64,000 nt of DNA from an uncultured Clostridia bacterium (GTDB taxonomy: Bacteria; Bacillota; Clostridia; Christensenellales; Aristaeellaceae). Below, piece by piece: positions 1 to 64,000 of the stretch. The notes beneath the pieces are model-generated. The model saw nothing but the letters and a program-made list of their open reading frames with translations, was not told the DNA's origin and made no database searches. Made by a program: the position numbers and the translations under genes. The stretch spans positions 1 to 64,000 of the forward strand of contig CAMVFE010000003.1 of the NCBI GenBank assembly GCA_947166705.1, given 5' to 3'. Each line of letters begins with the position of its first letter. Within the stretch, counting starts at the first letter, position 1.

Positions 1-628
1 GGTTGATCATCGCGGGAACCGCGATCAGGTCGCTGATGCCCTGGATGCCCTGGCGAAGTACATCGTCCGCGATGCGGAAGGCCTCCAGCATGGTGGTTCC
101 CTTGTTGACCACCTGGAGCAGCCGGTCGTTCGGAATCACCACCAGCGTGTCCACATGCTGCTTCAGCTCGCTGATCCCGTTCTCAGCGTTCTTCATGCGC
201 TGCTTCCCCTCGAAGCCGAAGGGCTTGGTCACCACCGCGATGGTCAGGCAGCCCAGATCCCGCGCGATCTCCGCCACGATGGGAGCCGCGCCCGTTCCGG
301 TTCCGCCCCCCATGCCCGCGGTAATGAAGACCAGATCCGCGCCCTTCAGGGCCTGCGCGATCTCCTCCCGGCTCTCTTCCGCAGCCCGGCGGCCGACTTC
401 CGGAACCGCGCCGGCGCCAAGGCCCTTGGTCAGCTTTTCGCCGATCTGAATCTTGACCTGCGCGTCAGACAGGTTCAGCGCCTGTCTGTCCGTATTCACG
501 GAAATGAATTCGACTCCCCTCAGGCCGGCATCCACCATCCGGTTTACGGCGTTGTTTCCGCCGCCGCCGCAGCCGACAACCTTGATGGAAGCGAATGTTT
601 CCTGTTCTTCGTTCTGGAATTCGATCAT
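1..628 (-). CDS. ftsZ: Cell division GTPase FtsZ (N-terminal part, cut by window edge)
   Basis: FtsZ is the tubulin-like GTPase that polymerises at mid-cell into the division ring. About 209 N-terminal residues are visible. The GTP-binding region begins with GCGGGGNN (residues 19-26), and the tubulin signature GGGTGTG lies at residues 107-113. The ATG at 626-628 is preceded by a good ribosome site (GGAGGG, 8 bases upstream). The gene follows ftsA by 35 bp and should share the ftsA promoter at 1926-1954. The C-terminal half, including the tail that binds FtsA, lies outside the window. Identification is secure. Confidence 0.97.
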
Positions 629-663
629 GGTCTTTCCCTCCGTATGATTGATTCGTCCGGGGA

Positions 664-1857
664 TCAGCCGCCCAGCAGGCTCTTGAAGAAGCCGGCCACC
701 TTGCTGCCGAAGCCGCCCGAAGGAGCGCGCTGCTGTTCAATGGTGTCAATAATCAGGTCCATCAGGCCCAGGCTGCTTGAAAAGCTGTGGCTGTTCAGCT
801 TGGTGGTTCTGCGGGGAATGTCCTCCACCGCCCGCCCGAGGCGTCCGCCGAGGTATTCCCGGCCGCCGCGGTTAAAGCTCAGCCCGCCGCCCGTCATCAG
901 CACGTGGCTCCAGTTGCCCAGGCCGCCGAAATCGTTATCCAGCGCATCCTTGATCTGGTCCGCAATCTCGTCCACCACGCCGAGAATAACCGGCTTGACC
1001 TGTTCCCTGGTAAATACGGCGGCCTTTTCGCCGTCCGCTCCGGGGACCTCAAACTTTTCCTCCCCGGCCTCGATCCCGTAAACGAATTTCCGTTTGATTT
1101 CCTCCGCGGCGGAAAGGCTGATGTCCAGCTCATCCGCCAGAGCGACCGCGATATGCGCGCCGCCGGCCGGAATCACTTTGTGATAGATCACGGCGTCGCC
1201 TTCGACCCCGATGATTTCCGTGTTGAGGTATCCCATATCCAGCAGGACGCTCGTATGGTCACGGGCCTGCTCGTCCAGGTACAGCATGGCCTCCCCCGCC
1301 GTGGAGGAGAAGAAGCCGCTGACCTGAATCCCCAGCTCCGCCATCCGGGTCGTCACATCATCAATAAAGTACCGGTTGCCGACCACAAAGCTGATGAAAG
1401 CGGTCATCTCCCGTCCCTTCATGCCGACCGGCTCCAGGGTTTTCTTGCTGGAATCGACCATGAACCAGGCCGGGCTCGAATGGATGACGACGCCGGGAAT
1501 ATCCTCCAGTTTTTCCGCGGCCTGGTTGAAGGCGGCCTTCACCTCCCGCGAGGAAACGCGGGGATCCGTCCCCGTCAGGGTCACGGTCGCCTTGGTGGCG
1601 TAAACCCGGGTAAAGGCCCCGGGAACGCCTACGTTGATCTCCCGGATCTTGAAACCGCATTGAGACTCGGCGTCCGCAAGGGAGCGGCGGATCGCTTCAT
1701 CCAGCGCCTCCGGATTGTTCCATCCTTCCTCCAGGTATCCGTCATATCTGGCGATGCCGGCAGCCACGATATCACAGCGCTGGGCGCCGCTGTTCTCGGC
1801 AACCAGCGTCACGATCTTGCTCGTTCCGAAATCGATGGTGGCAACGGTCGTTTTCAT
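664..1857 (-). CDS. ftsA: Cell division protein FtsA
   Basis: FtsA is the actin-like ATPase that tethers FtsZ filaments to the membrane and recruits later division proteins. The 397-residue product is close to the usual family length. The first phosphate loop is DFGTSK (residues 9-14), and a second nucleotide-binding stretch with the triple glycine TGGGL lies about 280 residues in. The last 15 residues ([14 protein letters not shown] at the very end) form the short amphipathic membrane-targeting helix typical of FtsA. It directly precedes ftsZ and has its own promoter in the 143-bp gap after ftsQ, so ftsA-ftsZ can be expressed separately from the rest of the dcw cluster. Confidence 0.96.
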
Positions 1858-1925
1858 CGTTTCTCAACCCCCTGCGTTCCGGGCGTCCGCCCGGGAAAAA
1901 CCTTCTGATCTATATAACCTTGGAC

Positions 1926-1954
1926 ATTATAGCGCCTTCCGCCGGGAAATGCAA
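1926..1954 (-). promoter_or_regulatory. Sigma-A type promoter for ftsA-ftsZ
   Basis: Read on the minus strand: -35 TTGCAT (1949-1954), 17-bp spacer, -10 TATAAT (1926-1931). The start site would be near 1919, about 60 bases before the ftsA ATG. The leader contains a 6-bp GC-rich hairpin (1879-1894) with no U tract. Confidence 0.75.
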
Positions 1955-2000
1955 GCATTTTTCGAATGTTTGTTACGATTTTTTTGCGCTTTTTTAACAA

Positions 2001-3119
2001 TTATATGCCATTCGGTGAAAAAACAGGGGTCTCCGGCAGCGTCACGTTGATCACGCCGCCCCTGTAATCCCTGCGAAGCAGCTCATCCCGCGTCAACAGC
2101 ATACTTCTGAGCTTGGCATGGATATTCCGGCTGTCCCCCATGGAAACAGTGAAGCCGTCCCGCGTGGTCAGGATCAGCGAGCCGAGCGAGCTCAGATCCG
2201 CTTCCTCGATCATTTCCGTGCATCCCAGCACCTTCATCTCGAGAAACAGCGTGCTGAAGACCTCCTGCTGCTCCAGGCTTTCCAGCACGAGGCGCTGGCC
2301 CGTCTGGGCCCCGGAGCGTATCCGCAGGCCGTCCACCTTCACCAGGGTGGTGGGCAGCTTTTCCAGATTCTCCGTCTCGGACATGACGAAACGCTGCTTG
2401 TCCATCACATAGATGATCCCGTTCCAGGTCATCCAGCAGCAGGGCTCCCGCTCCTGAATGCACAGGACCACCGTGGAAGGCAGCTCCTTTTCCATATATC
2501 GGAATTTCAGCAGCGGATTCTGCTCGATCCGCTGCTCGATCTCCGCGCTGCTGAGCGAAAAGACCGGCATTCCCGCGCGAAGGCCGCTGAGGCGGATGAT
2601 CTCCTCAGCGGGCATATTCCCGTTTCCGATGACCCGGATGTTCCGGACGGCAAACAGGCCGTAATATACCGCCAGGAATACCGCTGCGGCCAGCGCCGCA
2701 GCCCCGAGAGCCTTCCACCTCTTCCGGACCGGCCTGCGTTCCTTCCGGGAGGATGCCGTCTCCGGCTTCCCGTCCGTATACTGTCCGCTTCCGAACCGGT
2801 ATCCGCTGGTCTGCGTCTGCCAGAATTCCCCGCTGCGGTTGTTCAGCTCCTCGCTGCGAAGGTCCCTCAGCTCCGGCGCGTCCTCCGGCTCATCGAAGGG
2901 ATATTCATGCGTCGGAAACGGGGCGATCCAGGTATTCCGCTGCCATTCCGGAACGCTTTCCGCGGAGGGCTCCCCGCCGGGGGCCGCCTGGGCGTTTCCC
3001 CCGCCGGCGGAGGCGCTCCGCGCGTTCGGTTGATCTTCCCCATACGTCCCCGTCCCGCTCCGCCATTCCGGACGGTAACTGCCGGAAACCGGATCATGGC
3101 TTCGCGGATCCCTCTCCAA
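2001..3119 (-). CDS. ftsQ: Cell division protein FtsQ/DivIB
   Basis: FtsQ/DivIB is a bitopic membrane protein that links FtsL/DivIC to the septal peptidoglycan machinery. The 372-residue product has a long polar, proline- and glycine-rich cytoplasmic N-terminus (about 130 residues). One hydrophobic segment rich in Ala/Val follows, and then an extracytoplasmic POTRA-type domain starting near VRNIRVIGN. The start is a TTG (3117-3119) placed 8 bases after GGGAGG, and no in-frame ATG lies before the conserved region. It sits between murD and ftsA; the usual neighbours ftsW, murG and murC are absent from this gap. The N-terminal region is longer than in most homologues. Confidence 0.9.
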   Translation of the reverse strand: MERDPRSHDPVSGSYRPEWRSGTGTYGEDQPNARSASAGGGNAQAAPGGEPSAESVPEWQRNTWIAPFPTHEYPFDEPEDAPELRDLRSEELNNRSGEFWQTQTSGYRFGSGQYTDGKPETASSRKERRPVRKRWKALGAAALAAAVFLAVYYGLFAVRNIRVIGNGNMPAEEIIRLSGLRAGMPVFSLSSAEIEQRIEQNPLLKFRYMEKELPSTVVLCIQEREPCCWMTWNGIIYVMDKQRFVMSETENLEKLPTTLVKVDGLRIRSGAQTGQRLVLESLEQQEVFSTLFLEMKVLGCTEMIEEADLSSLGSLILTTRDGFTVSMGDSRNIHAKLRSMLLTRDELLRRDYRGGVINVTLPETPVFSPNGI

Positions 3120-3162
3120 GCCGGCTGCCTCCCTTCCAGATTCTTAACAGACTTCGGTCTGT

Positions 3163-4524
3163 TTATAATTCATTGACTATTTTTTTAAATATCCGACCGC
3201 GTTCCTCGTAATCCTTGAACATATCGAAGCTCGCGCAGGCCGGACTCAGCAGCACATTCCAGCCTTCCTCGGCCACCTGCCTGCAGAGGAGAACCGCGTC
3301 CCGCATCGTTTCAGCATGCAGGATATGGTCATATCCCGCTTTCAGAAGGCTTTCCTCAATCTGCGGCGCCGTCTCTCCGATCAGAACCGTTTCGCGGATG
3401 GTATCCCTTCGCTCCTGGATTTCCCGGCTCAGCGGATCAAAGCTGACTTTCTTGTCATATCCCCCCAGGATCAGCACCGTCGGCCGCGTCATGGTTTCCA
3501 CGGCCTTCAGGGTTGAATCCACGTTGGTTCCCTTGCTGTCATTGAAGTATTCCACCCCGTCAAGCACCCGGACGCTCTCGATGCGGTGCTCCACGCCCTT
3601 GAAGGTCCGCAGGCTGTGCCGGATCACGGGCAGGGGCACGTCCATGACCGCGGCGCAGCAGACGGCGCCCAGCGCGTTTTCCAGATTGTGGGGTCCGGGA
3701 ATTCTGACTTCCTCCGTCCGGCAGACGGTCCTTTCCTCCCCGTTCATCCGGAAAACGATCTCCCCGTCCCGCACGAATGCGCCTTCCCTGACCTCGCGCT
3801 TTCTGCTGAACTTCAGGACCCTGCTTCTGACCTGCCTGCACAGCTTCTGAAGCGCCGGGTCGTCCGCGTTGAAGACCGCGAAATCCTCCGCGGTCTGGCG
3901 GGCAAACATCCGCATTTTCATCTCCGTATAGACCTGCATGCTTCCGTGCCGGTTCAGGTGGTCCTCCGTCAGGTTTGTCAGAAGGCCGACATGCGGGTGA
4001 AAGGTGTCCGCCGTCTCCATCTGGAAGCTGCTGACTTCGCAGACGAAAACATCTTCCCGCCTGCTGATCATCGCGGCCAGCGAATAGGGATAGCCGATGT
4101 TGCCGACGACATGGGTTACCTTCCCGGCGTTCTTGAAGATTTCCCCAAGCAGGGATACGGTCGTGGTCTTTCCGTTCGTGCCGGTTACCGCCACCAGGGT
4201 TCCGCTGCTCAGCTGCCAGGCGAGCTCCAGTTCTCCGGTAACATACAGCCCCATCTCCCGGGCTTTCCGGACAAACGGGGCATCCACGGAGATACCGGGG
4301 CTGATAACCAGCACATCCTGCCCTTCCAGCAGAGGTTCGGCCGCGCATCCCAGCTTCCACTCCAGTTTTAGTCCTTTCAGCACTTCCAGGGAGTCTCCCA
4401 GCTCCTCCTCGGTCTTGCTGTCATTGATGGTCACTTCGGCGCCGTTGGCGCGCAGCAGCTGGGCCGCGGCAATTCCGCTGCGGGCCATGCCCACAACCAG
4501 CACCTTCCTGTTCTCATAGTTCAT
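3163..4524 (-). CDS. murD: UDP-N-acetylmuramoyl-L-alanine--D-glutamate ligase MurD
   Basis: MurD adds D-glutamate to UDP-MurNAc-L-Ala in the cytoplasmic phase of peptidoglycan synthesis. The 453-residue product has the N-terminal Rossmann fold (VVGMARSGIAA near residue 11), the Mur-ligase ATP loop GTNGKTTT, the central HVVGNIGYP stretch and the C-terminal DSKGTNVDS motif, all expected for MurD rather than MurC, MurE or MurF. The ATG at 4524 follows AAGGAG at good spacing. It lies 66 bp downstream of mraY in the same direction. Confidence 0.96.
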   Translation of the reverse strand: MNYENRKVLVVGMARSGIAAAQLLRANGAEVTINDSKTEEELGDSLEVLKGLKLEWKLGCAAEPLLEGQDVLVISPGISVDAPFVRKAREMGLYVTGELELAWQLSSGTLVAVTGTNGKTTTVSLLGEIFKNAGKVTHVVGNIGYPYSLAAMISRREDVFVCEVSSFQMETADTFHPHVGLLTNLTEDHLNRHGSMQVYTEMKMRMFARQTAEDFAVFNADDPALQKLCRQVRSRVLKFSRKREVREGAFVRDGEIVFRMNGEERTVCRTEEVRIPGPHNLENALGAVCCAAVMDVPLPVIRHSLRTFKGVEHRIESVRVLDGVEYFNDSKGTNVDSTLKAVETMTRPTVLILGGYDKKVSFDPLSREIQERRDTIRETVLIGETAPQIEESLLKAGYDHILHAETMRDAVLLCRQVAEEGWNVLLSPACASFDMFKDYEERGRIFKKIVNEL

Positions 4525-4590
4525 CTGCTTTTCTCCTTCGGAGACCCATCCCTGCAGGCTTCCTCTTCTCCCGGCGCGGAACCCTTTCCG

Positions 4591-5613
4591 TCAGCTCAGC
4601 AGGCTCATCACGGCAATCAGTCCCGCAATCATCGTAATTCCCGCGTACATGCTGACGATCTGCGTTTCGCTGTATCCGATCTTCTCAAAATGATGATGGA
4701 CCGGACTCATCCTGAAAATGCGTCTTCCCTGATGATCGCTGCTGAACCTGCGGGTCAGCTTGAAATAGTACCTCTGCAGGATGACGCTGACGCCGCTCAT
4801 GATCGGGCAGATGCCGATCAGAATCAGCAGCAGCGGCTGGCGCAGCACCATGGCGAGCCCCATTGTGGCTCCGCCGAGGAACATGCTTCCGGTATCCCCC
4901 ATGAACACCTTCGCCGGATACCTGTTATACCGCAGGTAACCGATGCATCCTCCGGCCAGGCTGACCGCGAAGATTCCTGCAGGCGCCAGCTCCGTCCGGC
5001 TTCCTCCGAGGAAGAAGGTTGTGAGCAGAATCACCAGGGTCCAGCTTCCGGAGGTAATGGTCGTAATCGTTCCCAGCAGGCCGTCCAGCCCGTCTTGGAG
5101 ATTGGTTGCGTTGACATAGAAGATCATGGCCGCCGTCATGACCGGCAGGTACCACCAGCCCAGGTCCCACTCCGTATGCAGAAAGGGAATCCGGATGGCG
5201 CTTCCGATCTGCGGGTGGAAATAGCACCACAGCGTAAAGCCTGCCGCCACGATCACCTGGCCGGCGATTTTCTGCCAGGGGGTCAGCCCCTCGTGGCGCT
5301 TTTTCACCGCCTTGATCCAGTCGTCCGCAAAGCCTACGGCCATACAGAGCAGGCTGACCGCGCACAGGCCGAGGCCCAGATCCAGCCCGCCGTTCCAGGG
5401 CAGCGGATGCAGCGCCAGCTGGCAGGCCGCCATCGCCAGCGCGATCATCAGCCCGCCCATGACCGGCGTTCCCTGTTTTTTCTGGTGCGCGGGGCCAAGC
5501 TCGTAAATCACGGTTCCAAAATGGAGTTTTTTCAGCCTGCGGATCAGCCAGGGACCCGTTCCCAGCGCAATCCCCAGGGACAGCAGCAGGGCCGCTATCA
5601 TCCTCCAGATCAT
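4591..5613 (-). CDS. mraY: Phospho-N-acetylmuramoyl-pentapeptide-transferase MraY
   Basis: MraY transfers phospho-MurNAc-pentapeptide to undecaprenyl phosphate, forming lipid I at the inner membrane. The 340-residue product is polytopic (about ten hydrophobic segments). It carries the family signatures KKQGTPVMGG near the N-terminus, NATNLQDGLDGLLG (the Asp-rich catalytic loop), FMGDTGSMFLGG and, near the end, the HHHFE histidine cluster. Its ATG overlaps the murE stop in an ATGA, which points to translational coupling. murF, which often separates murE and mraY, is missing here. Confidence 0.96.
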   Translation of the reverse strand: MIWRMIAALLLSLGIALGTGPWLIRRLKKLHFGTVIYELGPAHQKKQGTPVMGGLMIALAMAACQLALHPLPWNGGLDLGLGLCAVSLLCMAVGFADDWIKAVKKRHEGLTPWQKIAGQVIVAAGFTLWCYFHPQIGSAIRIPFLHTEWDLGWWYLPVMTAAMIFYVNATNLQDGLDGLLGTITTITSGSWTLVILLTTFFLGGSRTELAPAGIFAVSLAGGCIGYLRYNRYPAKVFMGDTGSMFLGGATMGLAMVLRQPLLLILIGICPIMSGVSVILQRYYFKLTRRFSSDHQGRRIFRMSPVHHHFEKIGYSETQIVSMYAGITMIAGLIAVMSLLS

Positions 5614-7082
5614 TTTTCTTCCTCCCGTTTCCGCATCTCCAGCAGGATCTCGCTGACGATGACCTTTTCGTCGAAGGGACGCTTGACCCCCATGATCTCC
5701 TGATAGGTCTCGTGTCCTTTGCCCGCCAGGACGATGACGTCTCCGTCCTCGCCCATCTCCAGCGCCCGGCGGATTGCCTCTCGGCGGTTTTCGATCACTT
5801 CATATTTCCCTCCGGTGGGCTTGATTCCCTTCTCAATGGCGGCAAGAATAACCAGCGGATTCTCCGTCCGGGGATTGTCGGATGTCAGGATACAGTAATC
5901 CGCCAGTTTTCCTCCGATCTCGCCCATCATGGGCCGTTTGCCCTGGTCGCGGTCTCCCCCGCATCCAAACACCGCGATCACGCGGTTGCGGGCAAACTGC
6001 CGGACCGTCTTAAGAATGTTCCGCAGCGCCTCCGGCGCGTGGGAATAGTCGAGGATGACCTTGTAGGGCGTACCCGTCTGCAGCATCTCGATCCGGCCGG
6101 GTACGGAAGCCACCGCCTCCAGGCCCATGCGGATCTTCTCCGGCTCGATGCCCATGATCAGCGCGCAGGAGGCCGCTGCCAGCGCGTTATAAACATTGAA
6201 CATGCCCGTCATCCGCATGCGGATCCTCAGGTCGCTCATACCCTGCATCTGAACGGAGAAATGAACGCCTTCCTCCGTAATCTCAATATCCCGCGCGAAC
6301 ACGTCCGCGTTGACTGCAATCGCGTAGGTTACAAAGGGAATCCTGATATCGGCCAGCAGCTTTTCGGATGTTTCCTCGTCGGCGTTGACCGCCGCGTTCC
6401 TGACCATTCCGGAGGTAAAGAACTGTTTTTTCGTTTCGAAATACCGCTCCATGGTGTAGAAATAATCCAGATGGTCCTGGCTCAGGTTGGTATAGCACCC
6501 GACCTCAAAATCCATCCCGTCCAGCCTGTTCATGTCGATCGCGTGCGCGCTGACCTCCATGCAGACCACCTGTACCCCTTCATCCGCCATTCTCCGCAGC
6601 ATTTTCTGCAGATCGATCGGGTCCGGCGTTGTCAGCTTTCCGTCCAGGTGCTTCTCCGCGATCATGGATCCGGTCGACCCGATCAGGCCGCATTTCAGCC
6701 CGGCTTTTTCGATGATGCTCTTGAGAAGATAAGTGGTGGTGGTTTTTCCCTTGGTTCCCGTAATCCCGACCATACGCAGGGACCGGGAGGGATATCCGTA
6801 AAAGGCCATGGCGATCCGGCTCATGGCAGCCCTTCCGTTGCTGACCCGGACCTGGGGCACATCCAGCTCCAGATATCTTTCCACGATCAGCGCAACGCAT
6901 CCGTTCTCCACAGCCTCAAAGGCATAATCGTGCGCGTCGAACCGGGCGCCCACAATGCAGAAAAAAAGGCCCCCGTTCGTTTTATCCCGGCTTCCCGAGG
7001 TGATCTCCAGGATTTCAGTCTCCATATCCCCGCGGGTGTCCAGTACATAGGGGGTATCCGCGATCAGTTCTCTGAGTTTCAT
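5610..7082 (-). CDS. murE: UDP-MurNAc-tripeptide ligase MurE (meso-diaminopimelate type)
   Basis: MurE adds the third amino acid to the UDP-MurNAc peptide. The product is about 490 residues from the preferred ATG at 7082, which begins MKLRELI like other MurE proteins; an ATG at 7133 would add 17 unconserved residues. Visible motifs are the ATP loop GTKGKTTTT, the Mur-ligase HLDYF region, and DNPRTENP. The DNPR tetrapeptide is characteristic of enzymes that add meso-diaminopimelate rather than lysine, so an A1-gamma type cell wall is expected. A possible attenuator hairpin (7173-7194) lies between ftsL and this gene. Confidence 0.95.
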   Translation of the reverse strand: MKLRELIADTPYVLDTRGDMETEILEITSGSRDKTNGGLFFCIVGARFDAHDYAFEAVENGCVALIVERYLELDVPQVRVSNGRAAMSRIAMAFYGYPSRSLRMVGITGTKGKTTTTYLLKSIIEKAGLKCGLIGSTGSMIAEKHLDGKLTTPDPIDLQKMLRRMADEGVQVVCMEVSAHAIDMNRLDGMDFEVGCYTNLSQDHLDYFYTMERYFETKKQFFTSGMVRNAAVNADEETSEKLLADIRIPFVTYAIAVNADVFARDIEITEEGVHFSVQMQGMSDLRIRMRMTGMFNVYNALAAASCALIMGIEPEKIRMGLEAVASVPGRIEMLQTGTPYKVILDYSHAPEALRNILKTVRQFARNRVIAVFGCGGDRDQGKRPMMGEIGGKLADYCILTSDNPRTENPLVILAAIEKGIKPTGGKYEVIENRREAIRRALEMGEDGDVIVLAGKGHETYQEIMGVKRPFDEKVIVSEILLEMRKREEEK

Positions 7083-7172
7083 CCGTTCCTGCCTTCTCTC
7101 CGTCAGAATATCGTCGTCCCCGGTCCGTCCCATCCTCGCGCCGCGGTTTCCGGCCGGATGAGAACACGAACA

Positions 7173-7194
7173 GGGAGACTGCGTTCAGTCTCCC
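7173..7194 (-). terminator. Hairpin after ftsL, possible weak terminator or attenuator
   Basis: A perfect 9-bp stem (GGGAGACTG/CAGTCTCCC) with a 4-base loop starts 8 bases after the ftsL stop. On the minus strand it is followed by TGTTCGTGTTC, only moderately U-rich, so termination would be partial. It could reduce expression of murE and later genes relative to mraZ-ftsL. Confidence 0.45.
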
Positions 7195-7201
7195 CTGAAG
7201 T

Positions 7202-7801
7202 TCAGTTTGTCTGAGCCGCGGAAGCGCGGATATCCGGCTCCTGCGTTGCGGTAACCCCTCCCGCCTCCATCAGCACCATGTTGGCCGCCGCCGGAGCAGT
7301 CAGCTGAATGGTCGGCGCGCCGTTTGAGCTGATCATGTTCAGTTCCACCGCCTTCGTGCAGACGCTGACATCCCCGCCCAGCGAGGCAAGCTGTCCTCTG
7401 AGCTCCAGATTTCTCGCCTGGGCCGCCTCAATCCTCGTTTCAAGCTTTCTGATGCGCAGCGAGCCCGTTCCGATGGATGCCGCAACCGCCAGCAGCGCAA
7501 CCGCGGCAGCAGCAGCCAGCAGCCAGATCAGAATCTTCGCCCAGTCCGAACGGATTCCGTCCCGGCTGACTGCCCTCCGCCGGTCCCTGGGTTCTTCCAC
7601 CACCCGAAAGCGGCCGCTGGGGCTGATTCCCATGCCGTCCGTCCAGTTCTGCGTATTCCGGCAGTTTGAAAATTCCAGCCCCGGCCGAAGGGTCATGCGC
7701 TCACGGCGCGGCGAAGCGTCCCGCCTTACTTCAGCGGACTGGGCTTCCATCCGGGCGAAACGGATGCTTCTGCGTACTCTTCCGGAAGCGGCCGTGGTCA
7801 T
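7202..7801 (-). CDS. ftsL: FtsL/DivIC-like cell division protein
   Basis: This is a small bitopic membrane protein expected to form the FtsL-type coiled-coil partner of FtsQ/DivIC in the divisome. The 199-residue product has about 95 polar, arginine-rich residues, one hydrophobic helix (ILIWLLAAAAAVALLAVAAS), then a short coiled-coil (RIRKLETRIEAAQARNLELRGQL) and the segment AVELNMISSNGAP, which resembles the post-coil part of FtsL/septum-formation initiators. The call rests on topology and on its position between mraZ and murE. Sequence conservation in FtsL is always low. The start is 30 bp after mraZ and its ribosome site is weak. rsmH, normally between mraZ and ftsL, is missing. Confidence 0.75.
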   Translation of the reverse strand: MTTAASGRVRRSIRFARMEAQSAEVRRDASPRRERMTLRPGLEFSNCRNTQNWTDGMGISPSGRFRVVEEPRDRRRAVSRDGIRSDWAKILIWLLAAAAAVALLAVAASIGTGSLRIRKLETRIEAAQARNLELRGQLASLGGDVSVCTKAVELNMISSNGAPTIQLTAPAAANMVLMEAGGVTATQEPDIRASAAQTN

Positions 7802-7830
7802 CCTTTCTCACTTCTTTCCAGGTTATTGGT

Positions 7831-8361
7831 TCAGGGGTTTCCTCCCTGCTCGAGGGCTGCAATCATCTGAAGCAGTCCCGGCAGATCCCTGCGGAAGTTC
7901 TCCCAGCCGGTTCTGCTGGCCTTGGCAGACGCGATCCTCACATGGTCGTTTGCGCCTGTAATTTCAACGTCCCGTTCCTCCTGGAGAATCTTGGAACGGA
8001 TATTCACCGGCAGCAGAATCCTTCCCTGTGCGTCGCAGCCCTGTCCGTCATAGCTCAGCGCGTAGAACTGCTCCAGGTACTGGTTGACCGCGGGATTCAG
8101 ATGTCCAAGCCGCTCATAGGTCCTGTTCCGCTCCTCCCACATTTCGGTGGGATAAACGGCAATGCTGTTGAAATCATACCCCGGAGCGATGCAGAAGGTT
8201 TCTCCCAGCTTTTCCCGGAAGCTTTGCGGGATCACCAGGCGTCCCTTGCTGTCCAGGCTGTGGTTAAAGCTGCCGATAAAGCGGGTCCGGTTTTTTCCTT
8301 CCGTCCCCTGCTGTGGGGCTGTTCCGTTCGGCAGCTGTTGGCCGGAATTCATCTCGTTCAA
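7831..8361 (-). CDS. mraZ: Transcriptional regulator MraZ
   Basis: MraZ is the DNA-binding regulator that opens most dcw clusters and usually represses its own promoter. The product carries two AbrB-like half-domains, recognised by FNHSLDSKGRLVIP and SYDGQGCDAQGRILLP. The best start is TTG at 8359-8361, 8 bases after AAAGGGGG; an ATG three codons later (8352) is 17 bases from that site. The product is then 176 residues, with about 27 extra polar N-terminal residues compared with typical MraZ of around 140-150. The promoter and candidate operator immediately upstream support autoregulation. Confidence 0.94.
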   Translation of the reverse strand: MNEMNSGQQLPNGTAPQQGTEGKNRTRFIGSFNHSLDSKGRLVIPQSFREKLGETFCIAPGYDFNSIAVYPTEMWEERNRTYERLGHLNPAVNQYLEQFYALSYDGQGCDAQGRILLPVNIRSKILQEERDVEITGANDHVRIASAKASRTGWENFRRDLPGLLQMIAALEQGGNP

Positions 8362-8380
8362 CGATGCTGCCCCCTTTCAT

Positions 8381-8457
8381 CCCCACTTGTTTACACTTAT
8401 TTGGGTTCTAAAACCACTCTGCCCCACAAAAATAGCACAACTTTTTTTCCGTTTCAA
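8381..8457 (-). promoter_or_regulatory. mraZ promoter with candidate MraZ-binding GTGGGG repeats
   Basis: On the minus strand the -35 is TTGAAA (8452-8457), the spacer 17 bp and the -10 TATTTT (8429-8434), extended by TGC. Just downstream lie GTGGGG (8422-8427), then GTGGTTT 10 bases further on, and another GTGGGG (8381-8386) before the ribosome site. MraZ boxes are known as tandem TGGG-type repeats about 10 bp apart near the start site. Here the first pair has that spacing, but the third copy is 41 bp away, so the operator is degenerate. Confidence 0.65.
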
Positions 8458-8590
8458 CCCCTTTTACGGCTGGTTACGGTTTGGCCCGATCTTCCATTTC
8501 TTATATTTTGTAACATATTTGTAATTTTAATTTAATATTTAGCGATTCGATTGTGCATCCGTATATTGCAAAAATCTATATTTTGTATGC

Positions 8591-8620
8591 AAAAAAAAAG
8601 AGCCCGGTCTCGGGCTCTTT
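8591..8620 (-). terminator. Intrinsic terminator after the phosphoesterase gene (may be bidirectional)
   Basis: The 10-bp stem AAAGAGCCCG/CGGGCTCTTT with a GTCT loop is flanked by a run of nine A on the left and seven T on the right. It therefore ends minus-strand transcripts coming from the 8647-9342 gene and could also act on the plus strand. It separates that unit from the mraZ promoter region. Confidence 0.85.
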
Positions 8621-8646
8621 TTTTCCTTTCCTCAATAGAGGTTTTG

Positions 8647-9342
8647 TTATAAAAAGTTAATTTTTTTGACCCGGAAGCCCAGGCTGTCGCAGGAGGTCAG
8701 CTCGTAGCGGATCCCGCCCGATTCTCCTGTAAACCCCATCTGGATTCCCGCGCCGTGCAGATGTCCGTAGACACAGACCCGGACGCCGGCCTCTTCCATC
8801 CGCCGGGTGAAGCCGCTGCTCATCTGGTGTTTCAGCAGCGGAGGATAATGCAGCATCGCGACGATCGGCCTTCCCCCGGCCAGGCGCGCGGCATGATCAA
8901 GCGCCATCTCCATCCGCCCCAGCTCCCGGACATAGATCTTCTGATCCTTCTCCTCCAGGGGCGACTCGCCGGTAGGAATCAGCCATCCGCGAGTTCCGCA
9001 GACCACCAGATCACCCAGGTCCATCGCGTCCTGCTGCAGGGCGTACATGCCCTCCGGAAGGGCCTCCCGCACGCGTGAGATAGCGCCCCACCAGTAATCG
9101 TGGTTTCCCCGGATCAGAATTTTCCGTCCGGGAAGCCCGCCGATTCTTTCCAGATCCTCCCGGGCCTCCCTGAGCTGCATGGCCCAGCTGATATCTCCGG
9201 GAATCAGGACGGTATCTCCGGGCATTACCGTTTCTCTCCCGGAGATCGCCTCGAAATGGTCCTCCCACTGGGGCCCGAACACGCTCATGGGCTTCTCCTG
9301 CCCGCCCGGCAGATGAAGGTCACCGATGGCAAAGAGGTTCAT
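8647..9342 (-). CDS. Calcineurin-like metallophosphoesterase
   Basis: This is a predicted two-metal phosphoesterase of the calcineurin superfamily; the substrate is unknown. All metal and catalytic motifs are visible in order: GDLHL (near residue 7), PGDISW, RGNHDYWWG, MLHYPP and YGHLHG. At 231 residues it is a single compact domain without signal peptide, so cytoplasmic. Its ATG overlaps the stop of the upstream zinc-ribbon gene (ATGA), so the two are probably co-translated. Related small stand-alone phosphoesterases are common in Clostridia, but I cannot assign a pathway. Confidence 0.88.
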   Translation of the reverse strand: MNLFAIGDLHLPGGQEKPMSVFGPQWEDHFEAISGRETVMPGDTVLIPGDISWAMQLREAREDLERIGGLPGRKILIRGNHDYWWGAISRVREALPEGMYALQQDAMDLGDLVVCGTRGWLIPTGESPLEEKDQKIYVRELGRMEMALDHAARLAGGRPIVAMLHYPPLLKHQMSSGFTRRMEEAGVRVCVYGHLHGAGIQMGFTGESGGIRYELTSCDSLGFRVKKINFL

Positions 9343-9749
9343 GACTCCTCTTCTTCCTCATCGCCCGCCCCGCGTTCCTCGTCCTCGCGCACTTCCTCCA
9401 GGCTCAGCTCCTGCTCCATTTCTCCGTACTCAGCGTCGTCAATTTCATCCTCTTCGTCCGGAATGATTTCATCCATCGCGCTCACGGAATCCATGTCGCC
9501 GATATTATTCGCGTCAACGCCTTCCTGTACGGGCGTTTCGCTCTCCTCGCTGTTGCTCTGGTTCATTTCCTTCAGGCAGAACAGGCACACATCCTTGCCG
9601 GGCAGGGCCGGCGCCTCATTGCAGATGCTGCAAAGCTCCACCTCCTCCGAGCTGCTTTCTCCCTTCATTTCCCGCAGGCATACCTTGCAGTACTTCTGAT
9701 CCGGCGTAATGTAATTCAGATCGCAGCGGGGGCACTTGATCAGGGTCAT
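9339..9749 (-). CDS. Small zinc-ribbon protein with acidic tail
   Basis: About 136 residues from the ATG at 9749, which has GAGGAGGAG 9 bases upstream; a TTG at 9776 lies before that ribosome site and is unlikely. The N-terminal half has four CxxC pairs (CPRC, CKVC, CSIC, CLFC), enough for two treble-clef or ribbon zinc sites. The C-terminal half is almost entirely Glu/Asp. Function is unknown. The acidic tail and zinc sites suggest a protein-protein adaptor. It overlaps the phosphoesterase gene by 4 bases and is preceded by its own promoter (9932-9960) and a leader of about 175 bases. Confidence 0.8.
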   Translation of the reverse strand: MTLIKCPRCDLNYITPDQKYCKVCLREMKGESSSEEVELCSICNEAPALPGKDVCLFCLKEMNQSNSEESETPVQEGVDANNIGDMDSVSAMDEIIPDEEDEIDDAEYGEMEQELSLEEVREDEERGAGDEEEEES

Positions 9750-9797
9750 GTCTTCCGTCTCCTCCTCGAAGTTCAATTGTGGGCATCATTCCCACTT

Positions 9798-9899
9798 TCA
9801 TGGTCCTTTCAGGGCGCGCATAACAAAAAACAGCTGAAATCGCATCGAAAACAGGCAAAAATTGGTTTTTTCACCCACTTTTCGCCTTCCGTTTTCCAT
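9798..9899 (-). CDS. Possible 33-residue leader ORF
   Basis: A 33-codon frame beginning ATG at 9897-9899, 3 bases after GAGGAGG, lies in the transcribed leader of the zinc-ribbon gene. The product would be basic and hydrophobic at its end (FQLFFVMRALKGP). The ribosome-site spacing is tight and there is no conservation evidence, so it may be chance. Confidence 0.2.
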   Translation of the reverse strand: MENGRRKVGEKTNFCLFSMRFQLFFVMRALKGP

Positions 9900-9931
9900 T
9901 GCCCTCCTCAGGCTCCCTTGAACGTGCCGTG

Positions 9932-9960
9932 ATTATACACCGGATCCCGTCCGTATGCAA
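9932..9960 (-). promoter_or_regulatory. Promoter of the zinc-ribbon/phosphoesterase unit
   Basis: Minus strand: -35 TTGCAT (9955-9960), 17-bp spacer, -10 TATAAT (9932-9937). It lies just after the engB stop and well before the zinc-ribbon ATG. Confidence 0.75.
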
Positions 9961-9990
9961 TCCCTGTTTTCATTTTTCCCGGTATCGTTT

Positions 9991-10584
9991 TCAGATTTCC
10001 TGCAGCCCAAGCACTTCCCCGATGCGGTTTAGCAGCTCTTCGCGTCCCGTTCCGTCCTCCCCGGAAAAGCAGATAATTTCCCAGGGCTGGACCAGCAGCG
10101 CCCGGCAGATCGGCGCCAGATACTTGCTCCTGGCGCCGCGGCTGATTTTATCAGCCTTGGTGGCCACCACGGTGAAGGGGATCCCGCTTTCGCGCAGAAA
10201 GCGGTTCATGGTCCGGTCATCCTCGGTGGGTTCGTGCCGGATGTCCACCAGGCACAGCACATGCTTCAGCTCTTCAGCGGACGCAAAGTAATCCTGCATC
10301 ATCTGTCCCCAGCGTGCCTTCTCCTTCTTGTCCACCCTGGCAAAGCCGTACCCCGGCAGATCCACCAGATGGAAGGCGTCGTTGAGCAGAAAGATGTTGA
10401 TCAGCCGGGTCTTCCCCGGCGTGGAGGATGTGCGCGCCAGCTTGTTTCTCCGGCAGAGCCGGTTAATCAGCGTGCTTTTCCCCACATTGCTCTTTCCCGC
10501 GACGGCAATCTGATTCAGGCCCCGTCCTTCGAACGGCCCGTAGGCCGCCATGGATGTCACAAATTCCGCTTTTCTGATCTCCAT
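9991..10584 (-). CDS. engB: Ribosome biogenesis GTPase EngB (YsxC/YihA)
   Basis: EngB is an essential GTPase for late 50S subunit assembly. The 197-residue product has the P-loop GKSNVGKST, the switch region with TSSTPGKT, DLPGYG (G3) and TKADK (G4). It follows the lon stop by 4 bases, with the start so close that translation is probably coupled to lon. The lon-engB pairing is widespread in Bacillota and supports the call. Confidence 0.95.
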   Translation of the reverse strand: MEIRKAEFVTSMAAYGPFEGRGLNQIAVAGKSNVGKSTLINRLCRRNKLARTSSTPGKTRLINIFLLNDAFHLVDLPGYGFARVDKKEKARWGQMMQDYFASAEELKHVLCLVDIRHEPTEDDRTMNRFLRESGIPFTVVATKADKISRGARSKYLAPICRALLVQPWEIICFSGEDGTGREELLNRIGEVLGLQEI

Positions 10585-10588
10585 TCTC

Positions 10589-12898
10589 CTATACCAGCGC
10601 CGCCTTCAGCACCTGTCCGATCTCGTCCGCCTCCACGATGCGGAACTGATCCCTCACATAGCCCGGAATATCCTCCAGGTCCTTATGGTTTTCCCTGGGA
10701 ATGATCAGGGTCTTCACGCCCGCGCGGTAGGCCGCGAGGGTTTTCTCCTTCAGTCCGCCGATCGGAAGCACCCTGCCGCGAAGCGTGATCTCCCCCGTCA
10801 TGGCAGCATCCTGTCGGACTTTTCGGCCTGTCAGCGCGCTGACCAGCGCGGTGGTCAGGGTCACGCCGGCGCTGGGGCCGTCCTTGGGCACGGCGCCTTC
10901 CGGAATGTGAATATGAAGATCCACTTTCGTATAGAAGTCCTCCTCAAGCCCAAGTTCCACGCTGTGGGCGCGCACCCAGCTGAAGGCCGCTTCCGCGCTC
11001 TCCTTCATGACGTCCCCCAGCTGGCCTGTCAGCTTCAGGCTCCCCTTCCCGGGCATGGGCGTGCACTCCACTTCCAGGGTTTCTCCGCCGACGCTGGTCC
11101 ACGCCAGGCCGTTCACCACGCCCACCCGCGCTTCCTTCTCCAGCGGTTCGCGGGTATAGCGGGCGGCACCCAGGAACTCATGGAGCCGGGCCTGCGTAAT
11201 CGTCACGCTCTTCCGCCGGTTTTCCAGCAGATAGACCGCCGCCTTCCGGCAGCATTTTGCCGCGGTCCGCTCCAGCGTTCTGACGCCCGCTTCGCGGGTA
11301 TAGTCCTCGATCATCCGCTTCATGACCTGATCGCTCATCTTCAGTGAGCCGGGGATCAGGCCATGCTCCCCGATCTGTTTAGGCAGCAGATGCCTCTTCA
11401 GAATCTGAAGCTTTTCCTCCTCGGTATAGCTGGGTACCTCAATCAGCTCCATCCGGTCCAGCAGCGGTTCCGGAATGGTTTCCATGCTGTTCGCGGTCGT
11501 GATGAACATCACCTTGCTCAGGTCGAAGGGGATGTCCATGTAGTGATCCCGGAAAGCAAAGTTCTGCTCAGCGTCCAGCACTTCCAGCATGGCGCTGGCC
11601 GGGTCTCCCCGGAAATCGCTGGCCATCTTGTCAATCTCATCAAACAGGAACACCGGGTTCATGCTGCCCGCCTGCTTCATACCGGTGATGATTCTTCCCG
11701 GCATGGAACCGATATAGGTTTTCCGGTGGCCGCGGATTTCCGCTTCATCCCTTACGCCGCCCAGGCTCATCCGGACAAATTTACGGTCCACCGCCTCCGC
11801 GATCGCCTTCACGATGCTGGTTTTCCCGACGCCGGGAGGGCCCACGAAGCAGAGGATCGGCCCTTTCATATTCTTTTTCATTCGCAGCACGGCCAGGTAT
11901 TCGATGATCCGTTCCTTCACCTTTTCCAGCCCGTAATGCTCCCGGTCCAGCACCTCCCTGGCTCGGGCCAGGTCCAGATTGTCCTCCGTTTCCTTTCCCC
12001 AGGGCATGCCGAGCAGCCAGTCGATATACGTTTCGGAAACGATGTATTCCGGGCTTCCGGGAGCTATCCGGCTCAGCCGGTCGATCTCCTTTTCGCATTT
12101 GGCGCGGGCTTCCTCGTTCAGGGGCGTTTCTTCCATCCGCTTCCGGTAGCCGTTCTGATCCTCCGCTTCGTCCCCCTCGCCCAGCTCGCTCTGGATGGCG
12201 CGGATCTGTTCCCTCAGGTAATAATCCTTCTGGCTCCGTTCCACCTGCTTCCGGATCCGGCTCTGAATTTCCTTTTCCGTGTCCGCCAGGTCCGTTTCCC
12301 GCATCAGCACGGCGCAGATCCTCTCCAGCCGTTTCAGGGGATCCAGTTCCTCCAGGAACTCCTGCTTCTCCTGCCACTTCTGCGGAATATGGGACGCCAG
12401 CAGATCCGCGATTTCTCCGGGCTTTTCCATCGTCCGGAGCCCTTCCACCATTTCCGTGCTGACCTTCTGGCTGCTGCGGGCATATTCCTCGAAGAGGTCC
12501 TGCGTCGTTCTGACCAGCGCCTTGCCTTCGTTGCTCCGCACAATCCGGTCGCGGTGCAGGCGGATCAGCCCCAGCAGGTATTCCTTCTCCCCGCGGATCT
12601 CCTCCAGCGTGCCGCGGCATTCGCCCTCCACCAGCACGCGGATATTCTCTCCCGGAAGATTCATGACCTGCCGGACGGCTGCCACCGTACCCACGCCGCA
12701 CAGGTCAGCGGGTGCCGGATCTTCAGTTTCCTCATCCTTCTGGGCGACCAGGAAAAGCTTCTGCTGGGCCATCATCGCCTGCTCCAGCGCCGCGATGCTC
12801 TTCGGCCGTCCTATATCAAAGTGCAGAACCATCCCGGGGAAAAGCATCAGTCCCCGCAGCGGCAGCACAGGCAGCTCCATTGTCTTCAGGTTCGCCAT
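10589..12898 (-). CDS. lon: ATP-dependent protease Lon
   Basis: Lon is the cytoplasmic AAA+ serine protease that degrades misfolded and regulatory proteins. The 769-residue product contains the N-terminal LAN domain (from [16 protein letters not shown]), a coiled-coil middle, the Walker A loop GPPGVGKTS, the Walker [10 protein letters not shown], and the C-terminal protease domain with the catalytic serine in [11 protein letters not shown] and the lysine after GRK. The ATG at 12898 follows AGGAGG. A strong terminator behind clpX and a separate promoter (12930-12957) mean lon-engB is its own unit. I see no obvious CtsR or CIRCE element beside the promoter. Confidence 0.97.
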
Positions 12899-12929
12899 GT
12901 TTCCCTCCTGATTTCATCAGTGTTCCTCA

Positions 12930-12957
12930 AGTATACAGAAAACTGTCTTTTTTGCAA
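12930..12957 (-). promoter_or_regulatory. Promoter of lon-engB
   Basis: Minus strand: -35 TTGCAA (12952-12957), 16-bp spacer, -10 TATACT (12930-12935). The start site would fall about 25 bases before the lon ATG. Confidence 0.65.
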
Positions 12958-13006
12958 GGGCTTCCCCTTCACTTTTTGGGCTGCTGCCCGCAGTGCGGCG
13001 GAGCTG

Positions 13007-13035
13007 AAAAAACCTTCTCCGGGAAGGAGAAGGTT
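13007..13035 (-). terminator. Intrinsic terminator after clpX
   Basis: On the minus strand a 10-bp stem AACCTTCTCC/GGAGAAGGTT with a 5-base loop runs straight into TTTT. It lies just after the clpX stop and separates clpX from the lon promoter. Confidence 0.85.
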
Positions 13036-13044
13036 GGAATCCGG

Positions 13045-14370
13045 TCAGGATACTTCGCTGTCCGGCACGATCTGGTTCTGCTCGCCGCGCTTCATCGCCC
13101 TGCGCCGGGGGCCTTTCCGAAGCTTCGGCCTGCCGCCGTTCAGGGCTTCCCGGTCGATGACACAGGCATTCACTTCTGTCATCTCCGGCAGCTCGAACAT
13201 GGTATCCAGCATACAGTCCTCAATGATCGCCCGCAGGCCGCGCGCCCCGGTCTTCCGGGTAATGGCCTGCTTCGCGATTTCCCTGACCGCGTCCTCCTCA
13301 AAGGTCAGCTGGATCCCGTCAAGCTCCAGGAGCTTTTCATACTGCCGGCACAGCGCGTTCCTGGGCTCCGTCAGGATTCGGACAAGCGCGTCCTCATCCA
13401 GCTGGTCCAGGGTGACCACCACCGGCAGCCGTCCGACAAACTCCGGAATCAGGCCGTATTTGGTCAGGTCCTCAGGACGGACCTCCTTCAGGGCATCCAT
13501 GCGGTCCGGATCCCGTTCGCTCTGGATTTCCGCGCCGAAGCCCAGCACCTTCTTCCCGATCCGGTTCTCGATGATGGGAACCAGGCCGTCAAAAGCGCCC
13601 CCGCAGATAAACAGGATGTTGGTCGTGTCGATCTGAATCATTTCCTGATGGGGGTGCTTGCGGCCTCCCTGCGGAGGCACCGCCGCCACCGTTCCCTCCA
13701 GGATTTTCAGCAGGGCCTGCTGAACGCCCTCGCCGCTGACATCGCGGGTAATGGACATATTCTCGCCCTTCCGGGCAATCTTGTCGATTTCGTCGATGTA
13801 GACGATTCCCTTCTGCGCCCGTTCAATATCCCAGTCCGCCGCCTGAATCAGCCGGAGCAGGATCGTTTCCACGTCGTCTCCCACATAGCCCGCTTCCGTG
13901 ACGCTGGTGGCGTCCGCAATGGCGAAGGGCACGTTCAGGATTCTCGCCAGCGTCTGCGCCAGATAGGTCTTTCCGCTGCCCGTGGGGCCCAGCATCAGGA
14001 TGTTGCTCTTCTGCAGCTCGATATCATCCTTGCGGGCTTTCCGGTTGATGCGCTTGTAATGGTTGTACACCGCCACGCACATGGCGCGCTTGGCCCGTTC
14101 CTGGCCGATCACATAATCGTCCAGCGTCTGCTTCATCTCGGTCGGAAGCATCAGCTTGACCGGACCCTTTCCCTTGCCTCCCTGCGCGCGTCCGATCTTT
14201 CTGCCGGCATCCTCGAAATGCTCTTCGTTTTCCAGAATGTCGTTGCACAGCATCACGCACTCGTTGCAGATATACACGCCGGGCCCGGCGATCAGCCGTT
14301 CCACCTGCTTGGCTTCCTTTCCGCAGAAGCTGCACCTGGGCGAGGGGGTTCTCGTATAGCTGTTTGCCAT
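13045..14370 (-). CDS. clpX: ClpP-associated unfoldase ClpX
   Basis: ClpX is the AAA+ unfoldase that feeds substrates to ClpP. The 441-residue product starts with a zinc-binding domain ([10 protein letters not shown] and CNECV, residues about 12-40). It continues with the Walker [13 protein letters not shown], Walker [11 protein letters not shown] and the tripeptide LGF in [11 protein letters not shown], which corresponds to the ClpP-docking loop. Sensor and C-terminal AAA regions (GARGLRAI) are present. It follows clpP by 67 bp; the gap contains a hairpin (14399-14434). Confidence 0.97.
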
Positions 14371-14398
14371 GTTGTTTCTCTGTTCTCCTCTGTCGTCT

Positions 14399-14434
14399 CA
14401 CATTCCGCCGCGTCCGTTCCGCGCGGCGGATGTG
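14399..14434 (-). other. Hairpin between clpP and clpX
   Basis: An imperfect inverted repeat (CACAT, one mismatch, CCGCCGCG and the complementary arm) surrounds a 9-base loop just behind the clpP stop. There is no U tract, so it is more likely an mRNA stability or processing element than a terminator. Confidence 0.45.
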
Positions 14435-14437
14435 CGG

Positions 14438-15025
14438 TTACTGCTTCCTCGGCTCGTAGATCTCGTCGATAATATGGTAATCCAGCGCTTCCCGGGCGCT
14501 CATGAAGAAGTCGCGCTCCACATCCGTCCGGATTTTTTCCAGGTCCTGGCCCGTCATCTCCGCCATCATGCGGATCATCTTTTCCTTGGTCTTCATCAGC
14601 CACTCCGCCCGGATCGCCACATCCGTCGCCTGTCCCTGGGCTCCCCCCAGGGGCTGATGGATCATGACCTCGCTGTTGGGCAGCGCAAGGCGCTTTCCCT
14701 TCGCTCCGGCCATCAGCAGGAAGGCGCCCATGCTGGCCGCCATGCCGACGCACACCGTGCGCACCTGGGGGCGGATATACTGCATCGTGTCGTAGATGGC
14801 CATCCCCGCCGTCACGGAGCCGCCGGGGCTGTTGATGTACAGGCTGATATCCGCGTCAGGATCCTCCATCTCCAGAAACAGGAGCTGCGCCACCACCAGG
14901 TTGGCGGTTTCGTCGTCGATCTCCCCTCCCAGAAAAACGATCCTGTCCTTCAGCAGCCGGGAATAAATATCATAGGAGCGTTCGCCCCTGTTTGTCTGTT
15001 CGATGACATACGGGATCATGGGCAT
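14438..15025 (-). CDS. clpP: ATP-dependent Clp protease proteolytic subunit ClpP
   Basis: ClpP forms the tetradecameric serine protease chamber used by ClpX and other Clp ATPases. The preferred ATG (15025) lies 9 bases after AGGAGG; the upstream ATG at 15043 overlaps that ribosome site. The product has 195 residues, usual for ClpP. The catalytic serine sits in [11 protein letters not shown], the histidine in [12 protein letters not shown], and the processing-type N-terminus [11 protein letters not shown] matches the family. It lies between tig and clpX. Confidence 0.96.
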
Positions 15026-15103
15026 TTGGTTTTTCCTCCTCATCCGCAGCTTTCAGGCGGCGCCTTCCGGCTTCACGCCGAGGGATTCCTCCGCCTGATT
15101 TGC

Positions 15104-15130
15104 AGAATGGCGCCGGATCGGCGCCATTCT
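15104..15130 (-). other. Perfect hairpin between tig and clpP
   Basis: An 11-bp perfect stem (AGAATGGCGCC and its complement) with a 5-base loop lies 22 bases after the tig stop. No U tract follows, so it is not a standard terminator. An RNase-processing or stability role between tig and clpP is possible. Confidence 0.5.
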
Positions 15131-15152
15131 CACAGATTCCGGGAGCAGGCTC

Positions 15153-16499
15153 TTAAGCCTCCTCTTTATTCTCCGTCTTTTCAGTCTCTTTGCCGGCCTC
15201 TTCAGGCTTTTTCTCGTGAATGACCGCGTCCTTCATCAGCAGGTCCAGCACCAGGGAGATGGCCGCGTCATCCTTCAGGTATTCCTTCTGCTGCTCGGTC
15301 AGGCCCTTGCGGAAATCCTCCAGGTCCTGGCCGTAGCGTTCCGCCTGCTCGGCGATCTGCTTCTCGATATCCTCCTCGGAAGGCTCGATGCCCTCCGCCC
15401 TGCGGATCGCGTCAATCACCAGTTCATTCTTGACCCGGCGGGTGGCCTCGGGCTCATTCTGAGCCTTCAGCGCCTCGCGCGTCATCCCCATATACTTCAG
15501 GTAGTCGTCCAACCGGACCCCCTGATAGGCGGCGTTCATTTCCATTTCACGGATCATGTAATCGCCCTGGGTGTCGATCATCGCGTGCGGAATGTCCACC
15601 TGGGCGTTCTCCACCGCCTTGTCCACCAGCGCGTTCTTCGCGGCGTTCTCGTTGCTCTTCCCGATCCGCTCCGTCAGCCGCTTCACAATGTCAGCCTTGT
15701 AGTCCGCGAAGGTATCAAAATCGCTGATGTCCGCGGCGAAATCGTCGTCGAGCTCCGGCTTTTCCACCTTCTGGATTCCGTTCACCTTCACATGGAACAC
15801 GGCGTCCTTCCCGGCGACCTCGGCGGAATGATATTCATCGGGGAAGCGGACGTTCAGGTCCTTCTCCTCGCCGACCGCCATGCCGATCATCTGCTCCTCG
15901 AATCCGGGAATGAAGTTGCCGCTTCCGATGGTCAGGGTCTGCTTCTCCGCGGTGCCGCCGTCAAAGGCGACGCCGTCAATCGTTCCGGCGTAGTCGAGGT
16001 TCACGATATCCCCGTTCTCAACGGGGCGGTCCTCCACATCGATGGTGCGGCTGGCCTTGTCCCGGTCCCGCTCGATCTCCGCGTCCACCATGGCGTCGGT
16101 CAGGTGCTGCTTTTCGATTTCAACCTCCAGGCCCTTGTAGTCGCCCAGGGTCACGTCAGGCTTCACATAAACTTCCACGTTGAACTTCAGGTCCTTGCCG
16201 GAGCCGATCTCTTCCAGGTTGAATTCCGGCTGATCCACGGGGCTCAGGTCATATTCCTTTACGGCCGCTTCATAAGCGTCCGGGAAAAGCAGATTAATGG
16301 CGTCGTCATAGAGAATGCTTTCGCCGTACATGGTTTCCACGATCTTCCGCGGAGCCTTCCCCTTCCGGAATCCGGGGATGTTGATGCTCCTGCGCATCTT
16401 CAGGAAAGCCTTCTGCATCGCGTCGTCAAATTCCTCCGCGGGGAAGACAAAACTCAGCTTCGCCTTGTTGCTGGAAAGCTTCTCGTAACTGTAGCTCAT
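15153..16499 (-). CDS. tig: Trigger factor
   Basis: Trigger factor is the ribosome-bound chaperone and peptidyl-prolyl isomerase that meets nascent chains at the exit tunnel. The 448-residue product has the N-terminal ribosome-docking signature GFRKGKAP (near residue 44), a central FKBP-like domain (around VENGDIVNLDYAG to DAVFHVKVNGI) and a long helical C-terminal chaperone domain ending in an acidic/lysine-rich tail. It heads the tig-clpP-clpX order and has its own promoter at 16563-16592. Confidence 0.96.
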   Translation of the reverse strand: MSYSYEKLSSNKAKLSFVFPAEEFDDAMQKAFLKMRRSINIPGFRKGKAPRKIVETMYGESILYDDAINLLFPDAYEAAVKEYDLSPVDQPEFNLEEIGSGKDLKFNVEVYVKPDVTLGDYKGLEVEIEKQHLTDAMVDAEIERDRDKASRTIDVEDRPVENGDIVNLDYAGTIDGVAFDGGTAEKQTLTIGSGNFIPGFEEQMIGMAVGEEKDLNVRFPDEYHSAEVAGKDAVFHVKVNGIQKVEKPELDDDFAADISDFDTFADYKADIVKRLTERIGKSNENAAKNALVDKAVENAQVDIPHAMIDTQGDYMIREMEMNAAYQGVRLDDYLKYMGMTREALKAQNEPEATRRVKNELVIDAIRRAEGIEPSEEDIEKQIAEQAERYGQDLEDFRKGLTEQQKEYLKDDAAISLVLDLLMKDAVIHEKKPEEAGKETEKTENKEEA

Positions 16500-16562
16500 A
16501 TCAATTCAATCCTTCCTGCGTCTCTTGCGCAAATCCTGCGGCGCCCTTTTGCGCCATTTGTC

Positions 16563-16592
16563 AGTATACCATACCCTTCCTGCCTTTTGCAA
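16563..16592 (-). promoter_or_regulatory. Promoter of tig-clpP-clpX
   Basis: Minus strand: -35 TTGCAA (16587-16592), 18-bp spacer, -10 TATACT (16563-16568), extended by TGG. The leader to the tig ATG is about 60 bases. Confidence 0.7.
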
Positions 16593-16630
16593 CTGCCAAT
16601 TCCGGTCCGGCGCAGGTGATCCGGCGCCCT

Positions 16631-17572
16631 TTACCAGGGATCCTCCGCCGACAGGACCAGGGAGCTCGTCCCGACTCCCAGGAGCTCGGTCGTCCTGCGC
16701 GCGGAAAGGTTCCTCGGCTTATCGTCCATCTTGCAGAGCTGATGCCCCATGAAAATGATTCCGGCCGTCTGGCCGCCGTCGAGGTTGAAGGCCGTCCTGC
16801 ATCCCTTTTCCGCCAGCTTCTCCGCGAGAAAGGAAATCCCGTCCCCCCGGCTTCGCTGAATGCGGCCCTCGAGCATCATAAACCAGTAATGGCCCTTCTC
16901 CACCATCCCCACAGCGACCCGCTCCGCGCTGCTTTTCCCGTACTGCTTCAGCGCGCTTTCATTCAGCTCGCCGTCCCGGATCAGCCAGGGGCCGAAGGCC
17001 AGCACGTCGCGCGCCCCCGCTTCCAGATACTCCTGCGCGGTTTTCTCGTCGCTGTCGAAAACCTGCATATCCCCGTCCGGAAACAGGGCGAGCGTATCGA
17101 GGTTGGGGAACTTCTTCGCTCCCTTCTTCCAGGTTCTCTCGGAATAGATCTTCCCGTCCCGGATCAGAATCCCCGCGCGTGCTTTTCGGGCGAGCCGGTG
17201 CCAGGCGTAGTCGGAAGTGACCGCGATCACCGTCCGGGAATTCCTTGCCAGCTTATAGGGATATTCCTGCTTTTTCATCCAGTTTTCCGGATCCGCGGGA
17301 ATCATGCGGGGCACCTCTCCGCCCTCCGCGCAGCGGATCTCCGCCTCATACCAGGTCCGCGCCGGTTTTTCCTGAATGATCCGCCGGACCTCGACCCACA
17401 GGTCCGCGCCCGCGTACCGCCAGAGGCCCTCCTCGTCGTTCCGGTAAACGAATTCGTCCCCGTCCAGAAATCCCGCTTCGTTCAGTTCCGGAAAATCGGA
17501 CTCTTCCGCCGCGGCTTCGCTGAAAACAAAAAAGGCCATCAGCGCCAGAATCAGAGCGATGCCTCTTTTCAT
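16631..17572 (-). CDS. Secreted phosphodiester-glycosidase-like (NAGPA/DUF2233) protein
   Basis: The 313-residue product begins with a classical signal peptide (KRGIALILALMAFFVFSEAAA). Its C-terminal two thirds resemble the NAGPA family, which cleaves N-acetylglucosamine-phosphate type phosphodiesters in envelope glycans. The tell-tale stretch is AFNLDGGQTAGIIFMG near residue 260, equivalent to the NLDGG core. DVLAFGPWLIRDGE and the ERVAVGMV region fit as well. The substrate is unknown; an exopolysaccharide or teichoic-acid-like glycan is likely. It lies 89 bp after purC and may be co-transcribed with it. Confidence 0.8.
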   Translation of the reverse strand: MKRGIALILALMAFFVFSEAAAEESDFPELNEAGFLDGDEFVYRNDEEGLWRYAGADLWVEVRRIIQEKPARTWYEAEIRCAEGGEVPRMIPADPENWMKKQEYPYKLARNSRTVIAVTSDYAWHRLARKARAGILIRDGKIYSERTWKKGAKKFPNLDTLALFPDGDMQVFDSDEKTAQEYLEAGARDVLAFGPWLIRDGELNESALKQYGKSSAERVAVGMVEKGHYWFMMLEGRIQRSRGDGISFLAEKLAEKGCRTAFNLDGGQTAGIIFMGHQLCKMDDKPRNLSARRTTELLGVGTSSLVLSAEDPW

Positions 17573-17661
17573 GCCGGTGTTCCTCCCGTTTTATAGGATA
17601 CGGCAGCCGGGTCGTCCTTCCGTTTTATTTGCGGAAAAAGCCGGCGTTTCTCCCGCTTTCG

Positions 17662-18378
17662 TCAGTAGGAAATGCCCATCATCCGGTGCAGCACCTCCTG
17701 GTAGGCTTCCGTAACGCCTCCCAGGTCCCGGCGGAACCGGTCGATATCCAGCGGTTCATGCGTGCTGCTGTCCCAGAACCTCGCGGTATCGGGGCTGATC
17801 TCGTCCGCCAGCAGAATCCTGCCCTGATAGCGGCCGAACTCAATCTGAAAATCGATCAGCTCAATATTGATCTCGCTCATATATTCCGTCAGGATCAGGT
17901 TGATCTTCTTGCTCAGGGCCCGGATCTGCTCGATCTCCTCCATGGTCGCGGCCTTCATTGCGAGCAGGTGCGTATGGTTCACAAGGGGATCGTCCATCTC
18001 GCTTTCCTTCAGTACGAACTCAATCACGGGCTGCTCCAGCTTCATCCCGACCGGAAGCCCGGTCCGGACGTGCATGCTGCCGGCCACGCGGTTCCTGACC
18101 TTGACGGCGAAAACCATCATCTCACAGCGGAGGACCAGGCTCTGCCTGGCATCCAGCTGCCGGACAAAATGGTTCTCCACGCCCTGCTCCTTGAGCAGCG
18201 TAAAAAGGTGCTCGCAGATCGCGTTGTTGATCTCACCCTTTCCCAGGATACGGCCCCTCTTCAGCCCATGATAGGCCATGGCTTCATCCTTGTAATAGAC
18301 CACCGCCAGATCCGGATCTTCCGTCGCGTACACCCGTTTTCCCTTGCCTTCCCGAATGAGCTCCCTGATCTCCGGCAT
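17662..18378 (-). CDS. purC: Phosphoribosylaminoimidazole-succinocarboxamide synthase PurC
   Basis: PurC joins aspartate to CAIR in purine biosynthesis using ATP. The 238-residue product is normal in length. The family signatures are GKGKRVYAT near the N-terminus, YYKDEAMAYHG, and the strongest one, ELIDFQIEFG followed by ILLADEISPDTARFWD. No other pur gene is adjacent, so it stands alone here with its own promoter at 18410-18439. The short leader of about 30 bases has no room for a purine riboswitch. Several otherwise common positions differ (AMAYHG where TAFNG is usual), so it is a fairly divergent member. Confidence 0.9.
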   Translation of the reverse strand: MPEIRELIREGKGKRVYATEDPDLAVVYYKDEAMAYHGLKRGRILGKGEINNAICEHLFTLLKEQGVENHFVRQLDARQSLVLRCEMMVFAVKVRNRVAGSMHVRTGLPVGMKLEQPVIEFVLKESEMDDPLVNHTHLLAMKAATMEEIEQIRALSKKINLILTEYMSEINIELIDFQIEFGRYQGRILLADEISPDTARFWDSSTHEPLDIDRFRRDLGGVTEAYQEVLHRMMGISY

Positions 18379-18409
18379 CCGTGCGTCCTCCTCCTTAAGG
18401 GTAACTATT

Positions 18410-18439
18410 ATTTTATCACACGCTGCTGTTAATTCTCAA
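18410..18439 (-). promoter_or_regulatory. Promoter of purC
   Basis: Minus strand: -35 TTGAGA (18434-18439), 18-bp spacer, -10 TAAAAT (18410-18415), extended by TGA. AAGGAGGAGG precedes the ATG. Confidence 0.7.
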
Positions 18440-18526
18440 CCCTTGAAAAAACTTGTTTTTCTGACCGAATCGCACAAATCGCGGGCTTTCCCGGGCGCCG
18501 CGTTCCTTCCGGTCCGCCCGCAGAGG

Positions 18527-18557
18527 AAAAAAGCCCCGGCGTCTGAAACGCCGGGGC
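18527..18557 (-). terminator. Intrinsic terminator of the hydrogenase operon
   Basis: On the minus strand a 10-bp stem GCCCCGGCGT/ACGCCGGGGC with a 5-base loop is followed by six T. It begins 26 bases after the hydA stop. Confidence 0.9.
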
Positions 18558-18582
18558 ACCCGGAAAACTGATGAAATCCAGC

Positions 18583-20331
18583 TTATTTGCTGTACTTCGC
18601 CCGCGCCACATAGGTCGTATGCAGCAGCTCGTGGGCCTTATGGCTGTTGGGCTCGCCCAGATAGTCGCGGTAGGCCGCCATGACGGACTCGTTCTCATGG
18701 CTCTTCCGGACCGGCTTGCCCGCGTCCTCATCGTAAAGCGCCTTGGCGCGGACGACCTTGGGATCGATTTCCATCCGCTTCTGCGCGCTGACGATGGGCT
18801 GGCCGCCGCCGGTCACGCAGCCGCCGGGGCAGCCCATGACTTCGATGAAGGTGTAGTTCTTCTCACCGGCCTTGATGCTGTCGAGCAGCTTCGCGGCGTT
18901 GGCCGTGCCGTGGGCAATGGCGACCGCCACATCCAGGTCTCCGACCTTCACGGTCGCTTCCTTGACGCCCTGGATGCCGCGGACTTCATGGAATTCCACG
19001 GGATTCAGCGTCTCGCCCGTCACCTTTTCATAGACGGTGCGCAGGGCCGCTTCCATCACGCCGCCGGTGGCGCCGAAGATGACGCCCGCGCCGCTGCTCT
19101 CGCCCATTACGCTGTCAAAGTCCTCATCCGGCAGGTTGACAAAGTCGATGCCCGCCTCCTTGATCATTCTGGCCAGCTCGCGGGTGGTGACCACCGCGTC
19201 CACATCGGCCATGCCGTCATGTCCGAGCTCCGGCCGCTTGGCTTCGAACTTCTTGGCCGTGCAGGGCATCACGGAGATGACGCGGATCTTATGGGGATCA
19301 ATCCCTTCCTTCTCCGCCCAGTAGCTCTTGATCATGGCGCCTTCCATCTCGTGCGGAGACTTGCAGGAGCTCAGATTCGGAATGAATTCCGGATAATAGG
19401 TCTCGCAGAACTTGATCCAGCCGGGGCTGCAGGAGGTGATCATCGGCAGCGTGCCGCCGTTCTTCAGGCGGCCGAGCAGCTCGGTGCCTTCCTCCATGAT
19501 GGTCAGGTCGGCGCCCCAGTCGGTGTCAAAGACCTTGTTGAAGCCGAGCCTTCTCAGGGCGGCCGCCAGCTTGCCGGTCACGGAAGTGCCCATGGGCATG
19601 CCGAATTCCTCGCCCAGCGCGGCACGAACCGCGGGAGCGGGCTGCACAACGGTGATGACCTCGTCGTCCGCCAGCATATCCCAGACGTCCTTCGTCCCGT
19701 CCTTCTCGTACAGCGCGCCGGTCGGGCAGGCCGCGATGCACTGGCCGCAGTTGATGCAGGCCACTTCGCTCAGGCTCTGGCCCCATGCGCTCTTGATCTC
19801 GGTCTTGAACCCGCGGTTCACCGGTCCAATGACGCCCACGGCCTGCGTATTGTTGCAGGCGGCGACGCAGCGGCGGCACAGGATGCACTTGTTGTTGTTC
19901 CTGACAATGGAGGGGCTCAGGTCGTCGATGTCATAGGAGTTCATCTTGCCGGCGAACCTGTCTTCATCGTCCACGCCCAGATCCATGCACATCTGCTGCA
20001 GTTCGCAGTTCTGGTTGCGGTGGCAGGAGAGGCACTTCTTGTCGTGGTTGGACAGCAGCAGCTCCAGGTTGACCCGGCGGGCATCGCGGAGCTTGGGGGT
20101 ATTGGTCTTGACGTTCATGCCGGGGGCGACGGGCAGCACGCAGGCCGCGCCGAAAGCCCGGGCGCCGGTGTCCACCACGCACATGCGGCAGGCGCCGATC
20201 TGGTTGATATCCTTCAGGTAACACAGCGTCGGGATGTTGATACCGGCCTTCTTCGCGGCTTCCAGAACCGTCGTGCCGGCGGGAACTTCGACGCTGACGC
20301 CGTCAATCGTCAGCTTCACGAGATTTTCCAT
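18583..20331 (-). CDS. hndD: NADH-dependent [FeFe]-hydrogenase catalytic subunit HydA/HndD
   Basis: This is the hydrogen-evolving subunit of a multimeric, probably electron-bifurcating, hydrogenase. The 582-residue product has an N-terminal [2Fe-2S] domain (LCYLKDINQIGACRMC). A His-Cys3 [4Fe-4S] site (HDKKCLSCHRNQNC) comes next, then two ferredoxin clusters (CILCRRCVAAC and CINCGQCIAACP). The three H-cluster motifs follow in order: TSCSPGWIKF, MPCTAKKFEAKRPE and GCPGGCVTGGGQP. A C-terminal small-subunit-like tail completes it. It is last in the operon, 22 bp after the flavin subunit gene. Confidence 0.96.
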   Translation of the reverse strand: MENLVKLTIDGVSVEVPAGTTVLEAAKKAGINIPTLCYLKDINQIGACRMCVVDTGARAFGAACVLPVAPGMNVKTNTPKLRDARRVNLELLLSNHDKKCLSCHRNQNCELQQMCMDLGVDDEDRFAGKMNSYDIDDLSPSIVRNNNKCILCRRCVAACNNTQAVGVIGPVNRGFKTEIKSAWGQSLSEVACINCGQCIAACPTGALYEKDGTKDVWDMLADDEVITVVQPAPAVRAALGEEFGMPMGTSVTGKLAAALRRLGFNKVFDTDWGADLTIMEEGTELLGRLKNGGTLPMITSCSPGWIKFCETYYPEFIPNLSSCKSPHEMEGAMIKSYWAEKEGIDPHKIRVISVMPCTAKKFEAKRPELGHDGMADVDAVVTTRELARMIKEAGIDFVNLPDEDFDSVMGESSGAGVIFGATGGVMEAALRTVYEKVTGETLNPVEFHEVRGIQGVKEATVKVGDLDVAVAIAHGTANAAKLLDSIKAGEKNYTFIEVMGCPGGCVTGGGQPIVSAQKRMEIDPKVVRAKALYDEDAGKPVRKSHENESVMAAYRDYLGEPNSHKAHELLHTTYVARAKYSK

Positions 20332-20353
20332 GTGTTGTTTCCTCCTTGCGCGA

Positions 20354-22150
20354 TTAGTCCTTGATGATGGCGCCGAACTTGCAGTTCGCCATGCACTGGC
20401 CGCACTTGATGCACTTGGCCGTATCGATCACATGCTTTTCCTTCACGGTGCCGGTAATGGCGCCCACCGGGCACTTCCGCGCGCACAGCGTGCAGCCGCG
20501 GCACTTGTCGGTGATCACGTAATTCAGCAGGGCCTGGCAGTGATGGGCCGGGCAGCGCTTTTCCTTAATATGCGCTTCATACTCATCGCGGAAGAACTTG
20601 ATCGTGCTCAGCACGGGGTTGGGAGCCGTCTGTCCCAGACCGCACAGGGCGCTGTTCTTGATGTTTTCCGCCAGGTTCTCCAGCTTCTCGATATCGCCTT
20701 CCTCGCCCTTGCCTTCGGTGATCCTCTCCAGGATTTCCAGCATCCTGCGGGTACCGATCCGGCAGGGGGTGCACTTGCCGCAGCTCTCATCCACGGTGAA
20801 GTCCAGGAAGAAGCGGGCGATATCGACCATGCAGTTGTCCTCATCCAGGACGATCATTCCGCCGGAGCCCATCATGGCGCCGACGCTGGTCAGCGTGTCG
20901 TATTCCACGGGGATATCCAGCAGGCTGGCCGGAATACATCCGCCGGAGGGGCCGCCGGTCTGAACCGCCTTGAACTTCTTTCCGTTCGGAATGCCGCCGC
21001 CGATATCCTCGATGATCGTCCGGAGCGGAACGCCCATGGGAACCTCAACCAGGCCCGTATTGTTGATCTTTCCGCCCAGGGCGAAGACCTTGGTGCCGGT
21101 GGATTTCTCGGTCCCGATGGAGCGGAACCAGTCCGCGCCCTTCAGGATGATCTGGGCGACGTTGCCCAGCGTCTCCACGTTGTTGATGTTGGTGGGGCTT
21201 TCGAACAGGCCCTTCACCGCGGGGAACGGGGGCTTCGGACGGGGTTCGCCGCGCCGGCCTTCAATCGAGGCCATCAGGGCGGTCTCCTCGCCGCAGACGA
21301 AGGCGCCCGCGCCCAGGCGGATGTGAATGTCAAAGCTGAAATCGGTGCCGAAGATGTTCTTCCCCAGCAGGCCGTATTCCCTGGCCTGCTCGATGGCCTT
21401 CTCCAGGCGCTTCACGGCGATGGGATACTCAGCGCGTACGTAAATCCATCCCTCGTCCGCGCCGATGGCGTATCCGCCGATGGCCATGGCTTCCAGGATC
21501 GCGTGGGGATCGCCTTCCAGCAGGCTGCGGTCCATGAAAGCGCCGGGGTCGCCCTCGTCGGCGTTGCAGACGAAGTACTTGTGCTCCGCCTGGCTCGCCC
21601 GGGCAAACTGCCATTTCTTGCCGGTCGGGAATCCGGCGCCGCCGCGTCCGCGCAGGCCGCTCTTCAGCACCTCGTCAATCACCTGCTCCGGCGTCATCTC
21701 GGTCAGGGCCTTGCCCAGCGCCTGATAGCCGTCGAAAGCGATGTACTCGTCGATATTCTCCGGATCGATGACGCCGCAGTTCCGCAGCGCGATCCGTTCC
21801 TGCTTCTTGTAGAAGCCGATCTCCGCCAGGCTCTTCTGAACGGAGCTCTCGTGGGTCTTGTGGTCTACATAGACAAGATGCTGAACCTTGCGGCCCTTCA
21901 GCAGGTGCTCGGTAACGATCTCGTCCACGTCCTCCACCTTGACGCGGCTGTAGAAGGTGCCTTCGGGGTAGATGATAACCACCGGGCCGGCCTCGCAGAG
22001 TCCGAAACAGCCGGTACGAACAACCTTGACTTCCTTGTCCAGGCCGTTGGCCGCGATCTGCTCCTCGAAGCGTTCAATCAGCTTCGCGGAACCGGAAGAC
22101 GTGCAGCCGGTGCCGCCGCAGACCAGCACATGTGCGCGATAAAGATCCAT
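20354..22150 (-). CDS. hndC: Hydrogenase NADH-oxidising flavoprotein subunit HndC/HydB (NuoF-like)
   Basis: The subunit binds NAD(H) and FMN and passes electrons to the hydrogenase and ferredoxin. The 598-residue product has an N-terminal thioredoxin-fold [2Fe-2S] region (CGGTGCTSSG and TGCFGLCEAG). The NuoF core follows, with the glycine-rich NADH/FMN site GRGGAGFPTGKKW, the NADEGDPGAF stretch, and the [4Fe-4S] motif ESCGKCTPCRIGT. Two C-terminal ferredoxin clusters are present (CRGCTLCARKCP and CIKCGQCMANC). Translation start follows GGAGGAG. It lies between the [2Fe-2S] subunit gene and hydA. Confidence 0.96.
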   Translation of the reverse strand: MDLYRAHVLVCGGTGCTSSGSAKLIERFEEQIAANGLDKEVKVVRTGCFGLCEAGPVVIIYPEGTFYSRVKVEDVDEIVTEHLLKGRKVQHLVYVDHKTHESSVQKSLAEIGFYKKQERIALRNCGVIDPENIDEYIAFDGYQALGKALTEMTPEQVIDEVLKSGLRGRGGAGFPTGKKWQFARASQAEHKYFVCNADEGDPGAFMDRSLLEGDPHAILEAMAIGGYAIGADEGWIYVRAEYPIAVKRLEKAIEQAREYGLLGKNIFGTDFSFDIHIRLGAGAFVCGEETALMASIEGRRGEPRPKPPFPAVKGLFESPTNINNVETLGNVAQIILKGADWFRSIGTEKSTGTKVFALGGKINNTGLVEVPMGVPLRTIIEDIGGGIPNGKKFKAVQTGGPSGGCIPASLLDIPVEYDTLTSVGAMMGSGGMIVLDEDNCMVDIARFFLDFTVDESCGKCTPCRIGTRRMLEILERITEGKGEEGDIEKLENLAENIKNSALCGLGQTAPNPVLSTIKFFRDEYEAHIKEKRCPAHHCQALLNYVITDKCRGCTLCARKCPVGAITGTVKEKHVIDTAKCIKCGQCMANCKFGAIIKD

Positions 22151-22180
22151 GGGTACTCCTCCTCTGGTTTCTTTTTCTTC

Positions 22181-22552
22181 TTATTGTTCCGCGGCGCCGA
22201 TCGTGTACTCAGCCACCGGGGTGCCACCCACCAGATGCTCGCTCACGATACGGTCCACCATGTCCGGCTTCACTTTCACGTAGGTCACTTTCTCCTGCCC
22301 GGGCAGGATCACATCCACCATGGGCTCCAGCCGGCACATACCGATGCATCCGGTCTGGCTCACGGTCACATGCTGCAGATCCCGGTCCTTGATCTCTTCC
22401 AGGAACTTCAGCATCACGGGACGCGCTCCGGCGGCAATCCCACAGGTGGCCATGCCGACCACCACGCGGGCGGCTTTGTCGTCTTCCTTGCGCATGTTGA
22501 TGTTTTCCAGGGTTTTGGCGCGGATCGCCTGCAGATCAGCCAGTGATTTCAT
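22181..22552 (-). CDS. hndB: [2Fe-2S] ferredoxin-like hydrogenase subunit HndB
   Basis: This small thioredoxin-like [2Fe-2S] protein is the second subunit of HndABCD hydrogenases. From the ATG at 22552 the product has about 123 residues. It contains ATCGIAAGARP and TGCIGMC, matching the HndB pattern, so three cysteines are evident. An in-frame TTG at 22570 overlaps the GGAGG ribosome site and is not a credible start. The gene begins 4 bases after the stop of the ATPase gene, so the two are likely translationally linked. Confidence 0.88.
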   Translation of the reverse strand: MKSLADLQAIRAKTLENINMRKEDDKAARVVVGMATCGIAAGARPVMLKFLEEIKDRDLQHVTVSQTGCIGMCRLEPMVDVILPGQEKVTYVKVKPDMVDRIVSEHLVGGTPVAEYTIGAAEQ

Positions 22553-22556
22553 GGTA

Positions 22557-23108
22557 TTACACACCTCCAAAAATCGGATTGATTTCTTCGTTCAGCGCCT
22601 CCTGCAGCCAGGCGGCAACCTCCGGTTCGTTCAGCGGAATATCGTTCCCCAGCGCGTTCCGGACTTCACGGGTGTCAAAGGAACATGCTCCCTTCGGCGT
22701 TTTTCCTTCAAACAGGAATTCCGGTTTCAGCGGGTTCGTCAGGATCAGGCTCAGCAGCGTGCCGCTCAGATCGCCCAGGGGCAGGCAGTCGATGTTTCCC
22801 GTGTCCATCGTCACGGTCATCTCCGTCCCTTCCCCGACTTTGCTCTGCAGCGTGAGCGATCCGCCCGCCTTTTCCGCGTTCTCCATCATCATCGGAATCC
22901 CGAGGCCGACCTTGCGCGTCGTGCGGGTGGTGGCAAAGGGGCTGGTCACCCGGGCCAGCAGCTCGGGGCTCATTCCCTTTCCGTCATCCTTCAGCACCAT
23001 CTCCAGCCATCCGCGCTCATCGATGGTGATGCGGATGGTGACGAGGCTCGCGCCCGCGGTGATGCTGTTCTGCGCCAGGTCCAGCAGATGGAGGCTCAAA
23101 TCCCGCAT
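22557..23108 (-). CDS. Histidine-kinase-type ATPase inside the hydrogenase operon
   Basis: The 183-residue product is a stand-alone HATPase_c (GHKL) domain. The N box is LHLLDLAQNSITAGAS, the G1 box DDGKGMSPE and the G2 region KVGLGIPMMMENAEKAGG. There is no dimerisation/phospho-acceptor histidine domain, no sensor and no membrane segment, so it cannot act as a normal two-component kinase. The C-terminal 70 residues are not a recognisable domain. Similar ATPase genes sit between the NuoE-like and HndB-like genes of other clostridial hydrogenase operons, suggesting an anti-sigma-like or assembly/regulatory role, but none is established here. Confidence 0.82.
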   Translation of the reverse strand: MRDLSLHLLDLAQNSITAGASLVTIRITIDERGWLEMVLKDDGKGMSPELLARVTSPFATTRTTRKVGLGIPMMMENAEKAGGSLTLQSKVGEGTEMTVTMDTGNIDCLPLGDLSGTLLSLILTNPLKPEFLFEGKTPKGACSFDTREVRNALGNDIPLNEPEVAAWLQEALNEEINPIFGGV

Positions 23109-23126
23109 AGTCCCTTCCTCCGGGTC

Positions 23127-23591
23127 TCAGTACTTCGCCAGGATACCGGGCACCTCATCCGGCGTCAGCCTTCCGTAGACCTCGTCTCCGATCATCATGA
23201 CGGGGGCCAGGCCGCAGGCGCCGAGGCAGCGGGTAGCATTCAGGGTGAACTTGCCGTCCTTGGTGGTCCGGCCGACTTCGATCTTCAGCTCCTCCGAGAT
23301 CCGGTCCAGCACTTTCTGGCTTCCCTTGACGTAGCAGGCCGTGCCGAGGCAAACCCCGATCACATGCTCGCCCTTGGGCTCCAGCGAGAACTGGCTGTAG
23401 AAAGTGGATACGCCGTAGACTTCGCTCAGCGTCGTCCCAAGCCCGTCAGCGATCATCTCCTGAACATCCTGCGGGACGTACCCGAAGATGTTCATCGCTT
23501 CCTGCAGAACAGGCATGACCGCGCCGCGCTCTCCCTTGTGCTTGGCAATCGATTCCTGCAGTTTTGCATACTTTTCCTTGTTGTCAGGCAT
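23127..23591 (-). CDS. hndA: Hydrogenase [2Fe-2S] subunit HndA/HydC (NuoE-like)
   Basis: The first gene of the hydrogenase operon encodes a NuoE-type electron-transfer subunit with one [2Fe-2S] cluster. From ATG 23591, preceded by GGGGG at 9 bases, the product has 154 residues. The four cluster cysteines are in GVCLGTACYVKG and ATRCLGACGLAPV. GVSTFYSQFS is the usual NuoE helix signature. An upstream ATG-like start near 23666 would add 25 unconserved residues. Promoter elements for the operon are not clear in the 377-bp gap that it shares with the divergent pfk gene. Confidence 0.94.
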   Translation of the reverse strand: MPDNKEKYAKLQESIAKHKGERGAVMPVLQEAMNIFGYVPQDVQEMIADGLGTTLSEVYGVSTFYSQFSLEPKGEHVIGVCLGTACYVKGSQKVLDRISEELKIEVGRTTKDGKFTLNATRCLGACGLAPVMMIGDEVYGRLTPDEVPGILAKY

Positions 23592-23968
23592 GAAGTCTAA
23601 CCCCCTTGTTGAAAATAAGGCACATGTAAAACAGAAGCCCATTTGCTCCTCATGTAATGTTACCATAAAAAAAAAGAAAAGAAAAGCATTTCTGCCAAGA
23701 TTTTAACAGGTTTTATCCGTTGTTCTATTAGATTCGGCTAACTATTTGCAATAGATTTATACTACCGTTTGCATCGCTTTTTTATCTTTGTTTTCCGCGT
23801 TTTCCTGTTTTGCTCCTTATTTTCATCCAGATTGGCAAAAATACCCTCCAACCCACGGTTATAATGGGTTTTCGAAAAAAAGATTGTCACGTTCTCTCCA
23901 TTCATGCTATACTTTCGGTAACAGTTAACCGGCTCGATCTCACACCAAAATAAGGAGGGCTTTTTCAC
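23592..23968. other. Divergent intergenic region between hydrogenase operon and pfk
   Basis: This 377-bp AT-rich gap must hold control signals for both directions. The plus-strand pfk promoter is clear (23884-23913). For the hydrogenase operon the best minus-strand candidate is TTGCAA (near 23742-23747) with a TAATAG only 15 bp away, which is weak. A lone TGTTAAAA half-site near 23703 recalls Rex sites but has no partner. No ORF with support was found. Confidence 0.5.
23884..23913 (+). promoter_or_regulatory. Promoter of the 6-phosphofructokinase gene
   Basis: -35 TTGTCA (23884-23889), 18-bp spacer, -10 TATACT (23908-23913) extended by TGC. The start site should be near 23920, leaving a leader of about 50 bases ending in AAGGAGGGC. 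Confidence 0.72.
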
Positions 23969-25048
23969 ATGATCAAGGCGAAGAAAAGGATCGGTATCCT
24001 GACCAGCGGCGGCGACTGTCCGGGTCTGAACGCGGCCATTCGCGGCGCGGTCCGCGCTGCATATGAAATGTTCGACGCGGAAATCATCGGGATTCATGAC
24101 GGCTACCGCGGGCTGATTGAGGGGGACTTCTCGCTGATGAGCCGCAGCCAGTTCTCCGGTATCCTGACCCTGGGCGGCACCATTCTGGGAACCAGCCGGA
24201 CCCCCTACCGCAATATGCAGAAAATCGAAGAAGACAATGTGGACAAAGTTGCGGCCATGAAGAAGACCTACAAGAACCTGAAGCTGGACTGCCTGATCAC
24301 CCTGGGCGGCAACGGGACCCACAAAACTGCCAATCTGCTCAGCCAGGAAGGGCTGAATATCATCGGCCTTCCCAAAACCATTGACAACGATATCTACGGT
24401 ACGGATTTCACCTTCGGTTTCCATACGGCGATTGATATCGCGACGGAATGCATTGACCGCCTTCACACAACCGCCGCCAGCCACGGCCGCTGCATCGTGG
24501 TCGAAATCATGGGCAACAAGGCCGGCTGGCTGACGCTGTACTCCGGCGTTGCCGGCGGCGCGGATGTGATCCTGATCCCGGAAATTCCCTACACCATGGA
24601 CAAGGTGGTCGAGATCGTCAGGCGGCGCGCAGACAACAACAAAGGCTTCACCATCCTCGCCGTGGCCGAGGGCGCCATGGAGCTGGAGGAATCCAAGATG
24701 AAGAAGAAGGAGCGGGAAAGCAAACGCGCCGCGGAGCATTTCTCCTCCAGCGCCTATGTGGCCGCGCAGCTTCAGGAGCTGGTCGGGGTGGAAGCCCGCA
24801 GCGTCGTCCCCGGGCACATCCAGCGCGGCGGAACGCCCAGCGCTTATGACCGCGTGCTTTCCACCGAATTCGGCGTGCACGCGGCGGAGCTGATCCGGGA
24901 CGATATCTACGGCGTCACGGTCGCCCTGAAGGGCAACACGATCACCCACAACGCGCTGAAGGACATCGCCGGCATCGCGAAGCCGGTTCCCATGGATGAT
25001 CCCATGATCTCCACCGCCCGCAACATCGGCATCTCCTTCGGAGACTGA
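23969..25048 (+). CDS. pfkA: 6-phosphofructokinase (phosphoryl donor uncertain)
   Basis: This enzyme commits fructose 6-phosphate to glycolysis. The 359-residue product has the PFK substrate and catalytic motifs: LTSGGDCPGLN (residues 11-21), GGTILGTSR, PKTIDND with catalytic Asp139, and MGNKAGWLTL. At the position that selects the donor, GGNGT (113-117) keeps the glycine found in ATP enzymes, whereas Lys136 of PKTIDND is the residue found in pyrophosphate-dependent enzymes. Asn115 replaces the usual metal-contacting Asp. ATP, PPi or both are therefore possible. It is monocistronic, divergent from the hydrogenase operon. Confidence 0.93.
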   Translation: MIKAKKRIGILTSGGDCPGLNAAIRGAVRAAYEMFDAEIIGIHDGYRGLIEGDFSLMSRSQFSGILTLGGTILGTSRTPYRNMQKIEEDNVDKVAAMKKTYKNLKLDCLITLGGNGTHKTANLLSQEGLNIIGLPKTIDNDIYGTDFTFGFHTAIDIATECIDRLHTTAASHGRCIVVEIMGNKAGWLTLYSGVAGGADVILIPEIPYTMDKVVEIVRRRADNNKGFTILAVAEGAMELEESKMKKKERESKRAAEHFSSSAYVAAQLQELVGVEARSVVPGHIQRGGTPSAYDRVLSTEFGVHAAELIRDDIYGVTVALKGNTITHNALKDIAGIAKPVPMDDPMISTARNIGISFGD

Positions 25049-25078
25049 CAGGAGTTTTTTAAAGCGCAACAGGAAACC

Positions 25079-25098
25079 GGGGCGCATTACTGCGCCCC
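25079..25098. terminator. Hairpin between convergent pfk and TIR genes
   Basis: A perfect 8-bp stem GGGGCGCA/TGCGCCCC with loop TTAC overlaps the stop codon of the minus-strand TIR gene and lies 30 bases after the pfk stop. U tracts are poor on both sides (CCTTTCT and GGTTTCC), so termination is only plausible. Confidence 0.4.
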
Positions 25099-26538
25099 GC
25101 CTTTCTGTTCTGCCAGGATTCTTTCAACATCCTCCGCTGCCCTTTTGCTTCCCGCCTCTGCAGCCCTCTGGTACCACTCCAGCGCCAGATTGCCGACTCC
25201 ATATCCGTTTTCAATGCACCAGGCCAGCTGCCGCATTCCGTCCGGGTCTCCTGTTTCCGCAACTTTTCTGTACCATTTATAAGCTTCCTGAGGGTTTTCC
25301 TCCGTGCCCATCGCATTCTGATACATCAGTGCTACATTAAACATACCGATGGCAACCCCTTTATCGGCCAGCACCCGGTTCCAGTGAAATGCCTTCCGAA
25401 GGTCCGCTTCCACGCCTATTCCGTCGCGATAGCACAGCGCGGTGCGAAGAGTACCGAACACATCTCCTGCGTTTGCGGCTTTCAGATACCATTCAAAAGC
25501 CTTCGCCGGATCCTTCTCCACGCCGAATCCGTCCGTATAGCATTCTCCGATATAGGCCATGGCCAAAGCGCTGCCTCTCTCCGCCGCTTTCAGATACCAG
25601 GAAACCGCTTCCTCCCGGTTGAGCTCGGTGCCTTTTCCGGTGTAGTAACATTCCGCAGCCGCAAGCATACATTCCACATTTCCTGCCTCAGCGCTTTTCA
25701 GATACCAGTAAAACGCTTTTTCAAAATCCTGTTCGACACCCCATCCTTCGTCGTAGCAGTCGCCCGCCAGAAGCATCGCCTCATCGTTGCCCTCTTCGGC
25801 GGAAGCCAGAAGAATGCTGACATGCTCCGGTTTCACTGTTTTTTCCAGATCGGCATATCCGGGTCCGGCATTTCTGAACATGGAGACAACCGCCGTTCCG
25901 TAGTTTTTATAAGTAAGCTCTCTGTTTTTTTCTTCCGCCATATAATTGCTGACCGCCAGCGCCGTCACCACGCTCACCACCGCCAGCGCCGCCGCTCCGG
26001 CGGACAGGCCGATCGTCAGCCTCCGTTTCCTGGCCCGGTCCACCAGCCGGTTGAAGCGGATGTCCAGCAGGATGGACGCGACCTTCAGGAAAGCCTTGTT
26101 CTTCCCAATTTCCTGAACATTGACGCCCAGCAGCTCGTCCCCTTCCTTCTCCTTCAGGGCCGGCGGAAAGCATTCCAGTCCGGTGTTTTCGCTGAAGGGT
26201 TCTCCGGAAACGATGAAGGGAATAATCCGGTTCGCGCGTCCCAGGGACATAAAATACTGTATTTCCGCATTCACCCATTTTGAAGCCGCGCTGGCCGGGG
26301 AACAGATCACGATCAGGTACCGGGATCTGTCCAGCTCCCGGTTCAGCGAAGCCTGCAGCTCAGCCCCGGCCAGATCGGTCTGATCCCGAAAGATCCTGAG
26401 CTTCCCGCTCTCCTGTCTTTCGCGGGCAGCGCTCCGGGGAATGGAATACCCCTCCAGCTTTCTCTGAATCCACCGGCCCCATGCCAGGTCCCGGTGGCTG
26501 TAGCTGATAAACGCGTCAAAGGCATATTCCTCACCCAT
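25087..26538 (-). CDS. Membrane-anchored TIR-domain protein with Sel1 repeats
   Basis: The 483-residue product starts at ATG 26538, which overlaps the preceding gene's stop by 8 bases and follows GGAGGG; an ATG at 26580 would add 14 residues. Residues about 5-145 form a TIR domain: box-1 FDAFISYSHRD, FRDQTDL, and SKWVNAEIQYF, with Trp88 and Glu92 in the place of the conserved W..E of bacterial and SARM1-type NAD-cleaving TIR domains. A membrane helix follows (about 175-197), then six Sel1-like repeats (about 240-465) of the form CYxxGxGVExDxxKAFxWYLKAAExG. A cytosolic TIR with an external Sel1 array, or the reverse, are both possible. Last gene of the RyR/TIR module. Confidence 0.88.
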   Translation of the reverse strand: MGEEYAFDAFISYSHRDLAWGRWIQRKLEGYSIPRSAARERQESGKLRIFRDQTDLAGAELQASLNRELDRSRYLIVICSPASAASKWVNAEIQYFMSLGRANRIIPFIVSGEPFSENTGLECFPPALKEKEGDELLGVNVQEIGKNKAFLKVASILLDIRFNRLVDRARKRRLTIGLSAGAAALAVVSVVTALAVSNYMAEEKNRELTYKNYGTAVVSMFRNAGPGYADLEKTVKPEHVSILLASAEEGNDEAMLLAGDCYDEGWGVEQDFEKAFYWYLKSAEAGNVECMLAAAECYYTGKGTELNREEAVSWYLKAAERGSALAMAYIGECYTDGFGVEKDPAKAFEWYLKAANAGDVFGTLRTALCYRDGIGVEADLRKAFHWNRVLADKGVAIGMFNVALMYQNAMGTEENPQEAYKWYRKVAETGDPDGMRQLAWCIENGYGVGNLALEWYQRAAEAGSKRAAEDVERILAEQKGGAQ

Positions 26539-28402
26539 CGGTTTTTCCCTCCGCCAGGCGCTTCTGTGCCGCCAGAACATCTGAAAGCATCAGCACATTG
26601 TTCCGGTCCATCTGCTTGTAATCCACATGTCCGCCGGTGACCTCATTCTCCTTCCGCGACAGCTTGTCCAGCTCCTCCCAGGGGATGAGGCAGGCCTGCA
26701 GGCGCTCCTGCGGATCCTTCCCGATCCGGAAGCCTGGCCCGGCTCCCTGTCTGTATGCCTCCGCCCGCCGGTTCCATACCTCCGGAGGCATCGGCGCGTA
26801 TCCGGACACGTAGTGGAACGCGCACCAGCGAAGGTGCTCCGTAACGGCCAGGTTTTCGAGCGTTTCTCCTTCCGGCGGCCATTCTCCCGCAAGCACTTCC
26901 TCCGCCGTCTTTCCCGCCGCCCTCATCACCGCGGGATAAAAATCCGCGCAGGCGCGGGAGCTCTGCCGGCTGAAGTAATCGCATTTCCGCCATTCCTGAA
27001 TCGCGCTGAGCTCCGTTCCCCTTTCCCTGCAGTAGGTATAATGAACCTGAATGGCCATGGCGTCGATCTCTTCCGGATCCATGCCTTCGCTGTCAAGAAA
27101 GTGGGCGTTCCTGATCTCATGGCGGTTTTGATCCAGCCAGTAAAAGCCCTCCCTGCTGGCATGCATGATCAGCGGCATTTTCTTCTTCCAGGGCAGCCAG
27201 GCCGACAGGTCCTCCGCCATCTCATGGTTCTTTTCATCGCTGCCCGTGCACAGCACAATCATGCTGATCCGGCCGCTGTTCTCCTCCAGAAAGGAATAGA
27301 ATGCGTCTGCGGCGCCGTCGATCCCGTGGAACCGGATATCGTAGGCGGCCATCATGGGATGCTCATGCAGAAAGCCGTTCTGGGCGCCGGGATCAAAGAT
27401 GTCCACCCGGAACCTGCTGCCGCAGAACTGCCCGTTCAGGACCAGCTGGGAAAGAACGGCCCTGCCCAGGCGGCCGAAGCCGAGGATCACCGCGTGAAAA
27501 TCGTCCAGGGCCTGCCCGTGCGCGTCAAATCGGATCAGGCTGCAGGGCGGATGCTCCCGGAGCATCAGCCTGGCCGTCAGTTCATAATCGTCAAAAGCGT
27601 ATACGCTGCCGTAGCCCTCTTCGCCCATCGCCTGCAGCAGGGCGGCTTCATCCCCGTTTCCCCTTGCGAGCAGGCTCGTCTGTTCGGGACGGACGCCGGT
27701 TTCGGTCAGGGACGCCAGCAGCGCCCCGGCATATTCCAGGTTTTTCCGGCTGTCCTCATGCAGCGCTGCAAGCTCTATTTTCCGTTTTCCCGGCCTGATG
27801 CTGAGCTGCCTGAGAAAACGGGCGCTGCCCGCCAGGGCATCCGGTCCCTTTTCAATCACGGCGCCGAAGGAGTGGACGGCGCTTTCAAGGGATGTGTTGT
27901 ATTCCTGGTCCACAAATACCACGGAGCGGCGCTTCTCCCTGGCCATGCGCCGGCCGTAAGCCACGGAGTGGGAGTTGACCCCGTAAATCAGCAGCAGCGT
28001 GCCCCTGCGCAGCAGCGTCACCCGGATGGATCGAAGGAGCTTCTCCCCCAGGGTCGCGATGGCGGCGCTGGCCATCACATAGAACCCCAGGAAATGGCCC
28101 AGCCAGAAGAACGCCATCGCGGCCGGGTACTGAAAGAGCGGAGCGGCCTGAACCGAACCCAGGTCGTTGATGCCTGCAAACATCCGGCACAGGGCCATCA
28201 TCGCCCGGATCAGGGAAGCCGGATTAAAGCCGTAGCACCAGGCGTATCCATGTCCGTAAAAAACCGATCCGATCACCATCGCCGCTATCAGCGCGTACCG
28301 GTTCAGCTGGCGGCGGAATGCGCTGTCCACGGCCAGGTTCAGGATAGCCGCCGCAAAAAGCGCAGCCAGCGTCAATATCATCGCGATGGAGGAAATCATC
28401 AT
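26531..28402 (-). CDS. Membrane protein with Rossmann nucleotide-binding and RyR domains
   Basis: The 623-residue product has several N-terminal hydrophobic segments (at 1-25, 37-57 and about 90-118), with no potassium-filter motif. A Rossmann-like region starts at LLLIYGVNSHSVAYGRRMA, and a second canonical nucleotide loop is AVILGFGRLGRAVLSQL near residue 310. The C-terminal ~90 residues match the ryanodine-receptor-type (RyR) domain: NLAVTEHLRWCAFHYV, then ACLIPWEELDKLS and DYKQMDRNNV. It overlaps the channel gene by 4 bases (ATGA) and the TIR gene by 8. The layout parallels the channel protein next door, so it may be its pore-less partner or nucleotide sensor. I know of no named family for the whole protein. 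Confidence 0.78.
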   Translation of the reverse strand: MMISSIAMILTLAALFAAAILNLAVDSAFRRQLNRYALIAAMVIGSVFYGHGYAWCYGFNPASLIRAMMALCRMFAGINDLGSVQAAPLFQYPAAMAFFWLGHFLGFYVMASAAIATLGEKLLRSIRVTLLRRGTLLLIYGVNSHSVAYGRRMAREKRRSVVFVDQEYNTSLESAVHSFGAVIEKGPDALAGSARFLRQLSIRPGKRKIELAALHEDSRKNLEYAGALLASLTETGVRPEQTSLLARGNGDEAALLQAMGEEGYGSVYAFDDYELTARLMLREHPPCSLIRFDAHGQALDDFHAVILGFGRLGRAVLSQLVLNGQFCGSRFRVDIFDPGAQNGFLHEHPMMAAYDIRFHGIDGAADAFYSFLEENSGRISMIVLCTGSDEKNHEMAEDLSAWLPWKKKMPLIMHASREGFYWLDQNRHEIRNAHFLDSEGMDPEEIDAMAIQVHYTYCRERGTELSAIQEWRKCDYFSRQSSRACADFYPAVMRAAGKTAEEVLAGEWPPEGETLENLAVTEHLRWCAFHYVSGYAPMPPEVWNRRAEAYRQGAGPGFRIGKDPQERLQACLIPWEELDKLSRKENEVTGGHVDYKQMDRNNVLMLSDVLAAQKRLAEGKTDG

Positions 28403-29952
28403 TCCCGCGCTCCTTCTTCCTTCAGCATCCCGATCTGGATCCAGGCGTTATCGTCCTTTTCCCGGTCCTCCGGGGACAGTTCCTCATACGGCGCCAGGCA
28501 GGGATGCGTCCTTTCCGCGCTGCTTCTTTCCGATCCCCGCCGCCAGTTGTACATCAGGTGAAAGCGCATCCAGCGCTCATGCTCGTTCCTGCGGAATGCC
28601 TCCCGGTCTTCCGCCTTTTCCCATCTTTCCGCGGCTTCCTTCAGAATTTCGGGCGTCAGTTCCCTTACATCCCTTTCAGGCAGGAGCAGCCTGACCTTGG
28701 TCATCAGGTGATCTGCGGAAGCCCGGTTGGATGCTTTCAGAAAAGGGGAAAGCTCCTCCCATCGCGGTCCGCCGCCCGTCTCCCGGCAGTAAAGGGTGTG
28801 AAGCATCCGGGCTCTCCGGTCCAGGCCGCCGCGCAGCACGCTGCTCCCGGTAAACACTTCCGCCGGCTTTCCGAAGGCGGTTACGGGCGCCGCCGCGTCC
28901 TGCGCCGCCGCGAACGCCCTTCCGCGGAAGGGATAATACCGGATCAGGCTTTCCGCCACCTCCCGGTTTTTCTCCTCCGATTCCCCGCAGAAGATTACCC
29001 GGTCCGCCAGCGACGGAAGCTCCGGGCTTTCGTTCCACGCCCCGGCATGAAAAACCAGCCGGTCTCCCGCGGATTCCCTGCCGAAAGCCCTGAGCAGTTC
29101 GGGATGAAGACGGCGGTACGCGTCCCAGCTGCCGAACACGTGGTAGGATGCGCTTTGAAAAGGAACCCTGCAGTTGATCAGCAGCGCCTCGCTGAGAAGC
29201 TCGCGGGCCAGTTCCCCGTCCCCCGCGATCAGCACGGTCCTCTCCTCCGGCCGGATCGGCCATTTCTGCCAGTAGGCCCGCGCCGTGCAGGAAGCCGCGC
29301 GGAAGAAGCGGACATCCGGAAGCTCGTCCGTTTCCGTTCCGATGCAACAGATTTCCGCCCGCGTCTTCTGAAGCTTCCTGGCTTCTGCCAGATTATCCGA
29401 AGCGTTCTTCCCCGTCAGAAAGCAGATTTTTCCGCCCTGCCCGCCTGTCCGGGAAAGAATATCCGATATATCTTCCGAAAAGCAGAAGGTGCGCCGGGGA
29501 CGAAAGGGGGCGCCCGCCGGTTTTCTGTCTTCCGATGTCCGGCAGAATACGGCGCATGCCGCGGGATCCGAGCGGATCAGGTCCCTGGCCAGCGTCTCGG
29601 AGGATTCATTCAGTTCTGAAAAGAGATAGCACTTGTTCCGGCGCAGAGCGGACAGGCGGATCGCCGGAACCGTACGGCTGCGCAGAAAAGTGAATGCAGC
29701 GTTGAAAAAAGCGGCCAGAACGCCGAAGCTCGTCAGAACAAAGACCGTTCCGACAATCCGCCCTGCGGGGGATTGTGGAACAAGGTCCCCGTATCCGACG
29801 GTCGTCAGGGTGACGAGCGAGTACCAGATCGCGTCGCCGAAGCTCCGGATGCCCGTCTGGGCTTCTCCCCGCTCCGCGGCCACGAGCAGCGCAAGCAGCG
29901 TAAAATAGGCAGCAAGCCCTGTCAGGATCAGGATCGCACCGCGTCTTTTCAT
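28399..29952 (-). CDS. Two-TM potassium channel fused to nucleotide-binding and RyR domains
   Basis: The 517-residue product has a first membrane helix (about 6-26), a pore helix and selectivity filter TVGYGD (residues 51-56), and a second helix (about 62-92), the plan of a prokaryotic 2-TM potassium channel. The cytosolic part resembles RCK/TrkA-N-type regulatory domains only loosely; TVLIAGDGELARELLSEAL offers a dinucleotide-binding loop. The C-terminus is a clear RyR domain: RRNEHERWMRFHLMYNW, then HPCLAPYEELSPEDREKD. Membrane location is inferred. The gene lies 51 bp after the EAL gene and overlaps the next by 4 bases. The expected role is ligand-gated potassium flux. Confidence 0.82.
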   Translation of the reverse strand: MKRRGAILILTGLAAYFTLLALLVAAERGEAQTGIRSFGDAIWYSLVTLTTVGYGDLVPQSPAGRIVGTVFVLTSFGVLAAFFNAAFTFLRSRTVPAIRLSALRRNKCYLFSELNESSETLARDLIRSDPAACAVFCRTSEDRKPAGAPFRPRRTFCFSEDISDILSRTGGQGGKICFLTGKNASDNLAEARKLQKTRAEICCIGTETDELPDVRFFRAASCTARAYWQKWPIRPEERTVLIAGDGELARELLSEALLINCRVPFQSASYHVFGSWDAYRRLHPELLRAFGRESAGDRLVFHAGAWNESPELPSLADRVIFCGESEEKNREVAESLIRYYPFRGRAFAAAQDAAAPVTAFGKPAEVFTGSSVLRGGLDRRARMLHTLYCRETGGGPRWEELSPFLKASNRASADHLMTKVRLLLPERDVRELTPEILKEAAERWEKAEDREAFRRNEHERWMRFHLMYNWRRGSERSSAERTHPCLAPYEELSPEDREKDDNAWIQIGMLKEEGARE

Positions 29953-30003
29953 CTGCTTTTCTCCCCTCTCTCCGAAAAGGTGCCGTCCCCGGGTTTTCCC
30001 TGT

Positions 30004-32886
30004 TCATTCGGATGTGGCGGCAGAAAAGGTAATGATGCACTGCATGCCCTGTTCCTGTTCATCGATCCGGCTGAAGCGTACATGGCATTTCACGCTCCGG
30101 CCGTTCCCCGGGCGGACGGTATACAGGCCGTTGCAGGCGCTGATATTTTCTTCCGTCTCCATCGCCTGCTGAATCGATCGTCCCATCCGGTCCGTCACGG
30201 AAACCGCGCCGGTTTTAAGTCCTTCGACGAACGCATCCCGGCCGATGCCCAGCGCTTCATCAAGCCCGTAGCAGCCCACCTCCGTGTTCTCCAGGCTCTT
30301 CACGCTCCGCAGGAAAAGAATGCAGTCCGTGGAATACTGCTGCAGCAGCTTCATCCTGTTCCGCAGGGTCATGACCTCCGTAATGTCCACAATCACGGAC
30401 TGCCAGCAAAGCTCCCCGTACTGATCCGTGATCCGGCTCTGGTCCATCACATAGCGGTAGCTCCCGTCCCTGCAGCGGATCCGGTACGGGCTCAGCCGGT
30501 CCCGTTTTCCTTCCGCGATTTCCTGCGATTCAAGCCGTACGCGAGGCAGATCCTCCGGATGAATCATCCGGGCCAGCTGATTGTCGTATCGGTTCCGAAT
30601 GTCCTCGCGGGTGTATCCGAGCATTTTCAGCATGGTCTGGCTGACATAAAGCAGTTCATAGCCTTCCGTGACCCGCGCGCGGTAGTAGCCTCCGGGCAGG
30701 TCCACGCTGATATACTGCAGCTCCGTCATGTCCCTGCAGCTTCCGTAAAAAATCCGGCGGCCGTTCTGTTCATGCAGGTAGTAGACATGGAGCTGCATCC
30801 AGAAAATGGAGCCGTTCGGCTTATAGATCCTGATCATTGTTCCTGCTCCGTTGATCCGGTCCTGCTCCGCCTCCCGCAGCATGTCAAAGAATTTCGGCCG
30901 GTCCTCCGGATGGAAGAACTGCTGAATATGGTATCTTCTTTCTTCCAGCACTTCCGTCTTCAGCCCTACCAGCTCCACAAACTGCTGGTTGAACCGCTCG
31001 ATGTCCACGTCCTCCCCGTTCAGGCTGTAGAAGGCCACGGGGCCCAGGATATTGTTCAGCATCGCGTCGGAATAAATTTCCTCATCCAGGAATTCCCGGG
31101 TATGGATCTGCTGGTTCCGCTGCAGCACGATCCCCTGATAATCCACCTTCTGCGGATTCTGAAGGATTGTCTCGAAGCTTTCCTTCGGCATCGGCTGGTA
31201 GTAATAGAACCCCTGAATATACCGGCATCCCATATCCTTGAGGAAGCGGACCAGCTCCCTGGTTTCCACGCCTTCGACGATAACGGGGGTCGCCAGGGAT
31301 TTGGTCATGCTGATCACTGACTCGAGGATATTGACGCCCCTGCGCTCCTCGCCGATGGAGAAGCGGAGAAACTGGGCGTCCAGCTTGATGGCGTCCAGGG
31401 AGATATTCCGCAGCATGTTCAGGGAAGAATAGCCGCTTCCGAAATCATCCATCAGAACCTGAAAGCCGCGTTTCCTCAGATCTGTGATCATGTCCCGGAC
31501 GGTCCGGGAGTCATCCACGTAGGCTGATTCCGTAATCTCGACCTTCAGCATGCCCGTGGAAAGCCCGTATTCCGCGGTCAGCCCCGAGAGGATCTCGGGA
31601 ACGTTCATGGAGAAAAGGTCCACCCGGCTCACGTTCACTGAAACGGGAACAGGTCTGATGCCGCGGTCTTTCAGCGATTTGAGCCAGCTGCACACCTGTT
31701 CCCAGATCCTGATATCCAGGTTCGTCACGACGCCGTATTTTTCCAGGACGGGAACAAAGGCCATCGGGGGCACGGTCGTCCCGTCCGGCCGTTCCCACCT
31801 GGCCAGGGATTCCGCGCCTACAATTCTCTCGGTGATGACGTTCACCTGAGGCTGAAGGTAGAACTGGATCTCCCCGCGTTCCATGGCGCTGTTGAAATCG
31901 GCGAGCATCTTGAATTCCTCAACATGCCGCTCATGGATCTCCGGATCGTATACCCGGATATGGCGCTGAAGGTCATCCTTGATCTCTTCCGCCGCGAGAG
32001 CAGCCCGATTGAACAGTTCCACGGCGCCAAGGCCGGAGTCGTCCACGATGCAGATTCCCAGAATGGGATAGAAGCCGCGCGTACCGGAGAGGCTTTCAAT
32101 CTCCTGCCGGAGGCAGGTGAAAAGCCTTTCGATCCTTTCCCGGTCGAAGGGAATGCAAAGCCCGTAGTCATCCTGCCCGCGGTAGCAGGAATAGCCCTTC
32201 ACTTCGGCGGCTTCCTCATGCAGGATTTCTCCGAACCGGATCAGAAGCCTGTCCGCCTTTTCCTGCCCGTTCAGCTCCTTGAACAGCCTGTAGTGCTTCA
32301 CATCCACCGCGATCATGCACCAGGGGCCCTGCGAGCGGCTCAGAAGCTCGTCGCACAGGGAGAGGAAGCTGTTCTCGTGCATCATATCCGGCATCAGCCC
32401 GCGGATGCGTTCCTGGGAGACCTTCTCGTCCGTTTTCTTCCGGCCTTCCCGGTTTTCAATATCCTTCACGTCGTACAGGTACAGCAGGATATCCTGCGCT
32501 TCCATCCCGCACGCCGCGCCGCTGATCATCAGATGCCTCATCAGGTGCCAGGCTCCGTCCAGCGCAAGGTAACGGATATCCGCCGTCAGGACGCCCGCCG
32601 GAGACGCCGCTTTCATCCGCTCCGTCATCGTGCTTCCGTCCATCAGCTCCCTGTGCAGCCGCTGGTCATCCGGATGAACCAGATGCACGGAGACGTATTC
32701 CACAAGCCGCTGATAGGAATTGTTCAGCACAGGCGCGAAAAACTTACCGTCCGTATGGTAGCGGGACTCGTAGGTCCCGTCCTCCAGATGGAAAACCATC
32801 AGCTCATCGTACGGAGTAAACCGGAGCTTTTCAGGCAGCTGATTCAGAGGAGAAGAAAAAATGATCTGATCAAGCATGGACGTCAT
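30004..32886 (-). CDS. PAS / degenerate GGDEF / EAL / PAS c-di-GMP phosphodiesterase
   Basis: The 960-residue soluble protein has an N-terminal PAS-like region (about 20-150). A GGDEF domain whose active-site loop reads RGQDDYG (about 165-310) should not make c-di-GMP. A complete EAL domain follows (about 330-575), with GAESLARW in place of EAL, VNVSR, EITES, LMDDFGSGYSSL, KLD and VIVEGVET; these carry the metal and catalytic acids, so phosphodiesterase activity is expected. Two PAS domains (about 600-845) and a short tail follow. It has its own promoter (32974-33002) and heads the channel/RyR/TIR genes in the same orientation, with only 51 bp between. Confidence 0.9.
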   Translation of the reverse strand: MTSMLDQIIFSSPLNQLPEKLRFTPYDELMVFHLEDGTYESRYHTDGKFFAPVLNNSYQRLVEYVSVHLVHPDDQRLHRELMDGSTMTERMKAASPAGVLTADIRYLALDGAWHLMRHLMISGAACGMEAQDILLYLYDVKDIENREGRKKTDEKVSQERIRGLMPDMMHENSFLSLCDELLSRSQGPWCMIAVDVKHYRLFKELNGQEKADRLLIRFGEILHEEAAEVKGYSCYRGQDDYGLCIPFDRERIERLFTCLRQEIESLSGTRGFYPILGICIVDDSGLGAVELFNRAALAAEEIKDDLQRHIRVYDPEIHERHVEEFKMLADFNSAMERGEIQFYLQPQVNVITERIVGAESLARWERPDGTTVPPMAFVPVLEKYGVVTNLDIRIWEQVCSWLKSLKDRGIRPVPVSVNVSRVDLFSMNVPEILSGLTAEYGLSTGMLKVEITESAYVDDSRTVRDMITDLRKRGFQVLMDDFGSGYSSLNMLRNISLDAIKLDAQFLRFSIGEERRGVNILESVISMTKSLATPVIVEGVETRELVRFLKDMGCRYIQGFYYYQPMPKESFETILQNPQKVDYQGIVLQRNQQIHTREFLDEEIYSDAMLNNILGPVAFYSLNGEDVDIERFNQQFVELVGLKTEVLEERRYHIQQFFHPEDRPKFFDMLREAEQDRINGAGTMIRIYKPNGSIFWMQLHVYYLHEQNGRRIFYGSCRDMTELQYISVDLPGGYYRARVTEGYELLYVSQTMLKMLGYTREDIRNRYDNQLARMIHPEDLPRVRLESQEIAEGKRDRLSPYRIRCRDGSYRYVMDQSRITDQYGELCWQSVIVDITEVMTLRNRMKLLQQYSTDCILFLRSVKSLENTEVGCYGLDEALGIGRDAFVEGLKTGAVSVTDRMGRSIQQAMETEENISACNGLYTVRPGNGRSVKCHVRFSRIDEQEQGMQCIITFSAATSE

Positions 32887-32973
32887 TCTTTCCCCTCCTT
32901 CCCTGTATATTTTGTAAAAATGTCTGTCCCGCGCCTGCCGCCGGACTGTTGAGCAATGAGCTTCCGCAGTCTT

Positions 32974-33002
32974 AATATAGCAGACTTTTCCTTTCCCTGC
33001 AA
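32974..33002 (-). promoter_or_regulatory. Promoter of the EAL-channel-RyR-TIR operon
   Basis: Minus strand: -35 TTGCAG (32997-33002), 17-bp spacer, -10 TATATT (32974-32979) extended by TGC. The leader of about 80 bases shows no recognisable c-di-GMP riboswitch core. No other convincing promoter or terminator was seen down to 25087. Confidence 0.72.
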
Positions 33003-33076
33003 CCTTTTCGGGGCGGCTGCCGTGCCGCGGGTCCTTCCCGGGGCGCTTCCTGCCGTTTCAGGGAAAATCATCTTCT

Positions 33077-33442
33077 TTATATCCCCGCGTCTTCCCTGAC
33101 CCATTCATCCCAGGCCTCCGGTTGATATCCCAAGGTCATCCGGTTTCCGTTCCGGACGATCGGAAGCCGCAGAAGCCAGGGGGCCTCCTGGATGGCCGGA
33201 ATCAGCAGGCTCTCCTGCTGATAGTAGCAGGCAGGATGTTCCCTGACTTTCCGGTCCTCCCGGTCCAGCAGCCTCTCCATACCGATCCGCTGCAGCATGA
33301 GCCGGATCTCCCTTTCGCCGGGAGGATGCTTTTTGATATCCATGATCTGTACGGGAATCCGCCGCTCCTTGAAATACCTTTCCGCCTTCTGGGTATCAAA
33401 GTTCTTCTTTCCGCAGTAGATCTGTATATTCGTCTCCCTCAT
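33077..33442 (-). CDS. ArsC/Spx-family thioredoxin-fold protein
   Basis: The 121-residue product fits the ArsC/Spx/YffB fold: NIQIYCGKKNFDTQKAERYF at the N-terminus, IMDIKKHPPGERE, and the C-terminal LRLPIVRNGNRMTLGY with the cis-proline. There is a single N-terminal cysteine (Cys10) without a CxxC partner, as in YffB-like members, so it is probably neither a true arsenate reductase nor a redox-switched Spx. The ATG overlaps the dnaI stop by 4 bases. Its link to replication genes is positional only. Confidence 0.82.
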   Translation of the reverse strand: MRETNIQIYCGKKNFDTQKAERYFKERRIPVQIMDIKKHPPGEREIRLMLQRIGMERLLDREDRKVREHPACYYQQESLLIPAIQEAPWLLRLPIVRNGNRMTLGYQPEAWDEWVREDAGI

Positions 33443-34407
33443 CCCCTTCCGTTGCGGATGTCCCGGCCCCGGAGGGGGAGGTACAGGCAGTTCCGCGTAT
33501 CCGTGAGCCGGGAAGCAATCCGCTCCGTATAGCGGCTCCTCAGCTCCTCCTGGTTCAGGTTGGTGCTGATCACGGTCGCCAGGTTCCTCCGCTGGCGCTC
33601 GCTGACCAGATTGAACAGCTGTTCGATGGTCACATTCTGGATCAGCGGCTCGCTGCCCAGGTCGTCCAGCATCAGGACCGGAACGCTGATCAGTTCCTCC
33701 ATCCCGCCGTCATGCTCAAAATAGCTTTTCCGCGCGGTCTCCAGAAAGCTGTAGGAGGAAATCAGCAGCACGGAAACGCCGCGTCCGATCAGCCGGCCGG
33801 CCATGGCGTGGAGCAGAAACGTCTTGCCCAGTCCGGATTTTCCGGAGAGGAGCATGTCCCGCTTCGGCTGATCCGGCCAGGCGTCCGTCCACGCCTCGCA
33901 GGCTTCGCGGACCCGGTTCATCAGCTCCCGCTGGGAGTAGCGCGAATCCTCCATCGGTTCCGGGGAAAAAACCGTTTCATCAAACTGTTCAAATGTCTCC
34001 CTGCCGTTCTCCGGGATGCCCATGGCCTGCCTCAGTTTTTCCTGATAGCGCCGGATGACGCAGGCGCATTTTTCCCGGATCCGGTCTCCTGTATAGCCGG
34101 TATCCCGGCACAGGGGGCATTCATAGACCGGAGCGAGGTAATCCTCCGGCAGTCCCTTCTCCTTCAGGGCCCTGCGGATCTTCCCGGAAACCGCGTCCAT
34201 GCGGGTTTCCAGCTCCCCGGGAACAGTCCTGCCCGCCAGAATGCCCTGCACGGATTCGCGGATCAGCCCCTCCCGCTCTTCCAGCATTGCGGCAATTTCC
34301 GGGTACCGCGCCCGAATGTCCCGCTTCCGGAACCTCTCCGTCTCCTCGTTCCGGCGCTGCTGCTCCTGCAGATCCAGGAACACTTCCCTGAGCAGCTCCT
34401 CACGCAT
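33439..34407 (-). CDS. dnaI: Primosomal helicase loader DnaI/DnaC-like ATPase
   Basis: The protein is expected to load the replicative helicase at origins or restart sites. The 322-residue product has a helical N-terminal region, a zinc-binding element (YECPLCRDTGYTG with CAC 17 residues later), and a AAA+ ATPase domain with Walker A SGKSGLGKTFLL, Walker B VLMLDDLGSE and the arginine-rich sensor SRLTDTRN. Gene order dnaD-dnaI matches Clostridia, and the overlap of 8 bases with dnaD indicates coupled translation. Confidence 0.92.
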   Translation of the reverse strand: MREELLREVFLDLQEQQRRNEETERFRKRDIRARYPEIAAMLEEREGLIRESVQGILAGRTVPGELETRMDAVSGKIRRALKEKGLPEDYLAPVYECPLCRDTGYTGDRIREKCACVIRRYQEKLRQAMGIPENGRETFEQFDETVFSPEPMEDSRYSQRELMNRVREACEAWTDAWPDQPKRDMLLSGKSGLGKTFLLHAMAGRLIGRGVSVLLISSYSFLETARKSYFEHDGGMEELISVPVLMLDDLGSEPLIQNVTIEQLFNLVSERQRRNLATVISTNLNQEELRSRYTERIASRLTDTRNCLYLPLRGRDIRNGRG

Positions 34408-35866
34408 CGGGCTTCTTCCCTCCTCCCAGGCGGTTCATAACCTCCTCGAGGCTTTCCTCCGCGCCTTCGTATTTCCTCTGTTCATATCGCTGGGCATTCA
34501 CCGATCCGGCAGGTCTTGCGCCCTCCCTGTCTCTCCTGGTCCGCCGCTCCTGCTCCATCGCTTCCCTGGTTCGGATTCCCTTCTGCGCATAGATGCGCAG
34601 GACGGTATCGAGGTAGTACATGGGGCGCTCGGTACCGTTCGCGGCCTCCGCCGCGGCCAGGATCTGCTCGGGGGTGAAGCCCAGCTCCTCCTCCCATGCG
34701 GTCAGCATCGCCCGGTTCCTGCTCCCCGTCAGGGAAGTAAGCCCCCACATCTTCCGGAGCTCCTGCAGGAGCCCGCCCTGCTCGCGGAAGCGCCGGATGT
34801 AGCTCTCCGCCTCCCCGGGGGTTCCGATTCCCTTTTTCCGCCAGGAATCCAGCATTTTCTCCGCGTCTTCCAGGCTGCCGCGCGACCTTCCGCATTCCCG
34901 TGCCGCCAGCAGGATCATCGTCTCATCGTATTCGTTCCGCATCCGCTGATACCAGGCCAGGCTCTCCCCGTTCACCGTACCTCCGCCCAGCGCGTGGAGC
35001 ACCTTTTTCAGCCCGCCGCTCTCCTCTCTGGCCTGTACGACGCCCGCGGCTTCAATCTGTCCGCCCGGGGCGGTCCTGCTTCGGATATTTCTCAGGATGC
35101 CGTCCAGAAATCCCATGCTCGGGTCGCCCTTCGCCGTCTCCGCGCAGGCTTCCTGAATCGCCTCCGGCGTGAACCCCCATTCCCGGGTCCATTTCCGGTA
35201 CATGGCCAGCTGATCCTCGGACGGGAGGTTCCGCTTTCCCAGCCGTTTCAGCACTGCCCGGGTTCCCTGATACGCCGTCTCATCCCGTGACAGGAAAGCC
35301 TCGGCATCCGCGACCGTGGTGATGTTTTCCTGGGCCATCTGCAGGGCCGTCTGTCCGGCGCTCCGGATGGAAAAATCCTTTCCCTTGATCCGCTCCATAT
35401 GCTTCAGCAGCATGATGACCGCTTCAGGCGGCAGTTTCAGATCCTCCACCCATTCGTAGCAGGTTCGGATTTCGCTTCCATGCAGGCGCCTGCCGTGGTC
35501 GAACACGCCGTACAGGCTGTCCGCGAAGGCTTCATAGGCCGGATCAAGCTGCGTCTCGTTCCCGTTCATCATCCGCCTTCTCAGGCTGATATACTGATAG
35601 GCCGCGGGGCTGTCGCTGACCCGGCGGACAAGCCCCTTCCGCTCCCAGTATCTGTAGGCGCGGGCGATCTCCTCCTCCGTCAGGTTCAGATCATGGCTCA
35701 TCTGTTCCAGGCTCATGTCCGTCTCGGGATGATAGCAGCGCATCAGGCCGTAAAGATAGACCCTCACATCGTCGCCCCGGGCGGCGGGCAGGAATTCCTG
35801 GATAAACTGATTGTCCACCGGCGTCATATCGAACAGTGCGTACCGGTCTTCAAAATCGAACAGCAT
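34400..35866 (-). CDS. DnaD-domain replication initiation protein
   Basis: The 488-residue product has an N-terminal winged-helix part (about 1-110, with DMSLEQMSHDLNLTEEEI) and then DnaB/DnaD C-terminal-type helical domains. The characteristic WTREWGFTPEAIQEACAETAKG and WEEELGFTPEQILAAAEAANG segments mark two copies, and a less complete one lies near residue 130. It should recruit DnaI and the helicase. The ATG at 35866 follows GGAGG at 11 bases. Its own promoter lies at 35901-35929. Total length is somewhat greater than most DnaD proteins, owing to the repeated domain. Confidence 0.88.
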   Translation of the reverse strand: MLFDFEDRYALFDMTPVDNQFIQEFLPAARGDDVRVYLYGLMRCYHPETDMSLEQMSHDLNLTEEEIARAYRYWERKGLVRRVSDSPAAYQYISLRRRMMNGNETQLDPAYEAFADSLYGVFDHGRRLHGSEIRTCYEWVEDLKLPPEAVIMLLKHMERIKGKDFSIRSAGQTALQMAQENITTVADAEAFLSRDETAYQGTRAVLKRLGKRNLPSEDQLAMYRKWTREWGFTPEAIQEACAETAKGDPSMGFLDGILRNIRSRTAPGGQIEAAGVVQAREESGGLKKVLHALGGGTVNGESLAWYQRMRNEYDETMILLAARECGRSRGSLEDAEKMLDSWRKKGIGTPGEAESYIRRFREQGGLLQELRKMWGLTSLTGSRNRAMLTAWEEELGFTPEQILAAAEAANGTERPMYYLDTVLRIYAQKGIRTREAMEQERRTRRDREGARPAGSVNAQRYEQRKYEGAEESLEEVMNRLGGGKKPDA

Positions 35867-35900
35867 TCGGGCTGGTCCCTCCTCAGCAGTCTGCCCCTTC

Positions 35901-35929
35901 AGTATAGCATATTCTTCCCGGTTTGTCCC
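35901..35929 (-). promoter_or_regulatory. Promoter of dnaD-dnaI operon
   Basis: Minus strand: -10 TATACT (35901-35906) extended by TGC, 17-bp spacer, poor -35 GGGACA (35924-35929). The extended -10 probably compensates. Confidence 0.55.
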
Positions 35930-36012
35930 CCGCGCGCCGCGGCTGTCTGGCGGAGGTTCCCCGCGTGATTGCGGACGAAGTATATCCCCCGCGCGCGCAG
36001 CGGCCGCGCTCC

Positions 36013-37296
36013 TCAGCGGGGCAGGTGCCAGGTCAGGTCCGTGCAGTTTTCAAGCGAAAAAACCAGCAGCGGCTGTCCCTCCAGCAGGTACCAGGAAAAC
36101 GCGTCGCCCCACGCCGAATCCCCGTGCCGGGGCGCATCCTTCGTGCCCGGCGTCACCACGGACACGGTCACGCCGCCGTCGGGGGGATAGGTGTTCTCGA
36201 AGCCCTGCTCCTCAATATAGGCCTGATAGCGCAGGTAGCAGAATGGATTCTCCCCGCAGTGGATGACGAGCGGCATATCCAGCACCGGTGCGGCCTCGCC
36301 CGCGGTTTCCTCCGTCCAGCCGAAGCTGCGCAGCGTGCCCAGGAAGATCATCACATGCTTGAATTTACCATGCTTCATCGCCACCAGATCCCCCGGAAGC
36401 AGGAAGGTTGACCAGTACCTGGGATTCCGGCGGTTCAGAAGCTCAGCGTCCTGCTTTTCCTTCAGGACCTCCGAAATCACGATGGGTTCCAGGCCGCTGT
36501 TCCGCAGCGCGAGGTTGATGAAGCCTGCGCAGTCCAGCCCGCAGAGATACATACGGTCCGCGCGGTAATAGCCCGTCACCTGCCTGGGAAAATAGCGGTG
36601 GAGGATCTTCTCCTCGTTGACGCCGCCGAAGTAGTACGGCACACCCAGCGGGAACCTGCTGGTCATCAGCGTTCCTGTCTCCTCCCGGTATCTCCGCAGC
36701 ACCGGATTAGCCTCCTCCAGAAAGCACAAGGAGCAGTCCAGCAGCGTTTCCTCCTGAACCCGGTCCAGCGGGAACCTCAGTCCCTCCTCCTCCGTTGAAA
36801 AGGTCAGCTGCAGCCGGACGGATCCTTCTTCGATCCGGATCCATCCGTTTCTTTTCCTGTGCGCCGCCTTCAGGCGCGGCTCCTCCCCCGGGAGGCTGCT
36901 CAGCCAGGCTCCGGCCGTCCCGGTGAATTCGCAGATCCTGTCCCCGCGGATTCCGTCAAATGTCTCCTGGCTTTCATCCGGCCCGGCGGCTGCAGCGTAT
37001 TTCAGTTTCTGTCCCCCTGTCTCCGTGATGCGCATTCTGAGAAATGCCGCTTCCAGCTGAAATCCTTCCAGCCCGGTCAGCCCGGCCAGCGTCCACCGGT
37101 GCCCGTCGGTGTCCGGAAAATCCTCCGGCAGGCCCAGCGCCGTCTCGAAGGCTTCCCCGTTTCTGACGCCGACCACTCCCCCCGCGCCGCACCGGAGCAG
37201 CAGGGTATGCGTCTCCCGCGCCGAAGCGCTTCCGACGCCCATCGCAAAGATCAGGATCGACGCCGCGAAAAGCCATCTTATCCCGTGAATCTTCAT
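36013..37296 (-). CDS. Secreted NlpC/P60-like cysteine hydrolase
   Basis: From ATG 37296 the product has 427 residues and a clear signal peptide (IRWLFAASILIFAMGVGSASA). Upstream in-frame starts add about 69 residues that are arginine-rich and cross the promoter, so they are rejected. The N-terminal ~200 residues are beta-rich and unassigned. The C-terminal half carries YLCGLDCAGFINLAL, matching the NlpC/P60 nucleophile motif D-C-x-G-F, and GKFKHVMIFLG, supplying the histidine. It should act on peptidoglycan peptides outside the membrane. No cell-wall anchor is visible. Confidence 0.75.
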   Translation of the reverse strand: MKIHGIRWLFAASILIFAMGVGSASARETHTLLLRCGAGGVVGVRNGEAFETALGLPEDFPDTDGHRWTLAGLTGLEGFQLEAAFLRMRITETGGQKLKYAAAAGPDESQETFDGIRGDRICEFTGTAGAWLSSLPGEEPRLKAAHRKRNGWIRIEEGSVRLQLTFSTEEEGLRFPLDRVQEETLLDCSLCFLEEANPVLRRYREETGTLMTSRFPLGVPYYFGGVNEEKILHRYFPRQVTGYYRADRMYLCGLDCAGFINLALRNSGLEPIVISEVLKEKQDAELLNRRNPRYWSTFLLPGDLVAMKHGKFKHVMIFLGTLRSFGWTEETAGEAAPVLDMPLVIHCGENPFCYLRYQAYIEEQGFENTYPPDGGVTVSVVTPGTKDAPRHGDSAWGDAFSWYLLEGQPLLVFSLENCTDLTWHLPR

Positions 37297-37348
37297 TTTT
37301 TCATTCCGCTTTCCCGTGCGGGTCTGCACGTATTCGGTATCCCTGGGA

Positions 37349-37354
37349 ATTATA
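37349..37354 (-). promoter_or_regulatory. Extended -10 promoter of the NlpC-like gene
   Basis: Minus strand TATAAT preceded by TGA, about 50 bases before the ATG. The -35 region is poor (GGATTT). It is divergent from the fba promoter. Confidence 0.5.
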
Positions 37355-37509
37355 TCATCTCTCCCGCTGAAAATCCATCCCTTTCCCGCCTGCGTCCGCG
37401 CCGTCCCGGCCGCGCGAAGGATTCCCCGTGTGCCCGGTCCCGCAGTTTCCGCTGCTGCCCGGAACCCGGATGCCCTTCTCCGATATAAGCGGAGATTTCT
37501 CAAAAAGGC

Positions 37510-37538
37510 TTTTCACCCCGCCGCTTCTGTGGTATAAT
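37510..37538 (+). promoter_or_regulatory. Promoter of fructose-bisphosphate aldolase
   Basis: -10 TATAAT (37533-37538) extended by TGG; -35 TTTTCA (37510-37515) at 17 bp. The leader is about 25 bases and ends in AAAGGAGGT. Confidence 0.75.
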
Positions 37539-37569
37539 TCAGCTATCTTTGAAAAGGAGGTCCTTTCCG

Positions 37570-38508
37570 ATGCCCATTGTCACCACAACTGAAATGTTCA
37601 AAAAAGCCTATGCCGGTGGTTACGCTGTTGGCGCCTTCAATGTCAACAACATGGAAATCGTCCAGGGAATCACCGAAGCCGCCGGCGAGCTGAAGGCTCC
37701 CGTCATTCTGCAGGTTTCCAAGGGGGCCCGCGCCTACGCGAACCACAGGTATCTGGTTCACCTCGTTCAGGCCGCGTCCGAGAATTTCCCGGATCTGCCC
37801 ATCGCGCTGCACCTGGACCATGGGGATACCTTCGAGCTCTGCAAGGACTGCATTGACGGCGGCTTCACTTCCGTCATGATCGACGCCAGCTCCAAGCCCT
37901 ATGAGGAGAACATTGCCCTGACCCGCCGGGTTGTGGAATATGCCCATGACCACGGCGTCGTCGTCGAAGCCGAGCTGGGCACGCTGGCCGGCGTGGAGGA
38001 CGAGGTTTCCGTTGATTCCGACAAGGCCATGTACACCCATCCCGAAGAGGTGGAGGATTTCGCCACCCGCACCGGATGCGATTCCCTGGCCATCGCCATC
38101 GGCACCAGCCACGGCGCGTACAAGTTCAAGCCCGGCACCAAGCCCCAGCTTCGGTTTGACGTGCTGGAGGAGTGCTCCCGCCGCCTGCCCGGTTTCCCGA
38201 TCGTGCTGCACGGCTCCTCTTCCGTTCCGCAGGAATTTGTCGCCGAGATCAACAAGTACGGCGGCAACATGCCCGGCGCCATCGGCATTCCTGAGGAGCA
38301 GCTGCGCAAGGCGGCCTCGATGGCAGTCTGCAAGATCAACATTGACTCCGACATCCGTCTGGCCATGACCGCCAGCATCCGGAAGTACTTTGCCGAGCAT
38401 CCGGATCATTTTGATCCCCGGCAGTACCTCAAGCCTGCCCGCCAGGCTGTCAAGGAAATGGTTGCCCACAAGATCGTGGACGTCCTGGGCTGCGACGGAA
38501 AAGCCTGA
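37570..38508 (+). CDS. fba: Class II fructose-bisphosphate aldolase
   Basis: This zinc enzyme splits fructose 1,6-bisphosphate into triose phosphates in glycolysis. The 312-residue product has HLDHGD (residues 81-86, catalytic Asp83 and zinc ligand His84), the GTSHGAYK loop, HGSSSVP and NIDSD near the C-terminus. The ATG at 37570 lies 9 bases after GGAGG; a TTG at 37549 precedes the ribosome site and is not used. It is a single-gene plus-strand unit with a strong promoter and terminator, flanked on both sides by minus-strand genes. Confidence 0.96.
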   Translation: MPIVTTTEMFKKAYAGGYAVGAFNVNNMEIVQGITEAAGELKAPVILQVSKGARAYANHRYLVHLVQAASENFPDLPIALHLDHGDTFELCKDCIDGGFTSVMIDASSKPYEENIALTRRVVEYAHDHGVVVEAELGTLAGVEDEVSVDSDKAMYTHPEEVEDFATRTGCDSLAIAIGTSHGAYKFKPGTKPQLRFDVLEECSRRLPGFPIVLHGSSSVPQEFVAEINKYGGNMPGAIGIPEEQLRKAASMAVCKINIDSDIRLAMTASIRKYFAEHPDHFDPRQYLKPARQAVKEMVAHKIVDVLGCDGKA

Positions 38509-38530
38509 TCATCCTTTCGGGACTGAGAAA

Positions 38531-38562
38531 CCCGCGTCCGTTTCGGACGCGGGCCTTTTTTT
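38531..38562 (+). terminator. Intrinsic terminator of fba
   Basis: A 10-bp perfect stem CCCGCGTCCG/CGGACGCGGG with a 3-base loop is followed by CC and seven T. Confidence 0.93.
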
Positions 38563-38589
38563 CCTCATTTTCCGCTTAACTGAAGGTTC

Positions 38590-40458
38590 CTACTCGTCCC
38601 TCCGTTTCACGCCTACATAGATCCTTTCCGGCTTCGGCTCGTAGGTATCCGTGTAGAGCATGGTCCGGTCGATCTCCGTGTTTCCGGAGTAGCGCACCCG
38701 GTAGCTCTCCACCACGTACCCGGGCTTGGCCTTGGATACGGATTTCTGCTGATCCGTGTAGGTGACGTAGGTTCCCTCCTTATCCTTGATGTAGCTCGGC
38801 TTTTCCGGCGGATCCAGCTCCCGTACGGTCTTGCATTCGATTTCGTACCGTTCGTCTCCCATATCGTCGCCGTAGATCATGACCTTGGCAATCAGCCTGC
38901 GGCGGTTGCTGGGATCCTTCTGCACGGCGGCGACCATATAGATCGGATTCTCCGTGTTGTTCTTGAAAACCAGGTCGATCTTCCGTTTTCCGACCCAGTA
39001 CACCGTGGCGTCCTTCCCGTATTCCGTGTAATTGACCGAATCGGAATGCGGTTCCCGCTTCACGATCTGCAGTCCCGCGCAGACTGCCGCCTGATACACG
39101 GTGGTGCTGGCCTGGCAGACCCCGCCGCCGATTCCCATGACATGCTCGCCGTAGGCATACTCGATCGCCGGGAAGAATCCGTTGGATTCCGTCCGTTCGC
39201 CCACCACGCCGTTGAAGCTGAACTGGGCTCCCGGAGCGAGCACATACCCGTTGATGAACTCAAAGGCGTGCCGGATATTGTTGTTCCGGTTCTCCTCGGA
39301 GGATGTCGAGATCGGGGTGTAGACCGAGGACCGAAGCATATAATGCCGCTGCAGGTCCGTCAAAAGGATATCCGGCTCGATGATCTCCGGCTGGAGCTCC
39401 ACGGTTCCGCTGGTCAGCGTGGCCACCATGTGATACAGGTTCTCCCGGATCTTTTCCGTATCCAGCCTTCTCCCCTTCTGATCCGTCTGGAAGGAGAAGG
39501 GGTACGACTGCTCCGGATTAAATTCCAGCAGCCGCGCGTTCATGGCCGGCATATCAATCTGGTTCTTGACCTGGGTCAGGACGTTGTCGATGACGGAGGT
39601 ATCTCCGCTCGGCACGGCCGTATAAGCCTGGTACGGGGTCTCCTTCAGCGCCTGCATCGCCGCGTACCGTTCATTCACATCCCCGGTATGTCCCTGGGCC
39701 CACGCCTCGTTCAGCACCTGTCCGATATCCACGCTCATTCCCAGCATTCCCGCGTTGATCTGGGCCATCTGCGTCCCCTGGTAGGTCAGCGTGACGGTCC
39801 AGGCATCCTTCCGCTGCTGGATCTGGCTCTGCACGGAATTCAGCCCCTGTTCCGGGCTCATGCCCCCCAGGTGGATCCCGTCCACGTAGACGCCTTCCGC
39901 AAACAGTCCGTCATACGCGGCAACGGTTTCCTGAATCTTCTGGATCTCAAGGTATTTGGGAATCCCGATCCCCGCGGCGGCGCCGATCAGAAGAACCGCC
40001 GCAATGATCAGGATCGTCCGCAGGGCGCCGGACCCGCCGCGGGGCGGTTCTGCCTGGCCCGGCCCGGGACCGCCCTGTACCGGGATTTCCTGGGTATATC
40101 CCCGGAAAGCCCCGTGGCTTGCCGTCTCGGAAGAAACCCGTTCGCGTTCCCGCCGCTGGCTCTTCTGCGCGGCTTCCTGCTGAAGCCTTATCTGCTCCTG
40201 CTGCCAGGCGTACTGCTGTCGGGCGTATTCCTGCTGCATCGCCTGCTGCTCATAGTACTGCTGTTCATAAAATGCTTGCTCCTGCGGCGTCATGCCGTTT
40301 ACCGGCCTCCCCTGGGAGCCTTGGCTGTCCGGAGGGAATGAAGCATATCGCGGCTGCCCGTATGCCTGCCCCTGCATCTGCTCCGCGGCGGTGCTGACGC
40401 GTTCCGGCGGAGCCGCGTATTTCACCGCCCGGCGCTTTCTCGCCGTCCCTTCCGCCAT
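38590..40458 (-). CDS. VanW-family membrane-anchored protein
   Basis: The 622-residue product has a long cytoplasmic N-terminus rich in Gln, Tyr and Arg (about 1-145). A membrane helix follows (ILIIAAVLLIGAAAGIGI). The extracytoplasmic part includes a peptidoglycan-binding-like region (GVYVDGIHLGGMSPEQ, as in YoaR-type proteins) and the VanW domain, recognised by FSFNGVVGERTESNGF and GIGGGVCQASTTVYQAA. VanW is named from vancomycin clusters but its biochemistry is unknown; it is not by itself a sign of resistance. It lies 43 bp downstream of ftsH on the same strand. Confidence 0.88.
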   Translation of the reverse strand: MAEGTARKRRAVKYAAPPERVSTAAEQMQGQAYGQPRYASFPPDSQGSQGRPVNGMTPQEQAFYEQQYYEQQAMQQEYARQQYAWQQEQIRLQQEAAQKSQRRERERVSSETASHGAFRGYTQEIPVQGGPGPGQAEPPRGGSGALRTILIIAAVLLIGAAAGIGIPKYLEIQKIQETVAAYDGLFAEGVYVDGIHLGGMSPEQGLNSVQSQIQQRKDAWTVTLTYQGTQMAQINAGMLGMSVDIGQVLNEAWAQGHTGDVNERYAAMQALKETPYQAYTAVPSGDTSVIDNVLTQVKNQIDMPAMNARLLEFNPEQSYPFSFQTDQKGRRLDTEKIRENLYHMVATLTSGTVELQPEIIEPDILLTDLQRHYMLRSSVYTPISTSSEENRNNNIRHAFEFINGYVLAPGAQFSFNGVVGERTESNGFFPAIEYAYGEHVMGIGGGVCQASTTVYQAAVCAGLQIVKREPHSDSVNYTEYGKDATVYWVGKRKIDLVFKNNTENPIYMVAAVQKDPSNRRRLIAKVMIYGDDMGDERYEIECKTVRELDPPEKPSYIKDKEGTYVTYTDQQKSVSKAKPGYVVESYRVRYSGNTEIDRTMLYTDTYEPKPERIYVGVKRRDE

Positions 40459-40501
40459 AGGCTTCCCTCCTTTCTCTTTTGCTGATCCGCGTCCCCGGAT
40501 G

Positions 40502-42583
40502 TCAGTCGTTCAGATATTCCGTGTGGTCCTCTTCGGGCGCGGGGCGGTATTCCCCTGAGGCAGTCTCCGCATCCGGCTGATTCTTTTCGCCTTCATCCGT
40601 TTCACCGGCACCCGCTTTGCTCTCGGTCCGGGAAGGATTCCCGTCTTCCCCGGCGCCAGCCTGGGCAAGTATTTCGCGAACACTGCGGGGTTTATCGGCG
40701 TCCGACCCGTCCGGCATGATTCCCTGATCCATCAGCGCGGTGAATTCCCCCCGGTTCAGCGTTTCCTGCGCGAGCAGCGCCTTCACCAGCATCTCCATCT
40801 TATCCCGGTTTTCCTCCAGGATTCGCAGGGCGCGCTCATAAGCCTTCTGCAGCATCTCCGAAACAACCCGGTCGATCTTTGCGGCGACCTCTTCGCTGTA
40901 TTCGCGGGTCTGGCCGAATTCCATGCCCACGAAGACCTCCTGGTCGCTGCCCAGGTAGATGGTGCCGATTTCATCACTCATGCCGAACTGCGTCACCATC
41001 TTCCGGCAGATCTCCGTCGCTCGCTTCAGGTCGCTGGAGGATCCGGTATAAATCTCCCCGAGGAAAACCTCCTCCGCGGCATGCCCGCCCAGCATCATCG
41101 CCAGCTGATCCGTCAGCTGTCCCCGGCTCAGGTTGTCATGCTCCTCCGCCGGCAGCGCCAGGGTATGCCCGGCCGCCATGCCGCGCGGTACGATGGTGAT
41201 CAGATGTACATCGTCGCATCCGGGAAGCACGTGTCCGACGATGGCATGCCCGCCCTCGTGGTAGGCGACCATCCGCCGGTCCTTCTCGTTTACGCGGTGG
41301 CTCTTCTTTTCCGGTCCCATCTGCACCCGCGCGATGGCATCCACCAGCAGCTGCTGGCTGATCTGCTTCTGCCTGGCCCGGGTCGCCAGGATGGCGGCCT
41401 CGTTCATGACATTTTCCAGATCCGCGCCGGTGGCATAGGGCATGCGCTTCGCGATATTGTTCAGATCCACGTCCGCAGCCAGGGGCTTTCCCCTGCTGTG
41501 GACCTTCAGGATGGCAACCCGTCCGTCCTGATCCGGATAATTCACGGTCACCTGGCGGTCAAAGCGGCCCGGGCGCATCAGCGCCGGGTCCAGAATGTCG
41601 CGGCGGTTCGTCGCGGCCATGACGATAATCCCCTCGTTCACGGCAAATCCGTCCATCTCGACAAGCAGCTGGTTCAGCGTCTGCTCGCGTTCGTCATGCC
41701 CCCCGCCGAGCCCGGCTCCGCGGTGCCGTCCGACGGCATCGATCTCATCGATGAACACGATGGCCGGCGCAACCTTCTTCGCCTGTTCAAAAAGATCCCT
41801 CACCCGGCTGGCGCCGACGCCGACGAACATCTCCACAAAGTCGCTGCCGCTGATGGAGAAGAAGGGAACCCCCGCCTCTCCGGCAACCGCTTTGGCCAGC
41901 AGCGTTTTCCCTGTTCCGGGAGGTCCGACCAGCAGCACGCCCTTGGGAATGCGCGCGCCCATCTCTGTATAGCCCCGGGGATTTTTCAGGAAGTCCACCA
42001 TTTCCTGCAGCTCTTCCTTCTCCTCCTCCGCACCGGCCACGTCCGCAAAGGTCACCTTGTTCTTGCTCTGATCGGACAGCCGCGCGCGGCTCCGGGAGAA
42101 GTTCATCACGCCCCGGCTGCCTCCGCCCTGCGACCGCAGCATGAACATCCAGAAGGCCGCCATCAGCACCAGCATGATCAGGTATGGAAGGAACTCGTAC
42201 CACCACGGCACCTGGACCGGCGGCCTGTATTCGATGTCAAAGCTCAGGTCGTTCACGGAGATCAGCTCCGGATCCACGTGCCTCTTTCCCGCCTCCATGG
42301 TGCGCACAGTCTCCAGGAAATCAGCTCCGATTGTGGTCTCAAAATCGTAATCCGTCTCCGGAAAAGCCAGGTCGGAGACGGTTGTCAGCTTTTTGACACC
42401 CACCAGCGAGTTGTTCCGAATCGCGACCCGGCCGACTTCGCCGTTCTCAATCATCTTCAGCAGCTGAGGATATTCAATTCTTCTGGACACCGTCTGGTTC
42501 AGCCCGCCGTTCAGCAGAATGGCGATAACCAGCAGTGTGCCCAGCAGCGCCACATATCCGGCGATTCCTCTGGATTTCTTCAA
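40502..42583 (-). CDS. ftsH: ATP-dependent zinc metalloprotease FtsH
   Basis: FtsH is the membrane-anchored AAA+ protease for membrane-protein quality control. The 693-residue product has two membrane helices flanking a periplasmic segment (about 8-28 and 130-152), Walker [14 protein letters not shown], Walker [16 protein letters not shown], the second region of homology, and the zinc site HEGGH. The start is TTG (42581-42583), 9 bases after GGAGG. The C-terminus is an acidic, non-conserved tail. It follows hpt and tilS, a widely conserved Bacillota order. Confidence 0.97.
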
Positions 42584-42666
42584 GTTCCTGGTCCTCCTCT
42601 GTATTTGGTACCCTCCGCACCTCCGGCGGCTTTCTCCGGAGGCTCCTCCGGCATCAGAACCTCAGA

Positions 42667-43236
42667 TTATTCGTTCCGTTCATACACCTTGGGGGAAAGC
42701 ACACCGATATCCGGCAGGTTGCGGTACATCTGGTCATAGTCCAGCCCGTAGCCTACGACAAATTCATCCGGGATATTGAAACAGCTGTAATCCACCTTCA
42801 GATCCCTGACCCTCCTGCGGGCAGGCTTATCCAGCAGCGTCACGATCCGGATGGATGCAGCGCCCCTGTGTTCGAGCATCCCCTTCAGATAATTAAGCGT
42901 CACGCCCGAATCCACGATGTCTTCCACAATGATGACATCCTTGTCCAGAATGTCCTGGTCCAGGTCCTTGACCACCTTCACCTGGCCGGTGGTCTTCGTC
43001 GCGCTGCCGTAGCTGGAAATCGCCATGAATTCCATCGTAACCGGCAGATCGATCGCCCTGGCCAGATCAGCGAAAAAGACGGCGGCGCCCTTCAGAATAC
43101 AGATCAGAACCGGTTTCTTTCCCTGATACTGTTCGGTGATGATCCGCCCCAGCTCCGCCACCTTCGCGGCGATCTCCTCGCGTGTCACGAGAATCTTGGT
43201 CAGATCCTGATAAACCGTACCGTTCACATCAATCAT
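42667..43236 (-). CDS. hpt: Hypoxanthine-guanine phosphoribosyltransferase
   Basis: The enzyme salvages hypoxanthine and guanine with PRPP. The 189-residue product has the PRPP-binding loop DVIIVEDIVDSGVTL, the flexible-loop region with SYGSAT, and the C-terminal DEFVVGYGLDYDQMYRNLPDIGVL signature split over two strands. The ATG overlaps the tilS stop by 8 bases. Confidence 0.95.
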   Translation of the reverse strand: MIDVNGTVYQDLTKILVTREEIAAKVAELGRIITEQYQGKKPVLICILKGAAVFFADLARAIDLPVTMEFMAISSYGSATKTTGQVKVVKDLDQDILDKDVIIVEDIVDSGVTLNYLKGMLEHRGAASIRIVTLLDKPARRRVRDLKVDYSCFNIPDEFVVGYGLDYDQMYRNLPDIGVLSPKVYERNE

Positions 43237-44236
43237 GCTCGTTCCTCTTTCCGCCCCGCGGGCGATTGTTTCTGGTTCTGTCGGTTGGATCCATCAGCCG
43301 GAGATGATCCTTCTCCCGCCTCGCCCGCCATCCGCCGGGCAGGTTGATAATCGTACCGCGGGGAGCATCCAGCAGGCTTTCCAGGCGGCGCGTCTGCTCA
43401 AAGCTCAGCTGCCGCTCTTCCCTCTCCGGCCCCTCCCGGCGCCACCACTGCCGCAGCACGCGGCTTCTGACGGCTTCCGGAGCCCCGGCCAGAGGCAGAA
43501 TTTTCATTCCTGGGGACTCCTGTGCGGCTTCCTCGATTTTCTCCGCCGCCATCTCCAGGGCCTCGTTATCCCGGCGGATCAGCTCCGCCGTCCGGGCGAT
43601 CCGTCCCGCGGATCCGGGCATCATTTCCTCCATCCGGGGAAGCAGCTCGTTTCGGATCCGGTTCCTGAAATAGCGTCCGTCCCGGTTGCTGCCGTCCTCC
43701 CTCCACGGGGTACCGTCCTCCCGCAGGGCGTTCCGAAGTTCCGCGCCGGAAATATCGAGCAGCGGCCTGATCAGGCGATAGCCGTCCCGATCCTCCGCCG
43801 GCTTCATGCCGCCCAGTCCTTCCGGACCCGCCCCGCGCATCAGATGCATCAGGAAGGTCTCCGCCTGGTCCTCCCGCTGATGGGCCAGCGCCAGCGTAAA
43901 AATACCGCTGTCAGCCATCGCTTTCCGGAAAGCGAGGTACCGCGCTTCCCGCGCCGTGTTTTCGTCGGTCCGTCCCGAAAGCTCCGCGCGTTCGACGTGA
44001 AGGGGAATCTCCCATTCCCGGCAGATATTCCGCACGAACTGCTCGTCCCGGTCTGATTCCTCGCCTCTCAGCCCGTGATTCACGTGCACCGCCTCCGGCC
44101 TGACCTGCCCGCGGTCCCGGCCCAGCAGCATCAGGCGCGTCAGCGCAACGGAATCCGCGCCGCCACTCAGTCCGATGAGAACGGGGCCCTCCGGCTGAGG
44201 ATTCATGCGAAGCGCCAGCCCCTCCAGCTGCGTCAT
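43229..44236 (-). CDS. tilS: tRNA(Ile)-lysidine synthase TilS
   Basis: TilS modifies the anticodon of the AUA-reading isoleucine tRNA. From ATG 44236, which overlaps the upstream stop in an ATGA, the product has 335 residues. The PP-loop is [11 protein letters not shown] (from residue 23), followed by [14 protein letters not shown] and the [19 protein letters not shown] motif. It is shorter than the roughly 430-460 residue TilS of many bacteria and lacks most of the C-terminal RNA-binding domain, like the short TilS of some thermophiles. An ATG at 44266 lies within the preceding gene and is less likely. Confidence 0.93.
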
Positions 44237-45990
44237 GGCCGCAGCGGCGCCGCGCATACGTTGCACGGGCTGAGGTTCGCGTATTTCGAATCGTTGATAT
44301 CCGCGTAGGTGAAGTGCCCCTTCATGGGCAGATACTTCGCGTGGGTGCTCTTGCAGTTCTGATCCAGGTGATACTTGGTTCCGCCGTCCGGGTTGTAGTA
44401 CAGCATGGTGCTCGGAAGCACCTGCGGTTCCGGGGATGGCGTCGCGGTGGCCGCCAGGGCCGGATCCGGCGTATCCACCTCATCGTAGGTCTTCAGGCTC
44501 TGGGGATCCACATACCACTGATCCCCTTCCCGAACCATCAGCACGCCCAGCCGGTACTTGACGGGGTCCTTCCCGTTGTTTCGGTCCATCGTGGTGGTCA
44601 CCGTTACCGTCCTGGATGTATCCTCAATCGTTCCGGAAACCTTTTCCACCGTATAGTCGATAGGCGTCCGGTTCGCCAGCAGTCCGAACAGGCTGGTCTT
44701 CGCATTGTCCACCCCGCTCTGCCAGGTAGGAGAGCACAGGGACAGCATTTCATCCTGCCGGTTCGCGCCCCAGTAACGGAAGAAGCTTTCCAGCCGGTCC
44801 GTCGTGGCGCTGTCGTCCGCCGCCGGCGTCGGCGTGGCCGTTTCCGCCGGCTGATTCGCCGCGCTGATGGCATTGCCGGTCTGCGGATCGATGACCAGCG
44901 CGGAACCCGGAACCGGAGCCGCCGTGGTCTGAGTCCCAGCCGCCGGCGGATTCGTGCGGTCTCCCGCAGGGGTCTGTGTCCGTAACGCGCTGAACAGCGC
45001 CACCGCGCTCAGGATCCCGAAGATGATCGTATAGCAGAGCCGGCGGTTTCCGCTGACCAGGGGGCGGATCCAGAAGAATGCGGCGGATCCGATGGCCAGC
45101 GGCAGGAAAACCCACAGAAGCGCGGCGTTCTGCTGCGCGCTCTGCATGTACAGCCCTGCGCCGAAAAGCACGGCCAGCGCCGCGCCGAGCGCGATCAGCA
45201 TCCAGCTCTGAAAAACAAAGGGCGCCTTTTTCACCGGCACCGCCGGAGGCACATACCCTCCGCCGTTAAGCGGAATCTGTCCGCCGAATTCCCGCTGATC
45301 TGCCTGATTCCTGCCCATCTGGGGATAGGCATATCCTCCCTGGGCGTATCCGGGCTGGCTTCCGTATCCCGGAGCGCCGCCCATCTGCGGGTATGCGTAA
45401 CCTCCCTGGGGAGTCTGGCCGTAATTCTGCCCCGGCCCGTATCCCTGAGGCGTCTGGGCATATCCCTGCCCGGTCTGGCCGAATCCCTGGGGCATCTGCG
45501 CGTAGCCCGGTCTCTGTGCGTACCCCTGCGGAGCCTGGGCGTACCCCTGCGGATTCTGGGCGTACCCCTGCGGATTCTGGGCGTACCCCTGCGGATTCTG
45601 GGCGTATCCAGGCTGTGCCTGCGCGTATCCCTGCGCGGCCTGGGCATAACCCTGCGGCGTTTGGGCATAACCCTGGGGCACCTGCGCATAGCCCTGGGGC
45701 GTCTGGGCATAGCCTGGCTGTGCCTGCGCATAGCCCTGCGGGGTCTGCGCATAGCCGGGCTGGGCCTGTGCATAACCCTGTCCGGCTCCGTATCCCGTGC
45801 CGGTTCCGGACTGGCCCGCTCCGGGGGTATAGCCTGCATAACCCGTACCGGAAGGCATCGTCGGGTATCCGGCTCCGGTCCATGCGGAGGGCTGGTTTCC
45901 TCCCGGCGCAGAGCCCGCAGCGCCGGCGCTGTAACCGGTCCCTGACTGCGGGTTCTGGGCCTGCTGCTGGTTGGACCTTCCGAAAATCAT
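44233..45990 (-). CDS. Gly-Tyr-Ala-Gln repeat membrane protein
   Basis: The 585-residue product (ATG 45990; AAAGGA 10 bases upstream) has a low-complexity N-terminus. Residues about 72-185 are roughly sixteen heptads of GYAQxPQ or GYAQAQP. Three hydrophobic helices follow (about 255-340), with a Thr/Pro/Ala-rich linker, then an NTF2-like or DUF4878-type domain (around [19 protein letters not shown]). The C-terminus carries [16 protein letters not shown] and LSPCNVC, a His/Cys pattern that may bind metal. No function is known. It probably initiates the operon with tilS-hpt-ftsH. Intrinsically disordered, phase-separating or surface-adhesion behaviour is conceivable. Confidence 0.75.
45436..45777 (-). 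repeat. Tandem 21-bp coding repeats (GYAQxPQ heptads)
   Basis: About sixteen in-frame copies of a 21-base unit, variants of GGGTACGCCCAGAATCCGCA read on the minus strand. Three successive copies encoding GYAQNPQ are identical or nearly so, which implies recent slippage or unequal exchange. The copy number is likely to vary among strains. Confidence 0.85.
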
Positions 45991-46090
45991 GGATTCTGCG
46001 TCCTTTCTGCGGCGCGTCCCGCGCCGTCGCAACGGGAATGACCCGAAAAATCGTACGTCAATACATCTGAGCCTGACAGCTCAGCTTAGT

Positions 46091-46119
46091 AGTTTAGCAT
46101 CTCCGCCCGCGGTTGTAAA
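46091..46119 (-). promoter_or_regulatory. Promoter of the repeat-protein/tilS/hpt/ftsH operon
   Basis: Minus strand: -35 TTTACA (46114-46119), 17-bp spacer, -10 TAAACT (46091-46096) extended by TGC. It is divergent from the polysaccharide operon promoter 45 bp away. Confidence 0.65.
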
Positions 46120-46163
46120 CCTTTTTTTGCCCTTTGCTTAAGAGGAAGGGTCCCTTTTTGCCC

Positions 46164-46193
46164 TTTACAGGAGGCAGGTCCGTATGATAAAAT
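46164..46193 (+). promoter_or_regulatory. Promoter of the surface-polysaccharide operon
   Basis: -35 TTTACA (46164-46169), 18-bp spacer, -10 TAAAAT (46188-46193) extended by TGA. An alternative -10, TATGAT, lies at 46183-46188. The element covers the ATG at 46192 and so argues for the GTG start at 46237. Confidence 0.62.
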
Positions 46194-46236
46194 GACTTGG
46201 TATCTGGACTTGAATCCGGCGAGGAGGCGTATTCCC

Positions 46237-47661
46237 GTGGCAATCAAGACACGTTCCTTTCATCAGGCCAAGTCCGACCTGGCGATCGGAGCGATGACGG
46301 TGCTGCTCTATGGCTTGCTTGCCGCCGTTTTTTTTGCCTGCCTTTCCATCCCGAATATCTATCTGCGCCGTCTGAACCGTACCTTTGCCACGACGCTGCT
46401 CACCTTCCTGGTGCTGATTGCGGCCATGCACGCGGTTTACGGCGGCTTTGACGTAGGCCGCAAGAAATCCAAGCCGGTCATTTCTTCCCTGGTCACCGGT
46501 ACGGTCGTCACGGATCTGGTCGCCTATCTCCAGATGGAGATCATGAACGTCAACGACAATTACAACGATCACCTGATCCTGTTCGGCCTGGATTTTCTGT
46601 ACCTGCTTCTCGCGCTGCTGCTTCAGATCGGCATTATCATTTTCTTTGTCCGCATCGGGAATGATCTGTACTTTCATTTTCACCCGCCCCGCTCGGTCCT
46701 TCTGATCATCGGGGACGCGGATCAGGAAGCGCCTCTCCGGGCCAAGATCGGCCGCTACCGCCTGCAGTGGACGGTGGAGGACTGTGCGATGTATGACGAT
46801 CCGGAAATCAGGGAGAAAATCCGCCGCGCGGAGGTCATATTCCTGGGCCAGATTCCGCAGACGGACAAGGCCGTGCTGCTGAAGCAGTGCTACGACCTGC
46901 GCAAGGACATTATGTGCAAGGCGCAGCTGCAGGAGACGATTCTCTGCAATTCACGTCCGGCCATCGTGGATGACGCGCCTTTCCTGGAAATGGAATTCTT
47001 CAAGATGTCTTTCTTCCAGCGCGCCGTCAAGCGGCTGGGGGACATTTTCATTTCCCTCTTCTCCCTGATTCTGCTCTCTCCGCTCATGGCGGCCATCGCG
47101 CTGGCGATCAAGGCGGAGGACCGGGGTCCTGTCTTCTTCCGCCAGAAGCGGCTGACGATCCGCGGCTGGGAGTTTACCATCTGGAAATTCCGCACCATGA
47201 AAGTGGAATCCTCCCTGCACGGCGCCCAGACTTCCACCGCCATCAACGACCCCCGCATCACCCGTGTCGGGCGCGTGCTGCGCCGCTTCCGCATGGATGA
47301 GATTCCCCAGTTTCTGAACGTCCTGAAGGGGGAAATGAGCCTGGTCGGCCCGCGGCCGGAAATGCTCGCGAACATCGACCGCTATAAGGAAGCGTTCCCG
47401 GATTTTGCCTACCGGGAAAAGATGAAAGCCGGAATTACGGGGTACGCCCAGATTGAGGGAAGGTACAATACGACCCCGGAGGATAAGCTCATGCTGGATC
47501 TGATGTACATCGAGAGCTTTTCCGTCTGGCTGGATATCAAGCTGCTCATGCGGACGGTTACGGTTGTTTTCAAGCGTGATTCGACTCAGGGGTTCGAGGC
47601 GGCCAGCCCCGCTCCTGACGAAATAGAAAACCTCAAAAGAAGAAGGAGGACGGTTAACTGA
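46237..47661 (+). CDS. Undecaprenyl-phosphate sugar phosphotransferase (WcaJ/WbaP-type)
   Basis: This enzyme transfers a sugar phosphate from a UDP-sugar to undecaprenyl phosphate to start a surface glycan. The GTG at 46237 is 9 bases after GGAGG; the ATG at 46192 lies inside the promoter -10. The product has 474 residues: four membrane helices in the first ~150 residues, a Rossmann-like middle, then the bacterial sugar-transferase domain with KRLGDIFISLFSLILLSPL, FFRQKR, KFRTM, RRFRMDEIPQFLNVLKGEMS, LVGPRPE and GITGYAQIEGR. The stop and the next ATG overlap by one base (TGATG). The sugar specificity cannot be told. Confidence 0.9.
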   Translation: MAIKTRSFHQAKSDLAIGAMTVLLYGLLAAVFFACLSIPNIYLRRLNRTFATTLLTFLVLIAAMHAVYGGFDVGRKKSKPVISSLVTGTVVTDLVAYLQMEIMNVNDNYNDHLILFGLDFLYLLLALLLQIGIIIFFVRIGNDLYFHFHPPRSVLLIIGDADQEAPLRAKIGRYRLQWTVEDCAMYDDPEIREKIRRAEVIFLGQIPQTDKAVLLKQCYDLRKDIMCKAQLQETILCNSRPAIVDDAPFLEMEFFKMSFFQRAVKRLGDIFISLFSLILLSPLMAAIALAIKAEDRGPVFFRQKRLTIRGWEFTIWKFRTMKVESSLHGAQTSTAINDPRITRVGRVLRRFRMDEIPQFLNVLKGEMSLVGPRPEMLANIDRYKEAFPDFAYREKMKAGITGYAQIEGRYNTTPEDKLMLDLMYIESFSVWLDIKLLMRTVTVVFKRDSTQGFEAASPAPDEIENLKRRRRTVN

Positions 47662-48566
47662 TGAATACGACCCTTTTGATCATGGCGGCGGGCCTGGGAT
47701 CCCGGTACGGCGGAAACAAGCAAATCGACCGGATTGGCCCGAACGGGGAAATCCTCATGGAATATTCCATCCACGATGCTGTTGCGGCCGGCTTTGACAA
47801 GGTCGTTTTCGTCATCCGCAGGAGCATGGATTCCCTGTTCCGGGAAATGATCGGCGACAAGATTTCGAAGAAGGTGCACGTGGAATATGCCTATCAGGAG
47901 TATGATTCCCTCCCCGGCGGCTTTCAGGCTCCGGCGGACCGGACCAAACCCTATGGTACCGTGCATGCGGTCACCTGTGCCCGCAGCGTGATCCATGAGC
48001 CTTTCGCCGTCATCAACGCGGATGATTACTACGGCCGGGATGCTTTTGCGGCCATGGCTTCCTGCCTGCACCGCCTGCAGGGGACTTCGGACCGGGCGGC
48101 CATGGTGGCCTATTATCTGAAGAATACGGTTTCCGACAACGGTCATGTCACACGCGGCGTCTGTTCCCGGGATGAGGAAGGCCATCTGGCCAAGGTCACG
48201 GAAACCTACAAGATCCTGCCTTTCCCGGACGGAACGATCCGGGATATCAACGACGATCCCGCTGGAGTCATTCTGGATCCCAACGCGCTGGTTTCCATGA
48301 ATTTCTGGGGCTTCGCTCCTTCCTTCTTCGATCAGGCGGAGCAGTATCTGTCCGCTTTCCTCGCTTCCGGGGAGGGCGATCCTCTGAAGCGGGAGTTTGT
48401 CCTTCCTTCCCTGGTTGATTCCCTCATGCGGGAGCAGGGGCTGAAGGTGGAGGTTCTCTCGACGGACGCCGTCTGGTTCGGCATCACCTACAAAGAGGAC
48501 AAGGCCTATGTGGCCGGCGAGCTGAAAAAGCTTCACGACCGGGGCGTCTATCCTCCGGCGCTGTAA
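47661..48566 (+). CDS. Sugar nucleotidyltransferase-like protein
   Basis: The 301-residue product has the nucleotidyltransferase N-terminus TLLIMAAGLGSRYGG (residues 4-18) with Lys20 nearby, and the metal-binding stretch FAVINADDYYGRDAF, as in NDP-sugar pyrophosphorylases. It lacks the left-handed beta-helix of GlmU-type enzymes and is a single-domain protein. The nucleotide and sugar are unknown; glucose-1-phosphate or a related sugar would suit the following galE. Translation is coupled to the upstream transferase gene by a one-base overlap. Confidence 0.82.
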   Translation: MNTTLLIMAAGLGSRYGGNKQIDRIGPNGEILMEYSIHDAVAAGFDKVVFVIRRSMDSLFREMIGDKISKKVHVEYAYQEYDSLPGGFQAPADRTKPYGTVHAVTCARSVIHEPFAVINADDYYGRDAFAAMASCLHRLQGTSDRAAMVAYYLKNTVSDNGHVTRGVCSRDEEGHLAKVTETYKILPFPDGTIRDINDDPAGVILDPNALVSMNFWGFAPSFFDQAEQYLSAFLASGEGDPLKREFVLPSLVDSLMREQGLKVEVLSTDAVWFGITYKEDKAYVAGELKKLHDRGVYPPAL

Positions 48567-48612
48567 ACATTCGCTGTCTTTTTGCCGTGCAACCGGAAAG
48601 GAGCGTGTTTCC

Positions 48613-49629
48613 ATGAAAATTCTGCTGACCGGCGGTGCCGGTTTCATCGGCTCCCATACCTGCGTGGAACTCTGCCAGGCCGGTCACGAGCCCGTTATCG
48701 TGGATAATTATGTGAATTCCTGTTCCGAAGCGGTTCGCCGCGTGGAGCGGATTGTGGGGCATGCGATTCCCTGCTATGAAGCAGATGTCCGGAATAAGGA
48801 AGCGCTTTCCCGAATCTTTGACGAAAACGCCTTTGATGCCGTCATTCACTTTGCCGGCCTCAAGGCGGTGGGTGAAAGCGTGGCCCAGCCGCTTCGCTAT
48901 TACCGCAATAATCTGGATTCCACGCTCACCCTGATGGAGGTCATGCAGGAGCATGGCGTGCGGCGGATCGTTTTTTCCTCCTCCGCCACCGTCTACGGCA
49001 ACCAGCCCGTCGTGCCCTACCGGGAGGATATGCCCTCCCTGGGCTGCACGAATCCCTACGGCTGGACGAAGTTCATGATCGAGAAGATTCTCGAGGGGCA
49101 GGTCAACGCGGATCCCTCCTGGAGCGTCGTCCTTCTGCGCTATTTCAATCCCATCGGCGCCCATGAATCCGGCCTCATCGGCGAGGATCCCTCCGGGCTG
49201 CCCAATAACCTGATGCCCTACATCGCGAAGGTCGCCGTCGGCGAGCTGGACCATCTGAACGTCTTCGGAAATGATTATCCCACGAAGGACGGAACCGGCG
49301 TAAGGGACTATATTCACGTGGTGGACCTTGCGAAAGGGCATGTCCTTGCCTGCGGGTATGCCGCGGGGCGTACGGGGTGCGAAATCATTAACCTCGGCAC
49401 TGGTTCGGGCTGCTCCGTCCTGGAGCTGGTTCACACCTTCGAGCGCGTCAACGGCGTCCGGATTCCCTGCGTTATCGCGCCCCGCCGGCCGGGAGATATC
49501 GCGGTCAATTATGCGGATCCGACCCGCGCCAGGGAGCTCCTCGGCTGGACGGCGGAAAAGACGATTGAGGACATGTGCCGGGATACCTATCGCTTCCAGA
49601 CGCGGAATCCGAAGGGTTACCGGGGCTGA
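48613..49629 (+). CDS. galE: UDP-glucose 4-epimerase GalE
   Basis: GalE interconverts UDP-glucose and UDP-galactose, here probably supplying precursors for the polysaccharide made by the first gene of the operon. The 338-residue product is a standard short-chain epimerase: NAD loop GGAGFIGSHT (7-16), FSSSATVYG with the catalytic Ser/Thr, YGWTK with the Tyr and Lys, and RYFNPIGAHESG. The start follows AAAGGAG. UDP-GlcNAc epimerase activity is possible and not decided by what is visible. Confidence 0.93.
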   Translation: MKILLTGGAGFIGSHTCVELCQAGHEPVIVDNYVNSCSEAVRRVERIVGHAIPCYEADVRNKEALSRIFDENAFDAVIHFAGLKAVGESVAQPLRYYRNNLDSTLTLMEVMQEHGVRRIVFSSSATVYGNQPVVPYREDMPSLGCTNPYGWTKFMIEKILEGQVNADPSWSVVLLRYFNPIGAHESGLIGEDPSGLPNNLMPYIAKVAVGELDHLNVFGNDYPTKDGTGVRDYIHVVDLAKGHVLACGYAAGRTGCEIINLGTGSGCSVLELVHTFERVNGVRIPCVIAPRRPGDIAVNYADPTRARELLGWTAEKTIEDMCRDTYRFQTRNPKGYRG

Positions 49630-49653
49630 TTCCTTTCCTCAGGAGGTCTGGTC

Positions 49654-49878
49654 ATGCGTGGGAAGCTGCTTCCCGTCCTCGCGGCGGGCTTCTGGATCGC
49701 CGGCCTGGTTCTGAGCATCGTCGGCCTGAATATTCATTCGGACGCGGGCTCCTGGCTTTCTGTCACCGGCAATATTCTCTTTTTCCTCGGCCTCGCTCTG
49801 GAGGGCGTCTTCTGGGTCAGGCGCCGGGGCGAAAGCTCCGGGAAGGAAAAAGGGCAGGAGGATGAATCCTCCGTTTAA
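49654..49878 (+). CDS. Small two-helix membrane protein
   Basis: A 74-residue product with two hydrophobic segments (LLPVLAAGFWIAGLVLSIVG and WLSVTGNILFFLGLALEGVF) and a charged C-terminus. The ribosome site AGGAGG is well placed and the gene ends the polysaccharide operon just before its terminator. Function unknown. Confidence 0.72.
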   Translation: MRGKLLPVLAAGFWIAGLVLSIVGLNIHSDAGSWLSVTGNILFFLGLALEGVFWVRRRGESSGKEKGQEDESSV

Positions 49879-49892
49879 ATCGGATATAAAAG

Positions 49893-49923
49893 GGGCGCCG
49901 GCATCACAGCCGGCGCCCTTTTT
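49893..49923 (+). terminator. Intrinsic terminator between convergent operons
   Basis: A 10-bp stem GGGCGCCGGC/GCCGGCGCCC with a 6-base loop is followed by TTTTT on the plus strand. An A-rich left flank lets it also serve the minus-strand cellobiose phosphorylase gene. Confidence 0.9.
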
Positions 49924-49932
49924 GTCCTGATT

Positions 49933-52374
49933 TTATCCGAGGACGACCTCAACCCGGTGCGTTCCCTCGCCCATCGCGGGAATTACGCTGCCCTCGATTT
50001 CCTGACCGTCCACGGTCACCTTCTTCACCCCGCGGCATACATGCTCCGGGTTCCGGATTTCGATCTCGTAGACCGCTCCGCGGAACCGGCGGCTCACGGA
50101 ATACCCGTCCCATCCGTGCGGAATGCAGGGATCAATCTTCAGGCCGTCCCAGTCGGGCTTGATGCCCAGAATATAGTTGCTGATCACGTAGAAGTTCCAC
50201 GCGGCCGTTCCCGTCAGCCAGGAGTTCTTGGCCTGTCCGAAATGCGGGGCGTCCTTGCCGGCGATCATCTGGCTGTATACGTAGGGCTCCATCTTGTGCA
50301 GGTCGGAGATCTCCTCCCGCCAGGCCGGCGCGATCCGGCTGTACAGGTCAAAGGCGCGGTCGCCGTGGCCCACCACGGTCTCCGCCGCAATGATCCACGG
50401 GTTGTTGTGGCAGAAGATGCCCGCGTTCTCCTTATAGCCGCCGGGATAGGAGCTGACCTCGCCCAGCTCCAGGTGATATTCCTTGTAGGCCGGCTGGAGC
50501 AGCACGATGCCGTGCTCGGTTTCCAGATACTTATGAACGCTTTCCAGCGCCTGCTCCGCCTTCCCGTCCTTCAGCCCGACGCCCGCCATGACGCAGTATC
50601 CCTGGCTCTCGATGTAGATCTTGCCGTCCTCGCATTCCTTTGAACCGACCTTGCGGCCCATCGCGTCGTAGGCGCGGATAAACCACTCTCCGTCCCAGCC
50701 GTCCTTTTCGATGGCGGCCGTCATGGCGTCGATTTCCTTCTGGTACTGCTCCGCCTTATCCATCCGGCCCAGGCGCTTCTCGATGGCGACCAGCTCGGGA
50801 CTGATGGAGACAAACATACCGGCGATCAGCACGCTCTCCGCCACGCGGTCATCCGGCGCGTTGGGATTGGAGAAGGTCTGGAAGCTCTCGTCCGGCGTAT
50901 CGCTGTAGCAGTTCAGGTTCAGGCAGTCGTTCCAGTCCGCGCGGCCGATCAGCGGCAGTCCGTGAGGCCCGCGGTTGTTCACCACGTGCTCGAGGCTGAC
51001 CTCCAGGTGCTCCAGCAGCGTCCCGCAGTCATCGGGATTGCAGTCGTAGGGAGTCGGGGCGTCCAGAATGCCGAAGTCCCCCGTCTCCTTGATGTACGCA
51101 GCGGTTCCGGCAATCAGCCACAGCGGATCGTCCCCGAACCCGCCGCCGATGTCGTTGTTTCCCTTCTTGGTCAGCGGCTGGTACTGGTGATAGCATCCGC
51201 CGTCCCGGAACTGGGTCGCGGCGATGTCCAGGATGCGCTCCCGCGCGCGCTCGGGAATCTGATGCACGAATCCCAGCAGGTCCTGGCTCGAATCCCGGAA
51301 TCCCATGCCGCGGCCGATGCCGCTCTCGAACATGGAGGTGCTCCGGCTCATGTTGAAGGTGACCATGCACTGGTAAGGATTCCAGATGTTCACCATCCGC
51401 CCCAGCTTCTCGTTGTCCGTCTTCAGCGTATAGGCGCTCAGGAGATTGTCCCAGTGCTTCCGCAGCTGCTGGAACCTGTCCGCGATCTGGGCGTCCGTGG
51501 TCAGCTCCTTCAGCAGGGCCTTCGCCGGCTTCTTGTTGATGATCCCGGGTGCTTCCCATTTCTGATCGTTGGGCAGCTCCACATAACCCAGCACGAAGTT
51601 GAACTTCTTTTCCTCGCCCTTCTCAAGATGCACCCTGATCTGGTGCGCGGCCATGGGCTGCCATCCGGACGCAATGGAATTCCCCATTTTTCCGGTCATC
51701 ACGGCCTGCGGGTTCTCAAATCCGTTGTACAGGCCCAGGAACGTCTCCATATCCGTGTCAAACCCGTCGATGGGCGTATTTACGGCATAAAACGCGTAGT
51801 GGTTCCTGCGCTCCCTGTACTCTGTCTTATGATAGATCACCCCGTCCTCCACCTCAACCTCGCCGGTGGAGAAGTTCCGCTGGAAATTCAGCATATCGTC
51901 CTGGGCGTTCCAGAGGCAGAACTCGATAAAGCTCGTCAGAATGATATCCTTCGCGGTCTCGCCCTCGTTCTTCAGGGTGATCTGATGCACCTCCGCGTCA
52001 AATCCCAGCGGTACGAAGGACAGCTGGCTGGCCCGCAGCCCGTTCTTCCGGCCGGTGATGACGGTGTATCCCATGCCGTGGCGGCAGCTGTATTCATCGA
52101 GCTCGGTCTTCACGGGCTTCCATCCCGGATTCCAGACCGTATCCCCATCCTTGATGTAGAAATACCTTCCGCCGTTGTCAACCGGCATATTGTTATAGCG
52201 GTACCGGGTGATGCGCCTCAGCCTCGCGTCCCTGTAAAAGCAGTATCCGCCCGCGGTGTTGCTGATGATTCCGAAGAACTTCTCGCATCCCAGGTAATTG
52301 ATCCAGGGATAAGGGGTCCGGGGCGTCTCGATGACATACTCCCGGGCTTTGTCGTCAAAGTGGCCGAATTTCAT
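49933..52374 (-). CDS. Cellobiose phosphorylase (glycoside hydrolase family 94)
   Basis: This cytoplasmic enzyme cleaves cellobiose with phosphate to glucose 1-phosphate and glucose, saving ATP. The 813-residue product matches the family length. It opens with [20 protein letters not shown] and contains [21 protein letters not shown], the acid-bearing [17 protein letters not shown], and [12 protein letters not shown]. These fit cellobiose phosphorylase better than cellodextrin or chitobiose phosphorylases, though relatives of other linkage cannot be excluded. The ATG follows GGAGGGG. It has its own promoter and shares a terminator with the polysaccharide operon. No transporter lies beside it. 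Confidence 0.9.
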
Positions 52375-52419
52375 GATGAAACCCCTCCATATTGTGATAA
52401 TGGATTTATACTGCCGAAA

Positions 52420-52448
52420 ATTATATCATATTTGCCGCCCGTCCGCAA
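52420..52448 (-). promoter_or_regulatory. Promoter of the cellobiose phosphorylase gene
   Basis: Minus strand: -35 TTGCGG (52443-52448), 17-bp spacer, -10 TATAAT (52420-52425) extended by TGA. The leader is about 40 bases. No catabolite-repression palindrome was recognised nearby. Confidence 0.75.
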
Positions 52449-52513
52449 CCTGGTTTTGGACCAAACGGCACGGGCTTTCGGAACTATGGGAGGCGGACTG
52501 ATGACCGTCTCCG

Positions 52514-52630
52514 TTATTGCGCAGCCATATCGTACAGCGCTTCCAGCGCTTCAGGCGTGACGGAGCCCGCCTGGTTATGGACGACCTCGCCCTTTCTGTT
52601 CAGCACAATGGCTTCCCCCTTATAGTTTCG
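52514..52630 (-). pseudogene. Possible C-terminal remnant of a thioredoxin/TlpA-like gene
   Basis: In the 306-bp gap between cellobiose phosphorylase and the acetyltransferase gene, one minus-strand frame reads RNYKGEAIVLNRKGEVVH followed by NQAGSVTPEALEALYDMAAQ and a stop. This resembles the end of a redoxin (strand, turn, strand, then final helix). Upstream in the same frame the likeness is lost and a stop occurs near 52680, so the rest of the gene, including any CxxC site, is missing. The apparent match could be chance. Confidence 0.35.
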
Positions 52631-52680
52631 CAGTCCTGATGTGCACCTCCGCTCCAGTATCCGGCATCCGTTCCGTATTG

Positions 52681-53328
52681 TCAATCCTTTTCAGTCCGTT
52701 CGGCATCTCCCGTCATTTTACGGTCCTCTGCCAGCGCGGCATACAGTACCACGTTCACCGCCTCGCCCTTGTTAAAGACCCGTTCCCGCAGGATTCCCTC
52801 CCGGCGCATGCCGCATTTCTCCATGACGCGGGCGCTGGCGGGATTGCGGACGTCGCACTGGGCCTCTATCCGGTTCACCTTTCCTTCGCGGAACATCAGA
52901 TCCATCAGGCTCTGCAGGGCTTCCGCGGCATATCCCCGCCCCCACCATGCCCTTCCCAGGGAATAGCCGATCTCGATGCTTCGGTTATCCGGTGACCAGG
53001 CCATAATCCCGATCGTCCCGATCACTCTTCCGGTTTCCTTCTGTTCGATTCCCCAGGATCCGGGAAGTCCACGGCGGTACAGTCCCCGGATGTACCTGAT
53101 GTAGGTTCGCGTGTCTGCCAGGCTGCGGTGGGCATCCCACAGGACGTAGCGCGCGACCTCCGGGTCGCTGGTCCAGGCGTACAGATCCCGGTCGTCCTTC
53201 ATGCGCAGTCTCCGCAGCCTGAGCCTGGCAGTCTCAATCGTCGGCGGCGCATAAAAAATGCCGCGGATACCGCTCCCCGGTTTCCGCAGGTCCAGCCAGT
53301 CCGCCACGGGCAGGGTGATCTTGCTCAT
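52681..53328 (-). CDS. GNAT-family N-acetyltransferase (RimJ/RimL-like)
   Basis: The 215-residue product is of the acetyltransferase_3 type that includes ribosomal-protein alanine acetyltransferases. TARLRLRRLRMKDDRDLYAW gives the usual N-terminus, GYSLGRAWWGRGYAAEAL supplies the acetyl-CoA loop (Q/RxxGxG/A variant), and NPASARVMEKCGMRREG is the terminal helix-strand signature. About 30 residues precede the domain. The substrate is unknown. It lies right behind a terminator, so it may rely on read-through or an unseen promoter. Confidence 0.85.
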   Translation of the reverse strand: MSKITLPVADWLDLRKPGSGIRGIFYAPPTIETARLRLRRLRMKDDRDLYAWTSDPEVARYVLWDAHRSLADTRTYIRYIRGLYRRGLPGSWGIEQKETGRVIGTIGIMAWSPDNRSIEIGYSLGRAWWGRGYAAEALQSLMDLMFREGKVNRIEAQCDVRNPASARVMEKCGMRREGILRERVFNKGEAVNVVLYAALAEDRKMTGDAERTEKD

Positions 53329-53352
53329 CCCTTCAGAATCTCCTTCCGTCTC

Positions 53353-53384
53353 AAAAAAGGCGCCGCCTCTTCAAGGCGGACGCC
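53353..53384 (-). terminator. Intrinsic terminator after the DUF3783 gene
   Basis: On the minus strand a stem of 10 bp with a one-base bulge (GGCG-T-CCGCCT pairing with AGGCGG-CGCC, 5-base loop) is followed by six T. It lies between the DUF3783-like gene and the acetyltransferase gene. Confidence 0.8.
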
Positions 53385-53387
53385 CGC

Positions 53388-53780
53388 TCATTCCTTCCGT
53401 CCGTGAATTCTGTTTCCTCCCGCCACAGCTTCCCGCTCCGCGGAAAGCTCCGTAAAGAGGCGTTTCGCGGTCCAGGTCCGGTTGGTCTCCGTGGTGACAG
53501 CCTTCAGCGGCACGGCCAGCCCCGCGCGCTTCAGGCCGTCCAGAAATCCGTGGAACTGATTCCGCGTCAGCTCATGCATGACGATCAGCTCTTCCCGGAA
53601 AGGCTCTGCCGCCTCCTCAGCCTGGCCGGCTCCGTCCTCCTCTGTGAGCAGCTCCCCGAGGGTGCGCCCCTGCTTTTCCGGAGGAATATCCCGTCCGGGA
53701 ATGCCCGCCCGGAACAGGGCGGCCCGAACCTTTTTCCGGCGCTCCTCCTGCGTGAAATTAAACAGCAGTACCCTGGCCAT
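53388..53780 (-). CDS. DUF3783-like small protein
   Basis: A 130-residue product with no membrane segment. The C-terminal portion (VPLKAVTTETNRTWTAKRLF) resembles the DUF3783 family found mainly in Clostridia, whose role is unknown. The N-terminal VLLFNFTQEERRKKVRAAL stretch looks like a Rossmann-type strand and helix. It overlaps the upstream small gene by 23 bases. Confidence 0.7.
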   Translation of the reverse strand: MARVLLFNFTQEERRKKVRAALFRAGIPGRDIPPEKQGRTLGELLTEEDGAGQAEEAAEPFREELIVMHELTRNQFHGFLDGLKRAGLAVPLKAVTTETNRTWTAKRLFTELSAEREAVAGGNRIHGRKE

Positions 53781-54003
53781 TTCCGTCTCCCCCGCGCCCG
53801 GTCTCCTCCGGCGAGAAGCAGCATCTTTTCGCCGCTTCCTCCGCGATCCTGATCAGTTCCTTTTCAGGCGTTCCGTCCTTCGCGCCCTTTGTCAGCCTGT
53901 AAATCAGGTCCCCCGTTCTCCGGATGTTTTCCTGATACAGCCTGTACGCCTTCTCCATTTCCTTCTCCAGCGTCTCTCCCGAAGGCGTGATCTCTTCGCC
54001 CAT
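53758..54003 (-). CDS. Small hypothetical protein, 81 residues
   Basis: The start (ATG 54003) has AAGGAG 6 bases upstream. The first 60 residues are helical and charged (EKEMEKAYRLYQENIRRTGD). The C-terminal tail is Gly/Arg-rich where it overlaps the next gene. No family recognised. It sits 10 bases after the zinc-ribbon membrane protein gene in the same transcript. Confidence 0.6.
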   Translation of the reverse strand: MGEEITPSGETLEKEMEKAYRLYQENIRRTGDLIYRLTKGAKDGTPEKELIRIAEEAAKRCCFSPEETGRGGDGNGQGTAV

Positions 54004-54013
54004 GCGCCGCTCC

Positions 54014-55138
54014 TTACCTGCGCCTGATCTGCGCGATTCTGTTTCCCTGTCCGTCCACGATCCAGGAATCCCCGCCCGTTCTCGGCGTGGAGATGGTCAG
54101 CGAATCATCCGGATTGACAGCCATCCAGTCTGACTCCGCCAGCTGCCAGACCTGTGCTTTCCCCTGCTCATCCGCAACCGTAAATGTATAGCTCTCCCGG
54201 CGGTTCTGTCCTTCCCGCTCATCGGACGCCAGCTGCGTTTCCGGCCAGTAGGTCTCATGGGTCCCGCCGGAAGCCGTCACTTCCCGGGTGGGGGTCCACC
54301 GCCGGATGGTGTAGGTGTACTTGGTCTGGTATCTCGGCACGGGGACATAGACCGGCCTTGATTCCGTTTCCGTATAGTATTCCGTCTCGTAGACCGGCCG
54401 TTCGTGCGGAACTTCCTCAAAGGCGCCGTTTCCGAGATCCTGGTAGGTATAATAGGTTTCGTAGTGATCCAGTACGCGCCTGCTCTTCCGGACCTCCACA
54501 TCTTCGTAATGGTCAAGCACCTGCTCGTAATGGTGCAGCTCCGTCTTTTGGCTGACGAGAGTCCCGCCCGCCGGGACGGACCAGTCGCTCTCCGTATACT
54601 CGATATTCTGCTCGATGGGAATGGTCCGGCTCCACTGGATGCCCGTCACCTTCATGCCGCTGGCCGTATTGTTTCCGCTCAGATAGCGAATTCCGAAAAT
54701 AGCCAGCAGGACCAGGGCCGCAATCAGGAAAACCGGCGCGCGGCTCTTCGTCTTCGGAGGCCGGACCTGAGGCTGGGCCGCCTTCTCCGCGGCTTCCGCT
54801 TCCTTCCGCTTCTTCAGCTGGTCGAAGTAATTGCTCTCGGAGGCCTCCCTGGTCGCTCCGCAGTTGGTGCAGAATGCGGCGTTATCCCGGTTCAGGGAAT
54901 TGCAGAAGGAGCAGTACCAGTCCGGATTCTTTCCGATCTCCTTCGCCTGCTCTTCGCTCAGATATTCAATATCCCCGCGTTCGTTTTCTTCCCGCGTGGA
55001 ATCCTGCGCGCCGTCCTTCATGTAGAACTGCACGTCACCCCTGGCCCTTCCGCAGGAGGGACAGTTCATCACATTCCCGGCGATTCCCTTGTTCCCGCAT
55101 ACGGGACAGTCCCAGTATCCCATGACGATTCTGCTCAT
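54014..55138 (-). CDS. Zinc-ribbon membrane protein with tyrosine-rich outer domain
   Basis: The 374-residue product has two cytoplasmic zinc sites. One is an N-terminal ribbon (CPVCGNKG with CPSCGRARG), the other a RanBP2-type finger (WYCSFCNSLNRDNAAFCTNC, about residues 74-93). A lysine-rich linker is followed by one membrane helix (APVFLIAALVLLAIFGIRYL). The outer part is rich in Tyr, Glu and His (HHYEQVLDHYEDVEVRKS and further VPVPRY repeats) and has no assigned fold. RanBP2-like fingers are unusual in bacteria but recur in clostridial membrane proteins of this type. Function unknown. It is 29 bases after the CBS-domain gene. Confidence 0.75.
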   Translation of the reverse strand: MSRIVMGYWDCPVCGNKGIAGNVMNCPSCGRARGDVQFYMKDGAQDSTREENERGDIEYLSEEQAKEIGKNPDWYCSFCNSLNRDNAAFCTNCGATREASESNYFDQLKKRKEAEAAEKAAQPQVRPPKTKSRAPVFLIAALVLLAIFGIRYLSGNNTASGMKVTGIQWSRTIPIEQNIEYTESDWSVPAGGTLVSQKTELHHYEQVLDHYEDVEVRKSRRVLDHYETYYTYQDLGNGAFEEVPHERPVYETEYYTETESRPVYVPVPRYQTKYTYTIRRWTPTREVTASGGTHETYWPETQLASDEREGQNRRESYTFTVADEQGKAQVWQLAESDWMAVNPDDSLTISTPRTGGDSWIVDGQGNRIAQIRRR

Positions 55139-55166
55139 GTCTGCCGCCTCCCTGCGCCGTCCGCCG

Positions 55167-56453
55167 TTACTCTTCGCCTTCCGGGGCTTCCCCGGGTTCC
55201 TCCGCGGAATCCTTCTTTTCCTCCGGGACCTTTTCCGCCCGGATCTTGGTCACCCGGAATCCGTCCATCTCCGTTACTTCGAAACGGTATCCCCCGGTCT
55301 CAAAAATATCCCCGTTCTCCGGAACGCGCCGGATCATCTCGCCGATCCATCCGCCGACGGTGTCCGCGTCATAGCCTCCGTTCTCGATGCCAAAGCGCTC
55401 CAGCATCTCCTGCAGCTGCATGCTGCCGTTGATCAGCCAGGACTCGTCCTCCTGCGGAACCATCTCCTCGTTGACTTCATCGTGTTCGTCGTAGATTTCC
55501 CCGACCAGCTCCTCCAGCACGTCCTCCAGCGTGACGATCCCGTCCGTTCCTCCAAACTCGTCCAGCAGAATGATCTGATGCGTCTTGGAGGCGCGGAACT
55601 GCTTCAGCAGGCTGGATATCGGCAGCGTGGCCGGCGCAAAGACCGGCTCCTTCATGATCCGGGTGATTTCCGTGCACCCTTCGTGGGTCATCTTGTAGAA
55701 ATCCTTTTCATGCAGCGTCCCGATGATATGGTCCAGATCCTCATGGTAAACCGGAATCCGGGAAAAGAAGGTCGTTCGGAAAATCTCCGCGACATCCTCG
55801 ATGTCCGCCGTATCCTCAACCGCGGTGACGTCGACCCGGGGAGTCATGATGTCGGAGGCATCCTGGTCGTTGAACTCGATGGCGGAGCGCAGCAGCTCGC
55901 TCTCCTCCGCCTCCAGGTCTCCCTCCGTCTGCGCCTCTTCGATGATCGTCATCAGCTCGTCCTCAATCTGAGGATCCTCCGGATCCGCCTTGACCAGATG
56001 GGACAGCAGCTTTCTCCAGATGGAAAAGAGCCAATCCGCCGGCTTCAGCAGCGTCATCAGCACGCGGACCACCGGCGTCACGGCCAGCGCAAAACGCTCC
56101 GGCTGCTGCTTGGCCAGGGTCTTGGGGCCAACCTCGCCGACGAAAAGGATGACGACGGTCATCACCACGGAGGCCAGGGTTGCTCCCTGGTCCTCCGAAC
56201 CGTTCAGCATGCGCGTAAAAAGGATGGTCGCAATGGAAGTTCCCGCGATGTTCACCACGTTATTCCCGACCAGCACGGCCGTCAGCAGGGAATCGTATTT
56301 CTCCAGCAGCTGCAGCGTCATCTGGGCGCGGGGCTTCTGGTCTCCTTCCAGGGTTTTCAGTTTGATCCGGCTGGAGGCGGAAAAAGCGGTTTCCGTCGCC
56401 GAAAAAAAGGCAGAAAGCGCGATACATACAATCAGCGCAATCCATAGGCCCAT
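55167..56453 (-). CDS. CNNM/HlyC-CorC family transporter-like protein
   Basis: The 428-residue product has an N-terminal DUF21 (CNNM) membrane region with four helices starting at LWIALIVCIALSAFFSATETAF. A pair of CBS domains follows (about 205-325, IMTPRVDVTAVEDTADIEDVAEI), and a C-terminal CorC/HlyC domain (INGSMQLQEMLERFGIEN). Relatives are linked to magnesium or cobalt efflux and are often misnamed hemolysins. It has a strong promoter (56498-56526) whose -35 lies in the end of the upstream gene. Confidence 0.9.
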   Translation of the reverse strand: MGLWIALIVCIALSAFFSATETAFSASSRIKLKTLEGDQKPRAQMTLQLLEKYDSLLTAVLVGNNVVNIAGTSIATILFTRMLNGSEDQGATLASVVMTVVILFVGEVGPKTLAKQQPERFALAVTPVVRVLMTLLKPADWLFSIWRKLLSHLVKADPEDPQIEDELMTIIEEAQTEGDLEAEESELLRSAIEFNDQDASDIMTPRVDVTAVEDTADIEDVAEIFRTTFFSRIPVYHEDLDHIIGTLHEKDFYKMTHEGCTEITRIMKEPVFAPATLPISSLLKQFRASKTHQIILLDEFGGTDGIVTLEDVLEELVGEIYDEHDEVNEEMVPQEDESWLINGSMQLQEMLERFGIENGGYDADTVGGWIGEMIRRVPENGDIFETGGYRFEVTEMDGFRVTKIRAEKVPEEKKDSAEEPGEAPEGEE

Positions 56454-56497
56454 GAAATAATCAAATCCTTTCGTCTCAATTCCTTGGAATCGTGCAG

Positions 56498-56526
56498 ATT
56501 ATATCATTCCGCACCAGGCTTTGCAA
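56498..56526 (-). promoter_or_regulatory. Promoter of the CNNM/CorC gene
   Basis: Minus strand: -35 TTGCAA (56521-56526), 17-bp spacer, -10 TATAAT (56498-56503) extended by TGA. The -35 and spacer are inside the 3' end of the acyltransferase-like gene. Confidence 0.8.
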
Positions 56527-57883
56527 CCGATTCACCGCTTTCCTCCCGGCCGATCCGCGCGTTGAAGGCGAGCGCGAACCCGGCGGAAAATGCAAGGGTG
56601 GCCAGGATGGCCAGTTCGATCACGCCCACCACGACCCCCGCGACCCTGATATGAAGAATCTGCTGCAGGATCAGCACAAACATCAGGTTTGAGGCCAGAG
56701 AATCGAAGTAATTCACCCCGGCGCAGCGCCCGAACCGGTGAAAAGCCGCCACGTTGCTGATCAGGATCGCGGCGCCGTTCGCAATCAGCGCGTATACTAT
56801 CCAGCGGATGTGCGGTGTTCCCGCGGCCAGCCAGGCCGTCATTTCCAGATCGGTCAGGATGCTGATCCCGTGGGATACCAGAAAGGACGGCCGGTTGCTG
56901 GAAAGGTAGGTGGTGCCGACCGCGTTGAACAGAACGCGAAGTCCCTCGCTGATGAGAAAAAGGATCAGAGCCGCCCGGAGATTGGGGAGGCTCACCATGG
57001 TCAGCAGAGGGATCAGCAGCAGAAGCCTGAGCAGGTTGCAGAAAAAGAGAATGGTCCGCCGCACGGGCGTACTCTGCTCCTTTTCAACGCCGCGGCTTTC
57101 CGCCGCCATCTCGCGGATGCGCCTGTTCAGCTCCTCGGATACCCGGTCCGGCTCCGTCTGCTGGTCCGCTTCGGGATCGTAGGTCACGGTCTCGCCAAGC
57201 CTGATCTGGCGGTGCTGCTCATCGATATAGCAGGGGCAGAAGCGGAGCGTCCTGCCCGTTTTCCGGTAATAAAGCCTGCCGAGCACGGCGAACGCTGAAT
57301 AAAACGGAGTCACGGAAGTAAGCGAATACTCCGGAAGCCCCGTTTCAGGGAAGATCAGCAGATTGTGTCCCTCCTGCAGGGCCGTGATGCTCTTGCGCAT
57401 GGTCGAGATCAGCTTCGCCGGCTGATTCCGGTCCACCGGAATCATTCCCGCCTGCGTCAGGACATAGACGGTCAGCCTGGCGAGCTTGGTACAGACCCGG
57501 GCCAACTGATCCTCATTCAGGAAGGGAAGAAGCTTCTTCATCCCGGAATGCAGGCTCTTCTGGGAGGATTCGGGATCTATCAGCGCCTCGTTGATCCAGA
57601 TGTCGGAGACCAGCGGCACGGACACCATAAAGCTGATCGGTCCGAAAACGTTGTAATGGTTCGCGATGAAGACGACCGGTTCCCCGCTCTCCTGCATTTC
57701 CCGGGGAATATGGACCCTGCAGTGAAAAAAGGGATACAACGCCCGGTAAAGCCAGCGCATTCCCCCGGTCCGGAACGTGGGCAGTTCCTTCAGCCTGCGC
57801 TTTCGCAGAGGCTGGAGCTTCAGGCTTTCGCCGTCCGCCGGCTGTTTTGCCTTTTCTCCTGTCTCACCCATGTTTTCACTCAC
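56504..57883 (-). CDS. PlsC-like acyltransferase domain fused to a multi-helix membrane domain
   Basis: The 459-residue product starts at GTG 57883, 9 bases after GGAGG. Residues about 60-260 resemble lysophosphatidate acyltransferases: FIANHYNVFGP occupies the position of the catalytic NHxxxxD motif and FPETGLPEY that of FPEGTR. The Asp of the first motif is replaced by Gly, so normal acyltransfer is doubtful. The C-terminal 180 residues hold about five hydrophobic helices of unknown type. It starts 4 bases before the capA stop is reached upstream, in the same transcript. It may be an envelope lipid or glycan modifier. Confidence 0.7.
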   Translation of the reverse strand: MSENMGETGEKAKQPADGESLKLQPLRKRRLKELPTFRTGGMRWLYRALYPFFHCRVHIPREMQESGEPVVFIANHYNVFGPISFMVSVPLVSDIWINEALIDPESSQKSLHSGMKKLLPFLNEDQLARVCTKLARLTVYVLTQAGMIPVDRNQPAKLISTMRKSITALQEGHNLLIFPETGLPEYSLTSVTPFYSAFAVLGRLYYRKTGRTLRFCPCYIDEQHRQIRLGETVTYDPEADQQTEPDRVSEELNRRIREMAAESRGVEKEQSTPVRRTILFFCNLLRLLLLIPLLTMVSLPNLRAALILFLISEGLRVLFNAVGTTYLSSNRPSFLVSHGISILTDLEMTAWLAAGTPHIRWIVYALIANGAAILISNVAAFHRFGRCAGVNYFDSLASNLMFVLILQQILHIRVAGVVVGVIELAILATLAFSAGFALAFNARIGREESGESVAKPGAE

Positions 57884-57887
57884 TGTT

Positions 57888-59006
57888 TCATTCCTCCGTT
57901 GCGCTCAGGGTTCGGAAATCGACATATCCCGTGGTCAGAAAGCTTTCCGGCAGCGAAGGCGCGGGGGAAGCCTTGTGTTTCGGATAGCCGTTGTAGTAAA
58001 GCTTTTCCCAGATCCGCTGCCTGACTTCATCGTCCGAAACGGGATAGGGCCGGTAATCCCGGTCCTTGTGCATCTTGAAGGGCATGGCGTTCATCTCGCG
58101 GGCAGTCATGCTCCCGTCCTCGTGGATGTCGTAGGAGATCTGCACGACCACGGTATCATCGTCGCGGGGGGAAGCGTCCGCGCCGAAGGTGAAGTTGCTC
58201 AGACCGTAAAAGATCACTTTTCCTTTATACCAGCGGATCATCTGGCAGGTATGGGAGCCGTGCCCGTATACCATGTCAAACCCCGCGTCAATGAACTTGA
58301 CCGCGTACTTCTGGTTTCCATCCAGCTGATACTCCTTGCCGGTGGACTTCCCGCGGGTCGGTTCCGTTCCCCAGTGGGCAGATGCAACCACGAAGGTGCA
58401 TCCTTCCTCCCGAAGCTTGTTCATTCCCTTCACGTACTTCTTCAGCTTTCCTTCGTTCATCGGGTAAGTGTACCCGACAAATCCGACCTTCACGCCCTTG
58501 ATTTCAACGCTGTAAAGGTTGTCGTCGTAGAAGTATCCGATCTGCTGGGCGGTCAGGGCCTCCGCCGTATCCGCTCCGCCCTTCTTTCCGAAATCCCGGA
58601 TGCAGTGGTTGTTGGCCAGGTTGCAGACATCCACGTTGCCCAGCTTCAGCACCTCGGCGTATTCGGGCGTTGCGATCATGGGAAACATGATCCCGACGCG
58701 CGGCTTGGTATGGCTGGAAAAGGTTCCCTCGCAGTTGGCCACGGTCAGGTCGTCTTCCGCGAACATATCCGCGACCAGGCTGAAGGGATAGTCAAATCCT
58801 TCCCTCTTAACCGTGCTGAGATACCCGCTTTTGCTTCCCAGGGATCTGGCATGGTCCCCGACGCAGCAGTCGCCGATCAGCGAAAAGACAAAGATGTTCT
58901 CCCCGTTTTCCAGCGTACTGACCGCTTTATTCTCCCCGGCCAGGCAGGAGCCTGTCCAGATTCCCATCATGACAGCGCAAAGCATTCCGCAGATCCATTT
59001 CTTCAT
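57888..59006 (-). CDS. Secreted CapA-family (PGA_cap) protein
   Basis: The 372-residue product has a lipoprotein-like or Sec signal peptide (CGMLCAVMMGIWTGSCLAG) and the CapA metallophosphatase-like fold. Its motifs are SLIGDCCVGDHARS, DLTVANCEGTFS, NLANNHCIRDFG, ASAHWGTEP and YGHGSHTCQ. CapA was named in poly-gamma-glutamate capsule synthesis; most relatives have unproven roles in envelope polymers. The immediately following acyltransferase-like gene begins within 5 bases of its stop, so a shared envelope function is likely. Confidence 0.85.
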   Translation of the reverse strand: MKKWICGMLCAVMMGIWTGSCLAGENKAVSTLENGENIFVFSLIGDCCVGDHARSLGSKSGYLSTVKREGFDYPFSLVADMFAEDDLTVANCEGTFSSHTKPRVGIMFPMIATPEYAEVLKLGNVDVCNLANNHCIRDFGKKGGADTAEALTAQQIGYFYDDNLYSVEIKGVKVGFVGYTYPMNEGKLKKYVKGMNKLREEGCTFVVASAHWGTEPTRGKSTGKEYQLDGNQKYAVKFIDAGFDMVYGHGSHTCQMIRWYKGKVIFYGLSNFTFGADASPRDDDTVVVQISYDIHEDGSMTAREMNAMPFKMHKDRDYRPYPVSDDEVRQRIWEKLYYNGYPKHKASPAPSLPESFLTTGYVDFRTLSATEE

Positions 59007-59082
59007 CGCAGGCTTCTCTCTTTCCCTTCGTTTTTTCTCCCGTTCAGATCTGTTCCGGCTGATTCAGTCCCGAAAGGGTTTT

Positions 59083-59901
59083 TCACTTCTGTTCCGCGTA
59101 CACGATATCGTCCCGCAGCCGGTACAGCGTAGCCCCCCGCTTCCGATGGCAGAAGGCGTCCGCCCACCATTCCACGCTCTTCACCGCGTCGAACTGTACC
59201 AGCCCGTAGCGGATCCCGTTCTTCTTGCCGCCGCGCATATTGCTGTCCATCCAGTGGATCTCATCGTTCTCGGGATCGTAGCCCAGCATGATCGCGCTGT
59301 GGGCGCCCACGCCGTATTCGTAGTCCGCGGACATCTGGAAATAATCTCCGCGGCGGGCCTGGCGCATAAACTCCTTCGCCAGTTCCAGGTTCTCTTCCCT
59401 GCTCAGATCCGTGTTGTAGATGAACTGAGCTGCAACCTCGAAGGGATTTCCCTTTTCCGGGCTGATATCCTCCCACAGGAAGCCGTAGGCATAGGGCTTG
59501 CATTTTTTGGCCGGCAGATTGTTCGGGATGACCAGCTCCGTCCCGGGATATTCCGCCATGCGGAAATCGTCCCGGTTCTTCCGGAAGAGGTAAACCGTAA
59601 AGTTCTTGCAGACATAGATGTCCGAAGCGTAATGCGCCCGCTTCCGTTTTCCGTCGGCTTCCTCGTACAGCTTCTGTCCGAGCGCGATAATCCGGTCGAT
59701 GAAATCCTTCCTGGCCGGATTCCCGTCCTCCGGTCCGGCCTCCGTTTCATCCGACCGCTCGGCGTGTTCCTCCCCGTCCTCATCCAGCAGCACGCTCTCG
59801 ACGATCTCCTCCGCGGAATAATCCGCGTCATCCTCCGCCGGGCCTGCTGCAGGCAGCGCCATCATCAGGCACATCAGCGCGGCAGCCCATCTCTTTCCCA
59901 A
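59083..59901 (-). CDS. Secreted papain-fold-like cysteine hydrolase (tentative)
   Basis: From a TTG start (59901; AAGGAG 9 bases upstream) the product has 272 residues, opening with a signal peptide (RWAAALMCLMMALPAAGPA) and an acidic stretch. An upstream ATG at 59982 lies in the promoter -35. The main domain has SDIYVCKNFTVYLF, a candidate nucleophile Cys, then VGAHSAIMLGY with a His and HWMDSN with Asp/Asn, in the order and spacing of NlpC/CHAP/papain-like enzymes. I recognise no exact family. A peptidoglycan or protein substrate outside the cell is plausible. Confidence 0.55.
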   Translation of the reverse strand: MGKRWAAALMCLMMALPAAGPAEDDADYSAEEIVESVLLDEDGEEHAERSDETEAGPEDGNPARKDFIDRIIALGQKLYEEADGKRKRAHYASDIYVCKNFTVYLFRKNRDDFRMAEYPGTELVIPNNLPAKKCKPYAYGFLWEDISPEKGNPFEVAAQFIYNTDLSREENLELAKEFMRQARRGDYFQMSADYEYGVGAHSAIMLGYDPENDEIHWMDSNMRGGKKNGIRYGLVQFDAVKSVEWWADAFCHRKRGATLYRLRDDIVYAEQK

Positions 59902-59952
59902 TCCGGTGGTCTCCTTCCCCTCCGGCCGTTCCCGGCTTTTCCGTTGTCCGGC

Positions 59953-59982
59953 ATTATACCATATTCCGCTCCGGCCCTGCAA
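59953..59982 (-). promoter_or_regulatory. Promoter of the secreted cysteine-hydrolase-like gene
   Basis: Minus strand: -35 TTGCAG (59977-59982), 18-bp spacer, -10 TATAAT (59953-59958) extended by TGG. It lies between the metH stop and the TTG start at 59901. Confidence 0.72.
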
Positions 59983-60000
59983 TCGTTGCGTCTCCCGGCT

Positions 60001-62352
60001 TTACCCGAGCACTTCCTTCGCGATATCCGCGCTCCGCTTCGCGTCGCGCGCGTAATAGTCCGCTCCGATCTGCTTCGCGTATTCCGGCGTCAGCACCGCG
60101 CCGCCCACCATGATCCTGCAGTCCGCTCCGGCATCCCGCAGAGCCCGGATGGTCTGCTCCATGCTCTTCAGCGTCGTCGTCATCAGCGCGCTGAGTCCGA
60201 CCAGCCGGATGTTCTCCGCAAGGGTCGTTTTCACAATGGCCTCCGGCGCCACATCCCTGCCCAGGTCGATCACGGTATACCCGTAGTTCTCCAGCACAGC
60301 CTTCACAATGTTCTTGCCGATATCGTGGATATCCCCCTGCACGGTCGCAAGCAGAATCTTTCCCCGGCTCAGCCCGTTTCCGGGATGATCCGCCATCCGT
60401 TTCTTCAGCAGTTCAAAGCCTTCGCTGGCGGCCTGGGCGGCCCGCAGCAGCTGGGGAAGAAAAATGCGCTGCTGCTCGTAGGCTTCGCCGACCCGGTTCA
60501 GCGCGGGAATCATCTCTTCCTCAATGATTTCCATCTCTGTCCGTGTCCGCAGCGCTTCCTCCGTCAGCCGTGCAACCTCATTCCCCATTCCCTGCAGGAT
60601 GGCTGCCGCCATGCCGTTCTCCGCAGGCCTGGCCGGGTCAGGCGCAGGCTTCCCGGCCGCCGCCGGAATCTCCTCGCAAAGCCGGATGTATTTCTCTCCG
60701 CCGGGGTCCGCTCCGCTGAGCACCTGGAAGGCGGCCACCGCCTTACGGATAGCCGGCTGATTGATATTCACGATGGGGCAGTCCAGCCCTGCCGCCAGCG
60801 CCTGGGTCAGGAAGCTGACGGTAATGTTCTCCCGCTCCGGCATGCCGAATGAAATATTGCTGACCCCCAGCAGGGTCTTGACGCCCATCCTTCGGACCGC
60901 CATCAGCGCCATCAGCGTTTCGCGGGCCTGCGCCTGCTGGGCGGAAACGGTCAGGCTCAGGCAGTCAATGTAGATATCCTCCCGCGGGATGCCGTGCTGT
61001 TCCGCCGCGGCGATGATCTTCTGGGCAATGGCGGCGCGCCCCTGCCAGCTCTCCGGGATGCCGTTTTCATCCAGGCACAGCCCCACCACCGCCGCTCCGT
61101 ACTTGCGGCAGATCGGAAGAATGCGCGCCAGCGTCTCATCCCTGCCGTTGACCGAATTGACCATCGCCTTCCCGCAGGCCGCGCGAAGCCCGGCTTCGAT
61201 GGTCTCCGGATCTCCGGAGTCGATCTGCAGCGGCAGGTCCACGGCCGCCTGAACCGCCCCGACCACGCGCGCCATCATCGCCTTTTCGTCAATTCCCGGC
61301 AGGCCGACGTTAATGTCCAGGATATCTGCCCCGGCTTCCTGCTGCTGCACGGCCAGAGCCGCGATATAATCCATATCCCCTTCGCGCAGGGCCTGCTGAA
61401 GTCTCTTCTTGCCCGTCGGATTTATGCGTTCGCCGATGATCCGGAGCCGTCCGTCCTCAGCCACCTGCCTTGCGGAGCAGATTCCGTTCCGGGTTTCGAT
61501 CAGCTCCATGCCTCCGTCAAAGCCTGCGGCGCGCTGCTTCAGCGCGCGGATAAAATCCGGCGTCGTTCCGCAGCAGCCGCCCATCATTTCAACGCCGATC
61601 TGCGCGGCCTCCGCCATCTCCTCCGCGAATTGTTCCGGTGTCATGCGGTAGGTGCCCGTTTCCGGATCCGGCAGTCCCGCATTCGGCTTCAGGATCAGCG
61701 GAAGATGGGTCCATGCCCGCAGTTCCCGGACGAGCGGCATCAGCTCCTTCGGCCCCAGGCTGCAGTTGAAACCCAGGGCATCCGCCCCAAGCCCCGTCAG
61801 CGTCAGCGCCATCGCGCCCACTGTCGTTCCCAGGAAAGTCCTTCCCCCTGCCTCAAAGGTCATCGTGACCCACACGGGCAGCTTCGTGTTTTCCTTGGCC
61901 GCAAGCAGTCCTGCCCGCGCCTCCTGCAGATCGCTCAGCGTCTCGAAAATGATCAGGTCCGCTCCGGCCGCCTCACCCGCCTGGGCCATCTCCCGGTAAA
62001 TCCCGTAAGCATCCGCGAAACTCAGCGGCCCCAGCGGCTGCATCAGCTGGCCCACCGGGCCGATATCCAGCGCGACGCGCACTCCGGAGCCGGCGGCTTC
62101 GCGTGCGCATCGGATGCCTGCACGGATCAGCTGCTCCGGGGTATACCCGCATCCGGCGGTCTTGTACCGGTTCGCGCCGAAGGTATTCGCAAAAATGACC
62201 CTGCTTCCGGCCTCCACGTATTGCCGCTGGATCCGGATCACCTCCTCCGGATGCGTGATGTTCCACTTTTCCGGAATCTCCCCCAGCGGAAGCCCTGCCC
62301 GCTGCAGCATGGTTCCCATGCCTCCGTCCAGCAGGATCATCTCATCTTCCAT
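60001..62352 (-). CDS. metH: B12-dependent methionine synthase core (homocysteine, pterin and cobalamin domains)
   Basis: The enzyme moves a methyl group from methyl-tetrahydrofolate through cobalamin to homocysteine. The 783-residue product has the zinc-dependent homocysteine domain (LDGGMGTMLQ at residue 8, GFNCSLGP and GGCCGTTP cysteines). The pterin-binding domain comes next (IGERINPTGKKRL, DINVGLPG, NSVNGRD). The cobalamin cap and binding domain carry GDIHDIGKNI, with the cobalt-ligating His, and GLSALMTTT. The reactivation domain of full-length MetH is absent and is encoded by the gene just upstream, which overlaps by 11 bases. The ATG at 62352 follows GGGAGG. Confidence 0.95.
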   Translation of the reverse strand: MEDEMILLDGGMGTMLQRAGLPLGEIPEKWNITHPEEVIRIQRQYVEAGSRVIFANTFGANRYKTAGCGYTPEQLIRAGIRCAREAAGSGVRVALDIGPVGQLMQPLGPLSFADAYGIYREMAQAGEAAGADLIIFETLSDLQEARAGLLAAKENTKLPVWVTMTFEAGGRTFLGTTVGAMALTLTGLGADALGFNCSLGPKELMPLVRELRAWTHLPLILKPNAGLPDPETGTYRMTPEQFAEEMAEAAQIGVEMMGGCCGTTPDFIRALKQRAAGFDGGMELIETRNGICSARQVAEDGRLRIIGERINPTGKKRLQQALREGDMDYIAALAVQQQEAGADILDINVGLPGIDEKAMMARVVGAVQAAVDLPLQIDSGDPETIEAGLRAACGKAMVNSVNGRDETLARILPICRKYGAAVVGLCLDENGIPESWQGRAAIAQKIIAAAEQHGIPREDIYIDCLSLTVSAQQAQARETLMALMAVRRMGVKTLLGVSNISFGMPERENITVSFLTQALAAGLDCPIVNINQPAIRKAVAAFQVLSGADPGGEKYIRLCEEIPAAAGKPAPDPARPAENGMAAAILQGMGNEVARLTEEALRTRTEMEIIEEEMIPALNRVGEAYEQQRIFLPQLLRAAQAASEGFELLKKRMADHPGNGLSRGKILLATVQGDIHDIGKNIVKAVLENYGYTVIDLGRDVAPEAIVKTTLAENIRLVGLSALMTTTLKSMEQTIRALRDAGADCRIMVGGAVLTPEYAKQIGADYYARDAKRSADIAKEVLG

Positions 62353-63001
62353 CTTCTGCGTCCTCCCGCCTGTAAAGGCACCTGTCCCTCATCGCGCACG
62401 CCGCGCATCCGCCGGCCTTCTCTCCGTCCGTCTCCGTCAGGCCGATCAGGGCGGTAACGGACTTCTGCGGAATCATCAGGCCTCCAGGCGTCAGCGTAAT
62501 CCCAAGCAGCCTGCCGACATTCAGCACGTCGCACATGTTTTTCTGCTGTTCCAGAGGAAAATCGCCGTACCCGGGGCTGAACCTCGGCGTCAGCCTTCTG
62601 GGCGCCATTTCCCTTGCCAGGTCGCAGCACAGGTTATCGCATACGTTCTCGATCGCGGCGCTGGCCAGCGCGTCCATCATCAGCGCGTCGCTCATGCTGG
62701 TCCCCTCCGTCCGGAGGATCAGCCGTTCAACCTCCGCGCCGAGCGTCGCGGCCATCAGGATCACCGGTCCTCCCCCCGTCAGCCGCCGGACATCCTCCCC
62801 TTCCGGCCGGAAGTTTGTCCCTTTCAGCGTTCCGTCCTCTTCGGTCTCAAACAGTCTCCAGACAGCCTTCGGGCGCGCCGCGGCGGCCACCGTTTCCGCG
62901 CGCCGGTCCAGGTCGCGTGCCATCTCCGCGCTCGGCGCCGCTGTGATTCCCATGTATCTCAGCGCTTCTTCCCGGCGGATTTCTGTCAGCCTGGCTTCCA
63001 T
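62342..63001 (-). CDS. Methionine synthase reactivation domain as a separate protein
   Basis: The 219-residue product corresponds to the activation (S-adenosylmethionine-binding) domain of MetH, which re-methylates inactive cob(II)alamin. RFSPGYGDFPLEQQKNM and GLMIPQKSVTALIGLTE match its core. A C-terminal GGCAACAMRDRC adds a cysteine cluster, perhaps for an iron-sulfur site or redox partner. It overlaps metH by 11 bases, so both proteins are made from one transcript. Confidence 0.88.
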   Translation of the reverse strand: MEARLTEIRREEALRYMGITAAPSAEMARDLDRRAETVAAAARPKAVWRLFETEEDGTLKGTNFRPEGEDVRRLTGGGPVILMAATLGAEVERLILRTEGTSMSDALMMDALASAAIENVCDNLCCDLAREMAPRRLTPRFSPGYGDFPLEQQKNMCDVLNVGRLLGITLTPGGLMIPQKSVTALIGLTETDGEKAGGCAACAMRDRCLYRREDAEDGR

Positions 63002-63034
63002 CCGTTTCCTCCCCGCTTCTTATTCTGTCCCTGT

Positions 63035-64000
63035 TTACTGGTCATTATACCATATTCCCTGCCCGATCACCACGCATCCCTCATCGGGCAGGCGGTAGGC
63101 GCTGAAATAGGCGTCTTCGAGCGGAATCCATTTTTCATGGAACTGCCGGAGAGACGCGGCGGATTCCCTCCGGGCGAGCCGCCTTTCCCTGATCTCCCGC
63201 GGCGCGTCCAGAAACAGCCTGATGTCGGCGTACTTCCGGATGGCGGGCAGGTTGCAGTAGGAGCCCTCCAGAATCAGGACCCGGGTTTCCGGAAGCGTTT
63301 CCGAAGGAAGCAGGCAGTCGTTCATGCAGTCATATCTGCGGTATCGAACCGGACGCCCTTCCTTGAAGGGCGCCGCCGCTTCCCCGGCCAGCCTTTCCGC
63401 GTCGCAGTTGCCGCCGGGAACTGCAAGGCGCCCGGGCGTCTTCAGGGCATGGGGAATCACAAAATCGTCGGTATGCAGGACTTCCCCCCGGAACACGCTC
63501 GCCAGCCTCCGCGCCAGCGTGCTCTTGCCTGATGCGCAGGGGCCGTCCAGCGTAACCAGAAGGCGCCTGTCGTCCCTGCGCTTCCGCTCGATTGCCAGAA
63601 CGGCCTCCATGCAGGGAATCCATTCGGAGGAGATGACGCGGTAGGCTGGGTTGTACGCTTCCCGATAAGCTTCGGAATGCGACGGCAGCCAGTTCCTGTC
63701 ATGAATCCGTTCGAACTCCGCCTCCTTCCGGCTTTCCCCTCCGTCCGGCACGACGCGGAGACAGAGGCCGGCAACATCCTCCCGGGTAAAGTCGGTTCTG
63801 CCGGCTGCCAGCATCATGCCCGCAAGCGTCCCCGGTCTGATCTGCTCCGCCAGAGCCCTGCGAAGGTTCAGCCTGGCCCAGGCCGGGCTGAGTATTTCAT
63901 ACAGCGGCTCCTCCCGGTCAGCCTCCACCCGTCCCATCTCGCGGGCGATGCCTTCTTCGGTTCCTTCCCTGGAGGCAAGCAGGTGCCCGACTCCCAGCAT
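63035..64000 (-). CDS. P-loop uridine-kinase-like protein with unassigned N-terminal region
   Basis: At least 321 residues are encoded; an ATG falls exactly at the window edge, so the true start may be there or outside. The C-terminal half is a P-loop kinase of the uridine kinase/phosphoribulokinase type: TLDGPCASGKSTLARRL (Walker A near residue 155), HTDDFVIP (the acidic substrate-binding region), ILEGSYCNLP and a FLDAPREIRERRLARR helix. The N-terminal 130 residues (with DRNWLPSHSEAYREAYNPAY) are not recognised. The substrate is unknown. It lies 34 bp upstream of the metH pair on the same strand. Confidence 0.72.
   Translation of the reverse strand: MLGVGHLLASREGTEEGIAREMGRVEADREEPLYEILSPAWARLNLRRALAEQIRPGTLAGMMLAAGRTDFTREDVAGLCLRVVPDGGESRKEAEFERIHDRNWLPSHSEAYREAYNPAYRVISSEWIPCMEAVLAIERKRRDDRRLLVTLDGPCASGKSTLARRLASVFRGEVLHTDDFVIPHALKTPGRLAVPGGNCDAERLAGEAAAPFKEGRPVRYRRYDCMNDCLLPSETLPETRVLILEGSYCNLPAIRKYADIRLFLDAPREIRERRLARRESAASLRQFHEKWIPLEDAYFSAYRLPDEGCVVIGQGIWYNDQ
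63044..63049 (-). promoter_or_regulatory. Possible extended -10 promoter of the metH operon
   Basis: Minus strand TATAAT preceded by TGG lies inside the last codons of the upstream kinase-like gene, about 43 bases before the next ATG. The -35 is poor. There is no room for a SAM or cobalamin riboswitch between this site and the start codon. Confidence 0.4.

Follow-up and report, generated by a model that had tools for sequence, protein, structure and literature searches.

A candidate TIR–RyR module in a gut bacterium: a predicted membrane TIR protein encoded beside two channel-like proteins with RyR-type domains

In a window of 64,000 nucleotides, the whole stretch of DNA analysed here, a gut bacterium carries four consecutive open reading frames on the minus strand (25087-32886), and their domain content raises the question of which of them form one signalling system and what signal might pass between them. 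The initial annotation had proposed that all four act together, with nucleotides made by a TIR protein gating a RyR-domain potassium channel and an EAL protein tuning a cyclic-dinucleotide input. All four genes are present as described, but only three of them recur as a unit: the channel, a second RyR-type protein (RyR2) and a TIR-TM-Sel1 protein. We consider it close to an even chance (probability about 0.48) that the TIR of this module would make an ADP-ribose-type signal that gates the RyR-domain potassium channel, with defence as the likeliest use. The features are as follows.

25078-25099, no strand assigned: terminator-like stem, bidirectional, 9 pairs of which 8 are G-C, where the TIR gene meets a convergent phosphofructokinase gene
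25087-26538, minus strand: TIR-TM-Sel1 protein, 483 aa, with Pfam TIR_2, ThsB_TIR and Sel1 over cut-off
25120-25795 (approximate), minus strand: Sel1 repeats, 6 stretches by Pfam Sel1, predicted to lie outside the membrane
25951-26007, minus strand: single TM helix, residues 178-196, from hydropathy and positive-inside count
26089-26526, minus strand: TIR domain, with the presumed catalytic Glu E92 (SKWVNAE) at 26263-26265
26531-28402, minus strand: RyR2, 623 aa, AlphaFold pLDDT 92.6, hhalign 99.9% with the channel family
26534-27064, minus strand: RyR-like domain of RyR2, residues 447-623, from residue conservation
28399-29952, minus strand: RyR-domain potassium channel, 517 aa, with Pfam Ion_trans_2 and RyR over cut-off
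28402-28830, minus strand: RyR domain of the channel, residues 375-517, from alignment with phage Aegeus gp81
29785-29805, minus strand: selectivity filter TTVGYGD, channel residues 50-56, from residue alignment
30004-32886, minus strand: EAL-PAS-PAS protein, 960 aa, upstream of the channel and possibly co-transcribed

As previously annotated, the last three genes overlap, the channel and RyR2 genes by 4 nt and the RyR2 and TIR genes by 8 nt; the start of the TIR protein is the ATG at 26538, the mechanical open reading frame beginning at 26580. The "clear promoter" assigned to 32974-33002 did not hold up, as its TTGCAG-17-TATATT matches the consensus at 3/6 and 5/6 positions and a promoter scan of 24900-33300 reported 0 promoters (2.8 expected in shuffles). 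The stem at 25078-25099 spans the TIR stop codon and is weak evidence for a terminator, because such stems are no commoner in the region than in shuffled sequence (6 found, 7.1 expected). In the relative G008, ArsC and phosphofructokinase lie without the intervening block, the whole of which is missing there, and neighbouring genes were of housekeeping type wherever scanned. In PADLOC, neither RyR2 nor the channel had a match, and the TIR protein matched ThsB models weakly (best E 6.7e-5).

The annotated TIR domain with a membrane helix was confirmed, with TIR_2 at 55.2 bits (cut-off 28), PF08937 ThsB_TIR at 34 bits (cut-off 21.2) and one helix following the TIR. Of 22 aligned TIRs, 21 retain the presumed catalytic Glu, the exception being the degenerate companion TIR of locus L044, and the motif was also matched in an alignment with the TIR of flax L6 (E 0.017). 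Around the helix, 6 Lys and Arg residues lie on the TIR side and 3 on the opposite side. Among the TIR proteins of the different loci a TM helix follows the TIR in 64/66, counted with no limit on helix distance, and the TIR side is the more positive in 60 of these 64, for which the predicted topology places the TIR inside and the repeats outside. The repeats predicted to face outward differ between loci and comprise Sel1, TPR, LRR/DUF285, beta-propeller and MORN/RHS-like types; the Pfam scan showed no repeat in the TIR proteins of L049 and L067. Among control TIRs without RyR2, the TIR-TM architecture was found in 17/27 when the helix was required within 120 residues of the TIR.

This arrangement resembles Thoeris, in which ThsB is paired with a signal-activated effector, in that the module's TIR matches ThsB_TIR, separate effector-like genes adjoin it and the messenger would likely be of the ADPR type. 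It differs in its partners, as the Thoeris ThsA effectors named in PMC11204291 are SIR2-SLOG or TM-macro, neither of which occurs among the block's other three genes (EAL, RyR2 and channel), whereas the module's partners are RCK/RyR channel proteins, and a membrane anchor and outside repeats are predicted for its TIR protein. By analogy, the layout predicted for the module, with repeats outside (of the LRR/DUF285 kind at some loci), a single TM helix and the TIR inside, also recalls Toll-like receptors; however, the chain order is reversed with the TIR first, signalling is presumed to be enzymatic rather than through an adaptor, and we claim homology for the TIR alone.

Outward repeats of several kinds would also suit an envelope or nutrient sensor that has no phage role, in which the repeats report on the state of the cell surface and TIR and RyR proteins adjust potassium, the TIR perhaps serving as a scaffold. 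The housekeeping-type neighbours are in line with this explanation, and no RyR2 relative was found in IMG/VR viral contigs. On the other hand, patchy distribution and changing receptor domains are typical of conflict systems, and the almost constant retention of the presumed catalytic Glu also speaks against it. We regard a purely non-immune sensor as unlikely, although it survives best of the alternatives.

As the initial annotation had stated, the channel combines a TVGYGD pore with a RyR domain in one protein (PF02026, 34.3 bits, cut-off 27.4). A 2-TM pore is followed by two RCK-like Rossmann lobes and the C-terminal RyR domain, so that the protein has every element of an RCK potassium channel, from the TxGYGD filter in its 2-TM pore to the RCK lobes. 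The best Foldseek match of the AlphaFold model (pLDDT 93.3) was GsuK (4gx0, E 1.4e-6). In an alignment of the window's channel with 63 of 66 channel homologues, T48, G53, G55 and D56 are invariant in 64/64 rows. The pore with its potassium filter and the two RCK-like lobes are common to GsuK, other RCK potassium channels and the plant CASTOR/DMI1 gating rings, whereas the appended RyR domain, the adjacent paralogue with an altered pore loop and the TIR partner are the module's own. In the RyR domain, H458, W461, H483 and D500 correspond with identical spacing to the four ligand-contact residues H75, W78, H100 and D117 of the phage protein RyDEP, which the aligned Aegeus gp81 carries; the channel residues are conserved in 64/64, 64/64, 64/64 and 63/64 rows, respectively. 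While RyDEP and related RyR R12-domain proteins (PF02026) share these residues, RyDEP is a stand-alone anti-defence protein of phages and the module carries the domain as part of a bacterial channel.

RyR2 was described earlier as a second membrane/Rossmann/RyR protein. Its membrane part and RCK-like lobes stand; the RyR assignment gains no backing from Pfam, where no family including PF02026 matched, and is instead based on the remote hhalign match to the channel family and on conserved residues. The protein has an extra TM helix, pore-like helices without a potassium filter, two RCK-like lobes and the RyR-like domain. Among 70 aligned rows (the window's copy and 69 of 80 homologues) none has a TVGYG-like or TxGYGD filter, the pore-loop consensus being MFxGxN[D/E]. 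H523 and W526 are conserved in 70/70 and D599 in 69/70 rows, and the position of the phosphate-contact His, 569, is His in 63 and Gln in 7, the latter including the window's copy, which thus keeps three of the four RyDEP contact residues. In structure comparison, GsuK (entries with ADP and NAD) and the CASTOR/DMI1 gating rings emerged as the likenesses of the two RyR proteins, although the VIA comparison hardly covers the RyR part, which may have another fold. A profile search of the PDB with RyR2 gave no meaningful match.

Among the papers listed in the literature searches, outside which lies the TIR-system catalogue of Yirmiya et al. (2025), one has RyR domains and TIR signalling as its subject (PMC13232231, a 2026 preprint), while terms of both kinds also occur in the entries for PMC8295901 and PMC13288928, and we claim no priority for the module. 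In that study, phage RyR domains bind or cleave 2'/3'cADPR, and such domains need not be switches but may serve as hydrolases or sponges (PMC13232231). As with phage RyDEP, one or both RyR domains of the module might end the signal by hydrolysing cyclic ADP-ribose made by the TIR, thereby resetting the system or coupling clearance to gating. The His/Asp pair that forms the glycosidase dyad of RyDEP (H75/D117; PMC13232231) is kept in both the channel (H458/D500) and RyR2 (H523/D599) at the frequencies given above. However, eight further homologues yielded cleavage in 0/8 and binding in 6/8 (PMC13232231), a domain joined to a pore and RCK lobes is suggestive of an allosteric reader, and the window's RyR2 has Q569 in place of the phosphate-contact His. 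Signal removal as the principal role appears improbable, somewhat more so than the sensor.

The three RyR and TIR genes are linked beyond chance. RyR2 matches were found in 10 of 61 relatives (2 of 398 genomes in a phylum sample), the window's own genome included in both. A TIR gene lies beside RyR2 in nine of these ten, where 0.05-0.17 (about 0.1) would be expected, a rough figure as the genomes are related. In the own genome (71% complete) the single TIR_2 match is the module's TIR. At 80 RyR2 loci, the channel was present at 66 (65 within 250 bp of RyR2), TIR at 49 and both at 42; at the 35 whose flanks each reach 7.5 kb or more, TIR was present at 25, the channel at 27 and both at 23. TIR was not found at 31/80 loci, many of them short-flanked, including 10 of the 35 long-flanked ones, and neither partner was found at 7/80, 6 of them long-flanked. 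L058 and L064 were counted as having no TIR because the TIR profile found none, despite their clustering with DUF285-type TIR proteins. Seven loci (L030, L035, L036, L053, L067, L084 and L085) have RyR2 and TIR and no channel in the flanking DNA covered, and therefore the module may be able to do without the potassium channel, or its main partner may be RyR2; no full-length RyR channel was found elsewhere in the draft genomes G006 (that of L030) and G013 (85% and 77% complete). For PF02026 outside this family, 9 of 16 relatives with a match have no TIR_2 on that contig.

Another partner hidden at the TIR-less loci was considered and rejected, as 10 neighbour proteins scanned from 9 of the 31 revealed no recurrent one. 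The neighbours there were transporters, metabolic enzymes, a histidine kinase and a peptidyl-prolyl isomerase, with an ABC transporter shared by L039 and L042 and an alanine symporter by L069 and L086. Phage or prophage cargo was likewise rejected: RyR2 lacks an IMG/VR relative, and the channel-profile matches listed (80 of 219) all fall within channel residues 1-158, a stretch that covers the pore and reaches just into the first lobe.

The RyR2 tree, with 40 labelled rows, requires at least 10 changes of TIR class, where seven classes need no fewer than 6 and shuffled labels gave a mean of 23; changes were counted over TIR classes alone, excluding the "no TIR" state. With Pfam-checked labels only, there were 6 changes among 18 rows (least 4). 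The Pfam scan covered the window's own TIR protein and 20 from other loci, one being the L044 companion, and the remaining labels were taken from length, companion gene and clade. For the most part the TIR classes track the RyR2 tree, and therefore much of the linkage is inherited. This inheritance and the TIR-less loci would agree with a TIR gene merely passed on as a passive neighbour of the RyR genes, which is nevertheless very improbable given the 9/10 linkage, the gene order and strand that vary among loci, and some replacement of TIR class, as in L025, which sits among Sel1-type loci and whose RyR2 is 65% identical to the window's, while its TIR is 24% identical and carries DUF285/LRR repeats.

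The EAL gene looks like an incidental neighbour. Its EAL domain is complete, as annotated (194.3 bits, cut-off 31.3), however, its orthologues are unlinked to RyR2 in 9/9 other genomes where one was found (4 have the two on different contigs and 5 have no match to RyR2), and a relative, 28% identical and about 10 kb away, occurs at 1/89 RyR2 loci; we have therefore rejected it as a system member. That the EAL protein tunes a cyclic-dinucleotide input of the module is hardly credible on these counts, despite its position 51 nt upstream of the channel on the same strand and the loss of the entire four-gene block in G008.

The proposed gating of a RyR channel by a TIR-made nucleotide thus fits the linkage, the kept residues and PMC13232231, and the EAL/c-di-GMP part of that proposal finds no support. 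The TIR-TM-Sel1 protein would be a membrane receptor with its repeats outside and its TIR inside. Upon a trigger, the TIR would convert NAD+ to an ADP-ribose-type messenger, plausibly 2'- or 3'-cADPR, an identity suggested by the conserved Glu and the RyR proteins encoded beside it. This compound may bind the RyR domains, as related phage domains do, and since these are located at the ends of the RCK gating lobes, binding would change the gate of the potassium channel of GsuK type. Its paralogue RyR2, whose pore loop is not that of a potassium channel, may be a further subunit, form a channel with a different selectivity or clear the signal as an enzyme. Potassium loss and depolarisation would follow, hence growth arrest, with phage defence as the likeliest use. 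The more specific form, which joins two eukaryote-like modules and in which a cyclic ADP-ribose isomer from the Toll-like arrangement directly gates a potassium channel formed together with the filter-less paralogue, is possible but rather doubtful.

Animal ryanodine receptors are a presumed target of cyclic ADP-ribose, and whether it acts on them directly is a long-standing question. In bacteria, a TIR protein and RyR-domain channels adjoin, with the contact residues of a 2'/3'cADPR-binding domain, and the module is small enough to be rebuilt in the laboratory, so direct gating by a TIR product is testable. An ion-channel output would extend TIR immune signalling. If true, this Toll-like/RyR pathway would give cADPR-ryanodine-receptor signalling a counterpart in bacteria, which might even be its forerunner.

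The minus-strand block lies in the window, bases 1-64000 of contig 3 of a draft genome of 2.18 Mb (73 contigs, 71% complete), between a phosphofructokinase gene and an ArsC-DnaI-DnaB2 run:

23969-25048, plus strand, phosphofructokinase gene, flanking the block on one side
25087-26538, minus strand, TIR protein with transmembrane helix and Sel1 repeats
26531-28402, minus strand, RyR2, an RCK/RyR membrane protein without K+ filter
28399-29952, minus strand, GsuK-like RCK K+ channel with C-terminal RyR domain
30004-32886, minus strand, EAL-PAS-PAS protein

The sequence bears out the overlaps of channel and RyR2 (4 nt) and of RyR2 and TIR gene (8 nt), the ATG at 26538 being the best reading of the TIR start; 51 nt separate the end of the EAL gene from the channel start. 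The promoter called clear in the initial annotation is weak: it matches the consensus at 3/6 and 5/6, and the promoter scan lists none. Third-position GC of the TIR gene (25087-26538) is 0.65, compared to 0.72-0.87 in 14 other measured window genes, which may reflect recent acquisition.

Counting the own genome, 10 of 61 relatives gave an RyR2 match, and a TIR gene adjoins RyR2 in nine of these (G000, G003, G006, G009, G013, G018, G045, G047 and G055), against a chance expectation of 0.05-0.17 genomes, which is rough as the genomes are related. G047 and G055 match RyR2 remotely, at 24-26% identity; in G047, from a distant family, a short RyR frame of 112 aa separates the TIR match from the RyR2-like one, all three standing in a row (C33:23181-25766). 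In the tenth relative, G031, the RyR2 match is partial and no TIR_2 match was found. Nine of 16 relatives matching PF02026 (Pfam RyR) had no TIR_2 match on the same contig.

For a wider set, 84,980 species genomes were scanned with RyR2 and the best 80 of 156 relatives were used; this set overlaps the 61 relatives (the same genomes are, e.g., L025/G018, L027/G003 and L030/G006). Within these best 80 loci, the channel was found in 66 (65 within 250 bp), a TIR gene in 49, both in 42 and neither in seven, and the 35 loci flanked by 7.5 kb or more on each side yielded 27, 25, 23 and six, respectively. The retrieved DNA of 31 of the 80 loci showed no TIR gene; many of these are short-flanked, but ten of the 35 long-flanked loci are among them. 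Gene order, spacing and strand differ between RyR2 loci. As no channel was found in the retrieved DNA of seven loci with RyR2 and TIR (L030, L035, L036, L053, L067, L084 and L085), RyR2 rather than the channel may be the indispensable partner. Of the four-gene operon proposed initially, the RyR/RyR/TIR part recurs, but the EAL gene is judged not to belong to it: its orthologues (E up to 1e-100) in nine other relatives are never beside RyR2 (on another contig in four, no RyR2 match in five), and a distant EAL relative occurs in 1 of 89 loci (L013-L101).

Of 398 genomes sampled from the phylum, two carried RyR2, the own genome being one of them. DnaB2-DnaI-ArsC is kept in the DnaI regions of all six relatives compared (L103-L108), where blastp (E up to 1e-10) gave no match to the window's RyR or TIR proteins. 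G008 has a convergent phosphofructokinase gene 46 nt past ArsC, so that the four-gene block is absent at exactly that site; in the other five regions this gene is not next to ArsC, the G026 contig ending shortly past ArsC. A large protein (667-1070 aa) lies near the RyR/TIR genes in 15 of the 80 loci, including L043-L046, L048, L050-L052, L060, L075, L079 and L080, and its start is signal-peptide-like in one example. Another set of proteins, resembling one another, lies near RyR2 in L027, L069, L086 and L088, those of L069 and L086, the two scanned, being sodium:alanine symporters by Pfam.

A hydrophobic helix follows the TIR domain in 64 of the 66 proteins examined (the window's and the companion TIRs among them), and lysine and arginine are richer on the TIR side in 60 of the 64 (three ties, one opposite). 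The TIR domain should therefore face inside and the repeats outside, because NAD+ is inside. In 20 control TIR regions of relatives without RyR2 match, 17 of 27 TIR proteins carry the helix, 16 of them with more positive charge towards the TIR and one with a tie; TIR-TM proteins are therefore a wider class, and RyR2 loci contain almost this class alone. Of the 22 TIRs aligned, 21 retain the Glu that we take to be the catalytic residue of TIR NADases (SKW...E motif); the window's aligns with that of flax L6, at a weak E-value of 0.017.

The Pfam-scanned TIR proteins bore repeats of several kinds: Sel1, DUF285/LRR, beta-propeller, MORN/RHS-like, or TPR, the last alongside a small, degenerate companion TIR. 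On an RyR2 tree (quick build, SH-aLRT support only), at least 10 class changes occurred among 40 labelled rows, where seven classes need at least six and shuffled labels 19-26; the 18 Pfam-checked rows gave six, where five classes need four. For the most part, TIR classes are therefore distributed in line with the RyR2 tree, but some have been replaced. L025, inside the Sel1 clade, shows this most clearly: its RyR2 is 65% identical to the window's but its TIR only 24%, with DUF285 repeats and the gene between channel and RyR2. That the TIR was exchanged while its neighbourhood stayed in place speaks for joint TIR/RyR function, although less strongly than first thought. Paired TIR genes, encoding a small TIR-like protein (270-330 aa) and then a TIR-TM protein of about 680 aa, occur in 16 loci (L043-L046, L048, L050-L052, L060, L062, L075, L079, L080, L082, L097 and L100). 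The L044 TIR-TM protein, the only one Pfam-scanned, has TPR repeats; its companion, the one aligned, lacks the catalytic Glu and is possibly a regulatory pseudo-enzyme.

According to the available text of PMC13232231, the phage stand-alone RyR-domain protein RyDEP binds and cleaves 2'/3'cADPR via H75, W78, H100 and D117, and six of eight further homologues bind while none cleaves. H458, W461, H483 and D500 of the channel have RyDEP's offsets (0, 3, 25 and 42) and are conserved in 64, 64, 64 and 63 of 64 rows. In RyR2, H523 and W526 are kept in 70 of 70 rows and D599 in 69; position 569 is His in 63 and Gln in seven, the window among the latter. Mycobacterium phage Aegeus gp81 (L102:2306-2716, annotated hypothetical) is RyDEP-like with the four ligand letters at RyDEP positions, between genes annotated phosphoribosyl pyrophosphate transferase and nicotinate ribosyltransferase, of the NAD-rebuilding kind. 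A stretch similar to the channel's last 83 residues, its RyR domain, was found in 235 phage records (E up to 1), the top one from a human faecal sample; such stretches could possibly be decoys for RyR channels.

The module's domain content, linkage, conservation and patchiness are observed directly, and we consider joint function of the TIR and RyR proteins probable (about 0.85). The TIR protein would produce an ADPR-type messenger, the RyR domains would read it, the RCK lobes would relay its binding to the pore, and K+ flux would arrest the cell. Counting against this in its simplest version are the loci with RyR2 and TIR but no channel, those with no TIR gene in the retrieved DNA, and the relatives whose PF02026 match has no TIR_2 match on its contig. 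That the messenger gates the channel is about an even chance, and the same holds for a defence role. In the literature searched, PMC13232231 was the sole paper on RyR domains and TIR signalling, and a further TIR-system catalogue might already include the module; as available, that paper covers phage proteins, and the words potassium and transmembrane are absent from its main text. The macro-Thoeris paper (PMC11204291), in its available text, names SIR2-SLOG and TM-macro effectors. As neither of these ThsA types is among the block's genes, the module is filed outside Thoeris, as a putative new variant of TIR-based signalling.
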